The notes below the pieces were generated by a model. That model searched no databases. It had not been told where the DNA came from and saw only the letters and a program-made list of their open reading frames with translations. From Acinetobacter sp. WCHAc010034 (lineage in GTDB: Bacteria > Pseudomonadota > Gammaproteobacteria > Pseudomonadales > Moraxellaceae), in contig NZ_CP032279.1 of NCBI RefSeq assembly GCF_001696615.3, forward strand, positions 3,472,001-3,536,000: a stretch of 64,000 nt of DNA, read 5' to 3'. Both the position numbers and the translations under genes were made by a program. Each line of letters begins with the position of its first letter. Within the stretch, counting starts at the first letter, position 1. Positions 1 to 64,000 of the stretch are shown one piece after another.

Positions 1-1228
1 GCACCGCATCGCCCATAATGTCGTTGGTTAGGCGGACCCAGGCTTCCGGGCTGCTGGCCAAGCCATGAACCAGCACAATCACTTTTTTATTGGGATTGTA
101 AGGCTCCAGCATGTACAGGTGCGGCATGGTCAGCTGTTCGTCACGGTCAATCAGGGAAAGGTAAGCGGACTTGCCCAGATTATTCTGCGCCAGCCACAGG
201 CCGTAAGGTGCAGAAAAGTTGGCGGCCAAGGGGTATTCCTTGCCGCCGACCGTCAGCTGTTCATATTTATAAGGGTCATAGGCTTTAATTTGAAAAGCGG
301 AATGGTTCAGGATTTCATCGACCGAACTGGCGGATTCCGGCTCAGCGGTCAGCGTTGCGGCCAAATAGCGCGCCTGATGGATGTTCGGGTTCAGGCCCTG
401 CGGATATTTATAGGCGGCGGGATCGACAATGTATTTTGCTTTGCCGCCGGACTTCGGCGCTTCATCCGGCAGCACCACCAAAAACTCTGAACCAAAACCG
501 TCGCGCCGGGTAATTGAGCGCAGGCCTGAAAAGTTCAGGCTGTAGGTGGACATCAGCTGTTCAATTTTCCGGCCTTTCAGCTCAGGATAATGGCTGTAGT
601 CAATGCTGTAGGTGCTTTGCCCGGCCGTAATCTGGCGGGCCACTTCAGTCGGCTGGAAGCGCGCCGAATAGCTGCTGACCAGTTTGGCGATGCCCTGATT
701 ATAGAAGTCGCGGATTTGCACCTGGCGGTTGTCAAAGATCCGGTCTTGCGGCCCGCGCTTGGTTTTAAACATATAGGCGTAGCTATAGCGGATGCTTTTA
801 TCCAGCATATAAAGCTGCTGATCCAGGCATTTATTGTATTTGTCTTTCTGGACTTTCTGATGCTCTTCGGATGTGTGCTTGGTCAGAATGCTGGTTTTGC
901 ATTCCGCGGAGTTTTCCAGCGCAATGGCTTTGGCCAGATACAGTTCGCTGGCGGCCGAAAGGCGCTGTTCATCCTGAATTTGCGGAATCTGCTTCAGCTC
1001 ATCCACGCATTTTTCAGGGTCTTCCGTGCATGTCTTTGCTTCGCGCCCAGTCATGGCTAGAACATTCAGGCTGGCTTCGCTCAATTTGCTGCGGGACAGG
1101 ATGCTGTCGCGTTCGTTGGCGATGGTGACATTCAAAGACTGATTCTTGACGCTGACCACTTGGCATCCGCCGAGCAGCAGGGTGCTGAACAGTCCGGCGA
1201 GCAGTAATTTATTGGTTTTGTGCTGCAT
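1..1228 (-). CDS. Lipoprotein with alpha/beta-hydrolase domain (3' end outside window)
   Basis: Translating the minus strand from the ATG at 1228 gives an open frame that runs off the left edge, so about 409 residues are visible and the C-terminus is missing. The N-terminus is a lipoprotein signal: a charged start, a Leu-rich stretch, then LLLGGC with the acylated Cys at about residue 22. Near residue 380 the frame reads VLVHGLASSPEAW, a typical oxyanion-hole HG motif of alpha/beta hydrolases. The nucleophile elbow and the catalytic His would lie beyond the window. The roughly 350 residues before the motif form an uncharacterised N-terminal domain. I infer an envelope-anchored hydrolase or lipase-like protein of unknown substrate. 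The plus-strand frames across this stretch are only its shadow. Confidence 0.85.
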   Translation of the reverse strand, partial: MQHKTNKLLLAGLFSTLLLGGCQVVSVKNQSLNVTIANERDSILSRSKLSEASLNVLAMTGREAKTCTEDPEKCVDELKQIPQIQDEQRLSAASELYLAKAIALENSAECKTSILTKHTSEEHQKVQKDKYNKCLDQQLYMLDKSIRYSYAYMFKTKRGPQDRIFDNRQVQIRDFYNQGIAKLVSSYSARFQPTEVARQITAGQSTYSIDYSHYPELKGRKIEQLMSTYSLNFSGLRSITRRDGFGSEFLVVLPDEAPKSGGKAKYIVDPAAYKYPQGLNPNIHQARYLAATLTAEPESASSVDEILNHSAFQIKAYDPYKYEQLTVGGKEYPLAANFSAPYGLWLAQNNLGKSAYLSLIDRDEQLTMPHLYMLEPYNPNKKVIVLVHGLASSPEAWVRLTNDIMGDAV

Positions 1229-1303
1229 GGATTTATCGCAAGGAAAAGGTTCAAATTTTTAAATCATACGGCAATCCTCAGCTTTTTCAATTCGCTTCAA
1301 ATA

Positions 1304-1333
1304 AAAAATAGGCCAGTAAAATGGCCTATTTTT
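1304..1333 (-). terminator. Rho-independent terminator of the TPR lipoprotein gene
   Basis: A 12-bp perfect inverted repeat (AAAAATAGGCCA with TGGCCTATTTTT) around a 6-nt loop lies just past the stop codon of the minus-strand lipoprotein gene. It has an A-tract on one side and a T-tract on the other, so it could work in both directions. Confidence 0.85.
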
Positions 1334-1345
1334 GTAACTGCGGGC

Positions 1346-2257
1346 TTAAGATGCTTTCGGCGGGTTCAAAACCTGCCATACGTTCCAGCGCCCCTGCTTT
1401 TCAATTTCCTGAATCAGGCGGTCTGCAACTGCGCCTTCCTGCGGATATTTGACTTTATAGTTTTTCAGCACGTTAATTGCGCTTTTCTTCTGCTCCATGG
1501 CAATGTAGTTGTTGGCTGCGGAAAGGTACGCTTCCTGAACGCCGGCTTTCATCGCTTTATCCAGGTATGGAATCGCTTCACGCTGGCCGCCGCCTTCAGA
1601 CAGGCCAAAACCGAACCAGAAGTTGGCTTCGGCATCATCCTTGTTGATTTTCAGGATGCGCTGCGCGTAGTTTAAAGACTTGGTGGTATAGACTGAGCCT
1701 AAGTCCAAATTGCGAGCCATAACGCTGGCTTTGAATGCGCGGATCAGCACATCAAATGATGCATTGTCCTTGGAAGCTAGAGTATCCAGCTGCTGCGTGA
1801 CTTCTTTCAGCTTGGCTTCAAAGCCCTTGCGCTCATTGCGCTGCACAAAGCGCGGCGGGTAGTGGCGCGCTTTGCCTTCCACCAGCTGCAGGAAATCATC
1901 AATTTCAGTGATGTCAATTTCATTGTCGCCGGCCAGCACAGCGTATTTGATGGAGCGCGCTTTGCTGTTAACGGTAGGAATGATTAAGCGGTTAACATCC
2001 AAAGTCAGCTTTTTTGACGGGTCATCTGCGCGGTTCACCACCATTTTAGTCACCGGCTGAGCAGCTGCTTTCTGCAGGTCAATTTCAAATGGAGGCGGCG
2101 CATCGTAATTGAACGGGTTCAAGGCATAAAATGGCGGCGTTAATTCCGGTTCGGCAAATACCATTGCATCCTGAGGATTATTGTTCTTAGTCGGGATGCT
2201 GCCGCAAGCGGCGAGGGTTAAAGCAATACAAGCAGCTGCCAAGGGCTTAAGCGTCAT
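1346..2257 (-). CDS. TPR-like lipoprotein of unknown function
   Basis: This encodes 303 residues with a short signal peptide ending in the lipobox LAAC (Cys at about 18), so it is a predicted lipoprotein. The middle (about 35-150) is unrecognised. The C-terminal half contains helix-pair repeats such as AEANFWFGFGLSEGG and ALEAYLS-like segments typical of tetratricopeptide scaffolds, ending around residue 290. It sits alone between a terminator on its 3' side and cysE upstream. A role in protein-protein contacts at the envelope is inferred from the TPR-like half only. I do not recognise a named family. Confidence 0.8.
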   Translation of the reverse strand: MTLKPLAAACIALTLAACGSIPTKNNNPQDAMVFAEPELTPPFYALNPFNYDAPPPFEIDLQKAAAQPVTKMVVNRADDPSKKLTLDVNRLIIPTVNSKARSIKYAVLAGDNEIDITEIDDFLQLVEGKARHYPPRFVQRNERKGFEAKLKEVTQQLDTLASKDNASFDVLIRAFKASVMARNLDLGSVYTTKSLNYAQRILKINKDDAEANFWFGFGLSEGGGQREAIPYLDKAMKAGVQEAYLSAANNYIAMEQKKSAINVLKNYKVKYPQEGAVADRLIQEIEKQGRWNVWQVLNPPKAS

Positions 2258-2296
2258 AGTGGTCTTCCATTTGATTTATTTTAAAACTTAAAACAT

Positions 2297-2334
2297 GCAT
2301 GCCTGCCAGTCTAAAAAAACTCTGGCAAACATGC
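2297..2334 (-). terminator. Probable terminator of cysE
   Basis: Arms 2297-2309 and 2322-2334 pair over 13 bases. The two mismatches on the plus strand become G-U wobbles in minus-strand RNA, which says the structure serves the minus-strand transcript coming from cysE. The downstream RNA is U-rich but interrupted. Confidence 0.6.
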
Positions 2335-2375
2335 AAGCCGGCAGGCGCGCTGTTGGCGATTATTCAAGGCAAGTG

Positions 2376-3185
2376 TCAGGCTTTTGATTGATTGCTCTGC
2401 GCTTCACACTCGCGCCGGACTTCTTCAATGATTTTCAGCTCTTCAGCGCTGAAAGGCTGTTCATTCAGCTGCTGCTTCTTGAAGCTCGGATCAAGCAGGG
2501 ACAGGCGCTGGCAAAGCGTATTCATGCGCTTTTCGTTGTGCTGAATGCGGTCCAGCAAAACGCGCATGCCTTCCAGAATCGGGTCGGACTGATCCTGCGT
2601 CGCGGCATAAGGCTGGAAGCCGATGCTTTCCGCATAATCGCGCAGCTGGGATTCAGCTTCATCTTTAGGCTTGTTTTTGGTAATAAAGCGCGCCGGGTTG
2701 CCGACTGCGGTGGTATCCGGCGGCACGGCTTTGGTCACCACGGCATTGGAGCCGACTTTAGCGTTTTTGCCGACAGTAAACGGGCCGAGGATTTTAGCGC
2801 CGGCGCCGACCACTACGCCATCTTCCAGTGTCGGGTGGCGCTTGCCTTTATTCCATGTCGTTCCGCCAAGGGTTACGCCGTGGTACAGCGTCACATCGTC
2901 GCCGATTTCTGCGGTTTCGCCAATCACCACGCCCATGCCGTGGTCAATAAAGAAACGGCGGCCGATTTTAGCGCCGGGATGAATCTCAATGCCTGTGGCA
3001 AAGCGGCTGAAAGAAGACAGCAGGCGCGCTGAGCCTTTACACTCTTTTTTCCATAACTCATGCGCCATGCGGTGCATGATCAGTGCGTGAATGCCGGGAT
3101 AAGTCGTTAGGACTTCGAGCGTGTTCCGTGCGGCGGGATCGCGCGCGAAGACAGCCTGTATATCTTCTTTGAGCTGCTTAAGCAT
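2376..3185 (-). CDS. cysE: Serine O-acetyltransferase
   Basis: The 269-residue protein transfers acetyl from acetyl-CoA to L-serine, making O-acetylserine for cysteine synthesis in the cytoplasm. Residues 1-60 are the helical N-terminal domain. From about residue 65 there is a left-handed beta-helix built from hexapeptide repeats, with [12 protein letters not shown] and LYHGVTLGG carrying the conserved catalytic Asp/His segment. The C-terminal 80 residues are helical and polar. Length matches the family. Its start codon overlaps the end of trmJ by 8 bases, so the two are probably co-transcribed. Confidence 0.95.
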
Positions 3186-4020
3186 CAGATTGATTCCCTT
3201 GATCGGTAGATTTTTTCCATGTGCCGTTGTTCAATGCCTGCACGCGGCTGAAGATGCCGCGGAGCAAATGATATTCCATACGGTCTAATTGTATACGTCC
3301 AAAAAGGCGGCGCAAGCGCAAAGGCAATAATCTTGGATTTTTCGGGTCCATAAATTCAATTTCCGCCAGCATTTTTTCGATATGCGGGTAGAATTGCTCC
3401 ATTTGCTCATGGGTCACCAAAGGCTCATCCCACTGCATGTCAATGCCTTCGGCCACATGCATTTGCGCTTCCGGGTCTGCCGGCTGCTCAACACAATTCA
3501 TCGCCGCCATGCGCATTTCATAGCAGATCACCTGAATGGCCTGCGCGACATTCAGCACGCCGTAATCGCTGTTGACTGGAATTGTGACATGGTAATTGGC
3601 CAGCGCCAGTTCTTCATTGGTCAAGCCGCGGTCTTCACGGCCGAAAACTACTGCAACTTCCTGCTGTTGCTGCGTGACCGCTTTCAGCGACAGTTCCGCA
3701 GCCGGGCGCGCGTCCAGCAAAGGCCAGGGAATGGTGCGGCTGCGGGCGCTGGTGCCGAATATAATATGGCAGTCTTTAATCGCGTCTTCCAGCGTTTCTG
3801 CAATTTCAATCTGCTCAATCAGGTCGGCAGCGCCGGCCGCCAGCGCGTCAATATCCGGATGCGGGTAAGTTTTAGGCGCGACCAGCACCAGCTTGGCCAA
3901 GCCCATGGTTTTCATGGCGCGCAGCGCGCTGCCGATGTTGGCCGGCAGGGTGGTATTGACCATGACAATACGCACATGGGAGAGATGCGCTGAAACAGCA
4001 GCATTGTCAATTTGACTCAT
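3178..4020 (-). CDS. trmJ: tRNA (cytidine/uridine-2'-O-)-methyltransferase TrmJ
   Basis: This is a 280-residue SpoU/TrmH (SPOUT)-class RNA methyltransferase that modifies the 2'-OH of tRNA position 32. The N-terminal motif [21 protein letters not shown], the central [15 protein letters not shown] and the C-terminal [14 protein letters not shown] are the three SPOUT knot motifs. The extra C-terminal helices (about 180-280) are TrmJ-specific. It is immediately upstream of cysE with an 8-base overlap, an arrangement common in gamma-proteobacteria. Confidence 0.92.
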
Positions 4021-4077
4021 GATTGTTCCAAATTTAAATATTTAAAGTTAAGCGTTTTAAGATCGGGCGTTCTGCAG

Positions 4078-7000
4078 TTAAGAATACTGGCTGGCCGATT
4101 CCGCCTGATACAGATCCATCGCATCGTCCATGCTCATATCCGGCGGCGGAGGCGGGACGCTGGCTGGCTGCGCCTGCTCATAGCTGACCGCTTTGGTAGC
4201 TTTGGATTTGACCTGATATTCAATATGCAGCGCTTCCTTGCCGAAGTAGTCGCGCAGCTTGCTCAGCGCTTCATCCAGCGGGGCGATATTCCAGTCGGCG
4301 CCGCAGTGCAGTTCGGCCGAGGCATAGGCGAAATCCAGCTTAATTTGCACTGGAATATGGCTGCACATATCGACATTGCAGTAAGGCGCTAAAATATTCT
4401 GCAGGTCTTTGGTCAGGGTTTTGCTCATGTGTTCAGGGCTGAGCTTAATCTGAATGCTGTTGGCGCGCTTCTGGCGGATTTCATTCAGGCTGAAGGCTTT
4501 GCTTAAGCGGCCCATCGGGCGGTCAAAGCCTTCGCGCTCATAAATTTCGCCTTCAATCACCACGACTTTTTCGGTCTGGATGATGTCTTTAAAGCGCTGG
4601 AAGCGCTCATGATTGGCGGAAACTTCAATGCGCGCGGTGCCGTCATCCAGCGTGACCATCATGCGGTTCGGAAAGTTGGCGACATCCACCACAAGGCCGG
4701 CAAAGACAGTGGTCACGCCGCGCCGGGTTGGGGTCAGCTCATTAATGCGCTGTGAAATAAAGGATTTCAGTTCCGGACGGTAGACATCAATCGGGTGGCC
4801 GGTCAAATATAGGCCAAGCGTATCTTTTTCACCTTTCAGGCGGACTTCATCTGACCACGGCTTCACCGGCTTGGCTGGCTTGCGCTGCACCTCTTCCACT
4901 TCGCCAAATAGATCCATGATGCCGGTTTCACGGTTGCTGCGCGCCTGATCGGCCGCCTGCACCGCTTCCGGCAGCTGCGCCATCAGGCTGGAGCGTTCAA
5001 TGCCTAAGCAGTCCAATGCGCCGGCGCGGATCAGCGCTTCCAGCGTGCGCTTGTTGATTTTCTTTAAATCAATGCGGTGGCAGAAGTCGAATAAGTCGCG
5101 GTAAGGGCCTTCATTGATGCGCGAATCAATCACCGACTGCATGGCGGCTTCGCCTACGCCTTTAATTGCGCCCAGGCCATAGACAATGGTTTTCGCGTCG
5201 CTGGCATGGAAGTTGTACAGCGACATATTGACCGACGGCGGCAGCACTTCCAGGCCGTTGCCGCGGCAGTCGTCAATGATGAACACCACGTTGTCGGTAT
5301 TCTGCATTTCCGATGTCATTACCGCAGACATGAATTCTGCAGGGTAATGCGCTTTCAGCCATGCAGTCTGATAGGCCACCAAGGCATAAGCGGCCGCGTG
5401 CGATTTGTTGAAGCCGTAGCCGGCAAATTTTTCCATATAGTCGAAGATATGGTTTGCGGTATCGGTATCAATATCTTTTTGGGCCGCGCCTTCAATAAAG
5501 ATCTGGCGCTGCTTGACCATTTCTTCAGGCTTTTTCTTGCCCATGGCGCGGCGGAGCAAATCGGCGCCGCCCAGCGAGTAGCCTGCGCAGAACTGCGCGG
5601 CCTGCATTACCTGTTCCTGATACACCATAATGCCGTAGGTCGGTTCCAGCACTTTTTCCAGCAGCGGATGCAGGTATTCAAACTCGCCGCCGTGCATCCG
5701 GAAAATGAAGTCCGGAATCAGGTCCATCGGGCCCGGGCGGTACAGCGACACGAAGGCGATAATTTCTTCAAATTTGCTTGGGCGCGCCTCTTTCAGCATT
5801 TTTTTCATGCCGACGGATTCAAACTGGAATACCGCAGTGGTGTTGGCTTCAGCAAAAATGGAATAGGCTTTCGGGTCATCCAGCGGAATATAGGTGATAT
5901 CGACAGGGCTGGTGATATCCTGGCGCTCATTGATGTGCTTAATCGCATCTTCAATGACGGTTAAGTTGCGCAGGCCCAAGAAGTCGAATTTCACCAAGCC
6001 GGCGGCTTCGACGTCATCTTTATCGAACTGCGCGACCCGGCCAGTCCCGTCGGCATCGCACAGCACTGCCGAATAGTCGGTCAGCTTGGTCGGCGCGATC
6101 ACCACGCCGCCGGCGTGCTTGCCGGTGTTGCGGGTAATGCCTTCCAGCTTCAGCGCCATTTCCCAGATCTCGGCGGCGTCGTCATTGTCCGGGTTGGACG
6201 GATTGGTGACGATATCTTTCAGCTGCGGTTCGGCTTCTATCGATTCTTCCAGGCTAAGCCCTAAAGGCTTGGTCGGAATCATCTTGGAAATGCGGTCAGC
6301 CAAGCCATAGGATTTGCCCAGAACCCGCGCTACATCGCGGATTGCGCCTTTGGCCGCCATGGTGCCGAAGGTTGCAATCTGGGAGACTGCATCATGGCCG
6401 TAGGTGCGCGCGACATAGTCAATTACGCGGTCACGGCCGGCAATGCAGAAGTCGACGTCAAAGTCGGGCATGGAAACGCGTTCCGGGTTCAGGAAGCGTT
6501 CGAACAGCAGGTCGTAGCGCAGCGGGTCCAGATCGGTAATTTTCAGGCTGTAGGCGACCAGCGAGCCTGCGCCCGAACCGCGTCCCGGGCCAACCGGCAC
6601 GCCGTTGTTTTTAGACCATTGAATGAAGTCCATAACGATCAGGAAGTAGCCTGGGAAGCCCATATTCAGGATGATTTTGACTTCAAACGCCAGGCGCTCA
6701 TCATAAGGCTTGCGGATTTCCGGCCAGTCATCGCCACGCTGTTCAGGCGGGTAAAGGAAATTCAGGCGCTCTTCAAGGCCGACTTGAGACAAATGCTCAA
6801 AGTAGGTGTCAATGGTATGGCCTTCAGGAATCGGATAGTCCGGCAGGTCATGGAAGCCCAGGCGCAGCGAAACGTTGCAGCGCTTTGCGATATGGAAAGT
6901 GTTTTCAACCGCGGATGGAATGTCCTGAAACAGCTCCGTCATTTCGGCAGCGGTTTTAAAATACTGTTCGGGGCTGTAATTTTTCGGACGGCGGTCATCG

Positions 7001-7650
7001 CCCAGCACATAGCCGTCGGCAATGCAGACCCGCGCTTCATGCGCTTCAAAGTCTTCGCGGTTGACAAAGTGCACATCATTATGCGCAACCACGCCAATAT
7101 TGTATTTGGCAGCCAGCTTGACCGCTTCCTGAATAAAGGCTTCTTCGCCGGGGCGGCCGGTGCGCGTAAGCGCAAGGTAAACGCGGTTGCCGAATTTCCC
7201 GATCCATTCCTGCAGCAGCGGTTCAGCTTTCTGCGGATTTGAGGTCAGCAGCATTTTGCCGACATCGCTGTGCTGGCCCAGCAGCACAATCAGATCTTCG
7301 TGCTGATTTAAAACCCAGTCTTTTTGAACGCAGGGAATGTCCAGCTGCTGGCCGCTGATGAAGCCTTCTGAAACCAGTTCAGTCAGGCTGCGCCAGCCTT
7401 TTTTGCTCATGGCCAGCAGGGTGGCTCTGTGCTCTGCATCATTGAGGCGGATGGTTGAGCCGAATATCGGCTTAATGCCTTTGCCTAGGCACTTTTGATA
7501 AAATTTTACGGCAGCATGCAGATTGGATAAATCTGTCAGCGCCAATGCAGGCATTTCATCATTTGCTGCAGCTTTTACTAGATCAGGTATTCGTACTATC
7601 GACTCAGTGATCGAAAATTCTGTATAAATACCAAGATGTACAAAGTGCAT
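4078..7650 (-). CDS. dnaE: DNA polymerase III alpha subunit
   Basis: The 1190-residue replicative polymerase subunit starts at the ATG at 7650 (MHFVHLGIYTEFS), which has an AGGGA ribosome site 8 bases upstream. An ATG 17 codons further out has no family similarity. Order of domains: a PHP domain (about 1-270) whose canonical HSD is changed to YTE, as in inactive PHPs; the polymerase core with GPGRGSGAGS, the metal-binding MPDFDVDF and the third Asp in FDFLGLRNLT; a helix-hairpin-helix region around 840-900; an OB-fold at about 990-1080; and a C-terminal tau-binding tail. It is close to the E. coli length of 1160. It appears to be a single gene with its own upstream region. Confidence 0.97.
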   Translation of the reverse strand: MHFVHLGIYTEFSITESIVRIPDLVKAAANDEMPALALTDLSNLHAAVKFYQKCLGKGIKPIFGSTIRLNDAEHRATLLAMSKKGWRSLTELVSEGFISGQQLDIPCVQKDWVLNQHEDLIVLLGQHSDVGKMLLTSNPQKAEPLLQEWIGKFGNRVYLALTRTGRPGEEAFIQEAVKLAAKYNIGVVAHNDVHFVNREDFEAHEARVCIADGYVLGDDRRPKNYSPEQYFKTAAEMTELFQDIPSAVENTFHIAKRCNVSLRLGFHDLPDYPIPEGHTIDTYFEHLSQVGLEERLNFLYPPEQRGDDWPEIRKPYDERLAFEVKIILNMGFPGYFLIVMDFIQWSKNNGVPVGPGRGSGAGSLVAYSLKITDLDPLRYDLLFERFLNPERVSMPDFDVDFCIAGRDRVIDYVARTYGHDAVSQIATFGTMAAKGAIRDVARVLGKSYGLADRISKMIPTKPLGLSLEESIEAEPQLKDIVTNPSNPDNDDAAEIWEMALKLEGITRNTGKHAGGVVIAPTKLTDYSAVLCDADGTGRVAQFDKDDVEAAGLVKFDFLGLRNLTVIEDAIKHINERQDITSPVDITYIPLDDPKAYSIFAEANTTAVFQFESVGMKKMLKEARPSKFEEIIAFVSLYRPGPMDLIPDFIFRMHGGEFEYLHPLLEKVLEPTYGIMVYQEQVMQAAQFCAGYSLGGADLLRRAMGKKKPEEMVKQRQIFIEGAAQKDIDTDTANHIFDYMEKFAGYGFNKSHAAAYALVAYQTAWLKAHYPAEFMSAVMTSEMQNTDNVVFIIDDCRGNGLEVLPPSVNMSLYNFHASDAKTIVYGLGAIKGVGEAAMQSVIDSRINEGPYRDLFDFCHRIDLKKINKRTLEALIRAGALDCLGIERSSLMAQLPEAVQAADQARSNRETGIMDLFGEVEEVQRKPAKPVKPWSDEVRLKGEKDTLGLYLTGHPIDVYRPELKSFISQRINELTPTRRGVTTVFAGLVVDVANFPNRMMVTLDDGTARIEVSANHERFQRFKDIIQTEKVVVIEGEIYEREGFDRPMGRLSKAFSLNEIRQKRANSIQIKLSPEHMSKTLTKDLQNILAPYCNVDMCSHIPVQIKLDFAYASAELHCGADWNIAPLDEALSKLRDYFGKEALHIEYQVKSKATKAVSYEQAQPASVPPPPPDMSMDDAMDLYQAESASQYS

Positions 7651-7809
7651 AAATGAGTCCCTGCTTAAAACGCCTGCTAGTTTACCATGGCTTGGCGCCA
7701 ATCTTGCGCCATATTCAAATGATTTGGCGAAGTTTTATAAGCTTGAGCGGTTTTTCTGCGCAGTTCAGGCCGGTGTGCTGCCGGCTGGCGCTGGCGTTGC
7801 TTATTCGGC

Positions 7810-8433
7810 TTAGCATGCAATATTTTGATTAATCTCCAGTTTCTGCAGCCTGCCGTTTTCAAACTGAAATGCTAGATGGGCGGCGTATGGCGCTTCAAAA
7901 TCTGCCGGCTGCTGCCTGTAGTTTTTCAGCTCTGCCGGCAGGATGATCAGCACCGTTCCCTTGCCATTGGGCTTCAAGCCTTGCGCGCTTTGCGGAAAAT
8001 CTTTTTGAAACTGAGCCAAAGAATAGGGCAGGCTAAGCTTTTTCCCGTCAAGACTGATTTGCTCCTGCGGATTTTTGCTGAAATTCATGCTGAGCCAGAC
8101 CCGGCCTTTGATTGCGCCGAGTTGCTGAAAGCTATGGCTTTGCTTATAGATGGATTCGGATTTCACTTGCGGGTTGTCTTCAGTAAAGACTTCAAATTTT
8201 AAAGCTTTTTTAGCAGTTTGCGCGCTATATTCATAGTTGCCTGTGCAGCCTGCGTATTGCTGCTGGGCTTTTGCTGGCAGTGCGCCCAAAACTTGGCGGA
8301 GCTGATGGGCTGCAACAGGGGATGCAAGTTCAATGCTGTTCAGCTTTATGCTGCTGATGTAATTTGGCTGCGCGCTGGCGGCTGTGAGGAATAGGCCATG
8401 GCTTGCGGCTAGCAGGAGTGTTTTTCTAAGCAT
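7810..8433 (-). CDS. Secreted protein of unknown function
   Basis: This encodes 207 residues with a clear Sec signal peptide (RKTLLLAASHGLFLTAASAQ, cleavage predicted near residue 22). The mature part has two Cys residues, one in the CTGNYEYS segment and one at the very C-terminus, that could form a disulfide. The rest is rich in Gln, Lys and Ser and matches no family I know. It lies 160 bases upstream of dnaE on the same strand, without an obvious terminator between them. A periplasmic location is inferred from the signal peptide. Confidence 0.75.
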   Translation of the reverse strand: MLRKTLLLAASHGLFLTAASAQPNYISSIKLNSIELASPVAAHQLRQVLGALPAKAQQQYAGCTGNYEYSAQTAKKALKFEVFTEDNPQVKSESIYKQSHSFQQLGAIKGRVWLSMNFSKNPQEQISLDGKKLSLPYSLAQFQKDFPQSAQGLKPNGKGTVLIILPAELKNYRQQPADFEAPYAAHLAFQFENGRLQKLEINQNIAC

Positions 8434-8598
8434 GATGAAATTTTATGGTTTTAAAAAGCCATTATATGAATTTCAGGCTGATAAAAAAGCCATTGCGCAG
8501 CAGATTTCTAAAGGCGGGAATTTTTCTGCCGGGCTGCTGGAAAGCGCATGATGAATATTTTAAGTCTATAATTTATTTATATTTTTAAAAAGTATGCA

Positions 8599-8823
8599 GT
8601 AAAAAGCCTGTACGGCTGATCAGTTAAGCGTAATTTCATTATTACAGATTGATAAATCTCCCCTAACCCTGAGCCATATATGGCGCAAGGAAAAAGAGGG
8701 GGAACTCCCTTTAATTCAATACGGTATTGAACTTCGAGACGCTCCCTCCTTTGAAAAAGGAGGGTTGGGGAGGATTAAAAATGCTTAACTGACTGGCATT
8801 ACTGCATTGAGCAGGCTTTTTAC
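8599..8823. repeat. Nested inverted-repeat element in the purD downstream region
   Basis: The 404-base gap 8434-8837 holds no gene but is strongly structured. The outer arms (8599-8610 and 8812-8823) are a perfect 12-bp inverted repeat that, with its AAAAAG/CTTTTT ends, looks like the purD terminator stem. A second pair (8620-8629 and 8783-8792) is a perfect 10-mer. Inside lies a 122-base core (8655-8776) with 16-base imperfect terminal inverted repeats and two internal hairpins: 8715-8722 with 8724-8731, and 8744-8752 with 8756-8764. The core resembles a small dispersed intergenic repeat inserted in a terminator loop. A 17-base piece (8784-8800) recurs in inverse orientation at 35556-35572. 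Confidence 0.7.
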
Positions 8824-8837
8824 ACGGTTTTTAGCAA

Positions 8838-10121
8838 TTAAGCATTTTCACGCGCAATTGCGCGGTAGCCGATGTCTTTGCGGTATTGAACGCCGTCAAA
8901 AGTCACTTTCTGGCACAGCTCCAACGCTTTAGCTTGCGCCTCGCCAATGCTGTCGCCCAACGCGGTTACGCAAAGCACGCGGCCGCCGGCAGTCACAATC
9001 TCGCCATTGGCATTAACTGCAGTGCCGGCATGGAACACTTTCGCATCCGTCATTTCGGTGTATAGACCAGAAATCACGTCATCTTTGCTTGAAGTTTCAG
9101 GGTAGCCCTTAGAAGCAAGAACGATGCCGACGGTTTTGCGCTCATCCCATTCAGCTTCAGCAGGAAGGTTGCCTGCGATGCCTGCCTCAACCAAATCCAC
9201 CAATGATGACTTTAAGCGCATCATGATTGGCTGGGTTTCAGGGTCACCAAAGCGGCAGTTGAATTCGATAACTTTTGGCTGACCTTCGTCATCAATCATC
9301 AAGCCTGCATACAGGAAGCCTGTGTAGACATGGCCATCCGCTTTCATGCCGTCAACCGTTGGGCGCATTACTTCTTTCATCACGCGCTCAAACACTTCAG
9401 CAGTCACGACAGGCGCAGGAGAGTAAGCGCCCATGCCGCCGGTGTTCGGGCCTTGGTCGCCTTCAAAGATGCGCTTGTGGTCTTGCGAAGTAGCCATCGG
9501 CAGGATGTTGCCGCCATCAATCATGCAGATGAACGATGCTTCTTCGCCGGCAAGGAATTCTTCAATTACAACGCGGGAACCGGCATCGCCGAATTTGTTG
9601 CCGGCCAGCATGTCATCAATCGCATCAAAGGCTTCTTGATTGGTCATGGCGACAATGACGCCTTTTCCGGCAGCCAGGCCGTCAGCTTTGATTACAATCG
9701 GCGCGCCATTTTTTTCAACAAATGCTTTGGCTGCATCTACTTCGGTAAATACGTCATAGAATGCTGTTGGAATATTGTGGCGCTTTAAGAAATGCTTGGC
9801 GAATGCTTTAGAGCCTTCCAGCTGCGCAGCGAATTGGGTTGGGCCCCACACTTTAACGCCAGCTTCACGGCAGGCATCAACCACGCCATTGACCAGCGGC
9901 GCTTCAGGGCCAACGATAATTAAATCAACCGCATTGCTTTTGGCAAACTCGATAATCGCGGCATTGTCTAAAATGCTTAAATTCACATTTTCGCATTTGT
10001 TTTCTGTTGCGGTGCCGGCATTGCCCGGCGCAACAAATACTTTCGCTACTTTATCGTCTTGCGCGATTTTCCATGCAAGCGCATGTTCACGGCCGCCATT
10101 ACCCAAAACTAAAATATTCAT
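8838..10121 (-). CDS. purD: Phosphoribosylamine--glycine ligase
   Basis: The 427-residue ATP-grasp enzyme of purine synthesis joins glycine to 5-phosphoribosylamine to make GAR. I place the start at 10121 (MNILVLGNGGREHALAWK), where a GGAG site lies 11 bases upstream; an in-frame ATG 14 codons earlier adds non-conserved residues. The N-terminal NGGREHA loop, the ATP-grasp stretch KADGLAAGKGV, the HKRIFEGDQGPNTGGMGAYSP signature and EFNCRFGDPETQ are all intact. It follows purH on the same strand, separated by a hairpin, so both purine genes are likely expressed together. Confidence 0.97.
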   Translation of the reverse strand: MNILVLGNGGREHALAWKIAQDDKVAKVFVAPGNAGTATENKCENVNLSILDNAAIIEFAKSNAVDLIIVGPEAPLVNGVVDACREAGVKVWGPTQFAAQLEGSKAFAKHFLKRHNIPTAFYDVFTEVDAAKAFVEKNGAPIVIKADGLAAGKGVIVAMTNQEAFDAIDDMLAGNKFGDAGSRVVIEEFLAGEEASFICMIDGGNILPMATSQDHKRIFEGDQGPNTGGMGAYSPAPVVTAEVFERVMKEVMRPTVDGMKADGHVYTGFLYAGLMIDDEGQPKVIEFNCRFGDPETQPIMMRLKSSLVDLVEAGIAGNLPAEAEWDERKTVGIVLASKGYPETSSKDDVISGLYTEMTDAKVFHAGTAVNANGEIVTAGGRVLCVTALGDSIGEAQAKALELCQKVTFDGVQYRKDIGYRAIARENA

Positions 10122-10150
10122 CGGTTCATACTCCATGAATCGAAAATGAC

Positions 10151-10187
10151 ATAAAGTCCTCAACCTAAAAATAGGAGAGGACTTTAT
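10151..10187 (-). terminator. Hairpin between purH and purD
   Basis: A perfect 11-bp inverted repeat (10151-10161 with 10177-10187) encloses a smaller CCTA/TAGG stem. On the minus strand it follows the purH stop and precedes purD, and is followed by a broken U-tract. It may be a partial terminator or an mRNA-processing structure within the operon. Confidence 0.55.
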
Positions 10188-10260
10188 GCAAGATTAGAAA
10201 TCTATTTGTCTAAATGCAGATGACATTGTAATTACAGTCATTACATGAACATCCAATCAC

Positions 10261-11835
10261 TTAGTGACGGAAGTGGCGCATGCCAGTGAACACCATTGCA
10301 ATGCCGTGTTCATCAGCCGCTGCAATTGTTTCTTCGTCGCGCATAGAGCCGCCTGGCTGGATGATGCATTTGATGCCGGCTTTAGCAGCGTTATCAATGC
10401 CGTCGCGGAACGGGAAGAATGCATCAGATGCCATGACTGCGCCTTCAACGACTAGGCCGGCATGTTCAGCTTTGATGGCTGCAATGCGCGCGGAGTTGAC
10501 GCGGCTCATTTGGCCTGCGCCTACGCCAATGGTTTGACGGCCTTTCGCATAAACAATTGCATTAGACTTCACGTATTTCGCAACTTTCCAAGCAAAGATC
10601 AAATCATCAATTTCAGCTTCAGTCGGCGCAATTTTTGTCACGACTTTCAGATCATCTTTCGTGATCATGCCTAAGTCCTGGTCTTGAACCAATAAGCCGC
10701 CGTTTACGCGCTTGTAGTCAAGCTGCGGCGCGCGCTCATCAATTTTCGGCAATTCGCCGCAAACCAGCACGCGGACGTTTTTCTTCGCGCCGGTAATTTC
10801 CAGCACGCCGTCAGCGATGCTCGGCGCAATGATCACTTCAACAAATTGACGGTCTACAATGGCTTGCGCAGTCGCAGTGTCCAATTCGCGGTTGAATGCA
10901 ATGATGCCGCCGAAAGCGGATTCAGGGTCAGTTGCATAAGCAAGATCGTAAGCCGCTTTGATACCATCTAGAGATACAGCAACGCCGCATGGATTTGCGT
11001 GTTTTACTATGACACATGCCGGCTTGGCGAATGACTTTACGCATTCCAGCGCTGCGTCTGTATCTGCAATGTTGTTATAGGAAAGCTCTTTGCCCTGCAG
11101 CTGCTTCGCTGTAGAAACAGACGCTTCAGAAGCGGTGCTTTCAACATAGAAAGCAGCAGACTGATGCGGGTTTTCACCGTAACGGAGATCTTGCGCTTTA
11201 TTCAGCTGTGTATTGAAGGTGCGTGCAAACTTGTCTGCCTGGCCTTCCTCTTTGCCTACGCGGGCGCCCAGGTAAGAAGCAATCATGCCATCGTACTGTG
11301 CTGTATGCTCAAAGGCTTTAACCGCCAGGTCAAAGCGTGTTGCCTGAGATAAAGCGCCATCGGCTTTAAGCTCCGCCACTACCGCTGCATAGTCAGACGC
11401 ATTCACCACAATGCCGACAGAGGCATGGTTTTTCGCCGCAGCGCGAACCATAGTCGGGCCGCCGATGTCGATATTTTCAATCGCGTCAGCAAGCGAGCAG
11501 TTCGGCTTGGCGACAGTCGCCGCAAAAGGGTAGAGGTTGACAACAACAAGGTCGATTGCGTCGATGTTGTGTTCAGCCATTACCGCTTCGTCCAGGCCGC
11601 GACGCGCCAGAATGCCGCCATGGATTTTTGGATGCAGAGTTTTTACACGGCCGTCCATCATCTCTGGGAAACCTGTATGCTCTGAAACTTCAACTACGGC
11701 GACATTATTGTCTTTCAACAATTTGTATGTACCGCCAGTAGATAAAATTTCTACCCCAAGAGCAGCAAGGTTTTGTGCAAATTCAACAATACCGGTCTTG
11801 TCAGAAACAGAGATTAAAGCGCGTTTAATAGTCAT
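10261..11835 (-). CDS. purH: Bifunctional AICAR formyltransferase/IMP cyclohydrolase
   Basis: The 524-residue enzyme performs the last two steps of IMP synthesis. The start at 11835 ([20 protein letters not shown]) is chosen because the family begins with this MGS-like domain; a further 29 upstream codons are AT-rich and unconserved. Residues 1-200 form the IMP cyclohydrolase domain ([23 protein letters not shown]). Residues about 200-524 form the AICAR transformylase ([32 protein letters not shown]). It lies directly downstream of fis, with a strong terminator-like hairpin between the two. Confidence 0.97.
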
Positions 11836-11896
11836 GATCTTCGTCACAGTCTTCAAGTGCAGATTAAAACAAAAATAGGCAAAATTCAGGTTAAAA

Positions 11897-11925
11897 AAAA
11901 TGCCTGCGGAAGCCGCAAGCATTTT
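11897..11925 (-). terminator. Terminator or attenuator after fis
   Basis: Arms 11897-11909 and 11913-11925 form a 13-bp, one-mismatch hairpin with a 3-nt loop, followed on the minus strand by eight U residues. It sits between the fis stop and the purH start, so purH probably has its own promoter or depends on read-through. Confidence 0.85.
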
Positions 11926-11930
11926 ATCAT

Positions 11931-12200
11931 TTATTCACTCATTAAACCGTGAGCTTTCAACTTTTTACGTAAAGTCCCGCGGTTGAGTCCGAGGATCTCG
12001 GCAGCGCGTGTCTGATTGCCGCGCGTATATTCCAGAACTACAGATAAAAGAGGTTTCTCCATTTCTGCCAGCACCATGTCATATACCTGAGAAGGCTGTT
12101 CGCCTTGCAGCTGTGCAAAGTAATGACGAACTGCGCGGTCTACGTGAATACGCAGAGCGACATCAGATTGTGCAGTAAAAATAGGAGATTTGCTATTCAT
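11931..12200 (-). CDS. fis: Fis family DNA-binding protein
   Basis: This encodes an 89-residue nucleoid protein, starting at 12200 ([17 protein letters not shown]); an ATG ten codons upstream is less likely. The C-terminal helix-turn-helix [26 protein letters not shown] is the Fis/NtrC-type recognition unit. The N-terminal part matches the shorter Fis of Acinetobacter, which lacks some of the enterobacterial beta-hairpin arm. It is a DNA-bending regulator of rRNA and other growth genes. Gene order prmA, zinc-ribbon gene, fis, purH, purD is typical of this genus. Confidence 0.93.
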
Positions 12201-12224
12201 GCGAATTAATCCGAAAAAATCAGG

Positions 12225-12302
12225 TATCACTTGGGTAAAGTGATATATAAAAGTGGTCTAAAAATTCAATGAACTCTGTCTTAGATCCTAAAACTAGAGT
12301 TC
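12225..12302 (-). promoter_or_regulatory. Candidate fis promoter with palindromes
   Basis: The 399-base gap 12201-12599 carries no gene I can support. Near fis, on the minus strand, TTGAAT (12264-12269) and TATATC (12242-12247) are spaced 16 bases apart, a reasonable sigma-70 pair. A perfect 8-bp palindrome (12225-12232 with 12238-12245) overlaps the -10. A second, 7-bp one (12271-12277 with 12296-12302) lies just upstream of the -35. They could be autoregulatory or other operator sites; this is inference from symmetry only. Confidence 0.45.
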
Positions 12303-12546
12303 TAAAACGCGTACATTACAATTTAGCTTAGCTTGCCACAACTCAGGAAATTGATCAGAATTTAAGCGTAACAATAGATTAATATTTGTTACAGGCCAAA
12401 ATCAAACAAAAAAATCTGCTCAATACGCAATATCATCTAAAGCGCATTTGGCGGGATCGTATTTTTTGTGAAAAATTAGTGAGGAGTTTGCAGTGCAAAG
12501 CTTTCGTGGCGCGTATCATACCATTGTCTTAGAAAAAGTGAGCAAG

Positions 12547-12581
12547 AAAACTGCATTTTTTTTTAATTTTTTTGCAGTTTT
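12547..12581 (-). terminator. Weak hairpin downstream of the zinc-ribbon gene
   Basis: A 9-bp inverted repeat, AAAACTGCA with TGCAGTTTT, encloses a pure A/T loop of 17 bases. It follows the minus-strand gene ending at 12600. The tail lacks a good U-tract, so termination strength is doubtful. Confidence 0.4.
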
Positions 12582-12599
12582 TAATAGTTTTTTTCAATC

Positions 12600-13490
12600 T
12601 TATGGATGAATTATTTCTAAATTGTAGCTGTCGAAGCTTTTGCGGTCGACAGGGAGCCTGAATTTGAATTTGAACGGGCTGTTGGTCGGAATGCGTTGAA
12701 TGCCGGCAAGGCTCTCGGTTAAATATTGCTGATATTGCAGGGTGTAGGTTGCAAATACCGCGCCATGCTCTTTGAGCTCGACACGGATCAGCGGCAAGGC
12801 CAGGCTGCGGTCATGGTAGTTGATCAGCTGGCCTCTGAATTCCACTTCATTTTTGGAAATTGCGCGGACTTTTACTTTTTTGGTGCTGATTAAATTGTAA
12901 TGCGCTTCAAGCTTGGAGCAGTTGAAAACTTCGCAGACGGCATTAAACGAAGCGCCCATAACCGGGCTGTTTTTCAAATACTGCGGATTGAACCAGAAAA
13001 ACTGGAACAGTAAAGTGCCGATCAGCAGGAAATTCACCGCAGTCCAGGCTGCGTAGTTCAGCACGCTGCGCTTTTTCTCGGTATCGGCTTTGTCTGTCCA
13101 GTTCAGCGCCGGAAAGTTGCCAATCGGTTCTGTGCTGAAATAGTTCAGATTGTTTAAATAGGTTTTCAGGTCAATATTGGAGTTTTCAACTTTATCTTCA
13201 AAAAGGTCCAGCAGCCCGCGCGGCTGCTCAATGCAGCTTTGCGCCGGCGCCTGTTCAAAGCTGAATCTTGAAAGGTCAATTTGAGCTGCAGGCGAAAAAA
13301 CGGCGTCTGCAGCCTGCGGTTCAGCTGCAGCATGGGCCGCAGAGGCTTTATCTGCAACTAAATAGCTTAAGGCATTGAACGATGTTGAGCACTTAGGGCA
13401 GCAAACCATGCCCTGAGCAATGGTCAGCTGAGTGACCGTTACTTTGTAGGTGGTGGAACAAGTTGGGCAGAATGTCTGTTTATTGCTCAT
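12600..13490 (-). CDS. Zinc-ribbon membrane protein, DUF3426 family
   Basis: This encodes 296 residues. The N-terminus is an MJ0042-type zinc ribbon with two CxxC pairs (CPTC and CPKC) within the first 40 residues. A linker of about 100 residues follows, then one transmembrane helix (about 148-170, AAWTAVNFLLIGTLLFQFFWF), then a C-terminal DUF3426 domain outside the membrane. This arrangement is known from proteins encoded next to prmA and fis in many gamma- and beta-proteobacteria, but the function has not been assigned. It begins 19 bases after prmA, so they are probably one transcript. Confidence 0.9.
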   Translation of the reverse strand: MSNKQTFCPTCSTTYKVTVTQLTIAQGMVCCPKCSTSFNALSYLVADKASAAHAAAEPQAADAVFSPAAQIDLSRFSFEQAPAQSCIEQPRGLLDLFEDKVENSNIDLKTYLNNLNYFSTEPIGNFPALNWTDKADTEKKRSVLNYAAWTAVNFLLIGTLLFQFFWFNPQYLKNSPVMGASFNAVCEVFNCSKLEAHYNLISTKKVKVRAISKNEVEFRGQLINYHDRSLALPLIRVELKEHGAVFATYTLQYQQYLTESLAGIQRIPTNSPFKFKFRLPVDRKSFDSYNLEIIHP

Positions 13491-13509
13491 AAGTGCTTAA
13501 GGTAATCTG

Positions 13510-14412
13510 TTAATGCTTTTGGCGCTTTCCTGAGATCCGGCACCAGTGTTCTTCACGATGTTCGACCTCTAATATATCAAAATATTTTGAGTAAATGCTA
13601 GAAACATCAGCAACTTGTTCTTCGATGACGCCCGCAAGTGCGAACTCTCCCTCAGATTTAACCAAAGCTGCGAACTCAGGCGCAAGCTCCATAAGCGGGC
13701 CGGCCAGAATATTTGCAATCAGGATGTCCGCCTGCTGTCCTTTGAAGGCTTCATTGAACTCTTCCGGCAGGCCGACATACAGATTTTCCAGCACGCCATT
13801 CAGTTCGGCATTCTGTTTTGTGGCATGAACCGCCTGCGGGTCAATGTCGGTGGCATAGACTTTTTTAGCGCCCAGCAGCAAAGCCGCCACGCCTAAAATG
13901 CCTGAACCGCAGCCGTAATCAATCACAACTTTATCTTTAACATCGGTTTTGCCCAGCCACTGAAGGCAAAGGAAAGTTGAGGCGTGGTTGCCTGTGCCGA
14001 AAGCCAGGCCCGGATCCAGCTTAATGTTCACTGCGTCAGGTTCTGGCGCTTCCATCCATTCAGGAACAATCCAGTATTTTTCCGCAATCTGAATCGGCTC
14101 ATAGGCGTCCATCCAGGTGCGTTCCCATTCCTGATCTTCAATCAGCTCGCTGCGCAAGGGTGCTCCAGGCAGCTGCGCCTGAATAAAGGTTTCCAATGCC
14201 GCCACGTCAATTTCTTCGCCGTCTTCCTGCGCATAGATGCCGGTCACAATGACTTTGTTCCAAAGCGGAGTTTCACCCGGCAGCGGTTCCAGCAGTTCCT
14301 GATTCTCAGCATCATCCAAAGTTACACTGACTGCGCCCATAGAGCTGAGCAGGGTTTCGGTGTAATCGACTTGCGCTTGATCAACAGTAATATGAATTTG
14401 TAACCACTTCAC
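13510..14412 (-). CDS. prmA: Ribosomal protein L11 methyltransferase
   Basis: The 300-residue SAM-dependent enzyme trimethylates lysines and the N-terminus of ribosomal protein L11. Residues 1-90 are the substrate-binding ferredoxin-like domain starting [19 protein letters not shown]. The Rossmann methyltransferase domain follows, with [18 protein letters not shown], the SAM loop [16 protein letters not shown] and the catalytic-core motif [17 protein letters not shown]. Length agrees with the E. coli protein of 293. It is the first gene of the prmA-fis-pur group. Confidence 0.96.
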
Positions 14413-14604
14413 GGGAAGAACCTAAATTGTTATGTAAAAGGCTATTGTAGCGGAACTCGGCATTCAGCGCCTATAGCTTATTGCCCGAACGCTGAAAATA
14501 AAGGATGCGCAAAAGCGCTGGCTGTGGCGGATGCTTAAAGCGCGCTCTCCCCGGTACGCGGCAAAGGGCGCATTGACCGGAAAAGCCTGATCCGCAGCGG
14601 CGGG

Positions 14605-15492
14605 TTAAATTTTGGAAGTTTCCGCGCCTGTCATTAAATGGCCGCCTTTGCGGGTTAGGATAAAGCCAAAAAACATGGCGAAAATGTACATAAATAGGGA
14701 ATATACGCCGGCAGGAATAGCAATGGCGGTATTGGATAAAACCGACAGCGCAATGGTCATGGAAATGGCGGTATTGTGAATGCCGATCTCAAAGGTGCAG
14801 GCGCGCGCCTGCTTTTCAGGAATTCTGGCCAGATGCGGCACCAGATAGCCGATAAACAGGCTGGAAAAGCAGAAGATGGCTGTGGCGATTCCGACATCGG
14901 CGAAATACAGCACGACATTGTTTTTTTCCTTAAACAGCGCGTAAATAAAAATGGACGCTAAAAAGAACGCTGACAGCAGGCGCATGGGCCGGTTCAGCTG
15001 ATAGGCAAGCGCCGGCGCTGCAGAGCGCAGCAGCATGCCAAGGCATACGGGAATCAGGATAATCAGGAAGACCTGCGCGATTTTTTCGACCGGCATGCCG
15101 ATTGCGGTTTTTTCACCTAAAAAATGCAGCAGGGATAGATTGACAATAAAAGGCAGGGTAAATGTGCAGAGTACTGAATTGATGGCGGTCAGGGTGATGT
15201 TCAGCGCCACATCGCCTTTATAGATATAGCTGAACAGGTTGGCTGTCGGCCCGCCCGGCGAAGCGGCCAGCAGCATCAGGCCGACGGCGAGCAAAGGCGG
15301 TAGGTTCAGCACTTTGCAGATCAGGAAAGCGATTGAAACTAAAATAATCAGCTGGGTGAAAAGCGCCAGAAAGACTACTTTAGGGTAGCGCCCGACGCGC
15401 ATGAAGTCTTTAACAGAAAGCTCTAAGCCCAGACCCATCATCATCAGGGCCAGTGTTACGGGCAGAAAAAAAGCAAATAACCCCGAATCCAT
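14605..15492 (-). CDS. Bile acid:sodium symporter family transporter
   Basis: The 295-residue polytopic inner-membrane protein has about nine hydrophobic helices. LMLLAASPGGPTANLFSYI and the later EIGIHNTAISMTIALS correspond to the two crossover motifs that bind sodium and substrate in the SBF/BASS fold. Bacterial members carry organic anions such as pantoate, pyruvate or steroids; the substrate here cannot be read from sequence. The start at 15492 has an AAGGAT site 7 bases upstream. The 192-base stretch before prmA (14413-14604) shows nothing I can assign. Confidence 0.88.
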   Translation of the reverse strand: MDSGLFAFFLPVTLALMMMGLGLELSVKDFMRVGRYPKVVFLALFTQLIILVSIAFLICKVLNLPPLLAVGLMLLAASPGGPTANLFSYIYKGDVALNITLTAINSVLCTFTLPFIVNLSLLHFLGEKTAIGMPVEKIAQVFLIILIPVCLGMLLRSAAPALAYQLNRPMRLLSAFFLASIFIYALFKEKNNVVLYFADVGIATAIFCFSSLFIGYLVPHLARIPEKQARACTFEIGIHNTAISMTIALSVLSNTAIAIPAGVYSLFMYIFAMFFGFILTRKGGHLMTGAETSKI

Positions 15493-15570
15493 GGAATATC
15501 CTTTTTTTTATTTTCGTCCTTAATTAGGCGTATTTTGAGTGTAAACCAGTTTTTTAAATAAGCAATAAAT

Positions 15571-15603
15571 AAAGCGGGCAAAACATTGTCTGGCCCGCTT
15601 TTT
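15571..15603 (-). terminator. Terminator downstream of the 116-residue secreted protein gene
   Basis: AAAGCGGGCA and TGGCCCGCTTTTT form a strong GC-rich stem with an 11-base loop. It lies between the secreted protein gene (stop at 15645) and the transporter start, and isolates them. Confidence 0.75.
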
Positions 15604-15644
15604 GCAACAGTGGGGCGGCGGTTAAGCCGCCGTAACGCAGGGAA

Positions 15645-15995
15645 TTATTTAGGGCGGGGCGCTTCAAAGCCTAAGGCGCATTTGCCTTTAACTTCCATGC
15701 CGTCAATGGTGACCGATTTTACGCCGGTGTCGCTGTCGCAAGCTGAATAGAGTTCGGCTTCATCGCCTTTAATCATGGCATGTTTGCCGGACGCGAAGAA
15801 CTGCGGTTCGCATGTGCCGTTCCAGATAATGCCTCGGTAAGCAAAGCTGACCGGCGCGCCTTGTGATTTGCCTTTGCAGACTTGCTGATATTTTTGAGCA
15901 TTGTAAACCGTTTCAACTTTGTCATTTGCAGAGGCTGCAAATGGCGCTAAACATAAACCGCAGAGAATCGATGACAGAATGACATTCTTATGCAT
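15645..15995 (-). CDS. Small periplasmic protein of unknown function
   Basis: This encodes 116 residues with a Sec signal peptide (cleavage after AASA, about residue 23). The mature part has four Cys residues (in QVCKGK, GTCEPQ, SACDSD and GKCALG), enough for two disulfides, and a small-domain look rich in Gly, Lys and Ser. It is a single gene flanked by its own terminator and divergent from mnmG. I do not recognise the family. Confidence 0.75.
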   Translation of the reverse strand: MHKNVILSSILCGLCLAPFAASANDKVETVYNAQKYQQVCKGKSQGAPVSFAYRGIIWNGTCEPQFFASGKHAMIKGDEAELYSACDSDTGVKSVTIDGMEVKGKCALGFEAPRPK

Positions 15996-16207
15996 GATTG
16001 TTGTCCTTATGGTTTCTAACGGGCCTATCTAACAGGATAAAAAATAAGCAAAATAAAGCAACATTGATCAGGTAACTTTTACTTTAAAATTGTTTCATTT
16101 TGCTTAAATATGCAATTCTTAACGGCAAAAGATTGCCGGATGAAAACCGCTGTGCTAGGCAAATCGCAATAAAATCGACTTATTCTGTCAACTTATGCAT
16201 GAAGTTT

Positions 16208-16216
16208 TGCTATAAT
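16208..16216 (+). promoter_or_regulatory. Extended -10 promoter of mnmG
   Basis: TGCTATAAT is a perfect extended -10 element 37 bases before the mnmG start. A weak -35 (CTGTCA at 16185-16190) is spaced too far away to matter much, as expected for extended -10 promoters. Confidence 0.65.
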
Positions 16217-16252
16217 ACTTGGTCATTATTTTTCAACTCTCTCAATACCACT

Positions 16253-18133
16253 ATGCATTATCCTAAAGTTTACGATGTCATTGTTATCGGCGGCGGTCAC
16301 GCGGGTACTGAAGCGGCGCTGGCTGCGGCGCGCATGGGCCGACAGACGCTGCTTTTAACTCACAACATTGAGACTTTAGGGCAGATGAGCTGCAACCCGG
16401 CCATCGGCGGCATCGGCAAATCGCACCTTGTGCGTGAAATTGACGCGCTGGGCGGCGCAATGGCGCTGGCTGCCGATAAAGGCGGCATTCAGTTCCGCAT
16501 TCTGAACTCGCGCAAAGGCGCGGCGGTGCGCGCAACCCGCGCGCAGGCTGACCGCGTGCGCTATAAAGCCGCCATCCGCGACACTTTGGAAAATCAGGCC
16601 AACTTGGATATTTTCCAGCAGGCGGCTGATGACCTGATTGTGGAAGGCGATACCGTTAAAGGCGTCGTGACGCAAATGGGCATCCGCTTTGATGCGAAAA
16701 CGGTGGTATTGACGACAGGCACATTCCTGGGCGGCGTGATTCACGTCGGCTTGGAAAAATCCAGTGGCGGCCGCGCGGGCGATCCGCCTTCAATTTCATT
16801 GGCTGCCCGCCTGCGCGAATTAAATTTGCCGGTCGGCCGCCTGAAAACCGGCACGCCGCCGCGGATTGATGCGCGTTCAGTAGATTTTTCCGTGATGACT
16901 CCTCAGCCGGGCGATTTCCCGTCGCCGACCATGTCCTTCATGGGCGATGCTTCGATGCATCCGGAGCAGGTGAACTGCTACATTACGCATACCAATGAGC
17001 GCACGCATGACATCATCCGCGGCGGCTTAGACCGTTCGCCGATGTATACAGGCGTCATTGAAGGCGTGGGCCCGCGCTACTGCCCGTCGATTGAAGACAA
17101 AATCCATAAATTTGCCGATAAAGATTCGCATCAGGTGTTCCTGGAGCCTGAAGGCTTGGATACGCATGAACTGTATCCAAACGGCATTTCAACTTCACTG
17201 CCGTTTGATGTGCAGTTTGAGCTGGTGCGTTCAATCCGAGGCATGGAAAATGCGCACATCCTGCGTCCGGGCTATGCGATTGAATATGACTACTTCAACC
17301 CGCAGGCGCTGAAATTCTCTTTAGAAACCAAAGCCATCAATAACCTGTACTTTGCAGGCCAAATTAACGGCACGACCGGCTATGAAGAAGCGGGCGCGCA
17401 AGGCCTGCTTGCCGGCCTGAATGCTGCGCGCCGCGCATGGGATCAGGAGCAGTGGACGCCGAAGCGCGATGAAGCCTACATGGGTGTTCTGGTGGATGAC
17501 CTGATCACCTTGGGCACCAAAGAACCGTACCGCATGTTTACTTCACGCGCGGAATACCGCCTGATGCTGCGTGAAGACAATGCAGATCAGCGCTTAACTG
17601 CCATTGGCCGTGAAATGGGGCTGGTGGATGATGAGCGCTGGACAGCGTACTGTGAAAAAATGGAAGCGGTAGAAACTGAAAAAGCCCGCCTGCAGCATCT
17701 TTGGGCTGCGCCAAATAACCCGATGGGTAAAAAGTTTGTGGAAATGACCGGCGCTGACCTGTCTAAAGAATGTTCGGCAATTGATCTGCTGAAGCGTCCA
17801 AACATCAACTTTGCGCAAATTGCTGAGCTGACTGATTCAGAAGTGTCTGCATTTGTCGGCGAGCAGATTGAAATTGCAGTGAAATACGAAGGCTACATCA
17901 ACCGCCAGCAGGAAGATGTGGCGCAGATGAAGCGTTTGGAAGAAACCCGCATTCCTGCAGATTTTGCTTATGATGCAGTTTCAGGTTTGTCGCGTGAGAT
18001 TACGCTGAAATTGAAAGAAGTTCGCCCTGAAACATTGGCGCAGGCCAGCCGTATTCCGGGTGTAACGCCGGCAGCGGTTCAGCTGGTGATGATTACCATC
18101 CGCAAGAATGCGCAGGCGAAGAAATCCGCCTAA
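16253..18133 (+). CDS. mnmG: tRNA uridine-5-carboxymethylaminomethyl synthesis enzyme MnmG
   Basis: The 626-residue FAD enzyme acts with MnmE to install cmnm5U34 in tRNAs. The start at 16253 ([21 protein letters not shown]) is set by the family and by the promoter at 16208; the frame stays open upstream but the added residues are unrelated. The Rossmann [15 protein letters not shown] at residues 13-27, [22 protein letters not shown] with the conserved Cys, [12 protein letters not shown], and the C-terminal GidA helical domain ([14 protein letters not shown]) are all present. Also known as gidA. Confidence 0.97.
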
Positions 18134-18150
18134 GTGTGAAGCTTGAAAAG

Positions 18151-18175
18151 CCCGCGCAAGCGGGTTTTTTTATTT
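18151..18175 (+). terminator. Terminator of mnmG
   Basis: The CCCGC/GCGGG stem with a GCAA tetraloop, followed by seven T residues, starts 18 bases after the mnmG stop. It also overlaps the 3' end of the convergent SIR2 gene. Confidence 0.85.
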
Positions 18176-19877
18176 AGGCAGCCTCGTCCTTTTGTTCTTT
18201 TTCTTTTAAGCGTTCAAGGAGGTCAATAAACCATTGTTCAGTTCTTACATTATCTAAGTCTTTATCTTCATTTAGATGTTCACTTGACGGGAGGGTATTA
18301 TGGTCCACGGCATGCAGAAGATTCTCTTTACAGAGTTCTTTATTATTCTTTATCGAGTAGTAACATGCCAAATTGTAAGTATGATTAGGCTGTATTTTTA
18401 AAGCACTTTGATATTGCTCAAAAGCATTGTTAAATAGGTTTTCATCATTTTTTAATTTAGCCAAATCTGCAAGTACGACACCATAATTATTCAGATAGCC
18501 TGCATGATTCGGTAGTATTTTTAAAGTCATTTGAAATTGCTCAAAGGCTTTTTCAAATAGAAGTTCATCTTGATTGATTCTAGCTAAATTTGAAAGAGCA
18601 AGGGCATAGTTACCAAGATTATCAGCGTTACTAGGTTGAAGTTTAAAAGCTTGCTCATTAAGATCAAATGCTTTTTCAAAGAGAGTTTGATCTGATTTGA
18701 TATTTGCATAAGTAGCTAAACTTAATGCGTAATTATGTAGGCAACCATAATGACGTGCTGATATTGCTAAAGCTTGATCATAAACTTTATGGCTTTCCTC
18801 AAATTTATCTTGACTCTTCAAGTAGTGAGCCTGTTGGTCATATGCCCACATAATGTCATTAATAGCTTTTTCAGTAAGTCCTTTTGTTGATTCTTTATTT
18901 GGGTATTTGTGGATAACAGCGGTATATAAGCTTTTATTTAATGGCTTTTCAGCTTGTTCTTTTAGATATCCAGTCAAATTCTCAAGGATATCTAATCCAT
19001 CTCCCAGTGGGTAAGGTTGGATATTTTCAAGTTGTTGGTCTAGGAACCTATAAGGATTTGAAAAAAGTTCTGGTGGAAAATATTCAAGTTCTTTTGCTAG
19101 TTGGATTAAGAAGTCATCAGCATCAATGCTACCAATGTAATGTGTTAAATTATTATTCTTTTTTAAAAAACCTTTAACTGGCTCTACTTCAAGTAGATCA
19201 ATATTCTCTTTTCTTCCTGTCCAAATTAAACGATGTTGTTCTGAATATTTTTTCTCGAGTAGGGGGAAAAATTCGTCTGCGTTTCCACTATAACCAATAA
19301 ATAAACTTGGATTGGAATTTAATGTTGAAGCAATAAAATCACCTAATTGTTCGGTATGTTTTAGTGTTTCTTCTTGAGTATTCAGTTGAACAAATCCTGT
19401 ACCTTGCCCATGCAAGTGAACAATAGACGGATCATTAATCAAATGATAAAGATGTGGATTGGCGGTTGCAAAATCATAAATCGAAGGGTGTAAGCCAAGC
19501 AGATTACAAGCACGTGACAGTATGCTGTCAAAATTAAATGTTAGAACACGTTGGATATATCCTCCTTGCATAAGACAAGCGAGCGCAATATGCGCCCAAT
19601 TGATTTTTTTATTGTCTATAATATGTGGCTTAAGTAATTCCCTACGCTCAGATTTATCTAAAGCAGACATATATTTGCCATAATTATATTTGTCTTTTTC
19701 AGGGTCAATATTTTTGACTTGGATTGGAAATTTTTTACAAATCTCTTGAATGAATTCTGTTGCGGTTGGAACATCTGCTCTCACGGAGCAACCAGCACCT
19801 GTAAAGAATACATATGGTTTTTCATTTTCTTTGGCTTGTTTTAAAAGCTGTGCGACTTCTTGTACTGTAAAGCTCAT
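18174..19877 (-). CDS. SIR2-domain protein with TPR repeats, probable defence NADase
   Basis: This encodes 567 residues. The N-terminal SIR2-like domain (about 15-250) keeps the NAD-binding and catalytic landmarks: GAGCS at 27-31, TFNFD at 113-117 with Asn115 and Asp117, HLHG at 154-157 with the catalytic His, and IGYSGNADEF. The C-terminal half carries four to five TPR-type units of about 38 residues (NYALSLATYANI, NYALALSNLARI, NYGVVLADLAKL and so on). In bacteria, SIR2 fused to sensor or repeat domains usually depletes NAD+ on phage infection (Thoeris ThsA, DSR, SIR2-pAgo). The gene is AT-rich compared with both neighbours and sits alone between mnmG and rpsT, which suggests horizontal gain. 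Defence activity is inference; a metabolic role is possible. Confidence 0.85.
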   Translation of the reverse strand: MSFTVQEVAQLLKQAKENEKPYVFFTGAGCSVRADVPTATEFIQEICKKFPIQVKNIDPEKDKYNYGKYMSALDKSERRELLKPHIIDNKKINWAHIALACLMQGGYIQRVLTFNFDSILSRACNLLGLHPSIYDFATANPHLYHLINDPSIVHLHGQGTGFVQLNTQEETLKHTEQLGDFIASTLNSNPSLFIGYSGNADEFFPLLEKKYSEQHRLIWTGRKENIDLLEVEPVKGFLKKNNNLTHYIGSIDADDFLIQLAKELEYFPPELFSNPYRFLDQQLENIQPYPLGDGLDILENLTGYLKEQAEKPLNKSLYTAVIHKYPNKESTKGLTEKAINDIMWAYDQQAHYLKSQDKFEESHKVYDQALAISARHYGCLHNYALSLATYANIKSDQTLFEKAFDLNEQAFKLQPSNADNLGNYALALSNLARINQDELLFEKAFEQFQMTLKILPNHAGYLNNYGVVLADLAKLKNDENLFNNAFEQYQSALKIQPNHTYNLACYYSIKNNKELCKENLLHAVDHNTLPSSEHLNEDKDLDNVRTEQWFIDLLERLKEKEQKDEAA

Positions 19878-20051
19878 TTTATTTATATCAGTATGAATAA
19901 TCTCTAGATTGTATTTGGAAAAATATTATTTTTGAACGAGTTTTTAATATTTTTCAAAGTTATATTGCAACATACTATTTTAATTGTGGGTATAGTTTTG
20001 TGTCAGGCAGGAGAGGCTCTGTTTATTTTATCCTTACTAGATTTTAAGCAT

Positions 20052-20078
20052 AAAAAAAGCCCTAAAAGGGCTTTTTTT
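20052..20078 (-). terminator. Terminator of rpsT
   Basis: An A-tract, GCCC/GGGC stem with a TAAAA loop and a seven-T tract lie 10 bases past the rpsT stop. The A and T tracts on both sides make it active in either direction. Confidence 0.85.
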
Positions 20079-20087
20079 ATTTTGCGA

Positions 20088-20357
20088 TTAGTTAGCAGCT
20101 AAAGCTTTAACTTGCGCGTTCAAGCGGCTCTTATGACGAGCAGCTTTGTTTTTATGGATGATGCCTTTATCAGCCATGCGGTCGATTACTGGAACAGCTG
20201 TTTTGTAAGCTTCAGATGCAACTGCATAGTCACCAGCAGCGATAGCAGCTACTGTACGTTTGATGTAAGTACGAACCATAGAACGCAAGCTTGCGTTGTG
20301 TTTACGTGCTTTAACGTTTTGACGGGCACGTTTTTTAGCTTGAGCAGAGTTTGCCAC
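20088..20357 (-). CDS. rpsT: 30S ribosomal protein S20
   Basis: This is the 89-residue, very basic S20 that binds 16S rRNA in the body of the small subunit. The sequence begins [20 protein letters not shown] and continues with three helices ending in [19 protein letters not shown], the standard length and layout. Codon choice is that of a highly expressed gene. It is monocistronic with a strong terminator. The 214-base upstream region to 20571 also serves as the leader of the divergent NAD(P)-binding gene. Confidence 0.97.
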
Positions 20358-20571
20358 TCGTGCACTCCTTGAATTAGATTGGTCTGGGCGGGCTGCAACT
20401 CAACTGAAAACCAACATCAGAAGAACTATACCCAGCCCGTAAACAAGTGCCATATTCTGATTAAACTATGCTTCGAAGTCAAGTCTTGACATGCTTTGAC
20501 AACATTTTAGATGCAGAAAAATCTCAAAGAAAACGTTAGATTAGTCCGATAGCCGGGAGATTGTATAAAAA

Positions 20572-21237
20572 ATGATTAAATTTATAGAAAATGCAATTGT
20601 AATTGGGGCAACCGGATTAGTCGGCAGGGAATTGGTTCGCCAGCTGAGCCGGAATGAAAATTGTGCCAATATTACCGCCGTGGTCAGGAAGCGTGATGAA
20701 GAATTTAACCAGCTGGAAAAAGTCCAGCAATTTGAGCTGGACGATTTCCTGCTGCTGAATGAGCAGGATGTCAGCGGCTATACCCATGCCTTCAGCTGTT
20801 TGGGCACCACCATGAAGCAGGCGGGTTCAAAAGAAAAATTTTATAATACCGATTTCACTATCAATGCGCATTTTGCGGAATTGCTGGAAAGCATGGAAAC
20901 GCACTTTATTTTGCTCAGCGCTTTAGGGGCAGACGCTAAATCGCCGTTTTTTTACAACCGGGTTAAAGGCGAGCTGGAATATTATGTGAAAAGCCTGTCC
21001 TTGTACCGGACATCAATTATCCGGCCCTCCCTGCTGCTGGGGCAGCGCCAGCAGCAGAGAACGCTGGAGGACGCCGTGCAGACGCTGTACCAGCGCTTTT
21101 CGCATTTGGTGCCGGACAGTTTTAAATATAAGCCAGTGACAGCAGCCCAAGTGGCTCATACTATGGTCGATGCAGCGGCTGCGCAAACTGAAAAATTTCA
21201 GATTTATGATAATTTACGCATACAAAAAACCGATTGA
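20572..21237 (+). CDS. NAD(P)-binding Rossmann protein, epimerase/HTATIP2-like
   Basis: The 221-residue atypical short-chain dehydrogenase-like protein has the dinucleotide-binding GATGLVGRELVRQL at about 12-25. SCLGTTMKQAGSKE and later SALGADAKSPFFYNRVKGELEYY resemble the YwnB/HTATIP2 branch, where a Tyr/Lys pair replaces the usual active site. SIIRPSLLLG is the typical downstream motif. The substrate is unknown. The start lies 13 bases before the rraA GTG only at its far end, so its 3' end and rraA are almost touching and the two are likely translated from one message. Confidence 0.85.
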   Translation: MIKFIENAIVIGATGLVGRELVRQLSRNENCANITAVVRKRDEEFNQLEKVQQFELDDFLLLNEQDVSGYTHAFSCLGTTMKQAGSKEKFYNTDFTINAHFAELLESMETHFILLSALGADAKSPFFYNRVKGELEYYVKSLSLYRTSIIRPSLLLGQRQQQRTLEDAVQTLYQRFSHLVPDSFKYKPVTAAQVAHTMVDAAAAQTEKFQIYDNLRIQKTD

Positions 21238-21248
21238 GGGAGAGATAC

Positions 21249-21761
21249 GTGTCTACCGTGCCTTTTGTAACTTGTGATTTGCTGGATGATAACCCGGAAA
21301 AAGACCTGCAGGTGGTGACGCCGTCACTGGATGGAAAATTCTTTAAAAGCTATGGCGCCCGCAAAAGCTTTGGCGGGCAGGCCGTTACCGTAAAATGCTT
21401 TGAGGATAACTCCCGCGTGAAGGAGCTGCTGGCATCTGAAGGCGCAGGCAAAGTGCTGGTGGTTGATGGCGGCGCGTCTATGCGCTGCGCGTTGATGGGC
21501 GACTTAATTGCTGAATCTGCCGTAAAAAACAGCTGGAATGGCGTGATTATTTACGGCTGCGTGCGCGATGTCGACGCCATTGCCGAATTGGATTTAGGCG
21601 TGCATGCCTTGGCGGCTATTCCGCAGAAGAGCAACCGCAAGGGCGCTGGGGAAACCGATATTCAGCTGAATTTTGGCGGGGTCAGCATCAACTCAGGCGA
21701 TTATGTGTATGCAGACAATAATGGCATTGTCATTGCAAAAGAGCCGCTGGCTGCGCTTTAA
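21249..21761 (+). CDS. rraA: RraA family protein, RNase E activity regulator
   Basis: The 170-residue protein starts at a GTG at 21249 (MSTVPFVTCDLLDD) with an AGGGAG site 7 bases upstream; the TTG five codons earlier is not needed. KSFGGQAVTVKCFEDNS, VLVVDGGASMRCALMGDL, VIYGCVRDVDAIAELD and the GETDIQLNFGG segment align throughout with E. coli RraA, which binds RNase E and inhibits mRNA decay. Some family members in other bacteria are metal-dependent aldolases, so regulatory function in this organism is inferred. It directly follows the NAD(P)-binding gene. Confidence 0.9.
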   Translation: MSTVPFVTCDLLDDNPEKDLQVVTPSLDGKFFKSYGARKSFGGQAVTVKCFEDNSRVKELLASEGAGKVLVVDGGASMRCALMGDLIAESAVKNSWNGVIIYGCVRDVDAIAELDLGVHALAAIPQKSNRKGAGETDIQLNFGGVSINSGDYVYADNNGIVIAKEPLAAL

Positions 21762-21875
21762 GCCGCAGAACTGCAAGCCGGACTCAGATGCATCAGCCAG
21801 CGGTTTTAGCCGGCTGATGCGCCGGATATTGAACAATAATGAATAACTAAGCAAAACTAAAAGAGGGACACAACC

Positions 21876-22655
21876 ATGCTGCATCATCGAATTAAAGTCG
21901 CGCAGGCTTTTCTTTCCGCAATTGCGGAGGGCGGGCGCGGCGCCAGCGGTACGCCTTATCCTCAGCAGCCGGAAAAAGCCTTAAAGCTGTATGAGTTTGA
22001 AGGATCGCCTTTTTGCCGCCGCGTGCGCGAAGTGCTGACCACATTGAACTTGGACTATGAGGTGTATCCTTGTCCCAAAGGCGGCCAGCGCTACCGTCAG
22101 GAAATGAAGCAGCTGGGCGGGAAAAAGCAGTTTCCTTTTTTAGTCGATGAAAATACCGGCGACCAGCTGTATGAGTCGCAGGCCATCATTCACCACCTGT
22201 TCAGGCATTACGGCAAAACCGGAACAACCCCGAAAAAGTATGCGCGCTATCCTAAAATACCTGTGGCGGCTTTTGCCGGAACAATTCTGAATGGCGCGCG
22301 CGGCGTTTGGGTGAATAAGAACATTTTAAACCGTGAAGCGCCGCCGCAGCTGCTTGAGCTGTGGGGCTTTGAAGCCAGCCCTTATACCCGCATTGTCCGC
22401 GGCGTACTGACAGAATTGGAGTTGCCGTTTAAATTTCACAATGCAGCCAAAGAGCGCTGGCAGGATCAGGGCTTGGCGGCGCTGCGCCTGAAGCCGGGCA
22501 AGTATGCGCCGCTGGCGGGCGGCAAGCGTGAACGGATTTTAATGGTTATGGGCGATAACCTGCAGGTGCCTTATCTGGTTGATCCGAATACCGGCGTCAG
22601 CATGTTTGAGTCGGCGGAAATTGTGAAATACCTCCAGCAGCAGTATGGAAAATAG
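21876..22655 (+). CDS. Double glutathione S-transferase N-domain protein
   Basis: This encodes 259 residues built from two thioredoxin-fold GST N-terminal domains in tandem and no GST C-terminal helical domain. The first (about 36-115) has SPFCRRVREVL, with a Cys at the active-site position, and FPFLVDENTGDQLYESQAIIHHL. The second (about 165-259) has SPYTRIVRGVL, with no Cys at that position, and VPYLVDPNTGVSMFESAEIVKYL. A basic linker joins them. This layout is known from uncharacterised plant and bacterial proteins. I infer a glutathione-dependent redox role in which only the first domain is catalytic. A ribosome site AGAGGG precedes the ATG. Confidence 0.88.
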   Translation: MLHHRIKVAQAFLSAIAEGGRGASGTPYPQQPEKALKLYEFEGSPFCRRVREVLTTLNLDYEVYPCPKGGQRYRQEMKQLGGKKQFPFLVDENTGDQLYESQAIIHHLFRHYGKTGTTPKKYARYPKIPVAAFAGTILNGARGVWVNKNILNREAPPQLLELWGFEASPYTRIVRGVLTELELPFKFHNAAKERWQDQGLAALRLKPGKYAPLAGGKRERILMVMGDNLQVPYLVDPNTGVSMFESAEIVKYLQQQYGK

Positions 22656-22858
22656 ATAGCGGAAAAATCCGGCGCTGCTGTGCAGGGGCTGCAGCGCCCG
22701 TCCGCAAGGCCTTGAAGCATTTGGTCTAAATTGCCCTAAATGAACTCGCTTTTCCGGCTTTAAGGTGTATAACTGTATAAATATACTTAATTCTAGGGAT
22801 ATCCTGCGGGTATAGATCTGATTAAGCTAAGAAAATTTAGTTAAGGAGAAGGCAGGCG

Positions 22859-23542
22859 ATGGCATTGGAAGCAATTTTGCCGGTACCGGTTCTGGTGGTT
22901 GAGGATGAGGAAATTATCCAGCTCAGATTGCGGAAAATTTTAACTGATCTGGGCTATGCCAATGACGTCCTGCTTTTTGCTAAAAACGTAAAGGAAGCGT
23001 TTGCTTTTCTGGAACAGCAGCCTATCTCGCTGGCCCTGATTGACTTGGGGCTGCCGGACGGCAACGGTATTGAAATTATTGAAAAGATCCGCGTTTCGGA
23101 CAGCAATGCGCTGATACTGGTGATTTCGGCATGGAGCACTCAGGAAAGCCTGTTTGGCGCCATTAAGGCCGGCGCGACCGGCTATGTGCTGAAAGAGCGC
23201 GATGACGCGGAGGTGCTGCTGTCAATCCGCAGCATTTTGCGTGGCGGCGCGCCGATTGACCCCTTTATTGCGCGTGAGATTCTCCGGCAGATTGCCGCCT
23301 CTGAGCATGAAGACACTGTTATTGCGCCGCAAAGTTCAGAGGCTGAACCCAGCCTGCTGACCGCGCGGGAAAAGGAAATACTGAATTTGGTTGCGCAGGG
23401 CCTGAGCAACCGTGAAATTGCGGAACAGCTGTTTGTTTCGCGCTATACAGTGGAAAGCCACATTAAGCATATTTACCGAAAACTGTCGGTTACCAAGCGG
23501 ACAAAAGCGGTCAGCGCTGCGCGGTCACTGGGAATCCTGTAA
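22859..23542 (+). CDS. NarL/FixJ-type response regulator
   Basis: This encodes a 227-residue DNA-binding response regulator. The receiver domain (about 10-130) has the acidic pair EDEE, the phospho-acceptor Asp in LALIDLGLPDG, and the conserved Lys in YVLKERDD. A short linker leads to the LuxR-type helix-turn-helix (about 160-225, LTAREKEILNLVAQGLSNREIAEQL). AAGGAG lies upstream of the ATG. The stop codon overlaps the start of the sensor kinase by one base (TAATG), so this is its partner. Target genes and signal are unknown. Confidence 0.93.
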   Translation: MALEAILPVPVLVVEDEEIIQLRLRKILTDLGYANDVLLFAKNVKEAFAFLEQQPISLALIDLGLPDGNGIEIIEKIRVSDSNALILVISAWSTQESLFGAIKAGATGYVLKERDDAEVLLSIRSILRGGAPIDPFIAREILRQIAASEHEDTVIAPQSSEAEPSLLTAREKEILNLVAQGLSNREIAEQLFVSRYTVESHIKHIYRKLSVTKRTKAVSAARSLGIL

Positions 23543-25428
23543 TGCGCCGGTGGAAATATGCATGGCTCATCATGTTCTGCTGTTTCGCCAGCACCTTCAG
23601 CTATGCATTTACTTCCTACGACATCAATGATCAATGCCGGGTTGACCTGAACAGCATTTCTAAAGTCAAGACCGACTCCAACCTGCAGCTGCCGCAGGCC
23701 GGCTGGGAAGCGGTTAAAATGCTGCCGGACCGCTGGGATATGACATGGCCGGATTATTCAGGCGGCGCATGGTACAAGCTGGAATGGACATGGCAGTGCA
23801 AAAACGATGCGCGCCTGGCTGAGCCAATCGTATTTTCACTGGACTATATCAACTCTGCCGGCGCCGTTTTTTTAAATGGCGATATGCTGTGGAGTGACCG
23901 GCATCTGCAGGAGCCGCTGTCTAAAAGCTGGAATATGCCAAGGTTGTGGGTCATGCCCATTTCCGGGCTGGAAAACGGCAGCAATGAAATCCTGATTTAT
24001 GTTTACGGCTATGCAGTGCAGAGCGCGGGCATCGGCAAAATCAGCTTTAATAACGTGATGCAAGCCAATGCGGCGCAGCAGCAGAAAATCTGGAATACCC
24101 GCACCTTATTTCAAATCAACATCATTCTTTCAGGTGTTTTAGGTATTATCTGCTTGGTGATCTGGCTGTTCCGCCGCTCGGAAAGCAGTTTTGGCTGGTT
24201 TGCCCTCAGTTCGCTGCTGTGGATTTTCTTTACTTCCCATGTGCTGGCGGCAGAAACCGCGCCATTTCCAAACTCACTGGCGGCATCCCGGGCCAACTTA
24301 TGCTTTTTTATCCTGTATATTCTGTGTTTCTGCACTTACCTGCTGCGCTTTATTTCGGTGCGCAAACCCAAGCTGGAACGCGCCATGCTGCTGCTGACGG
24401 CCGTCTGCATTCTGAGCATATGGAGCGTTTCTCTGGGCATGATGAGGCCGCTGTTCGGCACGGTTTTCCTCTTTTACTGCGGCGTTTTTCTGCTGGTGTA
24501 TCTGTATTTGTGCTGGGTGTCTGTTAAGGCGAAGCGTTCGGACTATATTTTCCTGGCAGTCTGCATGACTGCAATTGTATTTTTCGCGGTTTTTGATGTG
24601 TATAGAACTTATACAGGCGAAAGCCATGAAATCGGGCCTTTATCGCCTTATACATCACCGCTGATTACCCTGTTTATTGTGGTGATTTTGGGCGCGCGGC
24701 TGAACAAGAGCATTAAGCAGATTGAGCAGTTTAATGATGAGCTGTCGACCAAGGTGCAGCAGGTGAGTCTGGATTTAAGTTCCAGCCTAAATGACAAGCA
24801 CCGCCTGGCGCTGTTCAATGCGCGCCTGCAGGAGCGCATTAAGCTGTCGCATGATCTGCATGACGGCTTGGGCGCGTCCATTGTGCGCTCGATGATTTTA
24901 GTGGATCAGTGTGAGAAGAACATTCCAAATCAGCAGTTTCTGTCGATGCTGAAGCTGCTGCGCGATGACCTGCGCCAGATTATTGACAGCGGTTCGGCCT
25001 TGGATGATAAAATTCCTGCATCGCCGATTCTTTGGGCCGCGCCGGTGCGCCACCGTTTCAGCCAGCTGATGGATGAGCTGGATATTCATGCTGCATGGCG
25101 CTTTGCGCCGCAGTGGGAGGCGGAACCGTCTGCGTTGCAGTGCCTGAATCTGATCCGGGTGCTGGAAGAAAGCCTGACCAATGTGCTGAAGCACAGCCAG
25201 GCCACGCATGTGCAGGTCAGGATGGATTTTACCGGCCCGCATCAGCTGGAGCTGGTGATTCAGGACAACGGCGTCGGCTTTGATGCGGACTGCGTCAAGC
25301 AGAATGGCATGAGCATTGGCATGCGCAGCATGAAAACCCGGGTAGAGCGCATGGGCGGCCAGCTGAATATCAGCTCAGCTAAGGGTGAAACCGTGATTCA
25401 GGCCATCATCAATTTAAAACCGTCATGA
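23542..25428 (+). CDS. Sensor histidine kinase with 7TM extracellular-sensor module
   Basis: The 628-residue inner-membrane kinase has a signal sequence (1-22), then a periplasmic jelly-roll-like domain (about 25-185, GGAWYKLEWTW, YINSAGAVFLNGD) of the 7TMR-DISM extracellular type. About seven transmembrane helices follow (about 190-390), then a coiled stretch and a HisKA_3 dimerisation domain with the phospho-accepting His in KLSHDLHDGLGASIVRS. A HATPase_c domain ends the protein (ESLTNVLKHSQATHV, DNGVGFD, GMRSMKTRVERMGG). It is translationally coupled to the response regulator. 7TMR-DISM sensors often read carbohydrates or other small ligands; the signal here is unknown. Confidence 0.92.
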   Translation: MRRWKYAWLIMFCCFASTFSYAFTSYDINDQCRVDLNSISKVKTDSNLQLPQAGWEAVKMLPDRWDMTWPDYSGGAWYKLEWTWQCKNDARLAEPIVFSLDYINSAGAVFLNGDMLWSDRHLQEPLSKSWNMPRLWVMPISGLENGSNEILIYVYGYAVQSAGIGKISFNNVMQANAAQQQKIWNTRTLFQINIILSGVLGIICLVIWLFRRSESSFGWFALSSLLWIFFTSHVLAAETAPFPNSLAASRANLCFFILYILCFCTYLLRFISVRKPKLERAMLLLTAVCILSIWSVSLGMMRPLFGTVFLFYCGVFLLVYLYLCWVSVKAKRSDYIFLAVCMTAIVFFAVFDVYRTYTGESHEIGPLSPYTSPLITLFIVVILGARLNKSIKQIEQFNDELSTKVQQVSLDLSSSLNDKHRLALFNARLQERIKLSHDLHDGLGASIVRSMILVDQCEKNIPNQQFLSMLKLLRDDLRQIIDSGSALDDKIPASPILWAAPVRHRFSQLMDELDIHAAWRFAPQWEAEPSALQCLNLIRVLEESLTNVLKHSQATHVQVRMDFTGPHQLELVIQDNGVGFDADCVKQNGMSIGMRSMKTRVERMGGQLNISSAKGETVIQAIINLKPS

Positions 25429-25549
25429 TGCGGAAGCTGCAGCGCGCTGTACGGAAAAAATAAGGAAGAGGCCGAATTTCCAGGCCCTAAACTTGCGCCG
25501 ATTGGCATCTCAAGGGACAATACGCAAAATTTAATGCGTAGTTTTTCTT

Positions 25550-26719
25550 ATGTCCCAATCCATAGATATTTTAGGCGGCATTTCCGCCGAGCAGTTTCTG
25601 GCCGAATACTGGCAGAAAAAACCCTTGCTGGTGCGCAATGCCTTGCCGGAAATTGCCGGCCTGCTTGAACCGGATGATGTGATGGAGCTAGCGCTGGAAG
25701 AGCACATCAGCGCGCGCCTGATCAAGCAGAAAGACAAAGACCCGGATCAGTGGACAGTAAAGTCTTCTCCGCTGATTAAGGGCGATTTTCAGAAAATGCC
25801 GAAGCTTTGGACGCTGCTGGTGCAGGCAGTCGATCATTATTCCTTTGACCTTGCGGAACTCTGGAAGAAATTTTCCTTCATTCCACAATGGCGCCGCGAT
25901 GACATTATGGTGTCCTATGCGCCTAAAGGCGGTTCAGTCGGCAAGCATTTTGACTTCTATGATGTGTTTTTGGTGCAGGGCTATGGCCGCCGCCGCTGGC
26001 AGCTGGGGCAGATGTGCGATGCGGAAACCGAATTCGTTGCCGGGCAGCCGCTGCGCCTGCTGCCGGACATGGACGTGAATTTTGATGAAGTGCTGGCGCC
26101 GGGCGACTTGCTGTATGTGCCGCCGGGCCTGTCGCATTACGGCGTTGCGGAAGATGAGTGCCTGACTTTTTCTTTCGGTTTCCGCATGCCAAATATTACG
26201 GAAATGATGGACCGCGTCAGCGACAAATTTTCGGATGATCAGCTGCTGAAAAACCCGCTGGCGGACATCATCCGTGATCAGCAAAGCCCGATTGGGCAAA
26301 TCAGCCAGAATGAGCTGGAATATCTGAAAGCAAAACTGTTTGAACAATTGCAGAATTCGACGATGCTGGAAGACGCCATTATGAGCCTGATGTCTGAGCC
26401 GAAATATCCGGAAAATATTCCAGAAGCAGAAGAAATTGGCGCCGGCGATCTGGAAGAAGCGCTGGAGCAGGGCTATCAGCTGATGCTGGAGCCTGCATCG
26501 CGCCTGCTGTATACCGATCAGGACGATGCGCTGCTGTTTTGGGCCAACGGCGAAGGCATCTGCATTTCCGAGCAGTTTGCGCCGCATCTGAAGCAGCTGG
26601 CGGATGGCCAGCCGATTGCTTTGGATGAAGCGCTGTTTGATCAGGAGATTCTGGAAGATATTGCGCAGCTGCTGAATGACTCCGTGCTGATGCTGCTTCC
26701 AGCTGAAGCGGATGAATAA
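25550..26719 (+). CDS. roxA: Ribosomal protein L16 arginine hydroxylase
   Basis: The 389-residue JmjC-type 2-oxoglutarate/Fe(II) oxygenase resembles E. coli RoxA (YcfD), which hydroxylates an arginine of ribosomal protein L16. The N-terminal EQFLAEYWQKKPLLVRNALPE is the family signature. The metal site is formed by HFD in GGSVGKHFDFYDVF and a distal His in PPGLSHYGVAEDECLTFSFG. The C-terminal half is the winged-helix dimerisation and substrate domain. It is a little longer than the E. coli protein (373). Confidence 0.9.
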   Translation: MSQSIDILGGISAEQFLAEYWQKKPLLVRNALPEIAGLLEPDDVMELALEEHISARLIKQKDKDPDQWTVKSSPLIKGDFQKMPKLWTLLVQAVDHYSFDLAELWKKFSFIPQWRRDDIMVSYAPKGGSVGKHFDFYDVFLVQGYGRRRWQLGQMCDAETEFVAGQPLRLLPDMDVNFDEVLAPGDLLYVPPGLSHYGVAEDECLTFSFGFRMPNITEMMDRVSDKFSDDQLLKNPLADIIRDQQSPIGQISQNELEYLKAKLFEQLQNSTMLEDAIMSLMSEPKYPENIPEAEEIGAGDLEEALEQGYQLMLEPASRLLYTDQDDALLFWANGEGICISEQFAPHLKQLADGQPIALDEALFDQEILEDIAQLLNDSVLMLLPAEADE

Positions 26720-26773
26720 ACCCTGCAGGGCATTGTAAAAGAAGGCTTGCTGCGGCATAGCCTGATTTAAAAG

Positions 26774-26841
26774 AAAACCTGAGCCTGTAAAGTTAAAATA
26801 TAAGCGCAAGCAAGTATTTTAATCATAACGGCTCAGGTTTT
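26774..26841. terminator. Long-loop terminator between convergent roxA and cdsA-like genes
   Basis: A perfect 12-bp inverted repeat, AAAACCTGAGCC (26774-26785) with GGCTCAGGTTTT (26830-26841), is followed by TT and preceded by A residues. The loop is 44 bases, unusually long for an intrinsic terminator, but the position between convergent genes fits. Confidence 0.65.
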
Positions 26842-26920
26842 TTCATATCAGCATACTTGCTTTATCAATTGCTTAGCGCTGTTTTAAAGCATTAAGGCCA
26901 GCTGCTTTTAAATGCGCAGG

Positions 26921-27865
26921 CTATGACCACCAGTAGCGCAGAATATGAAAGAAAATAGGCGCAGAGAAGCAGATGGAATCAATCCGGTCCAGCATGCCGC
27001 CGTGCCCGTGAATCAGCTGCCCCCAGTCCTTTACGCCGCGGTCGCGCTTAATGGCGGACATCACCAGCCCGCCAAAAAAGCCGAAGATGCAAACAATAAA
27101 GCCGATCAGCGCAGCCTGCCAGTAGCTGAACGGCGTCAGCCAAGACATTGCCACGCCTAAGGCTGTGGCAAGGGCAATCCCGCCAATTAAGCCTTCAATG
27201 GTTTTTGACGGCGACAGAACCGGCGCGACCTTATGCTTGCCGAATAATTTTCCGCAGACATACTGCAGCACATCAGAGGTCTGCACCACCATAATCAGCC
27301 AGAGCGCCAGCCAGATTTTATCGCCCTGAAAGCCCGGAAGCTTCAAATTGATCAGTGCCGGGACATGGGAAATGCAGAATACGCAAACCATCAGCCCCCA
27401 TTGAATTTTAGCGCTGCGCTCTAAAAAAAAGGTGGTGTCTTCCTGCTTGAGCGTGGCAATTGGGATCAGTAAAAACACGTACAGCGGGATGAAGATAGAA
27501 TACAGGCCATACCAGTCGATGTAGACCAGATAATACTGATAGGGAATCACAAAATAGAACGCGATCAGCAGCGGAAAATAGTCGCCGCGCCGTGTCGGCA
27601 GCAGGCTGATAAATTCGCGCAAGGCAAACAGGGAAATCAGGCCGAACAGGATGATGAATGTGATTTTGCCGATCAGAATGGCTGTGCCTAAAACCAGCAG
27701 CATGACCCACCATGCATTGATGCGCGCGTTTAAATTGTCAATGACCGGCGCAGGCTTCAGCCCGGCTTTGCGCTTTAAAATATGCCCAATGCTTGAGGCA
27801 ATCACTAAAATAGCTGCAAAAATGCCGAACAGCAGATAGGTCATCTGCAGATTGGTTAAATTCAT
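26921..27865 (-). CDS. ynbB: CDP-diglyceride synthase paralogue (YnbB-like)
   Basis: The 314-residue inner-membrane phosphatidate cytidylyltransferase has about eight transmembrane helices. The signature SPSKTIEGLIGG and the C-terminal KDRGVKDWGQLIHGHGGMLDRIDSI are the CdsA catalytic motifs, both intact. It makes CDP-diacylglycerol from phosphatidate and CTP. It is the last gene of a six-gene operon whose other members match E. coli ynbA, ynbC and ynbD, so this is best read as ynbB, a second CDP-DAG synthase for a specialised lipid, not the housekeeping cdsA. It overlaps the acyltransferase gene by 4 bases. Confidence 0.88.
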   Translation of the reverse strand: MNLTNLQMTYLLFGIFAAILVIASSIGHILKRKAGLKPAPVIDNLNARINAWWVMLLVLGTAILIGKITFIILFGLISLFALREFISLLPTRRGDYFPLLIAFYFVIPYQYYLVYIDWYGLYSIFIPLYVFLLIPIATLKQEDTTFFLERSAKIQWGLMVCVFCISHVPALINLKLPGFQGDKIWLALWLIMVVQTSDVLQYVCGKLFGKHKVAPVLSPSKTIEGLIGGIALATALGVAMSWLTPFSYWQAALIGFIVCIFGFFGGLVMSAIKRDRGVKDWGQLIHGHGGMLDRIDSICFSAPIFFHILRYWWS

Positions 27866-28527
27866 TGATATTCAACCTCTTTTAATTTAAGCAATTCGCT
27901 TTGCGCATACTGCAGAAATTCAGCTTTATCCTGCATCAGCTGCCTGTCTAATGGACAGCCAAAGATCACGGTGGACAGCAGCGGCAGCGGAACCAAAGCG
28001 CCTTTGGGCATGACGCGCTTTAAATTGGAAATCCACACCGGAATAATTTCAACGTCTGGAAACTGCTGCTTAAGATGGTAAAGCCCGCTTTTAAACTGCA
28101 GCAGCTCAACATCATCATTTAAATTGCGCGTGCCTTCCGGGAAAAAAATAATCGAATAGCCTTCGGCAAGCACCGCTTTTACCGGCTGCAACGGGTCTTC
28201 GCCGTTCCCGCCGCTGCGCCGTATGGTGACGCCGGAAAAAGCATCCTGAATTAAAAAGCGCCGCAAACCGTCTTTCAGCCAGTAATCTGAGGCGGCAACT
28301 GGGCGGGTCCGGCAGCGGATATGCCGGGGCAAAGATGACCACAGCAAAATAAAGTCGATATGGCTGTTGTGATTGGCGTAGTAAATCCGCTGCTTCATTT
28401 CCGGCCGGCACCCGACCCACAGGCTGCGCGCGCCAGTCAGCAGGCGAGCGCCGCGCCGGGTTAGAAATGCGATAAAGCGGGCGCAGGATCGGGACAGTAA
28501 GTTGGGCTTTCTTTCGGTCTGCGGCAT
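27862..28527 (-). CDS. Lysophospholipid acyltransferase family protein (PlsC-like)
   Basis: The 221-residue protein starts at 28527 (MPQTERKPNLLSRSC); 16 earlier codons would overlap the upstream gene. The catalytic HX4D appears in ANHNSHIDFILLW and the second block in FFPEGTRNLNDD. These are motifs I and III of 1-acyl-glycerol-3-phosphate acyltransferases, which esterify the sn-2 position of lysophosphatidic acid. It lies within the ynb-like operon, 2 bases after the preceding gene and overlapping ynbB by 4, so it probably supplies phosphatidate to YnbB. Confidence 0.88.
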   Translation of the reverse strand: MPQTERKPNLLSRSCARFIAFLTRRGARLLTGARSLWVGCRPEMKQRIYYANHNSHIDFILLWSSLPRHIRCRTRPVAASDYWLKDGLRRFLIQDAFSGVTIRRSGGNGEDPLQPVKAVLAEGYSIIFFPEGTRNLNDDVELLQFKSGLYHLKQQFPDVEIIPVWISNLKRVMPKGALVPLPLLSTVIFGCPLDRQLMQDKAEFLQYAQSELLKLKEVEYQ

Positions 28528-28529
28528 GG

Positions 28530-28973
28530 TCAAATGGCCTGATGATGTATTGTTAAAGTCCAAAATGCTAAGCACATTAGGACAAGATACTGCATAAACA
28601 GCAGACAGGCTTGCGCTTTAAACAGCCGGATGCAGCCCTGAAAGCGCTCAGTCCAGCCGCGGCCGGCTTTCGCCTGAGGCATCAGCTTGAGCTGAATTAA
28701 GCTTTGGTCTAAATCTGCGGTGATTTCATGCAGCGGCTGTTCAGACTGCGCTAAGGCGTCCAGCAGCCGGGCATCGAACAGCACCCGCATGGAAAGGTAA
28801 TGATGCGCAGCCAGCAGCAGCACGCAGAAAAGCAGCGCGGAAAAGCGGTACAGGCCGGGTGAATTGGGCTGCAGCAGGAGAATAAAGCTGAACGCAAAGG
28901 CTGCATAGCCTGACAGCAGCAGCCCGCGCGTGGACTGCAGCAGTTTGCTCAGCACTGTAAAATTCATTTTCAT
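28530..28973 (-). CDS. Small membrane protein of the ynb-like operon
   Basis: The start at 28973 gives 147 residues and a four-base ATGA overlap with the upstream phosphatase gene; the open frame runs further but into that gene. Two hydrophobic helices near 15-55 (LLLSGYAAFAFSFILLL, ALLFCVLLLAAHHY) are followed by a soluble amphipathic stretch and a third helix at about 125-142. No family is recognised. Tight coupling on both sides says it works with the lipid enzymes, perhaps as a scaffold or accessory subunit. Confidence 0.78.
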   Translation of the reverse strand: MKMNFTVLSKLLQSTRGLLLSGYAAFAFSFILLLQPNSPGLYRFSALLFCVLLLAAHHYLSMRVLFDARLLDALAQSEQPLHEITADLDQSLIQLKLMPQAKAGRGWTERFQGCIRLFKAQACLLFMQYLVLMCLAFWTLTIHHQAI

Positions 28974-30331
28974 GGCGCAAGCCCTTTTAACTGGCGCTGA
29001 TAGCTTTCCAGCTGCTGCATTTGCGGCGCTCTGATGACCACCCACGGCCGCGCGGACTGAACAAGCGAAACAGCGTGCGCTGCGGATTCTGCATGGCCTT
29101 GCTGCATGAGCCACGCCGCTAAAATGGCGCTGCTGCGGGAGTAGCCCAAGGCGCAGAAAATCAGCAGCTTTTGCGCTTGGCCTGAAGAATTATCCAGCGA
29201 TCCGAACAGCTGCTGAAACTGCAGGGCTGCCTCCGCCAATTGAGCCGCCTGCAGAGGCATAAGGTCCAGGCTGATGAACTGCCGGTAAGCGCAGTCCGCC
29301 TGCACGGGAAGCTCTGCACAGGCATCAAACAGCGCAGCATAGTTCTGCGCATGGCTTGCGTTTGGAATCCGGCCCAAATAAATTTCAGCGCTTTCAATGC
29401 GGATGATCTTGGAATCTTCCGGATGCCTGCGGGTCCAAAACCGGCTGTTCAGCCATGCAAAACAGAAATAAGGCGCGAATAGCAGCCAAGCGCCTGCAGT
29501 CATTCTGCCGTTGGCCTGCTTTTGAAAAAAATGCGGGCGGTTCAGCGCATAAGCGCTGCTGACCATGAACAGGCTGGCAGCGGGGTACAGCAGCCATAAA
29601 GCCCATGAGCGGATGAAATAGGCGGCCAGCGCCAAAACCATGGCAGCGCTTAAATAGTAAAGCGCCAGTTTGAAGTGTTTCGGCTCGGTGCGCGAGAGGC
29701 GGTTATTGCGCCAAGGCGCTTTTGCCGTAACTGGAAACAGCCAGAGGCAGAGCGCGCCGGCCAATAGCCCTGTCGGAATATCAATAAAGTGATGCTGCCA
29801 TGTGGTCAGCACCGATAAGCCGATTAGGAATGCCCAAATATCGGCAACAAGCTTCCAGCGGCCGGGCGCATGGCGCCGGTAAAAATCCCACAGGATGATC
29901 AGCAGGACAATATGCAGCGAGGGCGCCTGATTAAACGGCTTGTCAAAGCCCATCAGCACATCAAACCATAAGCCGAAGAAGCCCTGCAGCTCAGGCCGTT
30001 CAAAGCTGAATTTCAGCGGAAACAGCAGGAAGCAGCTGATTGAAATCAATTGCGCCGCTAACAGGCGCAATACATGCTGGCGCAGTTCAAATTTATTCCA
30101 GCACAGCAGCAGCGACAGGCCATAAAACAGGTCAATTGACCAGTAAGGCACAATCGTCCAAGGCCAGAGCGGAATATGCTTTTCCCAGCTAAAAACCATC
30201 ACGGGAACCTCGGCCAGCCCTGCGGCATACTGGTTGGCGAAGCCGTAACTTAAAAAAAACAGCGGCGCAAGAAACAGCAGGCAGAGCAGCCCCCATCGCC
30301 ATGTGCCGCTTTGCCGAGTCAGTTCCTGCAT
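28970..30331 (-). CDS. ynbD: PAP2 phosphatase / dual-specificity phosphatase fusion (YnbD-like)
   Basis: The 453-residue inner-membrane protein starts at 30331 (MQELTRQSGTW). The N-terminal part (about 1-220) is a PAP2-type lipid phosphatase with six helices; APSLH replaces the usual PSGH and TTWQHHFID supplies the His-xxx-Asp of the third motif. Two more helices follow, then a cytoplasmic C-terminal Cys-based domain (about 310-453) with CALGYSRS, the C-X5-R loop of dual-specificity/tyrosine phosphatases. E. coli YnbD has the same fusion. It presumably dephosphorylates a phospholipid made by the operon. Confidence 0.88.
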   Translation of the reverse strand: MQELTRQSGTWRWGLLCLLFLAPLFFLSYGFANQYAAGLAEVPVMVFSWEKHIPLWPWTIVPYWSIDLFYGLSLLLCWNKFELRQHVLRLLAAQLISISCFLLFPLKFSFERPELQGFFGLWFDVLMGFDKPFNQAPSLHIVLLIILWDFYRRHAPGRWKLVADIWAFLIGLSVLTTWQHHFIDIPTGLLAGALCLWLFPVTAKAPWRNNRLSRTEPKHFKLALYYLSAAMVLALAAYFIRSWALWLLYPAASLFMVSSAYALNRPHFFQKQANGRMTAGAWLLFAPYFCFAWLNSRFWTRRHPEDSKIIRIESAEIYLGRIPNASHAQNYAALFDACAELPVQADCAYRQFISLDLMPLQAAQLAEAALQFQQLFGSLDNSSGQAQKLLIFCALGYSRSSAILAAWLMQQGHAESAAHAVSLVQSARPWVVIRAPQMQQLESYQRQLKGLAP

Positions 30332-30367
30332 GCAGACCTCTTTCATGATGAATTATGGATAGGCCGC

Positions 30368-32131
30368 TTAGGGCTTGCTTTTTAATTTTTTCGCTACGGA
30401 AACGGTAAAGATGCCGAAGTCATCAATGCATTGATCGATCTTCTGAAAGCCGGCTTCTTCCACCAGCGCATCCATTTCCGCCTGAGAGCGCAGGCGCATC
30501 ACCCATGCATTGCCTGCGCGGTGAGAGGTCAGCGCGCGGGCGATGAATTCCTGCTGCGGATGCCAAATTTGACCGGTATAAATCAGATAGCCTTCGTCTT
30601 CTACCGCTTGGCTCAGGCCTTGCAGCGACTGGCGCAGCAGATCATTATCATTGAACAGCTCATACAGTCCGGAAACCACCGCCAAATTCGGCTTTGGTTC
30701 GACATGGGCCAAAGATTCAGCATTAAAGGCGTCCGCTTCGGCAAATTGCGCAATATCCTGCAGTCCGCGCTCAGCAATCAGGGCTTGGCCGGCCTTGACA
30801 TTCACCGGGCTGTAGTCACGCAGCAAAATCGAGGCTGGACGCTGAGGCAATTGCGCTGCTGCATCTAAAATATAGCGCCCATGGCCTGCAGCGATATCCA
30901 TGATCTTCAGCGCTTTGCCCTGTTCCAGCAAGACCTTCGCGTATTTGTTCAGCAGCGCTTCAATATTCTGCTTGCGCACCCGTATGCCGCGCCAGCCAAT
31001 AGCATTCAGGTATTGGCGGTCAATAATCTTGCCGATAGGGTTTGCACTTTCAGCCTGATTGCGGTAGACGAAATCCAGCGTGCTGCCGGAGTCATAGCCG
31101 GTTTCTTCGCCAATTTTCAGCCCTTGCGACAGCAGGCTGCCAATTTTCAGGTTCTTTTTAGTCAGCGCCCAAAAAGACTGCCTGATGGATTTCGGCGGCA
31201 GCGCTGCGCTAAGGTTTTCCGCCACGGCGCAGCTGGCGCCAATTTTGTCGGCATGCAGCACATTCGGCGCCTGATACGGCTTGGCAAAGCATTGCACGAT
31301 AAAGCGGCGGATTTTCTGCAGGGCAATCCCGCGCTGCTTTTCACCTAAAGTGTCATGGTAAAAGCCGTCTAAGATATGGAATTCTTTATGCGGATGCGGC
31401 AGTTTTTGATAAAAGTCCCACTGCGGTTTCTGATGCACCACAAAATCTGAACCTGAACTCAGCACCTGCGTCGGCACATAAATATTTTGCGCATCATCGA
31501 CAATGCGTTTTGAGGCGGCGTACAGCCCCAGCAGCATGCGCACGGAAATCGCCCGGGCAATTTTCGGGTCGGTGCCGTAGCTTTGCGCGCGTTCTTTATC
31601 ATGGGTCAGCATTTTGGCTTTGACATAGCTGTTAATGAAAAAATTGCCTTTGAGCTGGCTCAGGACGCTTAAGCCGGGTTTGGCAAAAGGCACATACAGC
31701 TTAATGTCAAAGGCGGGAGAGGCTAGGCAAAGCGCGCGGATTTTAGGGGCATAGTCATGCACCCACGTAGCGGCCATGACCGCGCCAACGCTTTGCGCAA
31801 CCACGGCAATATTTTTAGAATCAATGTTATAGCGCTGCTGAATATGCTGTACAAAGTACTGAATGTCCTTGACGCAGGCGGAGAAGCTCGGCGCGTCGCC
31901 GCGTTCGCCGGGAGACTCGCCGTGGCCGCGGGCGTCCCAGGCGAAAAAGTCAAACTCAGGCAGCTGCAGCTCTTCGACCAAGTGCGCCATGCGGCCGGAG
32001 TGCTCATGGCCGCGGTGAAACAGCAGAATCGCCTTTCTGGTTTTTGATTTGGACGCGGTGCTGCGCCAATGCTGGTAAAACAGCTCAGTGCCGTCATGCG
32101 TTTTAAAGGTGTGCTGATTATTGTTATGCAT
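30368..32131 (-). CDS. ynbC: Bifunctional alpha/beta hydrolase and SAM methyltransferase (YnbC-like)
   Basis: This encodes 587 residues. The N-terminal half (about 1-280) is a monoacylglycerol-lipase-like hydrolase: LLFHRGHEHSGRM, the nucleophile in VVAQSVGAVMAA and a late His in LDGFYHDTLGE. The C-terminal half (about 330-587) is a class I methyltransferase with DIAAGHGRYILDAA and an SGLYELFND motif. E. coli YnbC has this same fusion. Substrates are unknown; the operon context points to a lipid or lipid head group. The start at 32131 (MHNNNQHTFKTHDG) is preferred over an ATG four codons upstream. Confidence 0.88.
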   Translation of the reverse strand: MHNNNQHTFKTHDGTELFYQHWRSTASKSKTRKAILLFHRGHEHSGRMAHLVEELQLPEFDFFAWDARGHGESPGERGDAPSFSACVKDIQYFVQHIQQRYNIDSKNIAVVAQSVGAVMAATWVHDYAPKIRALCLASPAFDIKLYVPFAKPGLSVLSQLKGNFFINSYVKAKMLTHDKERAQSYGTDPKIARAISVRMLLGLYAASKRIVDDAQNIYVPTQVLSSGSDFVVHQKPQWDFYQKLPHPHKEFHILDGFYHDTLGEKQRGIALQKIRRFIVQCFAKPYQAPNVLHADKIGASCAVAENLSAALPPKSIRQSFWALTKKNLKIGSLLSQGLKIGEETGYDSGSTLDFVYRNQAESANPIGKIIDRQYLNAIGWRGIRVRKQNIEALLNKYAKVLLEQGKALKIMDIAAGHGRYILDAAAQLPQRPASILLRDYSPVNVKAGQALIAERGLQDIAQFAEADAFNAESLAHVEPKPNLAVVSGLYELFNDNDLLRQSLQGLSQAVEDEGYLIYTGQIWHPQQEFIARALTSHRAGNAWVMRLRSQAEMDALVEEAGFQKIDQCIDDFGIFTVSVAKKLKSKP

Positions 32132-32160
32132 CGGTAATCCCATGTTTAAAAGTAATAAAA

Positions 32161-32787
32161 TTATTTCAAGCTGTTTTTAATCCGGTTATAGAGGGTAAGG
32201 CAGAGCAGCAGGTTAATCAGCGCAAGCAAGCCGCTGCAGAGGTAAAACAGCAGCTGCGCTGAAAATGCAAACCAGTGCTGCGCCAGTAAAATAATGCAGA
32301 TCAGGCTGAACCAGAAGGCGCGGTCGCTTTTCCCCATCGGGCCATCATAGCGCCGCTCCTGACCCACCAAGGGCGCCATTACCCCGGCATATTCCGCTAA
32401 AATGGCAAGGAAAGCCGCCAGCAGCAGCAGTTCATTCTGCACAGCGCTGAAGGCAATCAGGCAAAGATACAGCGCGGTATCGGAAATGATGTCGCAGAGT
32501 TCATTATAGAAAGCGCCCAGCTTGGACTGCTGCTGAAACTCGCGCGCCAGCATGCCATCGATGGCGTTAAAGGCCATACGCAGCAGCATCCACAAGGGAA
32601 ACAGCAGGATCAGCCAATTGACTGCATGCGTCAGGTAATAAGCATACAGGCCGGCAGCCAGCCCCACTGAAATGAACATGGCGCTCAGCGTCACTGCATT
32701 TGCACTTACGCCCATGCGGTACAGCGCTTTGACCAATGGACGCAATAAATTTTGAAATGCAGGCTTTAATTGGTAAATAGAAGGCAT
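32161..32787 (-). CDS. ynbA: CDP-alcohol phosphatidyltransferase (YnbA-like)
   Basis: The 208-residue polytopic membrane enzyme displaces CMP from CDP-diacylglycerol with an alcohol, forming a phospholipid. The family motif is DxxDGxxAR then 8 residues, GxxxDxxxD. Here it reads NAIDGMLAR, 8 residues, GAFYNELCD: the first and third aspartates are Asn, although a further Asp follows (DIISD). From memory E. coli YnbA shows similar Asn residues, so this looks like a subfamily trait and not damage. It is the first gene of the operon, 29 bases before ynbC. Confidence 0.87.
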   Translation of the reverse strand: MPSIYQLKPAFQNLLRPLVKALYRMGVSANAVTLSAMFISVGLAAGLYAYYLTHAVNWLILLFPLWMLLRMAFNAIDGMLAREFQQQSKLGAFYNELCDIISDTALYLCLIAFSAVQNELLLLAAFLAILAEYAGVMAPLVGQERRYDGPMGKSDRAFWFSLICIILLAQHWFAFSAQLLFYLCSGLLALINLLLCLTLYNRIKNSLK

Positions 32788-33057
32788 TGTCTTTATTTTA
32801 GCGTCTGATTTTGCATGGATTTTAAACGCTTTTCTCCGCTGTTTTCAATTGTATTTATTTTCCGCTGTTTTTCAGGCTTAAAATGTACGCGTTATATTTT
32901 CCGGACTTTACCGGAAATTATGCGCAATATGGACTTGAACTATAGGGCATGCGCAGCTTAAAACCAGTGAATTAAAACCACTGAATCCGTCAAGCGCTGC
33001 AAAATCGGCAATGAAAGGCATATAATGCCGGCATTGCCGTGTAAATGCTGAGAAGAA
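32788..33057. promoter_or_regulatory. Divergent control region between ynbA and the deacylase gene
   Basis: This 270-base gap separates divergent genes, so it must hold two promoters. I see a TTTCCGG/CCGGAAA inverted repeat (32898-32904 with 32911-32917) and several AT-rich -10-like stretches, but no pair strong enough to name. Confidence 0.35.
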
Positions 33058-33525
33058 ATGACGCCCGCTAGTAAACTGTTAAAATCCCGCAAAATTGAAT
33101 TTTCCATTCATGAATATGAGCATGACCCGGCCGCCAAAAGTTTTGGCCTGGAAGCGGCTGAAAAATTAGGCTTGGCGGTTGAAGAAGTGTTTAAAACGCT
33201 CATGGTCACCGATGATAAAAATTATTTTGTTGCTGTGCTTCCAGTAAACCATCAGCTGAATTTGAAAAAAGTCGCGTCTGCCGTTGGCTGTAAAAAGCTG
33301 CATATGGCAGACCCGAAAGATGCTGAACGCTTAACCGGCTATCTGGTGGGCGGCATCAGTCCAGTCGGGCAGAAGAAGCGCTTAAAGACCGTGATTGACG
33401 CTTCTGCGGAAAGCTTGGCAAAAATCTATGTCAGCGGCGGCAAGCGCGGCTTGGATATTGGCTTAAAGCCGCAGGATTTAGCGCAGGTTTTGGGCGCCAG
33501 CTTTGCTGATATTATTGATGAATAA
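33058..33525 (+). CDS. ybaK: Cys-tRNA(Pro)/Cys-tRNA(Cys) deacylase
   Basis: The 155-residue YbaK/EbsC-type editing enzyme hydrolyses mischarged Cys-tRNA(Pro). The sequence begins [24 protein letters not shown], carries the conserved Lys in VFKTLMV and the [17 protein letters not shown] segment, and ends [19 protein letters not shown], matching the family end to end. It is a single gene followed by about 180 bases without a clear terminator. Confidence 0.92.
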
Positions 33526-33701
33526 TCAGCTTATTTAACGGCATAGATGCAAGTATAAGTTTTAATGCTGCTTGCATCATTGCTCACTTTTTATTCTGGA
33601 TCAAAATAAGCGTAAAACAGTACAGAATTAGAGCCTTAAGGTTGAATTCATTGCAAAAATGATCCATTTTTCCATAAGGCTATATCTTGCTTGCAGGTTA
33701 A

Positions 33702-34067
33702 TTACCGGGCAGGGCTTAAAGAGCCGGAAACTTTGAAATCTCGCGCTTTAACCCAGCCGGATGTGTCATTGCCGTTCTTGTCAATGTACATGACATAAAG
33801 CCAAGTCTGATTTTCATTTTTGAACTCCTGGTATGCAATCACCGAGTCCTTCGGTATTACAAATAGATTTTTGATCTTGCATTGATTTGATGGCGCTGAA
33901 TGGAAATAGGTGCGGAAGCCTTTATTTCCTTGAACCACAAAGCTGTATTTGGTTCCAAACATTGTCCCGTTATCATCAGCAATTTTTGCAAGGCGGTCAC
34001 ATGATGGGGAGGCCCAAACTGCCGCGCTGCAGGCTGATGCAATGGCTAAGAGGAGGAGTTTTTTCAT
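33702..34067 (-). CDS. Small periplasmic protein, SH3-like
   Basis: This encodes 121 residues with a signal peptide cleaved near residue 19 (AAVWA/SPS). Two Cys residues in the mature part (PSCDRL and NQCKIK) may pair. The segment FVIPKDSVIAYQEFKNENQTWLYVMYIDKNGNDTSGWVKARDF has the strand pattern and ending of a bacterial SH3 domain (typical GWV). Partner unknown. The gene is divergent from the membrane protein gene at 34262. Confidence 0.72.
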   Translation of the reverse strand: MKKLLLLAIASACSAAVWASPSCDRLAKIADDNGTMFGTKYSFVVQGNKGFRTYFHSAPSNQCKIKNLFVIPKDSVIAYQEFKNENQTWLYVMYIDKNGNDTSGWVKARDFKVSGSLSPAR

Positions 34068-34261
34068 TTGTCTTTTCTCTTGATTAAAGTGCGCTGCTAG
34101 GCCGAATTGGATTTATTGCCTAGCGCAATAGGCTGTAATACCGCTTTCGTGCAGTTTTTTGATTATAAAACAGTGACTAAAACTGCAGGTTATTATGATA
34201 TCAATAATTGGGCTGATATATAAAATTATTGATATTTTTCAAGATTTTTTTAGGAGAGGCA

Positions 34262-34843
34262 ATGATTGATTTAATGAAGGCGATAGAATTATTCATTAAC
34301 CGTAAAGATAAATTTAAAAAAGCTGAAGAACGCGCAACCCGCAGGGAAGTATTTTTTAAAGAAATCGCTGAGCTTGATAATAATGAAAGTTTTGATGCGG
34401 ACCGGAAAAGAGCGATGAAGAATTCAGCCGCTCAAAAATTAACAGGAAGTGGGTTGGTAACCTATGAACTTGTAGATTATTACTATAAAAATCCTAATTT
34501 TGTTAATTTTGAAATCATTGCTCCAGTCGTTGCATTTTGGGATCAAACCTTAATAAAAACTTATGATGATAAAGAGCAAATTATTAAGCTGGAGTTTAAC
34601 CGCTGGGCATATAGAAAAGAACAGTTAATGGCTTTGTCTTCATGCATGATTATGCTGTTAGCGCTATGGTTCTTTTTTAATTATGGACATGCTGCTATTC
34701 ATGCCATTTCATCAAATCTTTATATTAGTCAGAGCATTGTAGCTATCGCTTATTGCATTTTACTGCTGGGGTTGATGTCCGGCTTTATATTTGCCACATT
34801 TCTGTTCTTAACCTTAATGGATTTAAAAAGGCTGATTAAATAG
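34262..34843 (+). CDS. Two-helix membrane protein of unknown function
   Basis: The start at 34262 (MIDLMKAIELF) is set by an AGGAG site 7 bases upstream, giving 193 residues. The first 130 residues are soluble and highly charged. Two transmembrane helices follow (about 132-150 and 165-188) with a short basic tail. It is more AT-rich than its neighbours. I do not recognise a family; possible roles are speculative. Confidence 0.7.
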   Translation: MIDLMKAIELFINRKDKFKKAEERATRREVFFKEIAELDNNESFDADRKRAMKNSAAQKLTGSGLVTYELVDYYYKNPNFVNFEIIAPVVAFWDQTLIKTYDDKEQIIKLEFNRWAYRKEQLMALSSCMIMLLALWFFFNYGHAAIHAISSNLYISQSIVAIAYCILLLGLMSGFIFATFLFLTLMDLKRLIK

Positions 34844-35012
34844 CGCTGCATAGCTTATGCAGAAAAGCAGCCGAATAGCCCTTTTTGACTGGAAAGAGCA
34901 TAAAATCAGCCATGTCAGCCGATATCATGGCTTTTATGCTTTGATTTTCGGGATAAGCTGTTAAAAATACTGTATTATTTGATGCGAATGATTTTTATTA
35001 ACACTTTTAACA

Positions 35013-35510
35013 ATGCATAAACATCTGATCCTGCTTTTTGCTTTATCTGCGCCCAATTGGGCATTTTCCGCCAGTTATGATCCGGACTTCAGCCAGCCCA
35101 TACAGCTTTCAGGGGATTCATTAGGGCTGAACTTAAATTCTGGTGAAGGCGCCTACAAGGGAAACTTTACAGCAGTACAAGGCTCCATGAAGCTGGAAGG
35201 AAGTGAAATTCAGTTCAAGCAGAAGAAAAATAAGGAATTGGATAAAATTATTGCCAAGGGGCAGCCGGTTAAATTTCAAAAAAAGAGCCATCAAACAGGA
35301 GAATGGATCAAAGGCCACGCGCAAAACGTAATATATGATGCCACTAAACAGGAGATTAGGCTGGAAGGAAATGCGGAAATTAGCGGCGGCTTCGGCAAAA
35401 GCTTCAAAAGCGCCATTATTATTTATAGGCCGGCGGCTGGAGAGATTGAAGCCAGAGGCGATGCTAAAACTAGAGTCCGCGCAGTGATCCCGCCGAATAG
35501 TCCGAAATAA
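35013..35510 (+). CDS. Orphan LptA/OstA-like periplasmic protein
   Basis: The 165-residue protein has a signal peptide cleaved after about residue 19 (WAFSA/SYD). The mature protein shows the OstA-N beta-jellyroll pattern: IQLSGDSLGLNLNSGEGAYKGNFTAVQGSMKLEGSEIQFKQ, then AQNVIYDATKQEIRLEGNAEI, as in LptA, which bridges LPS transport across the periplasm. The usual neighbours lptB, lptC and rpoN are absent, so it is a paralogue or relocated copy. It could be a second LPS/LOS-binding protein; this is inference from fold alone. It ends in a terminator at 35556. Confidence 0.8.
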   Translation: MHKHLILLFALSAPNWAFSASYDPDFSQPIQLSGDSLGLNLNSGEGAYKGNFTAVQGSMKLEGSEIQFKQKKNKELDKIIAKGQPVKFQKKSHQTGEWIKGHAQNVIYDATKQEIRLEGNAEISGGFGKSFKSAIIIYRPAAGEIEARGDAKTRVRAVIPPNSPK

Positions 35511-35555
35511 AGCATGCTGAGCGCTGCATGCTAATTGAAGCTGCCTTTTGAGGCT

Positions 35556-35591
35556 AATGCCAGTCAGTTAAGAAGTTGGCTGGCATTTTTT
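35556..35591 (+). terminator. Terminator of the LptA-like gene
   Basis: AATGCCAG and CTGGCATT pair around a 16-base loop and are followed by TTTT. Its left half is the same 17-base sequence (35556-35572) found inverted at 8784-8800, so the terminator is built from a dispersed intergenic repeat. Confidence 0.65.
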
Positions 35592-35744
35592 AAATTCTAG
35601 AATCTTTTAAATATAGATAATCTATTTTAAAAACAATTATATATTGTACTTTTGGTAAAATTAGATCATTTATGCGTTCTTAAGTTTCAGCGCTTGCACT
35701 GCCTCATTTTTCCTTTAGAAATTTAAACACCTTTGCGCAGGCAA

Positions 35745-35880
35745 GATCTTACTTTGGAAAGCCCCAAAGTAACAAAAGTCTTTTGTTACTCATACACGGC
35801 ATCCTGAGCCAGTTTTAAGCACTGCTTTAAAATGCAGCGCAAGGGATGGGCAACGTGCGGCATTCATGCCGCATCGCGTA
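35745..35880. repeat. Structured non-coding element with three hairpins
   Basis: The 572-base gap 35511-36082 has no intact gene. It holds a perfect 9-bp hairpin (35749-35757 with 35764-35772), then an overlapping 10-bp hairpin AGTAACAAAA with TTTTGTTACT starting inside the first one's right arm, then a 7-bp hairpin with TTCA loop (35856-35862 with 35867-35873). The first two are mutually exclusive. Similar accounts of fold-back sequence near 'ACTTTGG...CCAAAGT' occur as dispersed elements in many gamma-proteobacteria. Whether it is transcribed is unknown. Confidence 0.5.
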
Positions 35881-35959
35881 TCCAAAGTTTGTTTTACTTA
35901 ACTATGGGGTAGCAATGGGTCTAAATATCGAATTTAAAATGGAAAGACTCGGCCTGATG

Positions 35960-36032
35960 CGTTTTCTGCATTAAAGCCGGACGCATTAAAAAACAGCTGG
36001 AAATTGCCCGTGAATGGCTGAAGAATCTCTAA
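35960..36032 (+). pseudogene. Possible gene remnant upstream of the Sel1 lipoprotein
   Basis: A short frame here reads AGRIKKQLEIAREWLKNL and a stop, a helix with natural-looking amphipathic composition, but the frame is closed by a stop about 8 codons earlier. It may be the tail of a decayed gene. Evidence is weak. Confidence 0.25.
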
Positions 36033-36082
36033 GAAAAATTCTATATACTCAAATGCTTAAAAATAAAATATGAATCATCGGC

Positions 36083-37741
36083 ATGCATCAGCGCTTTTTA
36101 ATTTTTCTCTGCTTTTCAGCGCTATTCGGGCTTTCCGGGTGTGACCGGCAGGTCAGCGCATTCAAAGACTATCTGATTGAGAAAAAAGCGGAAAAAGGCG
36201 ATGCAGAAGCCATGTACCAGCTGGCCATGCGCCTGAAATCCAGCGATGCCAAGCTGTCTTTTGAATGGATACTGAAAGCTGCCGATGCCGGCCATGCCTT
36301 AGCGCAGGAAGAAGCCATTGACTGGTTTATCCGGCGTGAATCGCCGTTTCATGATTATGATCAAGCCTATGCATACAGCCTGAAGCTGGCAAAGACAGGC
36401 AATGCGCTTGCCCAATCGCAGCTGGCATGGCTGCTGGTCAACGGCTATGGCGCAGAGCGCAATTTTGATGAAGGCCTGCAATGGTATATCCAAGCTGCTG
36501 GGCAGGGGCATGCTTATTCCATGCAGTATCTGGGCTTTATGTATTTTATCGGCATGGGCGTGCCCGGCGACAACCAAGAAGCATTTCAATGGTTTAAAAA
36601 GGCTGCTGAAAAAGGCCAGAAAGAATCCCAGCTGCTGCTTGCCCATATGTATGAACAGGGCGTTGGAACCGCAGCCAATCCAGCGCAGGCTCAGCATTGG
36701 TTTGATGCCGTGGCGCCGTATCGCGAGCAGATTGAGCAGGGAAGAAGCATTATTCCAGAGTTTGATTTGGATGACAGCAGCATTGCAGACCGGGTCAAAT
36801 CACAGGCGGAAATGAATAGGAACAATCAAGGCCAGCCTTCTGCATATTTTGAGCAGGACAGCAAGCGGTTCTATCAGCTGTATAATCTGGCCTTGGATTA
36901 TCTGCACAGCAGCGCCGGCAGCAGCAGCCATGCTCAAGCCTTTAAAATTTTCAATCAGCTGGATATCCATCACGAAGGCGTCAGCTACCACTTGGCGGAA
37001 ATGTACCGGCAGGGCTTGGGCACTGCGCAAGATGCCGTCAAAGCCGCAGCGCTGTATGAACAGTCGCATCAGGCCGGCAATTGGCAGGCTTCTTACCGGC
37101 TGGGTGAAATGTATTTGAATGGCGCATCCGGCATTGCGCAGAATGACCAAAAGGCGCTGTACTGGTTTAAGAAATATCAAAAGAAAATGCCGTCCGGCGC
37201 AGGGGATAAAATTGCTTTGCTCTATGCGCGCAATGCCCACACGCCTGCGGAAATGAAAAAAGCCATGCAGGATCTGGAAAAATTGGCCGCTTTGGGAAGC
37301 CAAGAGGCAATTTTCCAGCTGGCGCAATTTTATCAAAGCGGCACGGGTACGGCTAAAAATGAAGAGCAGGCGCTGTACTGGTATAAGCGCCTCGCCGACC
37401 GGGGCAACCCGCAGGCATTGGAAAAAATGGGCGATCTGTATATGAAAGGCGCAGCAGGCGTCATTAAAGACCGCCAAGCAGCTTATGACTGCTACCTGCA
37501 GTCCGCCATGCGCAAAAACCGCGCTGCCGAACAGAAAATGCTGAAGCTGGCGGAAACCGCCGCGGCCAGCCAGCAGTTTGAATTGGCGATGTTATATGCA
37601 GAGGGCGCACTCAGCAATAGCCCCTTAAATAAAGCCGGAACAGCAGAAAAGCTGATGAATATGGCCGCAGCTAAAGGGCATCAGCAGGCGCGGTTTTATT
37701 TAGAATCCAAGCGCCGCCATCAGGAAGCAGGCCGCAATTAA
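36083..37741 (+). CDS. Sel1-repeat lipoprotein
   Basis: The 552-residue predicted lipoprotein has signal peptide and lipobox LSGC with Cys at about 20. Nearly all of the mature part is Sel1-type TPR repeats of about 36 residues (AMYQLAMRLKS, AQSQLAWLLVNGYGAERNF, SMQYLGFMYFIGMGVPGDN, ESQLLLAHMYEQGVGTAAN, SYRLGEMYLNGASG, AIFQLAQFYQSGTGTAKN, ALEKMGDLYMKGA), roughly ten units. Sel1 proteins act as adaptor scaffolds. The start lies within an AT-rich leader with a weak ribosome site. A second, smaller Sel1 protein occurs at 48755. Confidence 0.88.
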   Translation: MHQRFLIFLCFSALFGLSGCDRQVSAFKDYLIEKKAEKGDAEAMYQLAMRLKSSDAKLSFEWILKAADAGHALAQEEAIDWFIRRESPFHDYDQAYAYSLKLAKTGNALAQSQLAWLLVNGYGAERNFDEGLQWYIQAAGQGHAYSMQYLGFMYFIGMGVPGDNQEAFQWFKKAAEKGQKESQLLLAHMYEQGVGTAANPAQAQHWFDAVAPYREQIEQGRSIIPEFDLDDSSIADRVKSQAEMNRNNQGQPSAYFEQDSKRFYQLYNLALDYLHSSAGSSSHAQAFKIFNQLDIHHEGVSYHLAEMYRQGLGTAQDAVKAAALYEQSHQAGNWQASYRLGEMYLNGASGIAQNDQKALYWFKKYQKKMPSGAGDKIALLYARNAHTPAEMKKAMQDLEKLAALGSQEAIFQLAQFYQSGTGTAKNEEQALYWYKRLADRGNPQALEKMGDLYMKGAAGVIKDRQAAYDCYLQSAMRKNRAAEQKMLKLAETAAASQQFELAMLYAEGALSNSPLNKAGTAEKLMNMAAAKGHQQARFYLESKRRHQEAGRN

Positions 37742-37743
37742 GC

Positions 37744-37772
37744 GCATTCCGCGGCTTTTTTGCGCGGAATGC
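37744..37772 (+). terminator. Hairpin after the Sel1 lipoprotein gene
   Basis: A perfect 10-bp stem GCATTCCGCG/CGCGGAATGC with a GCTTTTTTG loop starts 2 bases after the stop. It lacks a T-tract, so it may act as an mRNA-stabilising 3' end as much as a terminator. Confidence 0.55.
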
Positions 37773-37935
37773 TTACATGGATTAACCTAAAAGCCGGAAA
37801 AACCATACAAAAAATAAAGCAAACAAGTGATCTTTGATTAAAAAACACTCAAAATTGTTTCAATCTTTATGCTTTTTCCTTTGAGCGCATATTGTTCTAT
37901 AGCATAAATCCTGAAAAAAATGCTTAGGGATATAA

Positions 37936-40047
37936 ATGCTTAAATTTCATCAAAAAAACATCAATGGCGCAATTTTTGATATGGATGGGACAATGTTTGA
38001 TACTGAACGGCTTCGGTTTCAAACCTTGAAACAGGCGTCTCTGGCGCTGCATGGCGTTGAATTTTCCGACGCCTATCTTATGGCCTGTTTAGGCTTGAGC
38101 GCGGCCAGTTCTGAAGCTTTGGCCAAGCAGGAATACGGCGAGGCCGTTCCTTATGCGGAAATCCGCAGGCATGCCGATGCCTTAGAGCTGGAAAGCGTGC
38201 GCCAATACGGCGTGCCGATTAAAAAAGGCCTGGTGCAGGTGCTGGAGCGCCTGCGCAAGTCTGGCCTGCGCATGGCGGTGGCGACTTCCAGCCGGCGCGC
38301 CATTGCGGAAGAATACTTGATCAATGCCAACGTCTATAAGTTCTTTGATGTGCTGGTCTGCGGCGACGAAGTCAAGCAGGGCAAGCCGCATCCTGAAATT
38401 TTCATTACGGCGGCCGAAAAGCTGAATTTGGACCCGGCAGCCTGCCTGATGTTTGAAGATTCGGCCAACGGCTTGCGTTCAGCGCGTCAAGCGCAGGGCC
38501 TGACCATTCTGCTGAAAGACATTAAAGCGCCAAATGAAGAAATGATGCGCAATGCGGATTTCTACTATGAAGACATGTATGCCTGCTTTGAAGATTTAGA
38601 CCGCTTTGTCAGCCATTTGGCCATGCCGAAACTCACAGATGCCTTTCCGCAGAGCCTGAATCAGCTCAGTGTCGGCATTCACGGCTTTGGCGCCATCGGC
38701 GGCGGCTATATTGCGCAGATTTTTTCGCACTGGGATGGCTATACCCGGCCGAAGCGCATCTATGCGTCGACCCGCAACCCGCTGTATCAGTCTGCGGTGA
38801 ATGCCTTCGGCGCTTACTGCATCCGCTATGGCCAGGTGTCTTATGATGAGCGCATTGAAAATATGCAGGTTATTGATGCGGGAAATCTTGAACAGATGCA
38901 GGAAATGTATACGGAATCCTGCATGATTGCGGTGTGCCTGCCGGAACAGGCCATTGCGCAGGAAGCCAAAACGATTGCCCAAGGGCTGATGGCGCGCCAC
39001 ATGGCCTTTGAACAGCAGGAAGCGCCGCTGACTTTGCTGATTATCCTGAATAAAGTCGGCGCAAAGCAGCTGTTTATGCAGCAGGTTAAAAAAGCCCTGC
39101 TGGAAATCTCCGATGCTGAAATTGCCGACAAGATTATGGCGCAGCACTATTTCTGCGACACTGTGGTGAACCGCATGGTGTCCAAGCTCAGTGACCAGAA
39201 CCTGTACCGTCAGCTGCGGATCAAGCACAGCATTTTCCAGCAGCATCAGCAGGAGGGCGAGAGCGATCAAATTGAGCTGGAAGACGCAACCCGCTTAAGC
39301 GCAGATCAGGAGCGCCAGGCGGCGCTGTATGTAGAAGATTTGCGCCGCAACTTTCAGCCCAGCCATATTCTGCAGAATATGGACTTGATTCTGTTTAATG
39401 CGGAAACCGACATGCCGATTTACGCTGAAAATGCCAGCCCGCTGCTGAGTAAAATGCGCCAAATGATTCTGGTGGATAATATTGCCGATATTCAGCTGAT
39501 TAAAAACCGGCTGTGGAATGGCGTGCATGCCATGACCGCGTGGCATGCCAGCCAGCTGCAGCACCCGACCATTGGGCTGGCTATGGCCGATGCGCGCGTA
39601 CAGCGGTTTACAGCGCAGCTGATGGCCGAGGTCAAGCAGGGGCTGAGCCTTGAAGTGCCGGAATATCGGCAGGATTTAGACCGGCTGGCGGATGCGTTTT
39701 TGGCTTCTTGCCAGAGCGCCTATAAAGACCCTTGCGCGCGCGTGGCGCGTGATCCGCTACGCAAGCTGAATGCGCGTGAGCGCGTGCTGGGTTCGCTGGA
39801 AACGAATCTGAAATACGGACTGCCGCATGAGGCGCTGCTGCAGGGCGCAATTTTGGGCTGCCTGTATGCCATTCAACACGGCCAGAGCAGCCGTTCAGAG
39901 GCGCTGGCTCATGTGCACAGCAGCATCGGCGGCATGGAGATCAGCAGTGAACTGCAGCAGGCGCTGCGCAGCCGCATCCGGCAGGGCGTAGCGCAGCTGC
40001 TTGCGGCGGAAACTGCAGCCGAAAGGCTGGATGCCGCGGGAGGCTGA
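37936..40047 (+). CDS. mtlD: Bifunctional mannitol-1-phosphate dehydrogenase/phosphatase
   Basis: The 703-residue fusion makes mannitol from fructose 6-phosphate in two steps and is known in Acinetobacter as a salt-stress enzyme. Residues about 10-215 are a HAD phosphatase: FDMDGTMFDTE with Asp15 and Asp17, VATSSRRAIAEEY, and GKPHPEIF...MFEDSANG. Residues about 240-690 are the polyol dehydrogenase: NAD-binding IHGFGAIGGGYIA and the catalytic Lys523/Asn528/His531 in KNRLWNGVHAMTAW. The order HAD first, dehydrogenase second is the Acinetobacter type. It is a single gene with an upstream region of 194 bases. No mannitol PTS genes lie nearby, consistent with biosynthesis and not catabolism. Confidence 0.92.
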   Translation: MLKFHQKNINGAIFDMDGTMFDTERLRFQTLKQASLALHGVEFSDAYLMACLGLSAASSEALAKQEYGEAVPYAEIRRHADALELESVRQYGVPIKKGLVQVLERLRKSGLRMAVATSSRRAIAEEYLINANVYKFFDVLVCGDEVKQGKPHPEIFITAAEKLNLDPAACLMFEDSANGLRSARQAQGLTILLKDIKAPNEEMMRNADFYYEDMYACFEDLDRFVSHLAMPKLTDAFPQSLNQLSVGIHGFGAIGGGYIAQIFSHWDGYTRPKRIYASTRNPLYQSAVNAFGAYCIRYGQVSYDERIENMQVIDAGNLEQMQEMYTESCMIAVCLPEQAIAQEAKTIAQGLMARHMAFEQQEAPLTLLIILNKVGAKQLFMQQVKKALLEISDAEIADKIMAQHYFCDTVVNRMVSKLSDQNLYRQLRIKHSIFQQHQQEGESDQIELEDATRLSADQERQAALYVEDLRRNFQPSHILQNMDLILFNAETDMPIYAENASPLLSKMRQMILVDNIADIQLIKNRLWNGVHAMTAWHASQLQHPTIGLAMADARVQRFTAQLMAEVKQGLSLEVPEYRQDLDRLADAFLASCQSAYKDPCARVARDPLRKLNARERVLGSLETNLKYGLPHEALLQGAILGCLYAIQHGQSSRSEALAHVHSSIGGMEISSELQQALRSRIRQGVAQLLAAETAAERLDAAGG

Positions 40048-40062
40048 AACAGTTCCGAGCCG

Positions 40063-40120
40063 CGGCGCATGAAGAAAACTCACGGTTAAAGTGAATATTG
40101 CTAAAGAAACATATGCGCCG
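40063..40120 (+). terminator. Possible long-loop hairpin after mtlD
   Basis: CGGCGCAT (40063-40070) and ATGCGCCG (40113-40120) are a perfect 8-bp inverted repeat with a 42-base loop, 16 bases after the mtlD stop. No T-tract follows. Confidence 0.35.
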
Positions 40121-40191
40121 TGCAGCCGCAATTCATGATTAAATAGCGCAACTGATTTTGTTGTGAATGCTGCGTGTTTCTTTTGCCCTCT

Positions 40192-40800
40192 ATGCCTGCT
40201 GTGCCGACGGCCGCTCAGGACTATCCTGAGTGGCATAAGGGCCGTCAGCGCTATGCCCTATGGTATTTGGAAATCCGGCAGCCGGAAGTATTGGCTTATT
40301 TGGCGCAGCTGCGGCGGCATTTTGGCGATTTTTTATTTCATCCGAATACCCGGCAGTTTCATATCACCTTGTTTGTCTGCGGCTTTCTTCATCAGCATAA
40401 GCGCTATGATGATGATTTCACTGATCTGGAATTAAACGCGCAGCTGCGGCAGTTGCAGCTGCTGGATCTTGCGCCATTCCAATTGAAAACCGGAAAAATC
40501 AACAGTTTTGAAAGCGCCTTATTTATCGAAATTGAAGATGCGGAACAAGCTCTGGATGCAATCCGCCAGCAGCTGTCGCGGTGTTCCGGTGAAATTGCGC
40601 CCTTAAGCTATTGCCCGCATATTACCTTGGGTTTATACAGTCATGCTTTTAACAGCAATGAGCTGTTCCGCCGCGCGGATGAAATTGAACAGCAAAGTTT
40701 TGAGCTTAAAATACAGCAGCTGACTTTTGGCGCTTATACGGCGCAGCAGCTGCAGGGGCCGCTGTCGGCCTGTCAGCAATTTAATTTAGGTGGCTTATGA
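40192..40800 (+). CDS. 2H phosphoesterase (2'-5' RNA ligase family)
   Basis: This encodes 202 residues from the ATG at 40192 (MPAVPTAAQDYPEWH); an upstream GTG would add six residues. The two HxT motifs of the 2H superfamily are present: FHITLFVCG at about 75 and PHITLGLY at about 150. Members act on cyclic phosphates of RNA or nucleotides. Its stop overlaps the cobU start (ATGA), so it is translationally coupled to cobalamin genes, an unexplained association. The reaction is unknown; ligase activity is unlikely to be its physiological role. Confidence 0.85.
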   Translation: MPAVPTAAQDYPEWHKGRQRYALWYLEIRQPEVLAYLAQLRRHFGDFLFHPNTRQFHITLFVCGFLHQHKRYDDDFTDLELNAQLRQLQLLDLAPFQLKTGKINSFESALFIEIEDAEQALDAIRQQLSRCSGEIAPLSYCPHITLGLYSHAFNSNELFRRADEIEQQSFELKIQQLTFGAYTAQQLQGPLSACQQFNLGGL

Positions 40801-41318
40801 TTCAGCTTATATTGGGCGGCGCGCGTTCGGGCAAGAGCCGTTTGGCGGAACAGACTGCAGCTTCAGCGCATTTGCCGGTAAGCTATGTGGCTACGGCGCA
40901 GGCCTGGGATGATGAAATGCAGGCGCGGATTGAGCATCATCAGGCGCAGCGCCCGGTGGAATGGCCGCTGATTGAGGAGCCGCTGCATTTGGCTGAGCGC
41001 CTGCAGCGGATTGATCAGGCCGGGCAGATAATTCTGGTGGACTGCCTGACGCTGTGGATGAGCAATCTATTGATGCATGAAGATGCCCAGCTGCAGGCGG
41101 ATGAATGCGCAAAGCTGCTGCAGGTTTTGCCTGAACTGCAGTCCGATATCATTTTAGTCAGCAATGAAACCGGCTTAGGCGTTGTGCCTATGGGGCAAAT
41201 CAGCCGAAAATTTGTCGATGAGTCGGGCCGCCTGCATCAGCAGCTGGGGCAGATTGCCGATAAAGTGATGTTCTGCGTTGCAGGATTCCCAATGATTTTA
41301 AAAGGAGAGAAAGCGTGA
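40797..41318 (+). CDS. cobU: Adenosylcobinamide kinase/guanylyltransferase
   Basis: The 173-residue enzyme phosphorylates adenosylcobinamide and then adds GMP, giving AdoCbi-GDP for the nucleotide-loop pathway of vitamin B12. The P-loop GGARSGKSR at residues 6-14 and the guanylylation-site His in the EHHQAQRP region fit the family, as do VDCLTLWMSNLL and VSNETGLGVVPMG. It overlaps the 2H gene by 4 bases and cobT by 4 bases. Also called cobP. Confidence 0.95.
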   Translation: MIQLILGGARSGKSRLAEQTAASAHLPVSYVATAQAWDDEMQARIEHHQAQRPVEWPLIEEPLHLAERLQRIDQAGQIILVDCLTLWMSNLLMHEDAQLQADECAKLLQVLPELQSDIILVSNETGLGVVPMGQISRKFVDESGRLHQQLGQIADKVMFCVAGFPMILKGEKA

Positions 41319-42367
41319 ACTGGTGGTTGGAGGCGTGCAAGGCGCCAAGTGAAGAAGCAAGACAGCAGGCCGAAGCGCGCCAGCTTCAGTTAACCAAACC
41401 GACAGGCTCACTGTCTGAGCTGGAGCGCACCGCAGTTTTGCTGGCGGCGCTGCAGCATCAGGCCAAGCCGGAGATCAATCAGCCGTGGATTGCTGTTTTT
41501 GCCGGCGACCATGGGGTGATGGAGGAAAATATTTCGGCCTATCCGCAGGCGGTTACCCGCCAGATGCTGCAGAATTTCGCCTCCGGCGGCGCCTGCATCA
41601 GCGTGATTGCTAAAGAATACAATGCGGCTTTGCAGGTGATTGACTGCGGCTCGGTGGGCGGCGCCTATGAATATGCAGGCGTAGAGCGCCACTGCATTAT
41701 TCCGGGAACAGCCAACTTCGCCAAGCAGGCCGCCATGACTGAGCAGCAGTGCATGCAGGCCATGAATTTAGGACGCTTAAGCGCAGACAAAGCGCTGCAG
41801 CAGGGCGCGTCAATTTATGTTGCAGGCGAGATGGGCATCGGCAATACATGTTCAGCTTCGGCGGTTGCCTGCCTCCTGCTGAATGAGCCGGCGGAACAGC
41901 TGACCGGTGTCGGCACAGGCATCCGCGCCGAACAGCTGGCGCATAAGAAAGATGTGATTAATCAGGCTTTAGCCCTGCACCAAGACTATGCTGGCCATGA
42001 CGCCTTTAAGGCGCTATGCGCAGTCGGCGGTTTGGAAATTGCAGCCATGGCCGGCGCCTATATCCGCTGTGCGCAAATTGGCTTGCCTGTTGTGGTCGAT
42101 GGCTTTATTTCCACAGTTTCGGCTTTGGCCGCCGTGCGCATGAATCCTGCGGTGCGCGGCTGGATGCTGTTCGGCCATCAGTCTGCAGAATACGGCCACC
42201 GCCGCCTGCTGGATGAGCTGCAGGCGGAACCCCTGCTGAAGCTGAATTTGCGCCTGGGCGAAGGCAGCGGCGCAGGGGCTGCGCTGGGCTTAATCAAGCT
42301 GGCCTGCAGCCTGCATAACAATATGGCGACCTTTGCGGAAGCTGCTGTTATTGGCGAAAAGGTTTAA
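41315..42367 (+). CDS. cobT: Nicotinate-nucleotide:dimethylbenzimidazole phosphoribosyltransferase
   Basis: The 350-residue enzyme makes alpha-ribazole 5'-phosphate from DMB and nicotinate mononucleotide. It starts with GTG at 41315 (MNWWLEACKAPSEEA), overlapping the cobU stop by 4 bases and preceded by AGGAG. Conserved blocks: KPTGSLSELE, FAGDHGVMEENISAYPQAVT, GEMGIGNTCSASAV, and the catalytic Glu in the last third (LRLGEGSGAGAAL). Confidence 0.95.
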   Translation: MNWWLEACKAPSEEARQQAEARQLQLTKPTGSLSELERTAVLLAALQHQAKPEINQPWIAVFAGDHGVMEENISAYPQAVTRQMLQNFASGGACISVIAKEYNAALQVIDCGSVGGAYEYAGVERHCIIPGTANFAKQAAMTEQQCMQAMNLGRLSADKALQQGASIYVAGEMGIGNTCSASAVACLLLNEPAEQLTGVGTGIRAEQLAHKKDVINQALALHQDYAGHDAFKALCAVGGLEIAAMAGAYIRCAQIGLPVVVDGFISTVSALAAVRMNPAVRGWMLFGHQSAEYGHRRLLDELQAEPLLKLNLRLGEGSGAGAALGLIKLACSLHNNMATFAEAAVIGEKV

Positions 42368-42418
42368 TTGCAAAATTAATCTAAAAATTAACTGCAAAAT
42401 CAGCCGCAGGAAGAACAA

Positions 42419-43021
42419 ATGTACCGGATTGACCTGCTTCGGCATGGAACAACTGAACTGAGCCATACGCTGCGCGGTTCAACTGACGATGCGCTGACGG
42501 CGGAAGGCTGGCAGCAGATGGAGCTGACGCTGGATCAATCCTTGGCTGCCCAAATGCGCTGGGATGCAGTATTCAGTTCGCCGCTGCAGCGCTGCCATGC
42601 GTTTGCGGCGCAGGCTGCTGCACAGCTGGAGCTGCCGCTTATTCCTGCGCCATGGATGCAGGAAATGCATTTCGGCGACTGGGAAGCAGTTTCGGCGCAG
42701 CAGATTTATGAAACTGAGCCTGAAGCGCTGCAAAAGTTCTGGCTGCAGCCTACGCAGTTTACCCCGCCGAATGCCGAAAGCCTGCAGGCTTTTGAACAGC
42801 GGATTTTTTCTGGGCTTGAACAGCTGCTGCAGCATATGCGCCAGCGCGGCTATCAGCGGGCCTTGCTGGTTAGCCATGGCGGGGTGATTAAGCTGCTGAA
42901 ATGCAAAGCGCTGCGCCAGCCTTTGGATGATGTGCTGAAAATGACTGCCGAATTGGGCCAGCTCAACAGCTTTGAACTGGCCGATGCAGATTCCATCCGT
43001 ATTTTGGAGCAAGAAGCATGA
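42419..43021 (+). CDS. cobC: Alpha-ribazole phosphatase / histidine phosphatase
   Basis: The 200-residue phosphoglycerate-mutase-like protein has the catalytic RHG at 8-10 (LLRHGTTELS), the second Arg in FSSPLQRC and the distal His in LLVSHGGVIKLL. In this operon it is expected to remove the phosphate from alpha-ribazole phosphate or cobalamin phosphate. AGGAAG precedes the ATG. Its stop overlaps the start of cobS by 4 bases. Confidence 0.9.
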   Translation: MYRIDLLRHGTTELSHTLRGSTDDALTAEGWQQMELTLDQSLAAQMRWDAVFSSPLQRCHAFAAQAAAQLELPLIPAPWMQEMHFGDWEAVSAQQIYETEPEALQKFWLQPTQFTPPNAESLQAFEQRIFSGLEQLLQHMRQRGYQRALLVSHGGVIKLLKCKALRQPLDDVLKMTAELGQLNSFELADADSIRILEQEA

Positions 43022-43761
43022 CGCCATTTTGGATTGCGCTGCAGTTTCTGACGGTTTTTCCGGTGCAGCTGAAAGCCATGCCCAGCAAAGAGCAGAATGG
43101 CCGGTCGCTGCTGTTTTATCCTGTCATCGGGCTGATGATTGGCCTGACGCTGTTTGCGATTGCCAGCGTGCTGCATGCGGTTCCTGCAGTGCTGCTGTCC
43201 AGCCTGATTCTGACGGTTTGGATCTGGCTGACCGGCGGCTTGCATTTGGACGGCTTAGCCGACACGGCTGATGCCTGGCTGGGCGGTTTTGGCGATGCTG
43301 AGCGCACTTTAAAAATCATGAAAGACCCGGCCTGCGGGCCGATTGGCGTGCTGAGCCTGATTCTGACGTGCCTGCTGAAATGGTCGGCTGTTTATCTGCT
43401 GCTGGAAAAGCAGCTGTATGCTGCGCTGATTTTATTTCCGGTATTGGGACGGCTTGCACCGCTGTTTTTATTTTTAACCGCGCCTTATGTGCGTGAAAAC
43501 GGCTTGGGCAGCGCCATGGATGCCTTTATTCCCAAAGTTGGCGCAATTGGTATTTTTATGGCCTGCATTGGCGCATCCGGCTATTTTTCATGGGCGGGAT
43601 GGGTTGCCAGCTTATGCTTCCTGCTGAGCCTGATCTATTTGCGCCATAAGTTCATTCAGCGCATTGGCGGAATTACCGGCGATACCGTGGGCGCCAGCAT
43701 TGAAATTGTGGAATGCGTAAGCCTTTTGGCTTTTGTGATTTGCAGTTTTTACGCTGCCTAG
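43018..43761 (+). CDS. cobS: Adenosylcobinamide-GDP ribazoletransferase
   Basis: The 247-residue inner-membrane enzyme joins AdoCbi-GDP and alpha-ribazole to finish cobalamin. About six transmembrane helices are visible, with LTGGLHLDGLADTADAWLGGF and MKDPACGPIGVLSLI holding the conserved acidic substrate- and Mg-binding residues. The final GGITGDTVGASIEIVE is characteristic. It ends the cob operon. No corrin-ring genes are present here, so the operon supports salvage of cobinamide. Confidence 0.94.
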   Translation: MTPFWIALQFLTVFPVQLKAMPSKEQNGRSLLFYPVIGLMIGLTLFAIASVLHAVPAVLLSSLILTVWIWLTGGLHLDGLADTADAWLGGFGDAERTLKIMKDPACGPIGVLSLILTCLLKWSAVYLLLEKQLYAALILFPVLGRLAPLFLFLTAPYVRENGLGSAMDAFIPKVGAIGIFMACIGASGYFSWAGWVASLCFLLSLIYLRHKFIQRIGGITGDTVGASIEIVECVSLLAFVICSFYAA

Positions 43762-43888
43762 GCCGGTAAAACTGCCTGATTTTCAGATGCAAAACGCTGG
43801 CTTGGAAACTGATTCTTAGCTGACGGCATTAGCCCTGAAAACCGCGTGCCGTCCAGCATTTAGAGCCTTGAACAGCGCGCTGCGGTAA

Positions 43889-44596
43889 TCAGCCTAAAAT
43901 CCAAATCACCGCATGAATTAGGCTTGGCCCCAGCAGCACCATGAAGACTCCCGCCAATACCATGCTTAAGCAGGCGGCTACGCCTTCCTCTTTGTGGCGC
44001 ATAAAGGCTTTGCTGGTGCCAAAGCCGTGCGCTGCGCTGCCAAGAGCCGCGCCTTGCGCAAACTTCGAATGCAGTTTTAATCCCGCCAGCACCAAATCCG
44101 CCAGCGCGACTCCGGCAATGCCGGTAATCATGGTAAACAGAATCACTAACTCAACCGAACCGCCAAGATTTTCGGTCAGCTCTATGGCGAACGGCGTTGA
44201 AATAGAGCGCGCCATTAAACTGTAGGCGGTTTCCTGATTGAGGCTGAACAGCTTGGCTAAATAAAAGGCGCTGACAATCCCGCCCAGCATGCCCAGCACA
44301 ATGCCGAGGCTGATGGCGATGGCATGATTTTTCATCACCTGGCGGTATTCATAAATCGGAATGGCGAAAGCCACGGTCGCTGGGCCGAGCATCCAGACAA
44401 TCCACTGATTTTCTTCCATATAGGTATCATAAGACACATTAAAGGCCAGCATGAACAGAATCATCAGAAAGGGCACAAACAGCGCCGGCGACAGCAGCAG
44501 ATAAGGATATCTGCGGTACAGCTTTTTCACCAGCACATAGGCGGCCAGGGTCAGGGCAAAACATAAAACCGACATGCTGTGCATCTTATTCACCAT
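43889..44596 (-). CDS. lrgB: LrgB family membrane protein
   Basis: The 235-residue polytopic protein has about seven hydrophobic helices. LMARSISTPFAIELTENLGGSVELVILFTMITGIAG and GSAAHGFGTSKAFMRHKEEG are the LrgB/CidB signatures. With LrgA it forms a holin/antiholin-like system linked to lysis control or to export of pyruvate-type metabolites. It overlaps the end of lrgA by 11 bases. Confidence 0.9.
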   Translation of the reverse strand: MVNKMHSMSVLCFALTLAAYVLVKKLYRRYPYLLLSPALFVPFLMILFMLAFNVSYDTYMEENQWIVWMLGPATVAFAIPIYEYRQVMKNHAIAISLGIVLGMLGGIVSAFYLAKLFSLNQETAYSLMARSISTPFAIELTENLGGSVELVILFTMITGIAGVALADLVLAGLKLHSKFAQGAALGSAAHGFGTSKAFMRHKEEGVAACLSMVLAGVFMVLLGPSLIHAVIWILG

Positions 44597-45026
44597 GCGC
44601 CATTTTGCTGCCAGAAGGATGGCGTTTTTTCTGCTTTAAGCGCGCTTCAAGCTTGAAGCCCAAATGTACGGCATAGGCGGTAACCGCCATGACGCAGACC
44701 GTGCCGGTCACCACAGACACAATCAGCTGCCAGCCCTGCGTCACAAATAAATGCTGATACTTGATCAGGCCGACCAGGCAGGGAATAAAAAACAGCATCA
44801 GCTCCGCCAAAATCAGATCAGTGCCTCGCTTAATCCACTGCAGCTTGAATACGCCCAGCAGCAGCGCAGCCAGCAGCAGCAGTAGGCCAATGACGCCGCC
44901 TGAGATCGGCAGCTGCAGCCATTTTTGAATGGCCGTTCCGATCAGCCAAATCATGAAGAGCAGGCCAAGCTGGGCAAGCGCTTGGGCAAAATGAAGCATT
45001 TTTGGATGCTGAGATAAACTGGACAT
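44586..45026 (-). CDS. lrgA: CidA/LrgA family holin-like protein
   Basis: The 146-residue protein has four hydrophobic helices, starting at 45026 (MSSLSQHPKMLHFAQ); an earlier ATG would reach into the intergenic control region. LPISGGVIGLLLLL and FFIPCLVGLIKY match CidA/LrgA. It is divergent from a LysR-type regulator 57 bases away, the usual arrangement of cidR with cidAB. Confidence 0.88.
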   Translation of the reverse strand: MSSLSQHPKMLHFAQALAQLGLLFMIWLIGTAIQKWLQLPISGGVIGLLLLLAALLLGVFKLQWIKRGTDLILAELMLFFIPCLVGLIKYQHLFVTQGWQLIVSVVTGTVCVMAVTAYAVHLGFKLEARLKQKKRHPSGSKMAHGE

Positions 45027-45082
45027 AACCGGCTGAATTTGTGGGATTGGCGCTATTTTAAAATTGACCGGCATGCTTAATT

Positions 45083-46027
45083 ATGAATAATAAAATTATA
45101 ATTATGCTTAATTGGAATAATTCAGCCGTGGATATTAAAGCCCTGAAGGTTTTCGCCGCCATTGTGCAGAAGCAAAGCTTCAGCTTGGCCGCAGAGGAGC
45201 TCTGCGTCACTCAGCCGACCATCAGCAAGATGATCCGCCAGCTGGAAGAGGAAATCGGAGTGCCTCTGTTTCATAAAGGCGAGGCCGGGCGCAAGCGCGA
45301 AGCGGTCATGACCTATATGGGCGAGAAAATCTATCAGCATGCTTTGGTGATTTTAAATGAGCAGCAGCGCATTGCGGAAACCGTGGCGCAGGTCAGGGCG
45401 CTGAAGCAGGGCAAGCTGACGCTGGGCCTGCCGCCCTTAGGCTCGGTGCTGCTCAGCACGCTGATCGCCAAATTTCACAAGCAGTACCCGAATATTGAAT
45501 TGAGTTTTCTCGAAGTCGGCGCATCCGGAATTGAAGACGCCATTTTGGAAAAGCGCGTTGATGTCGGCATTCTTTTAGGCGACTTAAAGCCCATGCTCAG
45601 CGGCATTCAGATTATGGATTCACCGCTGTGCCTGCTTTCGTGCAGGCAGTCGCAGTGGCGCGACCGCGGGAAGGTGTCTTTAATTGAACTGAGGGAGGAA
45701 TCTTTTCTGCTGTATGCCGATACCTTTACGCTGAACAATGTGATTATTCAGGCTTGCAATGACGCCGGCTTCGAGCCGAATGCCGTGTGCAAAAGCAGCC
45801 AGTGGGATTTTATCGCCAAAATGGTGGAGTCCAATGTCGGCATTGCGCTCCTGCCGAAAATTTACTGTGAGCAGCTGGATCTGCAGAAATACAATGTCAG
45901 CCTGCTGGAAAACCCCAGCCTGAACTGGACGCTCAGCATGGCATGGAACACGGCCGCCGCCATGAGCCCGGCGGCGCGGGCTTGGCTGGAAATTATTGCG
46001 CAGGATTTGGATCAAATCCATTTTTAG
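45083..46027 (+). CDS. LysR-type regulator, probable CidR
   Basis: The 314-residue regulator has an N-terminal winged helix-turn-helix (FSLAAEELCVTQPTISKMIRQLEEEIG, about 33-57) and a C-terminal LysR substrate-binding domain (KLTLGLPPLGSVLLSTLIAKFHKQYP onward). An ATG seven codons later is an alternative start. Divergence from lrgAB across a short gap makes it the likely activator of those genes, as CidR is for cidABC in Firmicutes; the effector may be a weak acid. Confidence 0.88.
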   Translation: MNNKIIIMLNWNNSAVDIKALKVFAAIVQKQSFSLAAEELCVTQPTISKMIRQLEEEIGVPLFHKGEAGRKREAVMTYMGEKIYQHALVILNEQQRIAETVAQVRALKQGKLTLGLPPLGSVLLSTLIAKFHKQYPNIELSFLEVGASGIEDAILEKRVDVGILLGDLKPMLSGIQIMDSPLCLLSCRQSQWRDRGKVSLIELREESFLLYADTFTLNNVIIQACNDAGFEPNAVCKSSQWDFIAKMVESNVGIALLPKIYCEQLDLQKYNVSLLENPSLNWTLSMAWNTAAAMSPAARAWLEIIAQDLDQIHF

Positions 46028-46109
46028 CGCAGCTTTCAAGGCGCAGGCCCTTTTCAAAGCGCGCTTAATCCATTAATTTTAGGGCATAGATCTTAGGTGG
46101 TTCATCAGC

Positions 46110-46583
46110 ATGAAATGGGAAGATATTGGCGATCAGCCGTGTTCAATTGCGCGCACGCTGTCCGTGCTCGGCGACCGCTGGACGATGCTCATTTTACGCA
46201 ATGCCTTTATGGGCATGCGCCGTTTTGATGACTTTCAGCAGAATTTAGGCATTACGCGCCATGTGCTGTCTGAGCGCCTGAAGCGCCTGGTCCAGCATGA
46301 AATTTTAGTCAAAGCGCCGTATTTTGACCGGCAGGAGCGTTTTGAATACCGGCTGACCGAAAAAGGCCTGGAGCTGTATCCAATTTTAATGTCGATGAGC
46401 CAATGGGCGGATAAATGGATGGATGAGGGCCAAGGCGCGCCGGTGCAGTATGTGCACAGCAGCTGCGGCCAGATTTTTCAGCCCGTCATGGTCTGTTCAG
46501 AATGCAAAAACCGGCTGCATGCCAGGCAGGTGAAGCCGGTTTTTACCCAGAGCTATTTCAGCTATATCCCTAAGCAGGCTTAA
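46110..46583 (+). CDS. HxlR-type transcriptional regulator
   Basis: The 157-residue protein has the HxlR winged helix in its first 100 residues: CSIARTLSVLGDRWTMLILRNAFMGMRRFDDFQ, then ITRHVLSERLKRLVQHEILVKAPY. The 50-residue tail has a SSCG and a CSECKN pair that may bind metal or act as a redox switch, as in some HxlR members. Targets are unknown; no obviously partnered gene is adjacent. Confidence 0.9.
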   Translation: MKWEDIGDQPCSIARTLSVLGDRWTMLILRNAFMGMRRFDDFQQNLGITRHVLSERLKRLVQHEILVKAPYFDRQERFEYRLTEKGLELYPILMSMSQWADKWMDEGQGAPVQYVHSSCGQIFQPVMVCSECKNRLHARQVKPVFTQSYFSYIPKQA

Positions 46584-46616
46584 ACGGTAGAACAGGCCAC
46601 AAATCTAAAAAACAGC

Positions 46617-46928
46617 TTATAGGCAGTTGGCCGGCTTGGGCACGCCGGCTAAGCGGCTGAGATGGCGCGCCACCAAGCCGGTATTGAACTTTTCCTGCAG
46701 TACCGCGTTATTGATATCGGCGTTGACGGTTTTCATCAGGAATTTAATCAGCGGGCGGGTGGCCGGAGCATGCCCGAACTGCTGATAAAACTGGCGCACC
46801 GCCTGCAGAATTTCAAAATGCCAAGGCGTTAATTCAAGTTCTAAGCTTTTGGCCAGCTCCTGTGCCACGCTTTCAGACCAAATGCTGTAATCCGCCAAAT
46901 GGCCGTCTTGATCGAGTTCTAAATTCAT
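46617..46928 (-). CDS. tusE: Sulfur carrier TusE (DsrC family)
   Basis: The 103-residue protein starts at 46928 (MNLELDQDGHLADYS). It has the DsrC core DYSIWSESVAQELAK, HFEILQAVRQFYQQFGHAPATRPLIK and ends KPANCL with the penultimate conserved Cys that receives persulfide from TusD. It passes sulfur to MnmA for 2-thiolation of tRNA wobble uridine, the partner modification of the one made by mnmG at 16253. Confidence 0.92.
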   Translation of the reverse strand: MNLELDQDGHLADYSIWSESVAQELAKSLELELTPWHFEILQAVRQFYQQFGHAPATRPLIKFLMKTVNADINNAVLQEKFNTGLVARHLSRLAGVPKPANCL

Positions 46929-46951
46929 TGCTAAACCATTTCTGTAAACTG

Positions 46952-47248
46952 TTATTTTAGCGTCACGCAGCGGCTGAACTGCAGGCATAAATCGGCAAAA
47001 GCGCTGTAGCTGATGATTTTAACCGCGCTTTGCGCCGGATTCAGCAGCTGCTGTTCAGTGTCCAGCACATGGCAATTTGGCAGCTGGGCAATAGCTTCAT
47101 GATCTGCATGCAGCACGGATTCGCCCATCAGCACGGCCTGATCGCCCGGCGCATAAAGCTGCTGCAGCTTGGCAAGGGCCAGCGGGGCAGCGGCATAGCT
47201 GGCCTGAATGAGATAGAGCGTATTATTTGACATGGTTTTTTCTGACAT
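46952..47248 (-). CDS. tusB: Sulfur relay protein TusB (DsrH family)
   Basis: The 98-residue protein starts at 47248 (MSEKTMSNNTLYLIQASY), with GGTGAG 7 bases upstream; the ATG five codons later is a possible alternative. TLYLIQAS, DQAVLMGESVLHA and the C-terminal VKIISYSAFADLCLQ match DsrH/TusB, the structural subunit of the TusBCD heterohexamer. Confidence 0.85.
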   Translation of the reverse strand: MSEKTMSNNTLYLIQASYAAAPLALAKLQQLYAPGDQAVLMGESVLHADHEAIAQLPNCHVLDTEQQLLNPAQSAVKIISYSAFADLCLQFSRCVTLK

Positions 47249-47260
47249 TTTTCTCACCGC

Positions 47261-47611
47261 TTACCAGTACAGCACATGATCGAACTGCTGAATCAGGGCA
47301 GCATTCAATTCGATAAATTCAACTTCCTGCTCAGCGGCTTGAACAAAGGCATTGCCCTGATTTTTTGCTTCGACAAGCACCGGCGTCAGGTCATAGAACT
47401 CAAAGCTGTCGACCATATTGGAGGCCAGCTTAAAGGCATGCTTGAGCTGGTCAAATTCAAGCTCGGAAGCCAGCAAGCTCAGCGCGCCATCCTGCAGCAG
47501 AACTTTGACTTCACAGCCGAAAGTTGCCAGCACCATGGCCGCGGACAAGCTTTCATGCGCTTGCAGGCTGGCTAAATTGGCCTGAGTTAGTATAACGAGT
47601 ACAGTTTTCAC
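47261..47611 (-). CDS. tusC: Sulfur relay protein TusC (DsrF family)
   Basis: The 116-residue protein begins MKTVLVILTQANLASLQAHESLSAAMVLATFGCEVKVLLQDGALS, the usual DsrE-like fold with a short insert. It is the second subunit of TusBCD and sits between tusD and tusB with minimal gaps. Confidence 0.88.
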   Translation of the reverse strand: MKTVLVILTQANLASLQAHESLSAAMVLATFGCEVKVLLQDGALSLLASELEFDQLKHAFKLASNMVDSFEFYDLTPVLVEAKNQGNAFVQAAEQEVEFIELNAALIQQFDHVLYW

Positions 47612-47655
47612 ACAATAAACCTTTTAAATACAGCAAATTCCAGAAAAATTAACTC

Positions 47656-48027
47656 TTAGAATTGAATAAGACGCTGTGAGGATTGAACTGCATCAGCGAG
47701 TTCGCCTAAGCCGGCCAGTTCAAAGCCGGCAGCAAGGTTATGCTGCTTCAGCTGGTGGCGCTGAGCATTTTCTTTATCTGTAATTCCCCGCGCCAATGCT
47801 GCGCTGACACATACCGGCAGCCGAAGCGCAAGCTTCTGCCATTCTGCAGTGAGCTTGCGCTGATCATCCGGCACCCATTGCAGAGCATTGGCAACAGCCA
47901 CAGCGTCTTGATAAAAGAATACACAGAAGTCTTCACTTTTCTGCTGCAAGGCTTGGGCAAGGCCCAGCGCATGCCAGGCATGAATGGAGGTCGGCGCGGA
48001 GGTAATCAGTAATAAAGTGCTCATCAA
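47656..48027 (-). CDS. tusD: Sulfurtransferase TusD (DsrE family)
   Basis: The 123-residue catalytic subunit of TusBCD. The active Cys lies in LRLPVCVSAALARG at about residue 73. The N-terminus TLLLITSAPTSIHAWHALGLAQAL matches the family. It is the first gene of the tusDCBE operon. The second ATG codon (48024) is an equally good start. Confidence 0.9.
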   Translation of the reverse strand: MMSTLLLITSAPTSIHAWHALGLAQALQQKSEDFCVFFYQDAVAVANALQWVPDDQRKLTAEWQKLALRLPVCVSAALARGITDKENAQRHQLKQHNLAAGFELAGLGELADAVQSSQRLIQF

Positions 48028-48117
48028 AATTCACTGCAGGAACAGGCAGCGGCGTGCTGCTTATCCGGACTTCATAAGAAAAAGGTAGTATACAATGATT
48101 TTAGGTGGTATCTAAAG

Positions 48118-48145
48118 AATTCAACAACGCATGTTGAATTTTTTG
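48118..48145 (+). terminator. Hairpin upstream of the tus operon
   Basis: A perfect 9-bp repeat AATTCAACA/TGTTGAATT with a 5-base loop is followed by TTTTTGT. No plus-strand gene ends here, so it may be a remnant of displaced DNA at the border with the accessory region. The rest of 48028-48293 is AT-rich and shows nothing else. Confidence 0.5.
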
Positions 48146-48293
48146 TATAAATAGATATTTAAAAACAATATCTTATTTATTGTTTGATGTTTTAAAAGTA
48201 TTAGAAGCCTTCTTTTATCCGCATAAAATTCCCCGTATTTCCGTTCCTTTTATTGCGTTATCGATAGAATAAAAGGCAATCTGGCCCAACAAA

Positions 48294-48596
48294 ATGAAGC
48301 TGCCAAAACCAATACAACGCGGGTCAAGTTGGCGTATCATTGTCACCTTTGAAAATAAGCGATACTCAGCCACCAGAGATACTGCCAAGGAATGCGAGCA
48401 CTGGTCATCAATCAAATTACTAGAACTTAAAACAGGTAAGGCTAATCTAGAGCAAGGTATAAAGCCAGCTTATCCATTTCGTCAATTATGCGATAAGTAT
48501 TATCAAGAATATGCTCGGCATATAAGATCTGCTTTATTGCTGTGCATCCTGCTTTCAGGCTGCACAGCATATTCTATGTTAATATCCAGTCTGTAA
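48294..48596 (+). pseudogene. 5' fragment of a phage-type integrase fused to foreign sequence
   Basis: The first 72 codons read as the arm-binding N-terminus of a tyrosine integrase: MKLPKPIQRGSSWRIIVTFE, KRYSATRDTAKECEHWSSIKLLELKTGKA, YPFRQLCDKYYQEYA. From about codon 73 the sequence changes to RHIRSALLLCILLSGCTAY, which resembles the lipoprotein start of a phage Rz1-like spanin or other small lipoprotein, and soon stops. The catalytic domain is gone. I read it as a recombination or deletion junction left by a former element, not a working gene. Confidence 0.65.
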
Positions 48597-48669
48597 TGGT
48601 CAAAACTATTACAGATTAGACATTTTATTGGTGAAAATACAAACACTTTAATTGGGTTCTAATAGTTGC

Positions 48670-48697
48670 ATTTCGTATAACCTCCATTATGTTAAAT
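48670..48697 (+). other. dif-like XerC/XerD site 1
   Basis: The XerC half is ATTTCGTATAA (48670-48680), the spacer CCTCCA, and the XerD half TTATGTTAAAT (48687-48697). Both arms match those of Acinetobacter plasmid dif sites; the XerC half is identical to the form I know. Orientation is XerC to XerD on the plus strand. Confidence 0.8.
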
Positions 48698-48754
48698 AAA
48701 TATAAAATAAGATATTCTTTTGGTCTCTTTTTAAAATTAAAGAATATCTAATAA

Positions 48755-49279
48755 ATGAAATTTTTTATTCAAATTATTCTGGCGATGTACTTATTTCTAA
48801 ACTTACAGAATGTATTTGCAGAACAATGTCCAAAAGACGATGAAAATAGAACAGCAGAAATTATTGATGGTGTAATAAAACTAGATTTAAAACTGACAAA
48901 AGAATGTGCAGAAAAGGGAAATATTCGTGCACAAAAAGATTTAGGAATCGCCTATGCATCAGGACGATTTGGAATCGCTCAAGATTTAGATGAAGCATTA
49001 AAATGGGAAATAAAAGCTGCGTTACAAGGAGATCCCGAAGCACAATATGATGTTGGGCTATCTTACTCAGTAAGAGATGACTATAAAAAAGCAATGGAGT
49101 GGTACTTAAAAGCTTCTGAGCAAAATTATGCTGAAGCACAGCTCCATATAGGAATGTTATATGCGTACGGAAATGGGGTTCCTCGTGATGTAGATAAGGC
49201 TATATATTGGTATAGAAAGGCTGCTACAAATGGGAACATTTCGGCTCAGATGGTTATAGCTAATATTGATGAAAAGTAA
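48755..49279 (+). CDS. Secreted Sel1-repeat protein inside the dif module
   Basis: The 174-residue protein has a signal peptide (cleavage near NVFA/EQ, residue 22). The mature part has three to four Sel1 units: AQKDLGIAYASGRFGIAQDL, AQYDVGLSYSVRDDY, AQLHIGMLYAYGNGVPRDV, with AIYWYRKAATNGN at the end. It is periplasmic by inference. It is the only gene between dif-like sites 1 and 2, and is not closely similar to the larger Sel1 lipoprotein at 36083. Confidence 0.85.
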   Translation: MKFFIQIILAMYLFLNLQNVFAEQCPKDDENRTAEIIDGVIKLDLKLTKECAEKGNIRAQKDLGIAYASGRFGIAQDLDEALKWEIKAALQGDPEAQYDVGLSYSVRDDYKKAMEWYLKASEQNYAEAQLHIGMLYAYGNGVPRDVDKAIYWYRKAATNGNISAQMVIANIDEK

Positions 49280-49344
49280 ATTAGTTACAGCGTACTAAAT
49301 TACGCTTTTTTTAAACTTTTAGATTAATTACTTAGTTTTCCTAA

Positions 49345-49372
49345 AATTAACATAATACCGATTATGCGCAAT
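49345..49372 (-). other. dif-like XerC/XerD site 2
   Basis: On the minus strand: XerC half ATTGCGCATAA, spacer TCGGTA, XerD half TTATGTTAATT. The XerD half is the Acinetobacter type, while the XerC half is closer to the GCGCATAA of E. coli dif. It is opposite in orientation to site 1 and the same as site 3. Confidence 0.75.
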
Positions 49373-49413
49373 CTATTTTTATTTCAATATAAATCATTAG
49401 TTTAAAAGTTAAG

Positions 49414-49446
49414 AAAAAGCCTAGTCCTAACCGGTTGGGCTTTTTT
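49414..49446 (+). terminator. Hairpin at the module border, copy A
   Basis: AAAAAGCC and GGCTTTTT (49438-49445) form a stem 42 bases after dif-like site 2. The same position after site 3 also holds a hairpin (55545-55576), with different sequence. Confidence 0.6.
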
Positions 49447-49450
49447 AATG

Positions 49451-49485
49451 ATTTTTCACATTCCACGCCCACTATTCAAGCAATG
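49451..49485. repeat. Border repeat, copy A
   Basis: This stretch matches 55581-55613 at about 27 of 33 positions with one gap (shared core TTTTTCAC, TTC, ACG, CACTATTCA, GCAAT). It lies 79 bases beyond dif-like site 2, the same distance copy B lies beyond site 3, and covers the end of the broken gene at 49472-49638. Confidence 0.7.
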
Positions 49486-49638
49486 TTTCACTACTTGGAT
49501 TAACTTTCCGTATAGATTCCAGTCCAGCATTAAAATTTTTTACTTTGATTGCCTTTACATAGGTCCAGTCAGGCTCTTTGCTGGCCACATGAGCCGCGCT
49601 TAGTAAATTCAATATAAGAAGTAAAGCCAAGTTTTCAT
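49472..49638 (-). pseudogene. Frameshifted small secreted-protein gene
   Basis: The minus strand from the ATG at 49638 starts MKT and then stops, but losing one base after the third codon puts the reading frame into TLALLLILNLLSAAHVAS, a perfect signal peptide, followed by KEPDWTYVKAIKVKNF and NAGLESIRKVNPSSETLLE and a stop at 49472. The span is 167 bases, one short of a 55-residue gene. I read it as a small secreted protein inactivated by a single-base deletion, though a TTG start inside could rescue it. Confidence 0.55.
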
Positions 49639-49768
49639 TGTTGTATTAACCTTGTTTTAGACGTTTAGTTTTTATCATAGCTAATCTATACAAAGCCATC
49701 GGTTGAGGACTTTGTTAAATATTCTATTGTGTATTTTTAGTTCTATGGTGATTTCATAGTATTTCGGA

Positions 49769-50182
49769 TTAATCGGAGTAAAAATCACCTTCAGCGTATT
49801 CATAAGATCTTCTGCTTGAATCTACAGCAGGGTCGGGCTTCATGTTCTTCATATATTCAATAGACTCTCTGGTTTCATCTGAGTTAATAAAGTCAGCTAA
49901 GTCATTTAAATCTTTTCTAATTTCAGCTTCAGAAACGGGTCGAGTATTATATTGTTGTCTTGACGGCTGAAATTGGCGTTGTGTCTGTATTGCGCGTTGT
50001 TGGCGTTCAAGTTGACGCTGAGCTTGAATTTCTCTTTCTCTCTGATTTTGTAAACGCTGTTGGTCCACAAAGCGTTGAGACATTCGATGTCCCTCGCTAG
50101 CTGCATCATATGCAAAAGCGGCTGTTACTGGTGTTAAAAGCAGACTGGAAAGTACAATTTTACTTAAAAGTTTTTTAATCAT
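49769..50182 (-). CDS. Gln/Arg-rich secreted protein
   Basis: This encodes 137 residues with a signal peptide cleaved near residue 24 (AAFA/YDA). The mature part has a long, low-complexity helix of Gln and Arg (QREREIQAQRQLERQQ, about 45-75), likely a coiled coil, followed by an acidic tail. No family is recognised. AT-rich and beside the dif-like sites, it is probably accessory DNA. The 508-base gap 50183-50690 follows. Confidence 0.65.
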   Translation of the reverse strand: MIKKLLSKIVLSSLLLTPVTAAFAYDAASEGHRMSQRFVDQQRLQNQREREIQAQRQLERQQRAIQTQRQFQPSRQQYNTRPVSEAEIRKDLNDLADFINSDETRESIEYMKNMKPDPAVDSSRRSYEYAEGDFYSD

Positions 50183-50439
50183 TTATTTATCACTTTTGTT
50201 TGTGGTTGATAAAGTTAAATCATTATAAATAATATGAAAAATAATAAAAGCTCATTCAAATTTCGAATGGTAAGCATCTTATCCCGAAAGGGCGGTTTTT
50301 TTAAGGCAAAGAAGTATAAATTTTGAACGTCATTGATTGATTCAAAAAATTGCGCCTGTTTTTACACCTTGGATGAAATTTTATTATTATAAATAATTGT
50401 TTTATTTATCTATTTATGGGTTAGTGGAACCACTTCAGC

Positions 50440-50600
50440 CCGGCTAATCTGTTACAGCACCTAAGTTTCTATTTCTTGTCATAAACAATATACAGTTCAT
50501 AGCTATAACTGCAACACACGCAAGATTCCGAACCTATAAGATGATGATATAATGCTCTTGCAGATTAGCCGGCCCAAGAGAATTTTTGAGTCGGTTTTTT
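50440..50600 (+). ncRNA. Possible small RNA or processed leader upstream of the galE-like gene
   Basis: A TATAAT (50548-50553) lies just before a 12-bp perfect inverted repeat whose other copy is at 50440-50451 (right copy 50561-50572). The right copy continues into a terminator-like stem (50569-50594) and six T residues. A transcript from about 50560 would be only 40 nt, while one covering the whole stretch would fold into a 160-nt hairpin. Existence of an RNA is inference from structure; it may be just a terminator for upstream read-through. Confidence 0.3.
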
Positions 50601-50690
50601 GTTTTCAACATCTGTAGATAAGTTATTGGAAACACCAAAATTACACCAATAAATCGCAAGATACTGATTATTATAAGGAGTATCTATACA

Positions 50691-51698
50691 ATGATTTTAG
50701 TGACTGGTGGATTAGGCTTTATAGGCTCGCATACTGCTTTAAGTCTTTTAGCGCAGGGACAAGAAGTCATTATTGTTGATAATTTGTCCAATGCAGGCCT
50801 GCAGGTATTGGAACGCCTTGAATATATTTCCGGCATGTATGTGCCCTTTATTAAGCTGGACATCCGTAATACTCCGGCGCTGAATAAAGTGTTTGAGCAG
50901 TATTCCGTCAGTGCGGTGGTGCATGCGGCGGGCTTTAAGTCTTTAGAAGAATCTGTGCTGAAGCCGCTGGAATACTACAATGACAATGTCAGCTGCATTA
51001 TGAGCCTGCTGCGCTCCATGCAAAGAACCGGCGTTCGAACGCTGGTGCATCTTTCAAGTCTGGCGGTGTACGGCAAATCGTCCGCAGAATTGAAGGAAGA
51101 TACGCCGTTTAACTATGCTTACCCCAACCCCTATGTAAAATCGCAGCAGATGATTGAGGAAATCATCCGCGATACCGCGCATACCGACAGCGAATGGAAA
51201 ATTGCGATCCTGCGTTTAGGCAATATTGCCGGCGCATTTGAGCATGGTGTGCTGGGGGAATTCATCACGCCGCTGCCGAAAAATATTGTGCCGCTGGCTA
51301 TGCAGGCCGGCGCGATGCAGCGCGAGTTCATTGAACTGCGCCGGCAGGCCAATACTGAAAATAAGACCGCGGAACGCAGTTTTCTGCATGTGCTGGACTG
51401 CTGCCAAGCCATTATGCTGACGCTGCATTGGCTCAGCAGGCAGATGCATGTATGTGAAGCATTCAATATAGCGGGGGAGCTGATTTCAATTCAAAAACTA
51501 TTGGATCAGGTTTCAGAAGTCACCGGCAGCGAAATTAAAACTGTGGATGCCGGTTATTATTCAAATGCGGAGTTTGACCAGCTGGGGGCCAGCACAGAAA
51601 AGGCGCAGGAAATTTTAAAATGGAAAGCCGAAAACAGCCTGAAAAAAATGCTGGAAGATGAGTGGCGCTTCTATCAGCTGACCTTGCGGGGGCAATAG
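50691..51698 (+). CDS. GalE-like NAD-dependent epimerase lacking the active-site Lys
   Basis: This is a 335-residue extended short-chain dehydrogenase. The Rossmann motif TGGLGFIGSHTAL (residues 5-17), VHAAGFKSLEESV and HLSSLAVYGKS follow UDP-glucose 4-epimerase. The catalytic YxxxK of GalE (YGKSK) is replaced by YVKSQ, so Tyr is kept and Lys is Gln. The nearby Ser of the triad remains. Without the Lys, hydride transfer would be slow, so the protein may have another role or be a degenerate paralogue. AAGGAG lies 8 bases before the ATG. Confidence 0.85.
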   Translation: MILVTGGLGFIGSHTALSLLAQGQEVIIVDNLSNAGLQVLERLEYISGMYVPFIKLDIRNTPALNKVFEQYSVSAVVHAAGFKSLEESVLKPLEYYNDNVSCIMSLLRSMQRTGVRTLVHLSSLAVYGKSSAELKEDTPFNYAYPNPYVKSQQMIEEIIRDTAHTDSEWKIAILRLGNIAGAFEHGVLGEFITPLPKNIVPLAMQAGAMQREFIELRRQANTENKTAERSFLHVLDCCQAIMLTLHWLSRQMHVCEAFNIAGELISIQKLLDQVSEVTGSEIKTVDAGYYSNAEFDQLGASTEKAQEILKWKAENSLKKMLEDEWRFYQLTLRGQ

Positions 51699-51947
51699 CA
51701 GGCCTGTGATGTTCGCAGCCGTAAACTTTGCCGGCTCATATCCTGAGTTTCAGCTCAGCTTTAAATGCGCATGCCTAATGCATGCATTGCCTGCGCGCAT
51801 ATTCCTAAACGGCTTTCTGCATGCGCCTTGAAAAATTCCGGATGCGGCAATGCTGTTTAGGCTTGCATATCCGCCCAAACCCGCCAAAATAGAATAAGCA
51901 GCTGAATACAGATGCTGAAGCATGGCATCTCAATAAGTAATTAAATA

Positions 51948-51968
51948 TTGAAAACAATTATCATTTAC
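51948..51968 (+). promoter_or_regulatory. Candidate Fur box upstream of fumC
   Basis: TTGAAAACAATTATCATTTA resembles the Fur consensus, with its right half (AATTATCATT) fitting best. Class II fumarase is iron-independent and is commonly induced when iron is low, so Fur control is plausible. The rest of the 370-base gap 51699-52068 shows no gene. Confidence 0.4.
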
Positions 51969-52068
51969 AAATATTTCAATCTTGCATAAACTGCTGGAAA
52001 TAGCCATAGCACGCTGTTTTTGCTAGAGCCAAGGTCTTTAACCTTTAACAAGGAAATGAGGTTTGAAC

Positions 52069-53463
52069 ATGCAAACACGTATTGAACACGACACTATGGG
52101 TGAGGTGGAAGTGCCAAGTGAAGCAATGTGGGGCGCGCAGACGCAGCGCAGCCTGCAGAACTTTAAAATTGGCGGTGAACGCCTGCCGCGCCCAATGATT
52201 CGGGCAATGGGGCTGGTGAAAAAGGCCGCCGCCATGACCAATGCAGAATTGAATCAAATTCCTCAAGAGCTGTCGCAGTATATTGTCGGCGCAGCTGAAG
52301 AAGTGATTGCCGGCGATTGGGACGCGCAATTTCCGCTGGTGGTCTGGCAGACCGGTTCCGGCACGCAAAGCAATATGAACTGCAACGAAGTCATTGCCAA
52401 TATCGCCAATCATAAGCTGGGCAATGCTTTAGGCGCGCAAAAGCCGGTGCATCCGAATGATCACGTCAACCGCGCGCAGTCTACTAATGACTCATTTCCA
52501 ACCGCAATTCATGTGGCGGCCAGCCTGCAAATCAATGAGCTGCTGATTCCGGCTGTCACCGCTTTGCGCGATACTTTGGCGGCCAAATCCAAAGAATTCT
52601 CCGACATTGTCAAAATCGGCCGAACCCATTTGCAGGACGCGACGCCTTTAACTTTGGGGCAGGAATTCAGCGGCTATGTTTCGCAGCTGGATCATGGCCT
52701 GAAGCGCCTGCAGCAGGCGCTTTCCGGACTGTATGAACTGCCTTTGGGCGGCACTGCAGTCGGCACTGGCTTAAATGCGCACCCTGACTATGCTGTGAAA
52801 GCGGCAGAGCAATTGGCTGAACTGACGGGCTTGCCTTTTGTTACTGCGCCAAACAAATTTGAAGCGCTGGCAGGGCGCGATGCGGCGGTATTTGCTTCCG
52901 GCGCATTGAAAACTTTGGCGGCCAGCCTGAATAAAATCGCCAATGATATCCGCTGGCTGGCCAGTGGCCCGCGTTGCGGTTTTGGCGAACTGCGCATTCC
53001 TGAAAATGAGCCGGGTTCCAGCATTATGCCAGGCAAGGTCAATCCGACGCAAAGCGAAGCCATGACCATGGTTGTGGCGCAGGTGATGGGCAATGACACG
53101 ACCATCAATATTGCCGGCGCATCAGGCAACTTTGAGCTGAACGTGTTTATGCCGGTGATTGCCTACAATCTGCTGCAGTCAATTCAGCTGCTGGGCGACG
53201 CATGCAACAGCTTCAATGAGCACTGCGCTGCCGGCATTGAGCCGAACCGTGAAAAAATTGACCACTTCCTGCATGACTCACTCATGCTGGTCACGGCTTT
53301 GAACCCTGTCATAGGCTATGAAAATGCCGCCAAGGTGGCAAAAACCGCCTATAAAGAAGGCAAAACCTTAAAGCGCGTGGCGGTTGAGCTTGGGCTGGTG
53401 ACTGAACAGCAGTTTGATGATGTGGTGCGTCCTGAACAGATGGTTTCTCCGAACGCTAAATAA
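52069..53463 (+). CDS. fumC: Class II fumarate hydratase
   Basis: The 464-residue iron-independent fumarase interconverts fumarate and malate in the TCA cycle. The start at 52069 ([18 protein letters not shown]) is preferred; a TTG two codons earlier is in frame. Signature [16 protein letters not shown] with its flexible catalytic-Ser loop, [16 protein letters not shown] and the catalytic-His segment [22 protein letters not shown] (here [12 protein letters not shown]) are intact. It is a core gene standing between the accessory dif-like sites. Confidence 0.96.
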
Positions 53464-53578
53464 GCGCTATAAGGAGCTGTGCAAGAAGGCCAATCCGCAT
53501 TGAAAAAGGGCCGGCTTGACCTTGTACAGGGCGTACTTTTGCTGTTGTGGATGAACAAGTTATAATAATTCAATAAGA

Positions 53579-53605
53579 TAAACCCCGCATTTGCGGGGTT
53601 TTGTT
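53579..53605 (+). terminator. Terminator of fumC
   Basis: AACCCCGC/GCGGGGTT stem with ATTT loop, followed by TTGTTTTT, 118 bases after the fumC stop. Confidence 0.85.
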
Positions 53606-53637
53606 TTTATCTATATTGGCTATAGGTTATAAAAATA

Positions 53638-54001
53638 ATGTTTTCAGCTGAACCAGTCACAAAACGTAATGGTAAATGCTTAGAATTAATACAAAATAAG
53701 TTGGATAAAGTGCAGATTTGCTCAAGTGAATGGTGGCAAGGGCTTTAACGATACTTTTAGTTTGTATAAATTGAAAGACAAAGCATTTTTAATTCGTCAA
53801 GAAAAGGGCGAAGATAGAACTTCTTTTATGAGTGATCTTCAAGGGTGTAATGAAATAAAAGTTGAGCGTGTTAATCGTTATTTAGATATATTGCAGGAAA
53901 TCAAAGACCTTAATTCTATTAGCGGGCAGACAGGGTTCTGTTATACAGCTATAAATGAACAGAATGGACTTTGTGTATTGCCAATCAAAGTGTCTATTTA
54001 A
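53638..54001 (+). pseudogene. Probably frameshifted small gene
   Basis: An ATG at 53638 opens a frame reading MFSAEPVTKRNGKCLELIQNK that stops at 53748. A second frame, one base over, starts near 53720 and reads NGGKGFNDTFSLYKLKDKAFL and on to VLPIKVSI at 54001. Joined, they give about 120 residues without signal peptide. The rightward part alone (91 residues) could be real. No family recognised. The following gap 54002-54319 contains scraps such as KAANADLNAGLA but no gene. Confidence 0.4.
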
Positions 54002-54319
54002 TACGAATAACTTATCGAAAGATGATTTTTTATTGCCTGCAGAAAGCCAATTTGCAGAACATGCCTTCGAATAAAGCAAATAAAGTAGGGTTTGGCATCT
54101 TGCACTAAAAGGAATGAAAGCCGCTAACGCTGACTTGAATGCTGGGTTGGCGTGATTATGAGTAGCCGTAGCTATGATTATTTTGCTGATTTTATTGGAA
54201 AATAGCTTGATGGCGACATAATATGACGTTTATGTGGGTTTTGGTTGGTTCTTACCCAGATATAATGTTGTTTTTATTATAAATTATTAGAAATATAGTT
54301 ACTTTTTAGAAAGCTTATC

Positions 54320-55456
54320 ATGAATACATATGCATCTTTATTACAACTCATAACTGATTTCGAGAAATTGCAGGTAGGCCAAACGCTCCCTATAAAAGAA
54401 ATTGAAAGTAATTTTATCGAAGCAATGAATGATAATATGATTTCGAATTATCAAGAAATTCTATCTAGATACAGTGAGATAGATGAAAAAACTATTGTTG
54501 GTTTTGATCAAAATACCATTTTAGCTTTTTTAACTTCAGTTATTCGTATGGATCGTTTTATAGAGGGTACGCTTTCTCATAGTCTTCGTTCAGGATTAGT
54601 TCTAAAAGCACTAGAAAAGCTAGCTGTATGCGTAAATGCTGAGCATAAAGTCATGTTAAATGACATTTTGCAAATTAGAAATTTGGATAATGTCAAAATC
54701 AGACTTAACGTCATGTTTGGTGGGAATTGGAATCCAATAGAAGTATTCAAAGATGGGAATATAGATGAAATTCTTAAAGGACATTATTGGAACTATAGCT
54801 CCAAAAAATCGTATAAAGACGGTCAAACCACTATAGGGTTAATTAGAATAAAACCAAATGAAGATTTATGGTTATTGATTCATGTAGGAAAGATCACCAA
54901 GGATTTAAATAAATTTAATGATGTTGGCTATGAGTTTAAAGTTTTAGAGCAATACCGTAAATATTTTGGGCGAATTATTGTTAAGTATAAAAACTCATCG
55001 CAGGCTTTAATTCGTAAGGCAGATACTATAATTAATGATTGTGAAGTCCATCAAATTCTTCCTGATATTTTTGATAACGATATTTTTCCAGGATATGAAA
55101 GTGTGAATGTGTCATGGCAAGAGCTAATACGAGTAATTAATAAAGAGTCTTGGAAAACTGCATTACAAAATCAAAAGGCTGTATATTTAATCACTGATAT
55201 CTCTAATGGGAAAAAGTATGTTGGTTCCGCATATGCAGAAAATATGCTGCTAAACAGATGGCAAAGCTATGTAAAAAGTAGACATGGCGGTAATGTTCAA
55301 TTAAAGCAACTTTCAAAAGAGCATATTGAAATTAACTTTAGATATTCAATATTGGATATTTTTAAATCGACAACAGATGATAAGGTTATATTAAGTAGAG
55401 AAAGTTGGTGGAAAGATACATTGCTAACTAGAAAATTTGGTTACAATTCAAACTAA
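54320..55456 (+). CDS. GIY-YIG nuclease domain protein
   Basis: This encodes 378 AT-rich residues. The C-terminal 90 residues form a GIY-YIG nuclease: AVYLITDISNGKKYVGSAY with the two-strand core, the Arg in LLNRWQSYVKSRHG, and the metal-binding Glu in SRESWWKDTLL. The first 280 residues are unrecognised; they include FLTSVIRMDRFIEGTL and a strand-rich middle. It lies just before dif-like site 3. Such nucleases occur in restriction, homing and mobile-element genes; its role is not known. A DNA-defence role is possible. Confidence 0.8.
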   Translation: MNTYASLLQLITDFEKLQVGQTLPIKEIESNFIEAMNDNMISNYQEILSRYSEIDEKTIVGFDQNTILAFLTSVIRMDRFIEGTLSHSLRSGLVLKALEKLAVCVNAEHKVMLNDILQIRNLDNVKIRLNVMFGGNWNPIEVFKDGNIDEILKGHYWNYSSKKSYKDGQTTIGLIRIKPNEDLWLLIHVGKITKDLNKFNDVGYEFKVLEQYRKYFGRIIVKYKNSSQALIRKADTIINDCEVHQILPDIFDNDIFPGYESVNVSWQELIRVINKESWKTALQNQKAVYLITDISNGKKYVGSAYAENMLLNRWQSYVKSRHGGNVQLKQLSKEHIEINFRYSILDIFKSTTDDKVILSRESWWKDTLLTRKFGYNSN

Positions 55457-55474
55457 TGGCTTTAAGTCACTTAA

Positions 55475-55502
55475 AATTAACATAATAGGCGTTATACGAA
55501 AT
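55475..55502 (-). other. dif-like XerC/XerD site 3
   Basis: On the minus strand: XerC half ATTTCGTATAA, spacer CGCCTA, XerD half TTATGTTAATT. Both arms are identical to the typical Acinetobacter dif-module arms; only the spacer is its own. Same orientation as site 2. Confidence 0.8.
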
Positions 55503-55544
55503 TCTGTATAATTTATTTTATAAATAAAAGTTATGGTTTCTAGA

Positions 55545-55576
55545 ATATAGCCCAATCTTCTAAGATTAGGCTATAT
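55545..55576. terminator. Hairpin at the module border, copy B
   Basis: ATATAGCC/GGCTATAT extended by AATCTT/AAGATT around a short loop, 42 bases beyond dif-like site 3, the same spacing as copy A beyond site 2. Confidence 0.6.
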
Positions 55577-55580
55577 TATA

Positions 55581-55613
55581 GTTTTTCACGTTCTACGTTC
55601 ACTATTCAGCAAT
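55581..55613. repeat. Border repeat, copy B
   Basis: Diverged copy of 49451-49485. On its right the similarity ends. The remaining 55614-56098 contains no gene I can support; it is AT-rich towards the integrase, and should contain the prophage left attachment site, which I cannot identify without the right end. Confidence 0.65.
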
Positions 55614-56098
55614 CAAACGGTTATTAACTGCGCCGCAGCTAACCGGAGCTGCTCAGGAACTGTACGGTAGGCTATGCAAAACCGGCACAAGCTGCAGATG
55701 GACATGTCATTGCTGTTGAGTGATTAAGTGAGTGATGATCCTTACCGCCGTAATTTTAAATGCCCTGATTGGCATTGAATAAACCGTCAAAATTGTTAAA
55801 ATGCCTTTCTTTTTCTGTTTTATCCTTATTTTGCATTTGTTTTGCAGGCATGGGAATAGGACGGTAGAAAACAGAATTTTATTTAAAGGTTTTTTCAATG
55901 TTCAATATTTATTTAATATATATTGAAAATTGAAATAACTAACTGATTTATATAAAATAAATAGAATAAAAACGCCGTAAAATACGGTAAAATTGGTGCA
56001 TTTGGTAATTATGTAAAACAATAACTTAGCATATAGTTTTGATAGGTGTTTTTCTGTCAGTAGGGTCAAAAAAGCCACTTAAGTAAGTGGCTCTTAAA

Positions 56099-57223
56099 TC
56101 AGCTATCTTTAAATGGTAAATTAATCCCAATATCTGCATCATTCCAAATAATTTCATGTCCAGATGCATACATTTCGGTCATCTTCTCAGTTGCATGCCC
56201 AGCTAAGGTTTGCGCTGATCTACCTGCTTTTTTATGCAAGTGAATCGACAGTGCGCGAATTTCATGAAAGCTTGGCAATTGACGACCTTTCAATTCAGGA
56301 TATACACCCGATCTCTGGCCTGCTTTCAAAAATTCACGCGACACATACTGTGCTTCAAGCTGTGTCCAATGCTCTTTGGTTTGCCCCTTATTTTTCGTTT
56401 TACCTTTAGGCACACGATGGATAATAAAAGGACTAATCACATCATCTTTGCATCGGTCTAAAACCTTCTGCAATTCATCATTGATCTTGATACGCACATA
56501 GCCAGCACCCTCCAATAATTCAAATTCATCATCAGGATCATCTGTGGTTTTTTCCTGCGCTACATGCAAATAGCCATCTTTAATATCTGACCACTTCATA
56601 TTAATGATATCGACTCGTCGCTGGGTTGTGAGCATTGCTAGGTCAATCGCATTTTTCAACCATTGAGGCGATGCGTCACGAATCATTGCCAAGCTTTCCA
56701 GTGTATGTCGTTTACGTTGCTTGATTCTGAAACGCTTAATGGTTTGTGCTGCAGGATTCTCAGTGGCTAAACCTTTGCTGATTGCAAGGTCGAAGATTTG
56801 AATCAGCAAACTGCGTGTTTCAATACTGGTTGACGCAGGCAAGCTCTCAAGCAATTTATTCGTCATAAACAGGGTAATGGATGATAGTGGCTTATCATTC
56901 CACTCCGCACAGCGATTAAGGCTGTGTGTATAAGTTCGAATAGAGTTGGGAGCCAGTGGACGACCATCTTTCCTGCGCTTTTCAGACAAGAATTTTTGAG
57001 AGAATTCACCAAACGTTACCTCACCCATGACAACAGATACGAGATCCGTTGTTGGTGCAAGGATGTCATTTAACTTACGTGCTGCAGCAACCGCTTTTGC
57101 TTTATCGGCGCCCATGGCATGCCATGTACCAGTAACAGGGTGTCTGTACTTCCACGTGTTTACACCGTTTCGGTACAGATTTGACGGCAAGTCTTTATTT
57201 CTCTTAACGCGAGGCCGTGACAT
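56099..57223 (-). CDS. int: Phage tyrosine integrase
   Basis: The 374-residue integrase has an N-terminal arm-type DNA-binding domain (about 1-60), a core-binding domain (about 65-165, FSQKFLSEKRRKDGRPLAPNSIRTY) and a catalytic domain. Catalytic residues visible are the first Arg in LTTQRRVDIINMKW, His-x-x-Arg in FHEIRALSIH, His in LAGHATEKM and the Tyr nucleophile in TEMYASGHE. Complete, so probably active. It starts 3 bases after the excisionase-like gene. Confidence 0.93.
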   Translation of the reverse strand: MSRPRVKRNKDLPSNLYRNGVNTWKYRHPVTGTWHAMGADKAKAVAAARKLNDILAPTTDLVSVVMGEVTFGEFSQKFLSEKRRKDGRPLAPNSIRTYTHSLNRCAEWNDKPLSSITLFMTNKLLESLPASTSIETRSLLIQIFDLAISKGLATENPAAQTIKRFRIKQRKRHTLESLAMIRDASPQWLKNAIDLAMLTTQRRVDIINMKWSDIKDGYLHVAQEKTTDDPDDEFELLEGAGYVRIKINDELQKVLDRCKDDVISPFIIHRVPKGKTKNKGQTKEHWTQLEAQYVSREFLKAGQRSGVYPELKGRQLPSFHEIRALSIHLHKKAGRSAQTLAGHATEKMTEMYASGHEIIWNDADIGINLPFKDS

Positions 57224-57226
57224 TTG

Positions 57227-57430
57227 CTAACTTCCTAAAACTTTATCAACGAGATCATCACCAGTTTGTTTTTGGTATATGTCCCATTTGATGTACCACA
57301 AATTGCCTTTCTGTTCGGCTGGTAATTTGCCCAGCTTACATTGTCTCACAATCGTTTGGCGGGCAGGTTGTGACCCCTGATCGCCATACACACGTTTGAT
57401 AAATTCTGAGACTTTTACCAAGCAGGTCAT
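57227..57430 (-). CDS. xis: Excisionase-like protein
   Basis: The 67-residue basic protein starts at 57430 (MTCLVKVSEFIKRVYG), preceded by a near-perfect AAGGAGGT. The frame stays open upstream, but that part overlaps the previous gene. TIVRQCKLGKLPAEQKGNLWYIKWD is a winged-helix MerR/Xis-like motif. Its place just upstream of int supports a directionality factor. Confidence 0.8.
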   Translation of the reverse strand: MTCLVKVSEFIKRVYGDQGSQPARQTIVRQCKLGKLPAEQKGNLWYIKWDIYQKQTGDDLVDKVLGS

Positions 57431-57618
57431 GAAACCTCCTTTAAGCTTTGCAGCACTGTAGCCGGTAGCCCAGGCCGAGCTTTGGCTGCCCGCCATCCCT
57501 GCCAGCGGTCATCATGAATGTGGCTGACTGGGGCGCCATTTGCCCAAGTAACATGCTCGCCGTATTTCGATTCATGCCAAGCCTCAAAAGCCTTTCTCTC
57601 CAATTCAATATCCATCAT
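57427..57618 (-). CDS. Small phage protein
   Basis: This encodes 63 residues with FEAWHESKYG and DRWQGWRAAKA, a pattern common in short phage early proteins (FEAW...W.GW.AA). Its stop overlaps xis and its start the preceding small gene by 4 bases each. Function unknown. Confidence 0.75.
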   Translation of the reverse strand: MMDIELERKAFEAWHESKYGEHVTWANGAPVSHIHDDRWQGWRAAKARPGLPATVLQSLKEVS

Positions 57619-57758
57619 CCTCTCCAGACAGCTTCTTTTAATTTCGCATTCATTACGAGCTCTTCAATTTCACCGACGCTGACGTTATTGAAGATGTGGT
57701 CCATTTTTGCCCCGAACACTATCAGTGTCCGGGTGATGGTTGAGTATTTGAATTTCAT
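57615..57758 (-). CDS. 47-residue phage protein
   Basis: A short reading frame (MKFKYSTITRTLIVFGAKM, then DHIFNNVSVGEIEELVMNA) starts in an ATGA overlap with the larger gene upstream and ends in an ATGA overlap with the gene downstream. Four-base overlaps at both ends strongly suggest it is translated. Function unknown. Confidence 0.7.
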   Translation of the reverse strand: MKFKYSTITRTLIVFGAKMDHIFNNVSVGEIEELVMNAKLKEAVWRG

Positions 57759-58912
57759 GAAGCCTGATTCTCCAGCTCGGCGCGGCGCCGTTTTACGGCT
57801 GCCATCAATTTTGGCTGAATGTCCGGGTGCCGGCCGGCAGTCTCAATTTCCAGACAGTCCAGTTCGGTCAGATCGGCTGCGTTTTGAATTTGAACCAGAA
57901 GTGACGGCGGCTGTTTCATCTCGGCTGCTTCCGGCGGATTCAGCTCATTCAGGCGCTTGTGAATGGCCTCAACCAGTGGTTTGCGCTGCTCTTCGGTCCA
58001 TGACTTTGTATAGCCGGTGAGGGCTGTTGCTTCCGCAGGTGTTTTGGCTGATGCTGCGCGTCCCAGCAAGTCATCCAGGACGGCTTTCTGCTTAACATCT
58101 TCGACTTGCTGTTCAGCTTCGGCCTGCAGGCGCTGCAATTCTTTGACGCTCAGGTCTGCCGGCTCAGGTGTTGGAGAGGGTGCGGCTGGCTTGTATGCTT
58201 CAGGATCCAGCTCCTCAAGTTTCAGTTCGGTAAGCCTGCATAGGTGTTGAACATGCTCGCGTTCAAGATGGCCATTTGCTGAGAATGTATAACGCAGCGC
58301 CAAAACTAGCTCTGCCTGTGTGCACGCGTTAATTTGAGCAGTAAATTTCTCAACCAGTTTCACCGGATCAGTTTCTATTTCAGCTGCTTCGTGAGCCTCT
58401 GAATTTTCAAATGTCTTTTTTGCAGCATGATTTGAGGCGGCGCCTGCAGGCGCCGGCGCATCTTCCCTGGCTTTGCGGCTGCGCTGTTTCTTCGGCTTGT
58501 CCATCACCCTGATCAGCGGATCGGCTGCAGCCCGGCCAAAGAGGTCGGCAATGGCCCGCAGCTGAAGCTTGGCATTCTCTGCGTCCGCCTGCACAAAGCC
58601 GTTCAGCAGGCTTTGGGTGTGTTCAGGATCTGCTTCATCAAATTTGGCTTGAACAATGCAGGCCGGCTGCACAATAAAGATATCCTGGCCATTTTCAGCA
58701 TCAGCGCGCTCCAGCGGACGAGTGAACTGAATCCCGGCCAGCTCAATCATTTCGCGCTTGATGCAGAACTCATAGCCGGGCCGCGCAAAGATGGTGGCGG
58801 GGAAGCGGTCCAGGTCATCAAAGTCCAGCATGTCGCCGGCAGGGCGGCATAAGATCTGCTTGCCGGCCATCAGTGCATTGAAAGCTTCAGAACTTGAAAT
58901 AATAGAATTCAT
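57755..58912 (-). CDS. Phage early protein, unknown function
   Basis: This encodes 385 residues, acidic and rich in Ala and Glu. An N-terminal globular part (about 1-130, FARPGYEFCIKREMIELAG) is followed by a charged Pro/Ala linker, then helical segments (about 175-240 and 250-385). Similar genes lie beside ERF proteins in Acinetobacter phages as I know them, but no activity is assigned. It could be a recombination partner. Confidence 0.75.
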   Translation of the reverse strand: MNSIISSSEAFNALMAGKQILCRPAGDMLDFDDLDRFPATIFARPGYEFCIKREMIELAGIQFTRPLERADAENGQDIFIVQPACIVQAKFDEADPEHTQSLLNGFVQADAENAKLQLRAIADLFGRAAADPLIRVMDKPKKQRSRKAREDAPAPAGAASNHAAKKTFENSEAHEAAEIETDPVKLVEKFTAQINACTQAELVLALRYTFSANGHLEREHVQHLCRLTELKLEELDPEAYKPAAPSPTPEPADLSVKELQRLQAEAEQQVEDVKQKAVLDDLLGRAASAKTPAEATALTGYTKSWTEEQRKPLVEAIHKRLNELNPPEAAEMKQPPSLLVQIQNAADLTELDCLEIETAGRHPDIQPKLMAAVKRRRAELENQAS

Positions 58913-58927
58913 TTAAATACTCTCCAA

Positions 58928-59635
58928 TTAATGACGCATGCTGTTTTGCTGCTGGCTCTGGTTTTGCTGGGGCTGCGTTTCTGACCAGCCCATCTGATCG
59001 GCCCGAGCCCGGCATGCCTGACAGATTTGGTCACTGTATTTAGTCCCGGAAAAGGTGCTGATGGCCTTATCCAGCGTTGCCGGCCTTTTGGCTTCCCGGA
59101 TGGATATCAATGCATCCTGATAGCGCTGATCGATAGTTTTCTGCTGCGGATTGTTGGCCTGCGCCTGCTGGTGCGCCGGCGGACTCTGCGGCGCGGACTG
59201 GCGCTGCCGGTTCTGATTGCCCTGACTCTTGTTGGCCTGATGATTTACCTGATTGTGGTATTCATCCGAGTCATAGTCTTTGGTGTCATCAATCAGGAAC
59301 AGGCCGTTCAGCGCATACTTGCGCGCGTAAGAGCTGGATGTGCCGAACGTCTGCGCGACGTCCATGCCTTTCTTGTTGATGTCCACGCCGGCATGCGCCG
59401 TGACGGCTGTTTCTTTGCCTTCGGAATCGGTAAAGATGGCCTTGGCTGTGACCACGACGACCGGGCCGATCTGCTGCACCTCGTCGGTAATAACCAGGGT
59501 GGCATTCATTTTTTGAAGCAGCGGCTTAACGGCTTCCAGAATGTCTTCGCAGCTGCGGTAATGGTATTTGCCGAATGTGTTGTATTTGCCCTTAGGCGCT
59601 TTCAGTTCAAGCTGGATCTGCTGCAATGCGTTCAT
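58928..59635 (-). CDS. erf: ERF-family single-strand annealing protein
   Basis: The 235-residue phage recombinase of the ERF type anneals single strands during phage recombination. YNTFGKYHYRSCEDILEAVKPLLQK, TDEVQQIGPVVVVTAKA and AQTFGTSSSYARKYALNGLFLIDD are the ERF core. The C-terminal 100 residues are a Gln/Asn-rich linker and tail that ends in a basic helix. It sits in the leftward early operon. Confidence 0.88.
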   Translation of the reverse strand: MNALQQIQLELKAPKGKYNTFGKYHYRSCEDILEAVKPLLQKMNATLVITDEVQQIGPVVVVTAKAIFTDSEGKETAVTAHAGVDINKKGMDVAQTFGTSSSYARKYALNGLFLIDDTKDYDSDEYHNQVNHQANKSQGNQNRQRQSAPQSPPAHQQAQANNPQQKTIDQRYQDALISIREAKRPATLDKAISTFSGTKYSDQICQACRARADQMGWSETQPQQNQSQQQNSMRH

Positions 59636-59655
59636 ATTTATTCTCCCCGGCCCAA

Positions 59656-60240
59656 TCAGTTAAACGTATTGCCGAAGGCATCAGTGTTGTGCTTTTTGAT
59701 CTTGTACTGCTCGCATTCATGGCGCGAGTGCCAGCGGTTCATGCTGTGTTTTTTCTTTGCCCGGTCAATAGCCCGCTGCGAATTCAAAGCAGCTTTAACT
59801 GCAGTCTGGAAGGCCAGCACATTCACGACTTCTGCCGGCGCGCGCTGCTGCATGCAGTTTTTAATTTCAACCACGTCTGACCAGAAGAATCTTGGCGCAG
59901 ACCAGTCAAATACATTCCGGTCAAAGCCTTTGGTGAATTCTGCAGAAACGCCGATGATATATTCAGTGTCGTTCACATCAACGACATAGCCACTGCGGGC
60001 TTTGCGTACAAAGCTGGCGCTGTATTTCTTTACGCCGAGAACTTCATTGACGTTGCGGCGAATCCAAGACTTTTCGGTCAGTGTGGCTTCATCCACGCGG
60101 CTCAGTTCACCGGCAGCGTTCAGCGTGCAAATCATATTGTCTTTCACGCAGTAAACGGTATTACCCATGCGGATGCGGTGGAAGCCGGTGCTATCCAGGC
60201 CAAGGTCTTCGCGGAATGGTTTTGTAAAATTGGTTTTCAT
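59656..60240 (-). CDS. Phage protein of unknown function
   Basis: This encodes 194 residues with mixed alpha/beta character (GNTVYCVKDNMICTLNAAGELSRV) and a basic C-terminus. TAATG overlap of one base with the gene upstream. No family recognised. Confidence 0.72.
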   Translation of the reverse strand: MKTNFTKPFREDLGLDSTGFHRIRMGNTVYCVKDNMICTLNAAGELSRVDEATLTEKSWIRRNVNEVLGVKKYSASFVRKARSGYVVDVNDTEYIIGVSAEFTKGFDRNVFDWSAPRFFWSDVVEIKNCMQQRAPAEVVNVLAFQTAVKAALNSQRAIDRAKKKHSMNRWHSRHECEQYKIKKHNTDAFGNTFN

Positions 60241-60668
60241 TACACAGCCTCCAGCATGCGGTTTTTAAGCATGTGCGCGACCAGCATGGCATTGATATTG
60301 CGGTGGTCAGTAAAGTCAGTGAAATCCCGGACCGGATAGCCAGAGTCATCGAGGACCTTGTCTACGTTTAGTCGGGTGATTTCTGCGGTAGTGAATTCGC
60401 TGCCGGGTACGCCGTAGCCATCTTCAAACTTTTCAAACTCAAAGCTGACGTCGAGAGTGAAGCCGTCCAGGCGGATCACCGCGGTGCCGGTGCTGGCAGA
60501 ACTCAGGGCCATGGCCGCAACAGCTGTGTAAGCGGGAACTGTCTTGTTTTCGGCTGGCGCAGTGCCGCCAATATCCGGGTTATAGGCGAAGGCTAAAGCG
60601 CCGATTGTTACAACAGCTGCACCAAGTGTTACCTTGAGGCTATTGATTGGAGTGAGAGTTTTATTCAT
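60240..60668 (-). CDS. Phage protein with N-terminal hydrophobic segment
   Basis: The start at 60668 (MNKTLTPINSLKVTLGAAV) gives 142 residues; a GTG/ATG seven codons earlier is possible. A hydrophobic stretch at about 12-28 could be a membrane anchor. The rest includes RLDGFTLDVSFEFEKFEDGYGVPGSE. It is the first gene of the leftward early operon, downstream of the operator cluster at 60738-60804. Function unknown. Confidence 0.7.
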   Translation of the reverse strand: MNKTLTPINSLKVTLGAAVVTIGALAFAYNPDIGGTAPAENKTVPAYTAVAAMALSSASTGTAVIRLDGFTLDVSFEFEKFEDGYGVPGSEFTTAEITRLNVDKVLDDSGYPVRDFTDFTDHRNINAMLVAHMLKNRMLEAV

Positions 60669-60737
60669 ACTTATCTCGCAGTTTTGCAAAGCCCTGATCC
60701 CTTCGAAAGTCTCAGGGCTTTTTTGTGGGTACGAGGT

Positions 60738-60804
60738 AATTAAACCATGGGTTTAATTTGGTTTCAAGGGTAAATTAAACCTTAGGTAGAAAAAGTTTTA
60801 AACC
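60738..60804. promoter_or_regulatory. Left operator cluster of the prophage
   Basis: A 21-base palindrome (AATTAAACC, ATG, GGTTTAATT; 60738-60758) is followed by a degenerate copy (60773-60789) and a half site TTTTAAACC (60796-60804). The same AAACC-3-GGTTT core occurs beside the repressor at 63556 and 63622. It lies upstream of the leftward early operon. Confidence 0.7.
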
Positions 60805-60898
60805 ATTTTATAATAGACAAAAGAAAACCCATCACATGGATGGGTTGTACTGCGTATGAAGTGTTTGAAAAAGAAAACTTACCGAAGCAGGCTGTGTC

Positions 60899-60976
60899 TC
60901 ATTTTTTCTTATTGTAAAATGCTACCAGCAAGACTGCGACTATGATCAAAATTACAATAATGACATATCTTTCCAT
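60899..60976 (-). CDS. 25-residue single-span membrane peptide
   Basis: MERYVIIVILIIVAVLLVAFYNKKK is a one-helix peptide, here split as MERYVIIVILIIV and AVLLVAFYNKKK, with an AGGTGA ribosome site 8 bases before ATG. One charged residue cluster at each end and nothing else. It could be a phage toxin-like or accessory membrane peptide. The gap to the next gene is 33 bases. Confidence 0.6.
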   Translation of the reverse strand: MERYVIIVILIIVAVLLVAFYNKKK

Positions 60977-61009
60977 GGCTTCACCTGTAAGCAATATGCT
61001 GTCTTAATT

Positions 61010-61351
61010 TTAGCATTTAATCGCAGATTTATTTTTATAGTAATCTAAAACAGACTTCAAATCAGCCAGCAAGTTAGCTTCGGTATATTCGCCTGGCGAT
61101 AACACCAATAGCGCCGGTATATATTTTGTTTTGTATTCTGCAGGATAGTCTTTACAGAGAATTTGAGTCTTTTCCTCCTTGTAAGTTTCAAGGCTTTCCA
61201 GTTTGTCCAAATAGGCGCCGATAACAGCATCTGACTTTTCAAATTGTGTGGTGATGGCGGCGGGATCAGTCTTGGCATCTTCAGCTTGCTGCTTTTGGCA
61301 GCCAGTGAAGAACAGAGTGAGGAGCAGGGGGATAAGCGTTATTTTTTTCAT
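61010..61351 (-). CDS. Phage-borne small lipoprotein
   Basis: This encodes 113 residues with lipobox FTGC (Cys at about 18) and a helical mature part that ends in a Cys-terminal (AIKC). The tail has two other Cys (ILCKDY). Same direction as the membrane peptide. Possibly a lysogenic-conversion or superinfection gene by location; no family recognised. Confidence 0.7.
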   Translation of the reverse strand: MKKITLIPLLLTLFFTGCQKQQAEDAKTDPAAITTQFEKSDAVIGAYLDKLESLETYKEEKTQILCKDYPAEYKTKYIPALLVLSPGEYTEANLLADLKSVLDYYKNKSAIKC

Positions 61352-61446
61352 AATTGGGTCTTGTTGTTATTGGAAAATAAATTATAGAGTAATTTTAAAA
61401 ACAAAACCCACAACTGGAGTGGGTTTGTGGAATATAGACAATTGAA

Positions 61447-62391
61447 TTAATTTAAAGTTTTTTTACAATCTTTTTTATGTTTATACATTTTCTCATCAGC
61501 TTCACGTATCGCATCTAACAGCCCATGAGTAGGATTACGCATAGCAATACCTATTGCAGCACTAATGCCAGCTTTATTCAAGGCGTCAATTGCTCTATTC
61601 GATAACATTTCTATATTTTTTAAATTGCTTTCAAGACTTAGAATGGCAAATTCATCACCACCTAAACGAGCAACAATATCATTATTACGAATACAGCTTT
61701 TTAAAGTTGTTGCAGTATTTTGAATTAGTACATCACCCGCACTATGTCCTAGACTATCATTCGTTATTTTAAGGTTGTTAATATCAATCATGATAATGGA
61801 TGCGGGATGGCCGTAACGTTTGCAGCGTGCTTCTTCTAAGCTAATAAATTGGTCCCAGGCTCGACGATTGAAAACACCAGTTAAAGCGTCATGCAGTGCC
61901 TCAAGTTCAAATTTTTCTCGTTGACGTATTTGTTCGTCTTCTCTTAATTCTGCTTGTAAAATATGACTGAGTAATTGTCCCATTAGTTCGATAAGGTTGG
62001 ACTCTTTTAGCAATGAATCTGATTGCGGGGATGGATCAATAGCGCAAAGCGTGCCAAAAATTGAACCATCTTCATTTAATAATGGCTCTCCAATATAGGC
62101 CTTGATATCCACTAGATTGTTAATTTTGGCAGTGGTATATAGAGGAATTTCTTGGGAACGAGGAGCAATTTTTGGCCCATTTCCTTTAACCATATGGGAG
62201 CAGTATGAATCACTCCATTGAAACACCTGACCAGGCTTTACATTGTATCCATTGTCTTCCACCTGGAGAACAATCCAATCATTACCTTCAGTGCGCGTAA
62301 TCATCCATAAATTAAACCCAAACCTCCGATATAAAAAACTTAAGACAGTTTGACATGCTTCTTCAAAATTTTTAAATTTCATATTATTCAT
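61447..62391 (-). CDS. GAF-GGDEF diguanylate cyclase
   Basis: The 314-residue protein has an N-terminal GAF-like sensor (about 8-150, with GTLCAIDPSPQS typical of GAF domains) and a C-terminal GGDEF domain (about 160-310). DALTGVFNRRAWDQ, MIDINNLKITNDSLGHSAGD and RLGGDEFAIL are complete, so it should make cyclic di-GMP. RNND, five residues before GGDEF, is an intact inhibitory I-site. It lies in prophage DNA in the leftward orientation between the lipoprotein and the repressor, an unusual cargo. Confidence 0.9.
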   Translation of the reverse strand: MNNMKFKNFEEACQTVLSFLYRRFGFNLWMITRTEGNDWIVLQVEDNGYNVKPGQVFQWSDSYCSHMVKGNGPKIAPRSQEIPLYTTAKINNLVDIKAYIGEPLLNEDGSIFGTLCAIDPSPQSDSLLKESNLIELMGQLLSHILQAELREDEQIRQREKFELEALHDALTGVFNRRAWDQFISLEEARCKRYGHPASIIMIDINNLKITNDSLGHSAGDVLIQNTATTLKSCIRNNDIVARLGGDEFAILSLESNLKNIEMLSNRAIDALNKAGISAAIGIAMRNPTHGLLDAIREADEKMYKHKKDCKKTLN

Positions 62392-62568
62392 GTATTAAGC
62401 CTGCTTTAGATGATTATCATTCAAAACGCGTAAATTATTTAATTTAAACATAAATGTGATAAAAATTAGAAGTCAATTTTATTTACAGATGATTAAATTT
62501 AGGATGATTTGTAATCACAAGCTTGCGTCTAAATCTGTTTTAAAAGGTGCATCCGGTTCATAGTTTAA

Positions 62569-62784
62569 TCACACAAAAAGCTGAATTCTCTTAAATTTTT
62601 TATTGGCTTCTATATTGTTTCTGTAAAATTTATCTTTGTCCGGCGCATCAACAAATTCTGCGAATGTACTGGCCTCAAGAAGTCTGTATATAAACTTCTC
62701 ACCAGTTTTGAGTTCAACTGTTAACAGGTAGTGCTGATAAAGCACACGGCTGATCTTGTGGGAGTTTATTTCAATTATTTGCAT
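62569..62784 (-). CDS. KTSC-domain-like small protein
   Basis: The 71-residue protein (MQIIEINSHKISRVLYQHYL, then LTVELKTGEKFIYRLLEAS and a FVDAPDKDKFYRNNI tail) has the strand-turn pattern of KTSC domains found fused to lysyl-tRNA synthetases and in phages. The match is partial. Function unknown. Confidence 0.6.
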   Translation of the reverse strand: MQIIEINSHKISRVLYQHYLLTVELKTGEKFIYRLLEASTFAEFVDAPDKDKFYRNNIEANKKFKRIQLFV

Positions 62785-62868
62785 TAAGTCTATTAGCTAT
62801 TTCCTCAATCTGTTTTTAAGTACTGTATCGAATTTGCAGTTTTACTAATATTTTCGGGTCGGGTGATT

Positions 62869-63546
62869 TCATTTTTTAAAGCATCTTAAGTGCTCAACAA
62901 CCACACCGATAATTCTGATTTCTTGTTGAGTTGAGCACATTGTAGGGAAATCAGGATTAAGAGGAATTAATTCAAAAGTTTCTCTACCATGCTCATCGTA
63001 TCCAATTGCTCTATATTTTTTAAAAGTTGCTTCATGGCTACCATTTTGTGCAATTACATAACAGCCTGGATAAGGTGGTTTCGATGCATCAACTACCAGT
63101 CTATCACCTGGATTAAATTCAGGAGTCATGCTTAAACCAGAAACTTCAAGCGAAAATACACATTCAGGTTTGGCACTTTCATAAGTGGTATAAGCATCGC
63201 CTTTAGGATTTATTCCGTCGTAGCCCGCCTCATGAAACATGCCAGCCTGCACAAAATCTAGAACTGGAATTTTTCGTAAAGAAGGGGTATTGAAGCTAAC
63301 ATTGCTAAATCCTGTACCTAGTGACGAATGAGCAAGCATTTCCCCCTCACCATCAAGCAACCAACCGGAACTAACACCTGTTTCCTTGGCTAATTTAGTT
63401 AAATTTTCTCGGCTAATTTGTCCTTTCTTCCACTTCGAGGCTGCTTGAGCGCTTAATCCAATTTTCACAGCCGAACCAGACCACGACAAATTTGCATGAT
63501 CCAAAGCTTTTTGAATTCTTTCTACAACTGAAGGGATCATATTCAT
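62869..63546 (-). CDS. S24-type phage repressor (CI-like)
   Basis: The 225-residue repressor has an N-terminal helix-turn-helix (LSAQAASKWKKGQISRENLTKLAKETG, about 31-57) and a C-terminal LexA-like S24 domain. The self-cleavage bond is the Ala-Gly in VQAGMFHEAG, with Ser in VSGLSMTPEF and Lys in ATFKKYRA. So it should be inactivated by RecA-driven autocleavage. Divergent from the cro-like gene, with shared operators. Confidence 0.92.
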   Translation of the reverse strand: MNMIPSVVERIQKALDHANLSWSGSAVKIGLSAQAASKWKKGQISRENLTKLAKETGVSSGWLLDGEGEMLAHSSLGTGFSNVSFNTPSLRKIPVLDFVQAGMFHEAGYDGINPKGDAYTTYESAKPECVFSLEVSGLSMTPEFNPGDRLVVDASKPPYPGCYVIAQNGSHEATFKKYRAIGYDEHGRETFELIPLNPDFPTMCSTQQEIRIIGVVVEHLRCFKK

Positions 63547-63555
63547 CTTACTTTC

Positions 63556-63670
63556 AAACCTTTGGTTTAAATTCTTTCATAAATAATAAGCAAAAAGAAG
63601 CAACTCCAAGTTGATATTGACTTAAACCCATGGTTTAATTAAGTGGTGAGTTTAGTTAAATTAGGTTTAA
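63556..63670. promoter_or_regulatory. Right operator cluster and cro promoter
   Basis: AAACC-TTT-GGTTT (63556-63568) and TTAAACC-CAT-GGTTTAA (63622-63638) are palindromes of the same kind as at 60738; a half site GGTTTAA is at 63664-63670. For the cro-like gene, TTGATA (63611-63616) and TTTAAT (63634-63639) are 17 bases apart, and the second palindrome overlaps the -10, so repressor binding would block it. Confidence 0.7.
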
Positions 63671-63672
63671 AT

Positions 63673-63906
63673 ATGAATCCCATTAAATATGCTTTCGATG
63701 CTGTTGGTGGTCGATCCAAAGCAGCAAGTTTGCTTGATAAATCGTATATGGCAATGAGCAAGATGGAAAAAAAAGAAGTCTTGCCTAGAACCGAATACAC
63801 AGGTGAAACCAATTACGCTCAAATTTTGGCTGATAACAGCAATGGTTTATTTACAGCTGAATGGCTTCTTGATGTGGCAAGTCCAAATAAGCAGTTGAGC
63901 ACATAG
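63673..63906 (+). CDS. Cro-like HTH protein
   Basis: The 77-residue protein starts at 63673 (MNPIKYAFDAVGGRSKAA). AVGGRSKAASLLDKSYMAMSKMEKKE is a helix-turn-helix of the Cro/YdaS type. It is the first gene of the rightward lytic operon and likely competes with the repressor for the same operators. Confidence 0.75.
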   Translation: MNPIKYAFDAVGGRSKAASLLDKSYMAMSKMEKKEVLPRTEYTGETNYAQILADNSNGLFTAEWLLDVASPNKQLST

Positions 63907-63915
63907 GAGCAACTC

Positions 63916-64000
63916 ATGAGCAAAGTATCAATCGAATTGCCTGCAACTGCCAGCAATGACGCATCACTCATATTGCGAGCACTGAACGCAAGCAATCAAA
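63916..64000 (+). CDS. Phage gene, 5' end only
   Basis: ATG with AGGAG 7 bases upstream opens a frame MSKVSIELPATASNDAS that stays open to the edge. Position after cro suggests a CII-like or replication gene, but 28 codons are not enough to say. Confidence 0.6.
   Translation, partial: MSKVSIELPATASNDASLILRALNASNQ

Follow-up and report, generated by a model that had tools for sequence, protein, structure and literature searches.

Introduction

The dif modules of Acinetobacter carry resistance, toxin-antitoxin and other genes. According to the accessible sections of PMC11705084, XerC and XerD recombine such sites between plasmids under the control of FtsK, and no deletion occurred even between direct-repeat sites with the same spacer, which indicates that the intramolecular activity of such sites was weak in that assay. 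The available text of PMC13141974 names sel1 as a module gene and relates inversions and losses to identical or nearly identical spacers. Chromosomal dif modules are already known, and an OXA-58 dif module in a chromosomal prophage of Proteus mirabilis is described in the accessible part of PMC6449649.

Results

Three XerC/XerD sites in the window

The window, i.e., the whole stretch of 64,000 nucleotides of Acinetobacter sp. WCHAc010034 that was analysed, had been predicted to contain 28-bp sites at 48670, 49345 and 55475. All three were present as predicted:

48670–48697, plus strand: site 1, ATTTCGTATAA-CCTCCA-TTATGTTAAAT, CCA class, one mismatch
49345–49372, minus strand: site 2, ATTGCGCATAA-TCGGTA-TTATGTTAATT, GTA class, two mismatches
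55475–55502, minus strand: site 3, ATTTCGTATAA-CGCCTA-TTATGTTAATT, no mismatches

The sites exceeded chance expectation, since 100 dinucleotide shuffles of the window gave no match. Across the whole genome the pattern occurred at 55 places (three mismatches at most) and the backward control at none; the dnaA-bearing contig C13 has 21 of these places, and the other 34 are on C2 and C4 to C11. All three sites are genuine Acinetobacter-type XerC/XerD recombination sites. The original prediction regarded a chromosomal set of this kind as unusual, which did not hold: extra sites were found in 18 of the 26 other chromosomes counted, and they have also been published (PMC6449649 and PMC12907356, in their accessible parts).

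The sel1 module and the remains of a second module

As had been noticed before, a single gene lies between sites 1 and 2, which are in inverted orientation, and the stretch 48670–49372 is a dif module. Both sites consist of 11-bp arms and a 6-bp spacer and turn their XerD arms inward, as in a D module. The genes adjoining the sites are:

48755–49279, plus strand: sel1, 174 aa, PF08238 (E 9.7e-24), module cargo
54320–55456, plus strand: DUF6508/GIY-YIG gene adjoining site 3, probably left over from a second dif module

A related module with 87–88% DNA identity was found in A. tianfuensis (locus L121), where the match begins exactly at site 1 (48670) and the left flank belongs to another site, so that the same module occurs elsewhere with a breakpoint at a site. 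Another relative (L122) matches up to 49372 and has only a decayed site there. Among 72,556 records, no plasmid match covering 80% of the sel1 stretch was found.

The fumC stretch between sites 2 and 3, which the original prediction had included in one set with the sites, is no module but host DNA separating two insertions. No partner of site 3 was detectable: to the left of the GIY-YIG gene, the closest candidate has eight mismatches, the value most frequent in shuffles. The GIY-YIG stretch including site 3 showed a 77% match on the A. baumannii plasmid pAbNCIMB8209_134, a plasmid site already mentioned in PMC9947245. Site 3 most likely represents one surviving end of a second module.

The main chromosomal dif

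It had also been suggested that the chromosome's own dif might be among the three sites and had captured modules. This is unlikely for all three, and the strongest candidate, C13:85566, lies nearly opposite dnaA, at a distance of 0.978 half-chromosome. Its spacer TATATA is of dif type (TGTATA being usual in the genus) and it is flanked by stretches of opposite GC skew, which among the sampled stretches was positive up to 82–89 kb (weakly there) and negative at 205–696 kb. The perfect match of the site 3 arms would favour a dif in the window, as would the result that the stretch around C13:85566 contains no GC-skew switch at that base itself, but the skew of the window is positive in 28 of 32 bins, and when position opposite the origin, proximity to a skew switch and a dif-type spacer are considered together, the window sites fail and C13:85566 fits best. 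A dif at one of the three sites is accordingly a very remote prospect. The KOPS-like GGGNAGGG had very few occurrences.

Seven of the eight extra chromosomal loci of this genome, counted under a somewhat looser site definition than in other genomes, lie within 0.18 half-chromosome of C13:85566 (KS p 2e-4). Clustering of extra sites at the terminus as a general rule was rejected, the 45 loci on 26 other chromosomes not differing from a uniform distribution (KS p 0.36). Positions had been searched in 40 other genomes, of which the 26 with an uncut listing and a stated chromosome length entered this count.

A prophage remnant around the module

The surroundings of the sel1 module contain the following features:

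48089–48104, plus strand: attL core of prophage remnant 1, TATACAATGATTTTAG (found twice in the window without mismatch, never in shuffles)
48294–48533, plus strand: N-terminal phage integrase fragment of about 80 aa, fused to a phage right-end segment
48529–48664, plus strand: phage right-end segment, then the left end of an IS1202-type (ISAjo2-like) IS
49769–50182, minus strand: 137-aa ORF within the insert, no Pfam match
50478–50684, plus strand: right end of remnant 1, 85% over 213 bp to viral contig L179 beside attP
50685–50700, plus strand: attR core of remnant 1, at the galE start

Relatives show the corresponding attB, with tusD directly beside galE, and the attP was found in L179. This viral contig has a complete 339-aa integrase ORF, and its DNA match ends at 48533. 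Residues 1–80 of the integrase had 85–88% amino acid identity in 14 of 19 viral-contig matches and 66–73% in the other five. Judged by this comparison of the att sites and of the truncated integrase beside attL, the module sits in a gutted prophage. It may have been brought in by the phage; L179, the closest phage with this att site, had no module in the 4.2 kb examined.

The phage right-end segment within 48529–48664 is 91% identical to the right end of a second prophage (C13:3563302–3563487). The adjoining IS end, which is degenerate, is separated from the XerC arm of site 1 by 5 bp, in agreement with the 5-bp rule for IS1202-type IS given in the accessible part of PMC10132070, and the same IS end adjoins a 444-aa transposase in L121 and L058. 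With two arm mismatches in site 2 and a broken integrase, the window copy may be inert.

Modules in a second prophage and in a viral contig

The second prophage (prophage 2) is 36.7 kb long and begins in the window at 55892:

55892–55916, plus strand: attL core TTTTCAATGTTCAATATTTATTTAA of prophage 2, read by eye (attR at C13:3564589–3564613, beyond the window)
56099–57223, minus strand: prophage 2 integrase (PF00589, PF09003)

Its target gene is uninterrupted in genome G009, and in G002 a similar integrase follows fumC, as judged by reading the DNA. Between its muramidase gene (PF11860) and attR, prophage 2 carries arms matching those of remnant 1 (95.5% over 134 bp, and 88% over 136 bp including the site) around different cargo. 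Viral contig L219 has the order tail gene, holin, endolysin, spanin, module, integrase-like gene (PHROGs), and it has a module cargo in common with the chromosome of G011 (92.7% over 614 bp).

Twenty loci in other species, hand-picked from the listed chromosomal sites of 12 genomes, were mostly paired, so that the figure of 20/20 describes loci with pairs. Their flanking genes, judged by eye from the first 75 residues, were mostly housekeeping-like; the prophage as a general home of chromosomal modules is thus unsupported, and phage carriage would be only one route. The 20 control regions checked for sites gave none. One of the loci, L252, has an integrase-like gene beside it.

Spacer classes and replacement of cargo

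All 28 chromosomal or prophage D pairs with at most three mismatches (22 from other species and six from this genome) joined different spacer classes, 27 of them CCA/GTA and one ATT/GTA. When all sources were included, 60 of 64 pairs had two classes; three combined GCTCTA with GGTGTA, and one viral pair had GCTCTA twice. The two classes in 28/28 chromosomal D pairs would suit two-site cassette exchange by XerC/XerD. As the spacers of sites 1 and 2 differ in class, no recombination is expected between these two, whereas each can recombine with a matching site elsewhere.

The loci L244 (genome G145) and L245 (G116) have flanks with identities of 97.6% over 4050 bp and 94.0% over 4332 bp, and unrelated cargo. 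The flank matches of L244 break off 4 bp short of one site and start again 2 bp beyond the other. At L245 an IS1202-type IS lies between flank and site on both sides, so the swap there was not bounded by the sites alone. At the pyrE locus (L246 and L256) both flanks are 78–80% identical near the sites and the content between them differs; the replaced stretch of L256 also holds a further ATT-class site. Moreover, plasmid C7 of this genome matches the chromosome of G116 (93.0% over 657 bp) only in a stretch that starts 2 bp inside one site and stops where the other site ends, and plasmid C11 matches the chromosome of its own genome (86.0% over 1353 bp) over exactly the module. This suggests, at the level of sequence, that such cassettes are replaced at the sites and are common to plasmids, chromosomes and phages.

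A conserved element on the XerC side

Sites 2 and 3 are each followed on the XerC side by an element:

49373–49505, minus strand: XerC-side element of site 2, conserved; box GTGGAATGTGAA at 49455–49466, 82 bp from the site
55503–55613, minus strand: XerC-side element of site 3, diverged; box GTAGAACGTGAA at 55585–55596, 82 bp from the site

GTA-type sites often have such a conserved element of about 130 bp. Box and site are 83 bp apart in 31 of the 32 plasmid copies (24 hand-picked from 117, off the dnaA contig and from few-contig assemblies, and eight from this genome) versus 7 of 16 chromosomal copies; the copy on G078:C1, a 3.17-Mb contig, with a length of 116, is outside the chromosomal sample. 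The conserved block is at a fixed distance, the total length being 123 in 95 of the 117 copies (105–134 allowed), including 86 of 98 at coordinates up to 30 kb and 4 of 10 beyond 100 kb. Rfam gave no match at gathering score in 48000–56100, and the six matches listed all leave the XerC-side elements uncovered.

The cer and psi sites of plasmids carry, next to the core site on its XerC side, a conserved block of some 100–200 bp; accessory sequences of this type are bound by PepA, ArgR or ArcA and impose intramolecular resolution. The element described here resembles these dimer resolution sites in having a conserved XerC-side block at a fixed distance. Because its box keeps the 83-bp spacing in all but one of the 32 plasmid copies, the element may act as an accessory sequence; common descent of the plasmid backbones could account for some of this constancy. 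No accessory elements were found on the plasmids tested in PMC11705084, as far as its available sections go.

Discussion

The stretch 48670–49372 is a dif D module that lies in a phage remnant and whose outer arms probably form a docking platform. These arms would remain in place while the cargo between the sites is swapped as a unit, in a two-site, cassette-exchange-like recombination by the host XerC/XerD, probably via a cointegrate; XerCD is presumed to catalyse the reaction at these copies. At this locus, a temperate phage would have integrated at galE and later lost nearly all of its genome apart from the lysis/att end that holds the platform. Homologous recombination through the flanks could also move the whole platform.

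A passive relic, in which pieces of Rep_3/OrfX plasmids and of a phage were joined by homologous or illegitimate recombination, the sites are dead and breakpoints fall at them only as the places where modules end, would account for the integrase truncated at 48533, the degenerate IS end, the missing partner of site 3 and the drifted spacing of the chromosomal XerC-side elements in comparison with those on plasmids. We nevertheless regard it as unlikely, because little or no damage is seen in the arms of sites 1 and 3 or in the conserved extension of site 2, and because the different cargo of L244 and L245 between flanks of 94–98% identity indicates a recent replacement there. Cargo might also be replaced without Xer, through natural transformation followed by homologous recombination between flanks; the near-identity of these flanks favours this, and some Acinetobacter strains are naturally transformable. 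Against this stand the pairs C7/G116 and C11/own chromosome, in which the surroundings of the shared cargo are unrelated and only the module itself matches, and a third shared cargo (L121), whose match starts at site 1; flank homology cannot produce such matches, and we consider this route improbable, even more so than a relic.

Beyond the docking platform proposed for this locus, a wider reading is offered tentatively, as possible rather than probable: Acinetobacter chromosomes and temperate phages may hold standing two-site docking platforms, a natural recombinase-mediated cassette exchange by the host chromosome-dimer resolvase, in which the GTA-type site is marked and controlled by a conserved accessory element on its XerC side, a possible target of the plasmid protein OrfX, and phages are one vehicle. 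If the platform is fixed and its two spacers are incompatible, modules would be expected to stay put and yet be replaced cleanly, and exchange partners could be predicted from six bases. Prophages would join plasmids as module carriers, and the fixed-distance XerC-side element would be a concrete target for what controls Xer at plasmid sites without known accessory sequence.

Comparison with known systems

The literature searched, in which most subscription journals were not included, contained no report of an Acinetobacter prophage niche, chromosomal swaps, an accessory element or cassette exchange. The accessible parts of PMC12907356 and PMC6449649 contain no Acinetobacter prophage platform, homologous-locus cargo swap or XerC-side element; the modules described there are resistance-gene arrays or single modules. 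As in these reports, there are extra chromosomal sites, modules common to plasmids and some chromosomes with more than 10 sites. The IS end 5 bp from the XerC arm is shared with the ISAjo2-type IS of the IS1202 family in the available text of PMC10132070, but the window keeps the left end only. With the pdif/dif modules of Rep_3/OrfX plasmids, as presented in the accessible part of PMC13141974, the locus shares the 28-bp sites, the inverted pairs, the D-module layout and the small cargo, whereas here the module lies in a chromosomal prophage remnant without plasmid backbone genes.

Xer sites of the window and of the genome

The three 28-bp XerC/XerD sites were confirmed exactly as originally predicted in position, spacer and orientation, and none was obtained in 100 shuffles of the window:

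48670, plus strand: site 1, CCA class
49345, minus strand: site 2, GTA type
55475, minus strand: site 3, GTA type

A genome-wide pattern search (up to 3 mismatches) was run and returned 55 places (backward control: 0), 21 of them on C13, the 3.63-Mb contig that carries dnaA at 1941408 and was treated as a circular chromosome, and 34 on contigs C2 and C4-C11. The window occupies C13:3472001-3536000. In sites of the GTA class (spacer ending in GTA or similar) the XerD arm is TTATGTTAATT, accompanied by an additional conserved extension resembling TTTTAGAAAA; those of the CCA class have a spacer ending in CCA together with TTATGTTAAAT, and ATT is a third class. PMC6449649 describes two clusters of pdif sites.

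Identical 28-bp sites in inverse orientation were found at C13:3521345 (window 49345) and C13:68824 (TCGGTA), and at C13:3395506 and C13:3563443 (CGCCCA). Xer recombination between such pairs could thus invert segments of about 170-180 kb.

The suggestion that a window site might be the true chromosome dif was not borne out. The window sites have module-type spacers and lie about 195 kb from the best dif candidate, the site ATTTCGTATAA-TATATA-TTATGTTAAAT at C13:85566, whose distance from dnaA is 0.978 of the half-chromosome. The usual main-dif spacer is TGTATA in many relatives and in one published paper. Among the stretches sampled, those from 2.64 Mb through 82-89 kb had positive GC skew and those at 205-696 kb negative. 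Right around 85566 the skew is weakly positive on both sides (+0.023 and +0.027), which places the switch between 89 and 205 kb. One other chromosome (G137, C1:1431975 and 1439005) carries two TGTATA main-dif-type sites 7 kb apart.

The sel1 module lies in a prophage remnant

Several relatives have tusD immediately next to galE. In the window the two genes are 2.6 kb apart, and the insert between them is bounded by two copies of TATACAATGATTTTAG:

48089-48104: left copy
50685-50700: right copy

The viral contig L179 has a single TATACAATGATTTTAG. One side of it corresponds to window 50478-50690; the other corresponds to 48089-48121 and 48221-48533 and continues into a complete 339-aa integrase ORF. 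This arrangement identifies the single copy as attP, and the insert is therefore a prophage remnant. Its integrase ends after about 80 residues at 48533, and from 48529 on phage right-end sequence follows, 91% identical to the neighbouring prophage 2 at C13:3563302. No site or module was found within the 4.2-kb stretch of L179 examined. A 137-aa ORF of the insert (49769-50182) has no match in this sister phage stretch.

The sel1 stretch matched 221 plasmid records, every one from Acinetobacter; the two closest sel1 relatives also belong to this genus. The sel1 cassette of the window is a dif module in an unusual home.

Prophage 2 begins at window 55892 and ends at C13:3564613, its two 25-bp att cores being identical; at this place G002 has a similar integrase and G009 is empty (all by reading). 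The interval from its muramidase gene (PF11860) to attR contains a CCA site, a 121-aa gene, a GTA site and the XerC-side element described below. Its arms match the window arms at 95.5% over 134 bp and, including the site, at 88% over 136 bp; its cargo has no match to the window cargo. A muramidase of the same family together with the arm is located at C13:63.7-64.4 kb, and fragments of both at C13:215.4-216.0 kb.

An inverted 3.4-kb duplication (C13:3540158-3543563 and 690055-693460, 97.7% identity) has one copy in prophage 2. Window 54036-54187 resembles the Rfam Pseudomonadales-1 RNA, with a score under the gathering threshold (48 of 68 bits, E 6e-9), and similar DNA occurs at C13:3541083 and 692362.

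Modules in viral contigs

The exact pattern occurs in 39 stretches of IMG/VR. Of these, 29 contain just one site and 11 include a site whose spacer is TGTATA, that of the main dif, so that only part of them bear on module carriage. Nine D pairs (inverted sites with XerD arms inward) were detected, two of them once adjacent pieces had been joined; these contigs are predictions whose borders may include host DNA. In three of the nine the module adjoins lysis genes: L219 (holin, endolysin, spanin, module, then an integrase-like gene), L211/L225 (endolysin) and L203/L229 (endolysin, spanin-like), the last being exceptional in having GCTCTA spacers on both sides. A tail gene is near in L214 and a portal gene in L231. 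The comparative evidence for prophages as module carriers is good. L230, part of a 45-kb UViG, combines phage-like replication genes, an OrfX-type gene, the element and a Sel1-type D module, and is possibly a phage-plasmid or cointegrate.

Proposed cassette exchange at two-class inverted sites

In A. tianfuensis a sel1 module is present at 87-88%; the match begins at window 48670, and the IS end left of site 1 adjoins a different site there. In contig L122 (Acinetobacter, 1.4 Mb) the match runs up to 49372, the final base of site 2; at that point L122 retains no more than a decayed site.

An XerD-inward pair is present at each of 20 chromosomal loci selected from 12 other genomes. Their adjacent pairs comprise 22 D, 2 C and 5 direct; among the D pairs, 21 combine GTA with CCA and one ATT with GTA. 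All six own D pairs (up to 3 mismatches) are CCA/GTA, giving different classes in 28/28 (22 from other genomes, 6 own) and in 60/64 over all sources.

At one chromosomal locus in two genomes (L244, L245) the flanks are 97.6% (4050 bp) and 94.0% (4332 bp) identical, the matches stopping 4 bp short of one L244 site and starting again 2 bp past the other, and the cargos are unrelated; in L245 an IS1202-type IS lies between flank and site on both sides. The pyrE locus in L246 and L256 has homologous flanks on both sides and differing content, L256 with one further site. Among 64 D-module cargos, the module alone is common to own plasmid C7 and the G116 chromosome (93.0% over 657 bp, nothing beyond) and to own plasmid C11 and the own chromosome (86.0% over 1353 bp). 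Between own plasmid C8 and the own chromosome the match covers the module plus 125-160 bp to each side, and the G011 chromosome shares 614 bp with viral L219 (92.7%). A chromosomal D module at C13:212147-213487 (L056 7148-8488) carries a beta-lactamase-family gene (PF00144); modules at 85-87% identity to it occur on two plasmids of the same strain (L067, L070).

A conserved element on the XerC side

Among flanks of 57 own sites, 124/1596 pairs were similar on the XerC side versus 16/1596 on the XerD side. The 21 non-redundant copies of the element show a pair of GTGGAAC-type boxes, a terminator-like hairpin region whose sequence varies, and an AT-rich block; at about 130-140 bp from the site the conservation tails off. 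By exact search it is present in 61/175 genus genomes (control 0), with a total length of 123 in 95/117 copies (105-134 allowed). Median identity between copies in its 83-bp gap is 0.61, so the constant length does not merely reflect identity. The box stands at 83 bp in 31/32 plasmid and 7/16 chromosomal copies (Fisher 6e-5, hand-picked rows). A 175-bp query (element and site) had matches in 1693 plasmid records; in 1022 of them at least 80% of the query was covered. Of the 1693 PLSDB records, 480 are not Acinetobacter (Klebsiella, Escherichia, others); in the six of these that were listed, the match is to a 61-bp part of the element at 83.6% and does not include the site.

In 15/35 copies the adjoining gene encodes one family of HTH proteins, taken to be OrfX and labelled plasmid replication DNA-binding protein in PLSDB. 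According to PMC13141974, OrfX may take part in module movement; PMC11705084 reports that accessory elements were not found on the plasmids tested there. Common descent of plasmid backbones is a simpler reason for part of the conservation. The element may have an accessory role.

Proposed mechanism

When a pair in inverse orientation joins sites from different classes, the two would be stable against each other, and a cassette bearing these same classes could take the place of the resident one. The sequence comparisons agree with this scheme, and the evidence for cassette replacement in chromosomes, drawn from sequence comparison, is good. PMC11705084 reports that such sites are substrates of host XerC/XerD, most of them under the control of FtsK, and that plasmids are joined where the spacers are closely related. 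No deletion within plasmids was observed in that study, even for a direct repeat of equal spacer.
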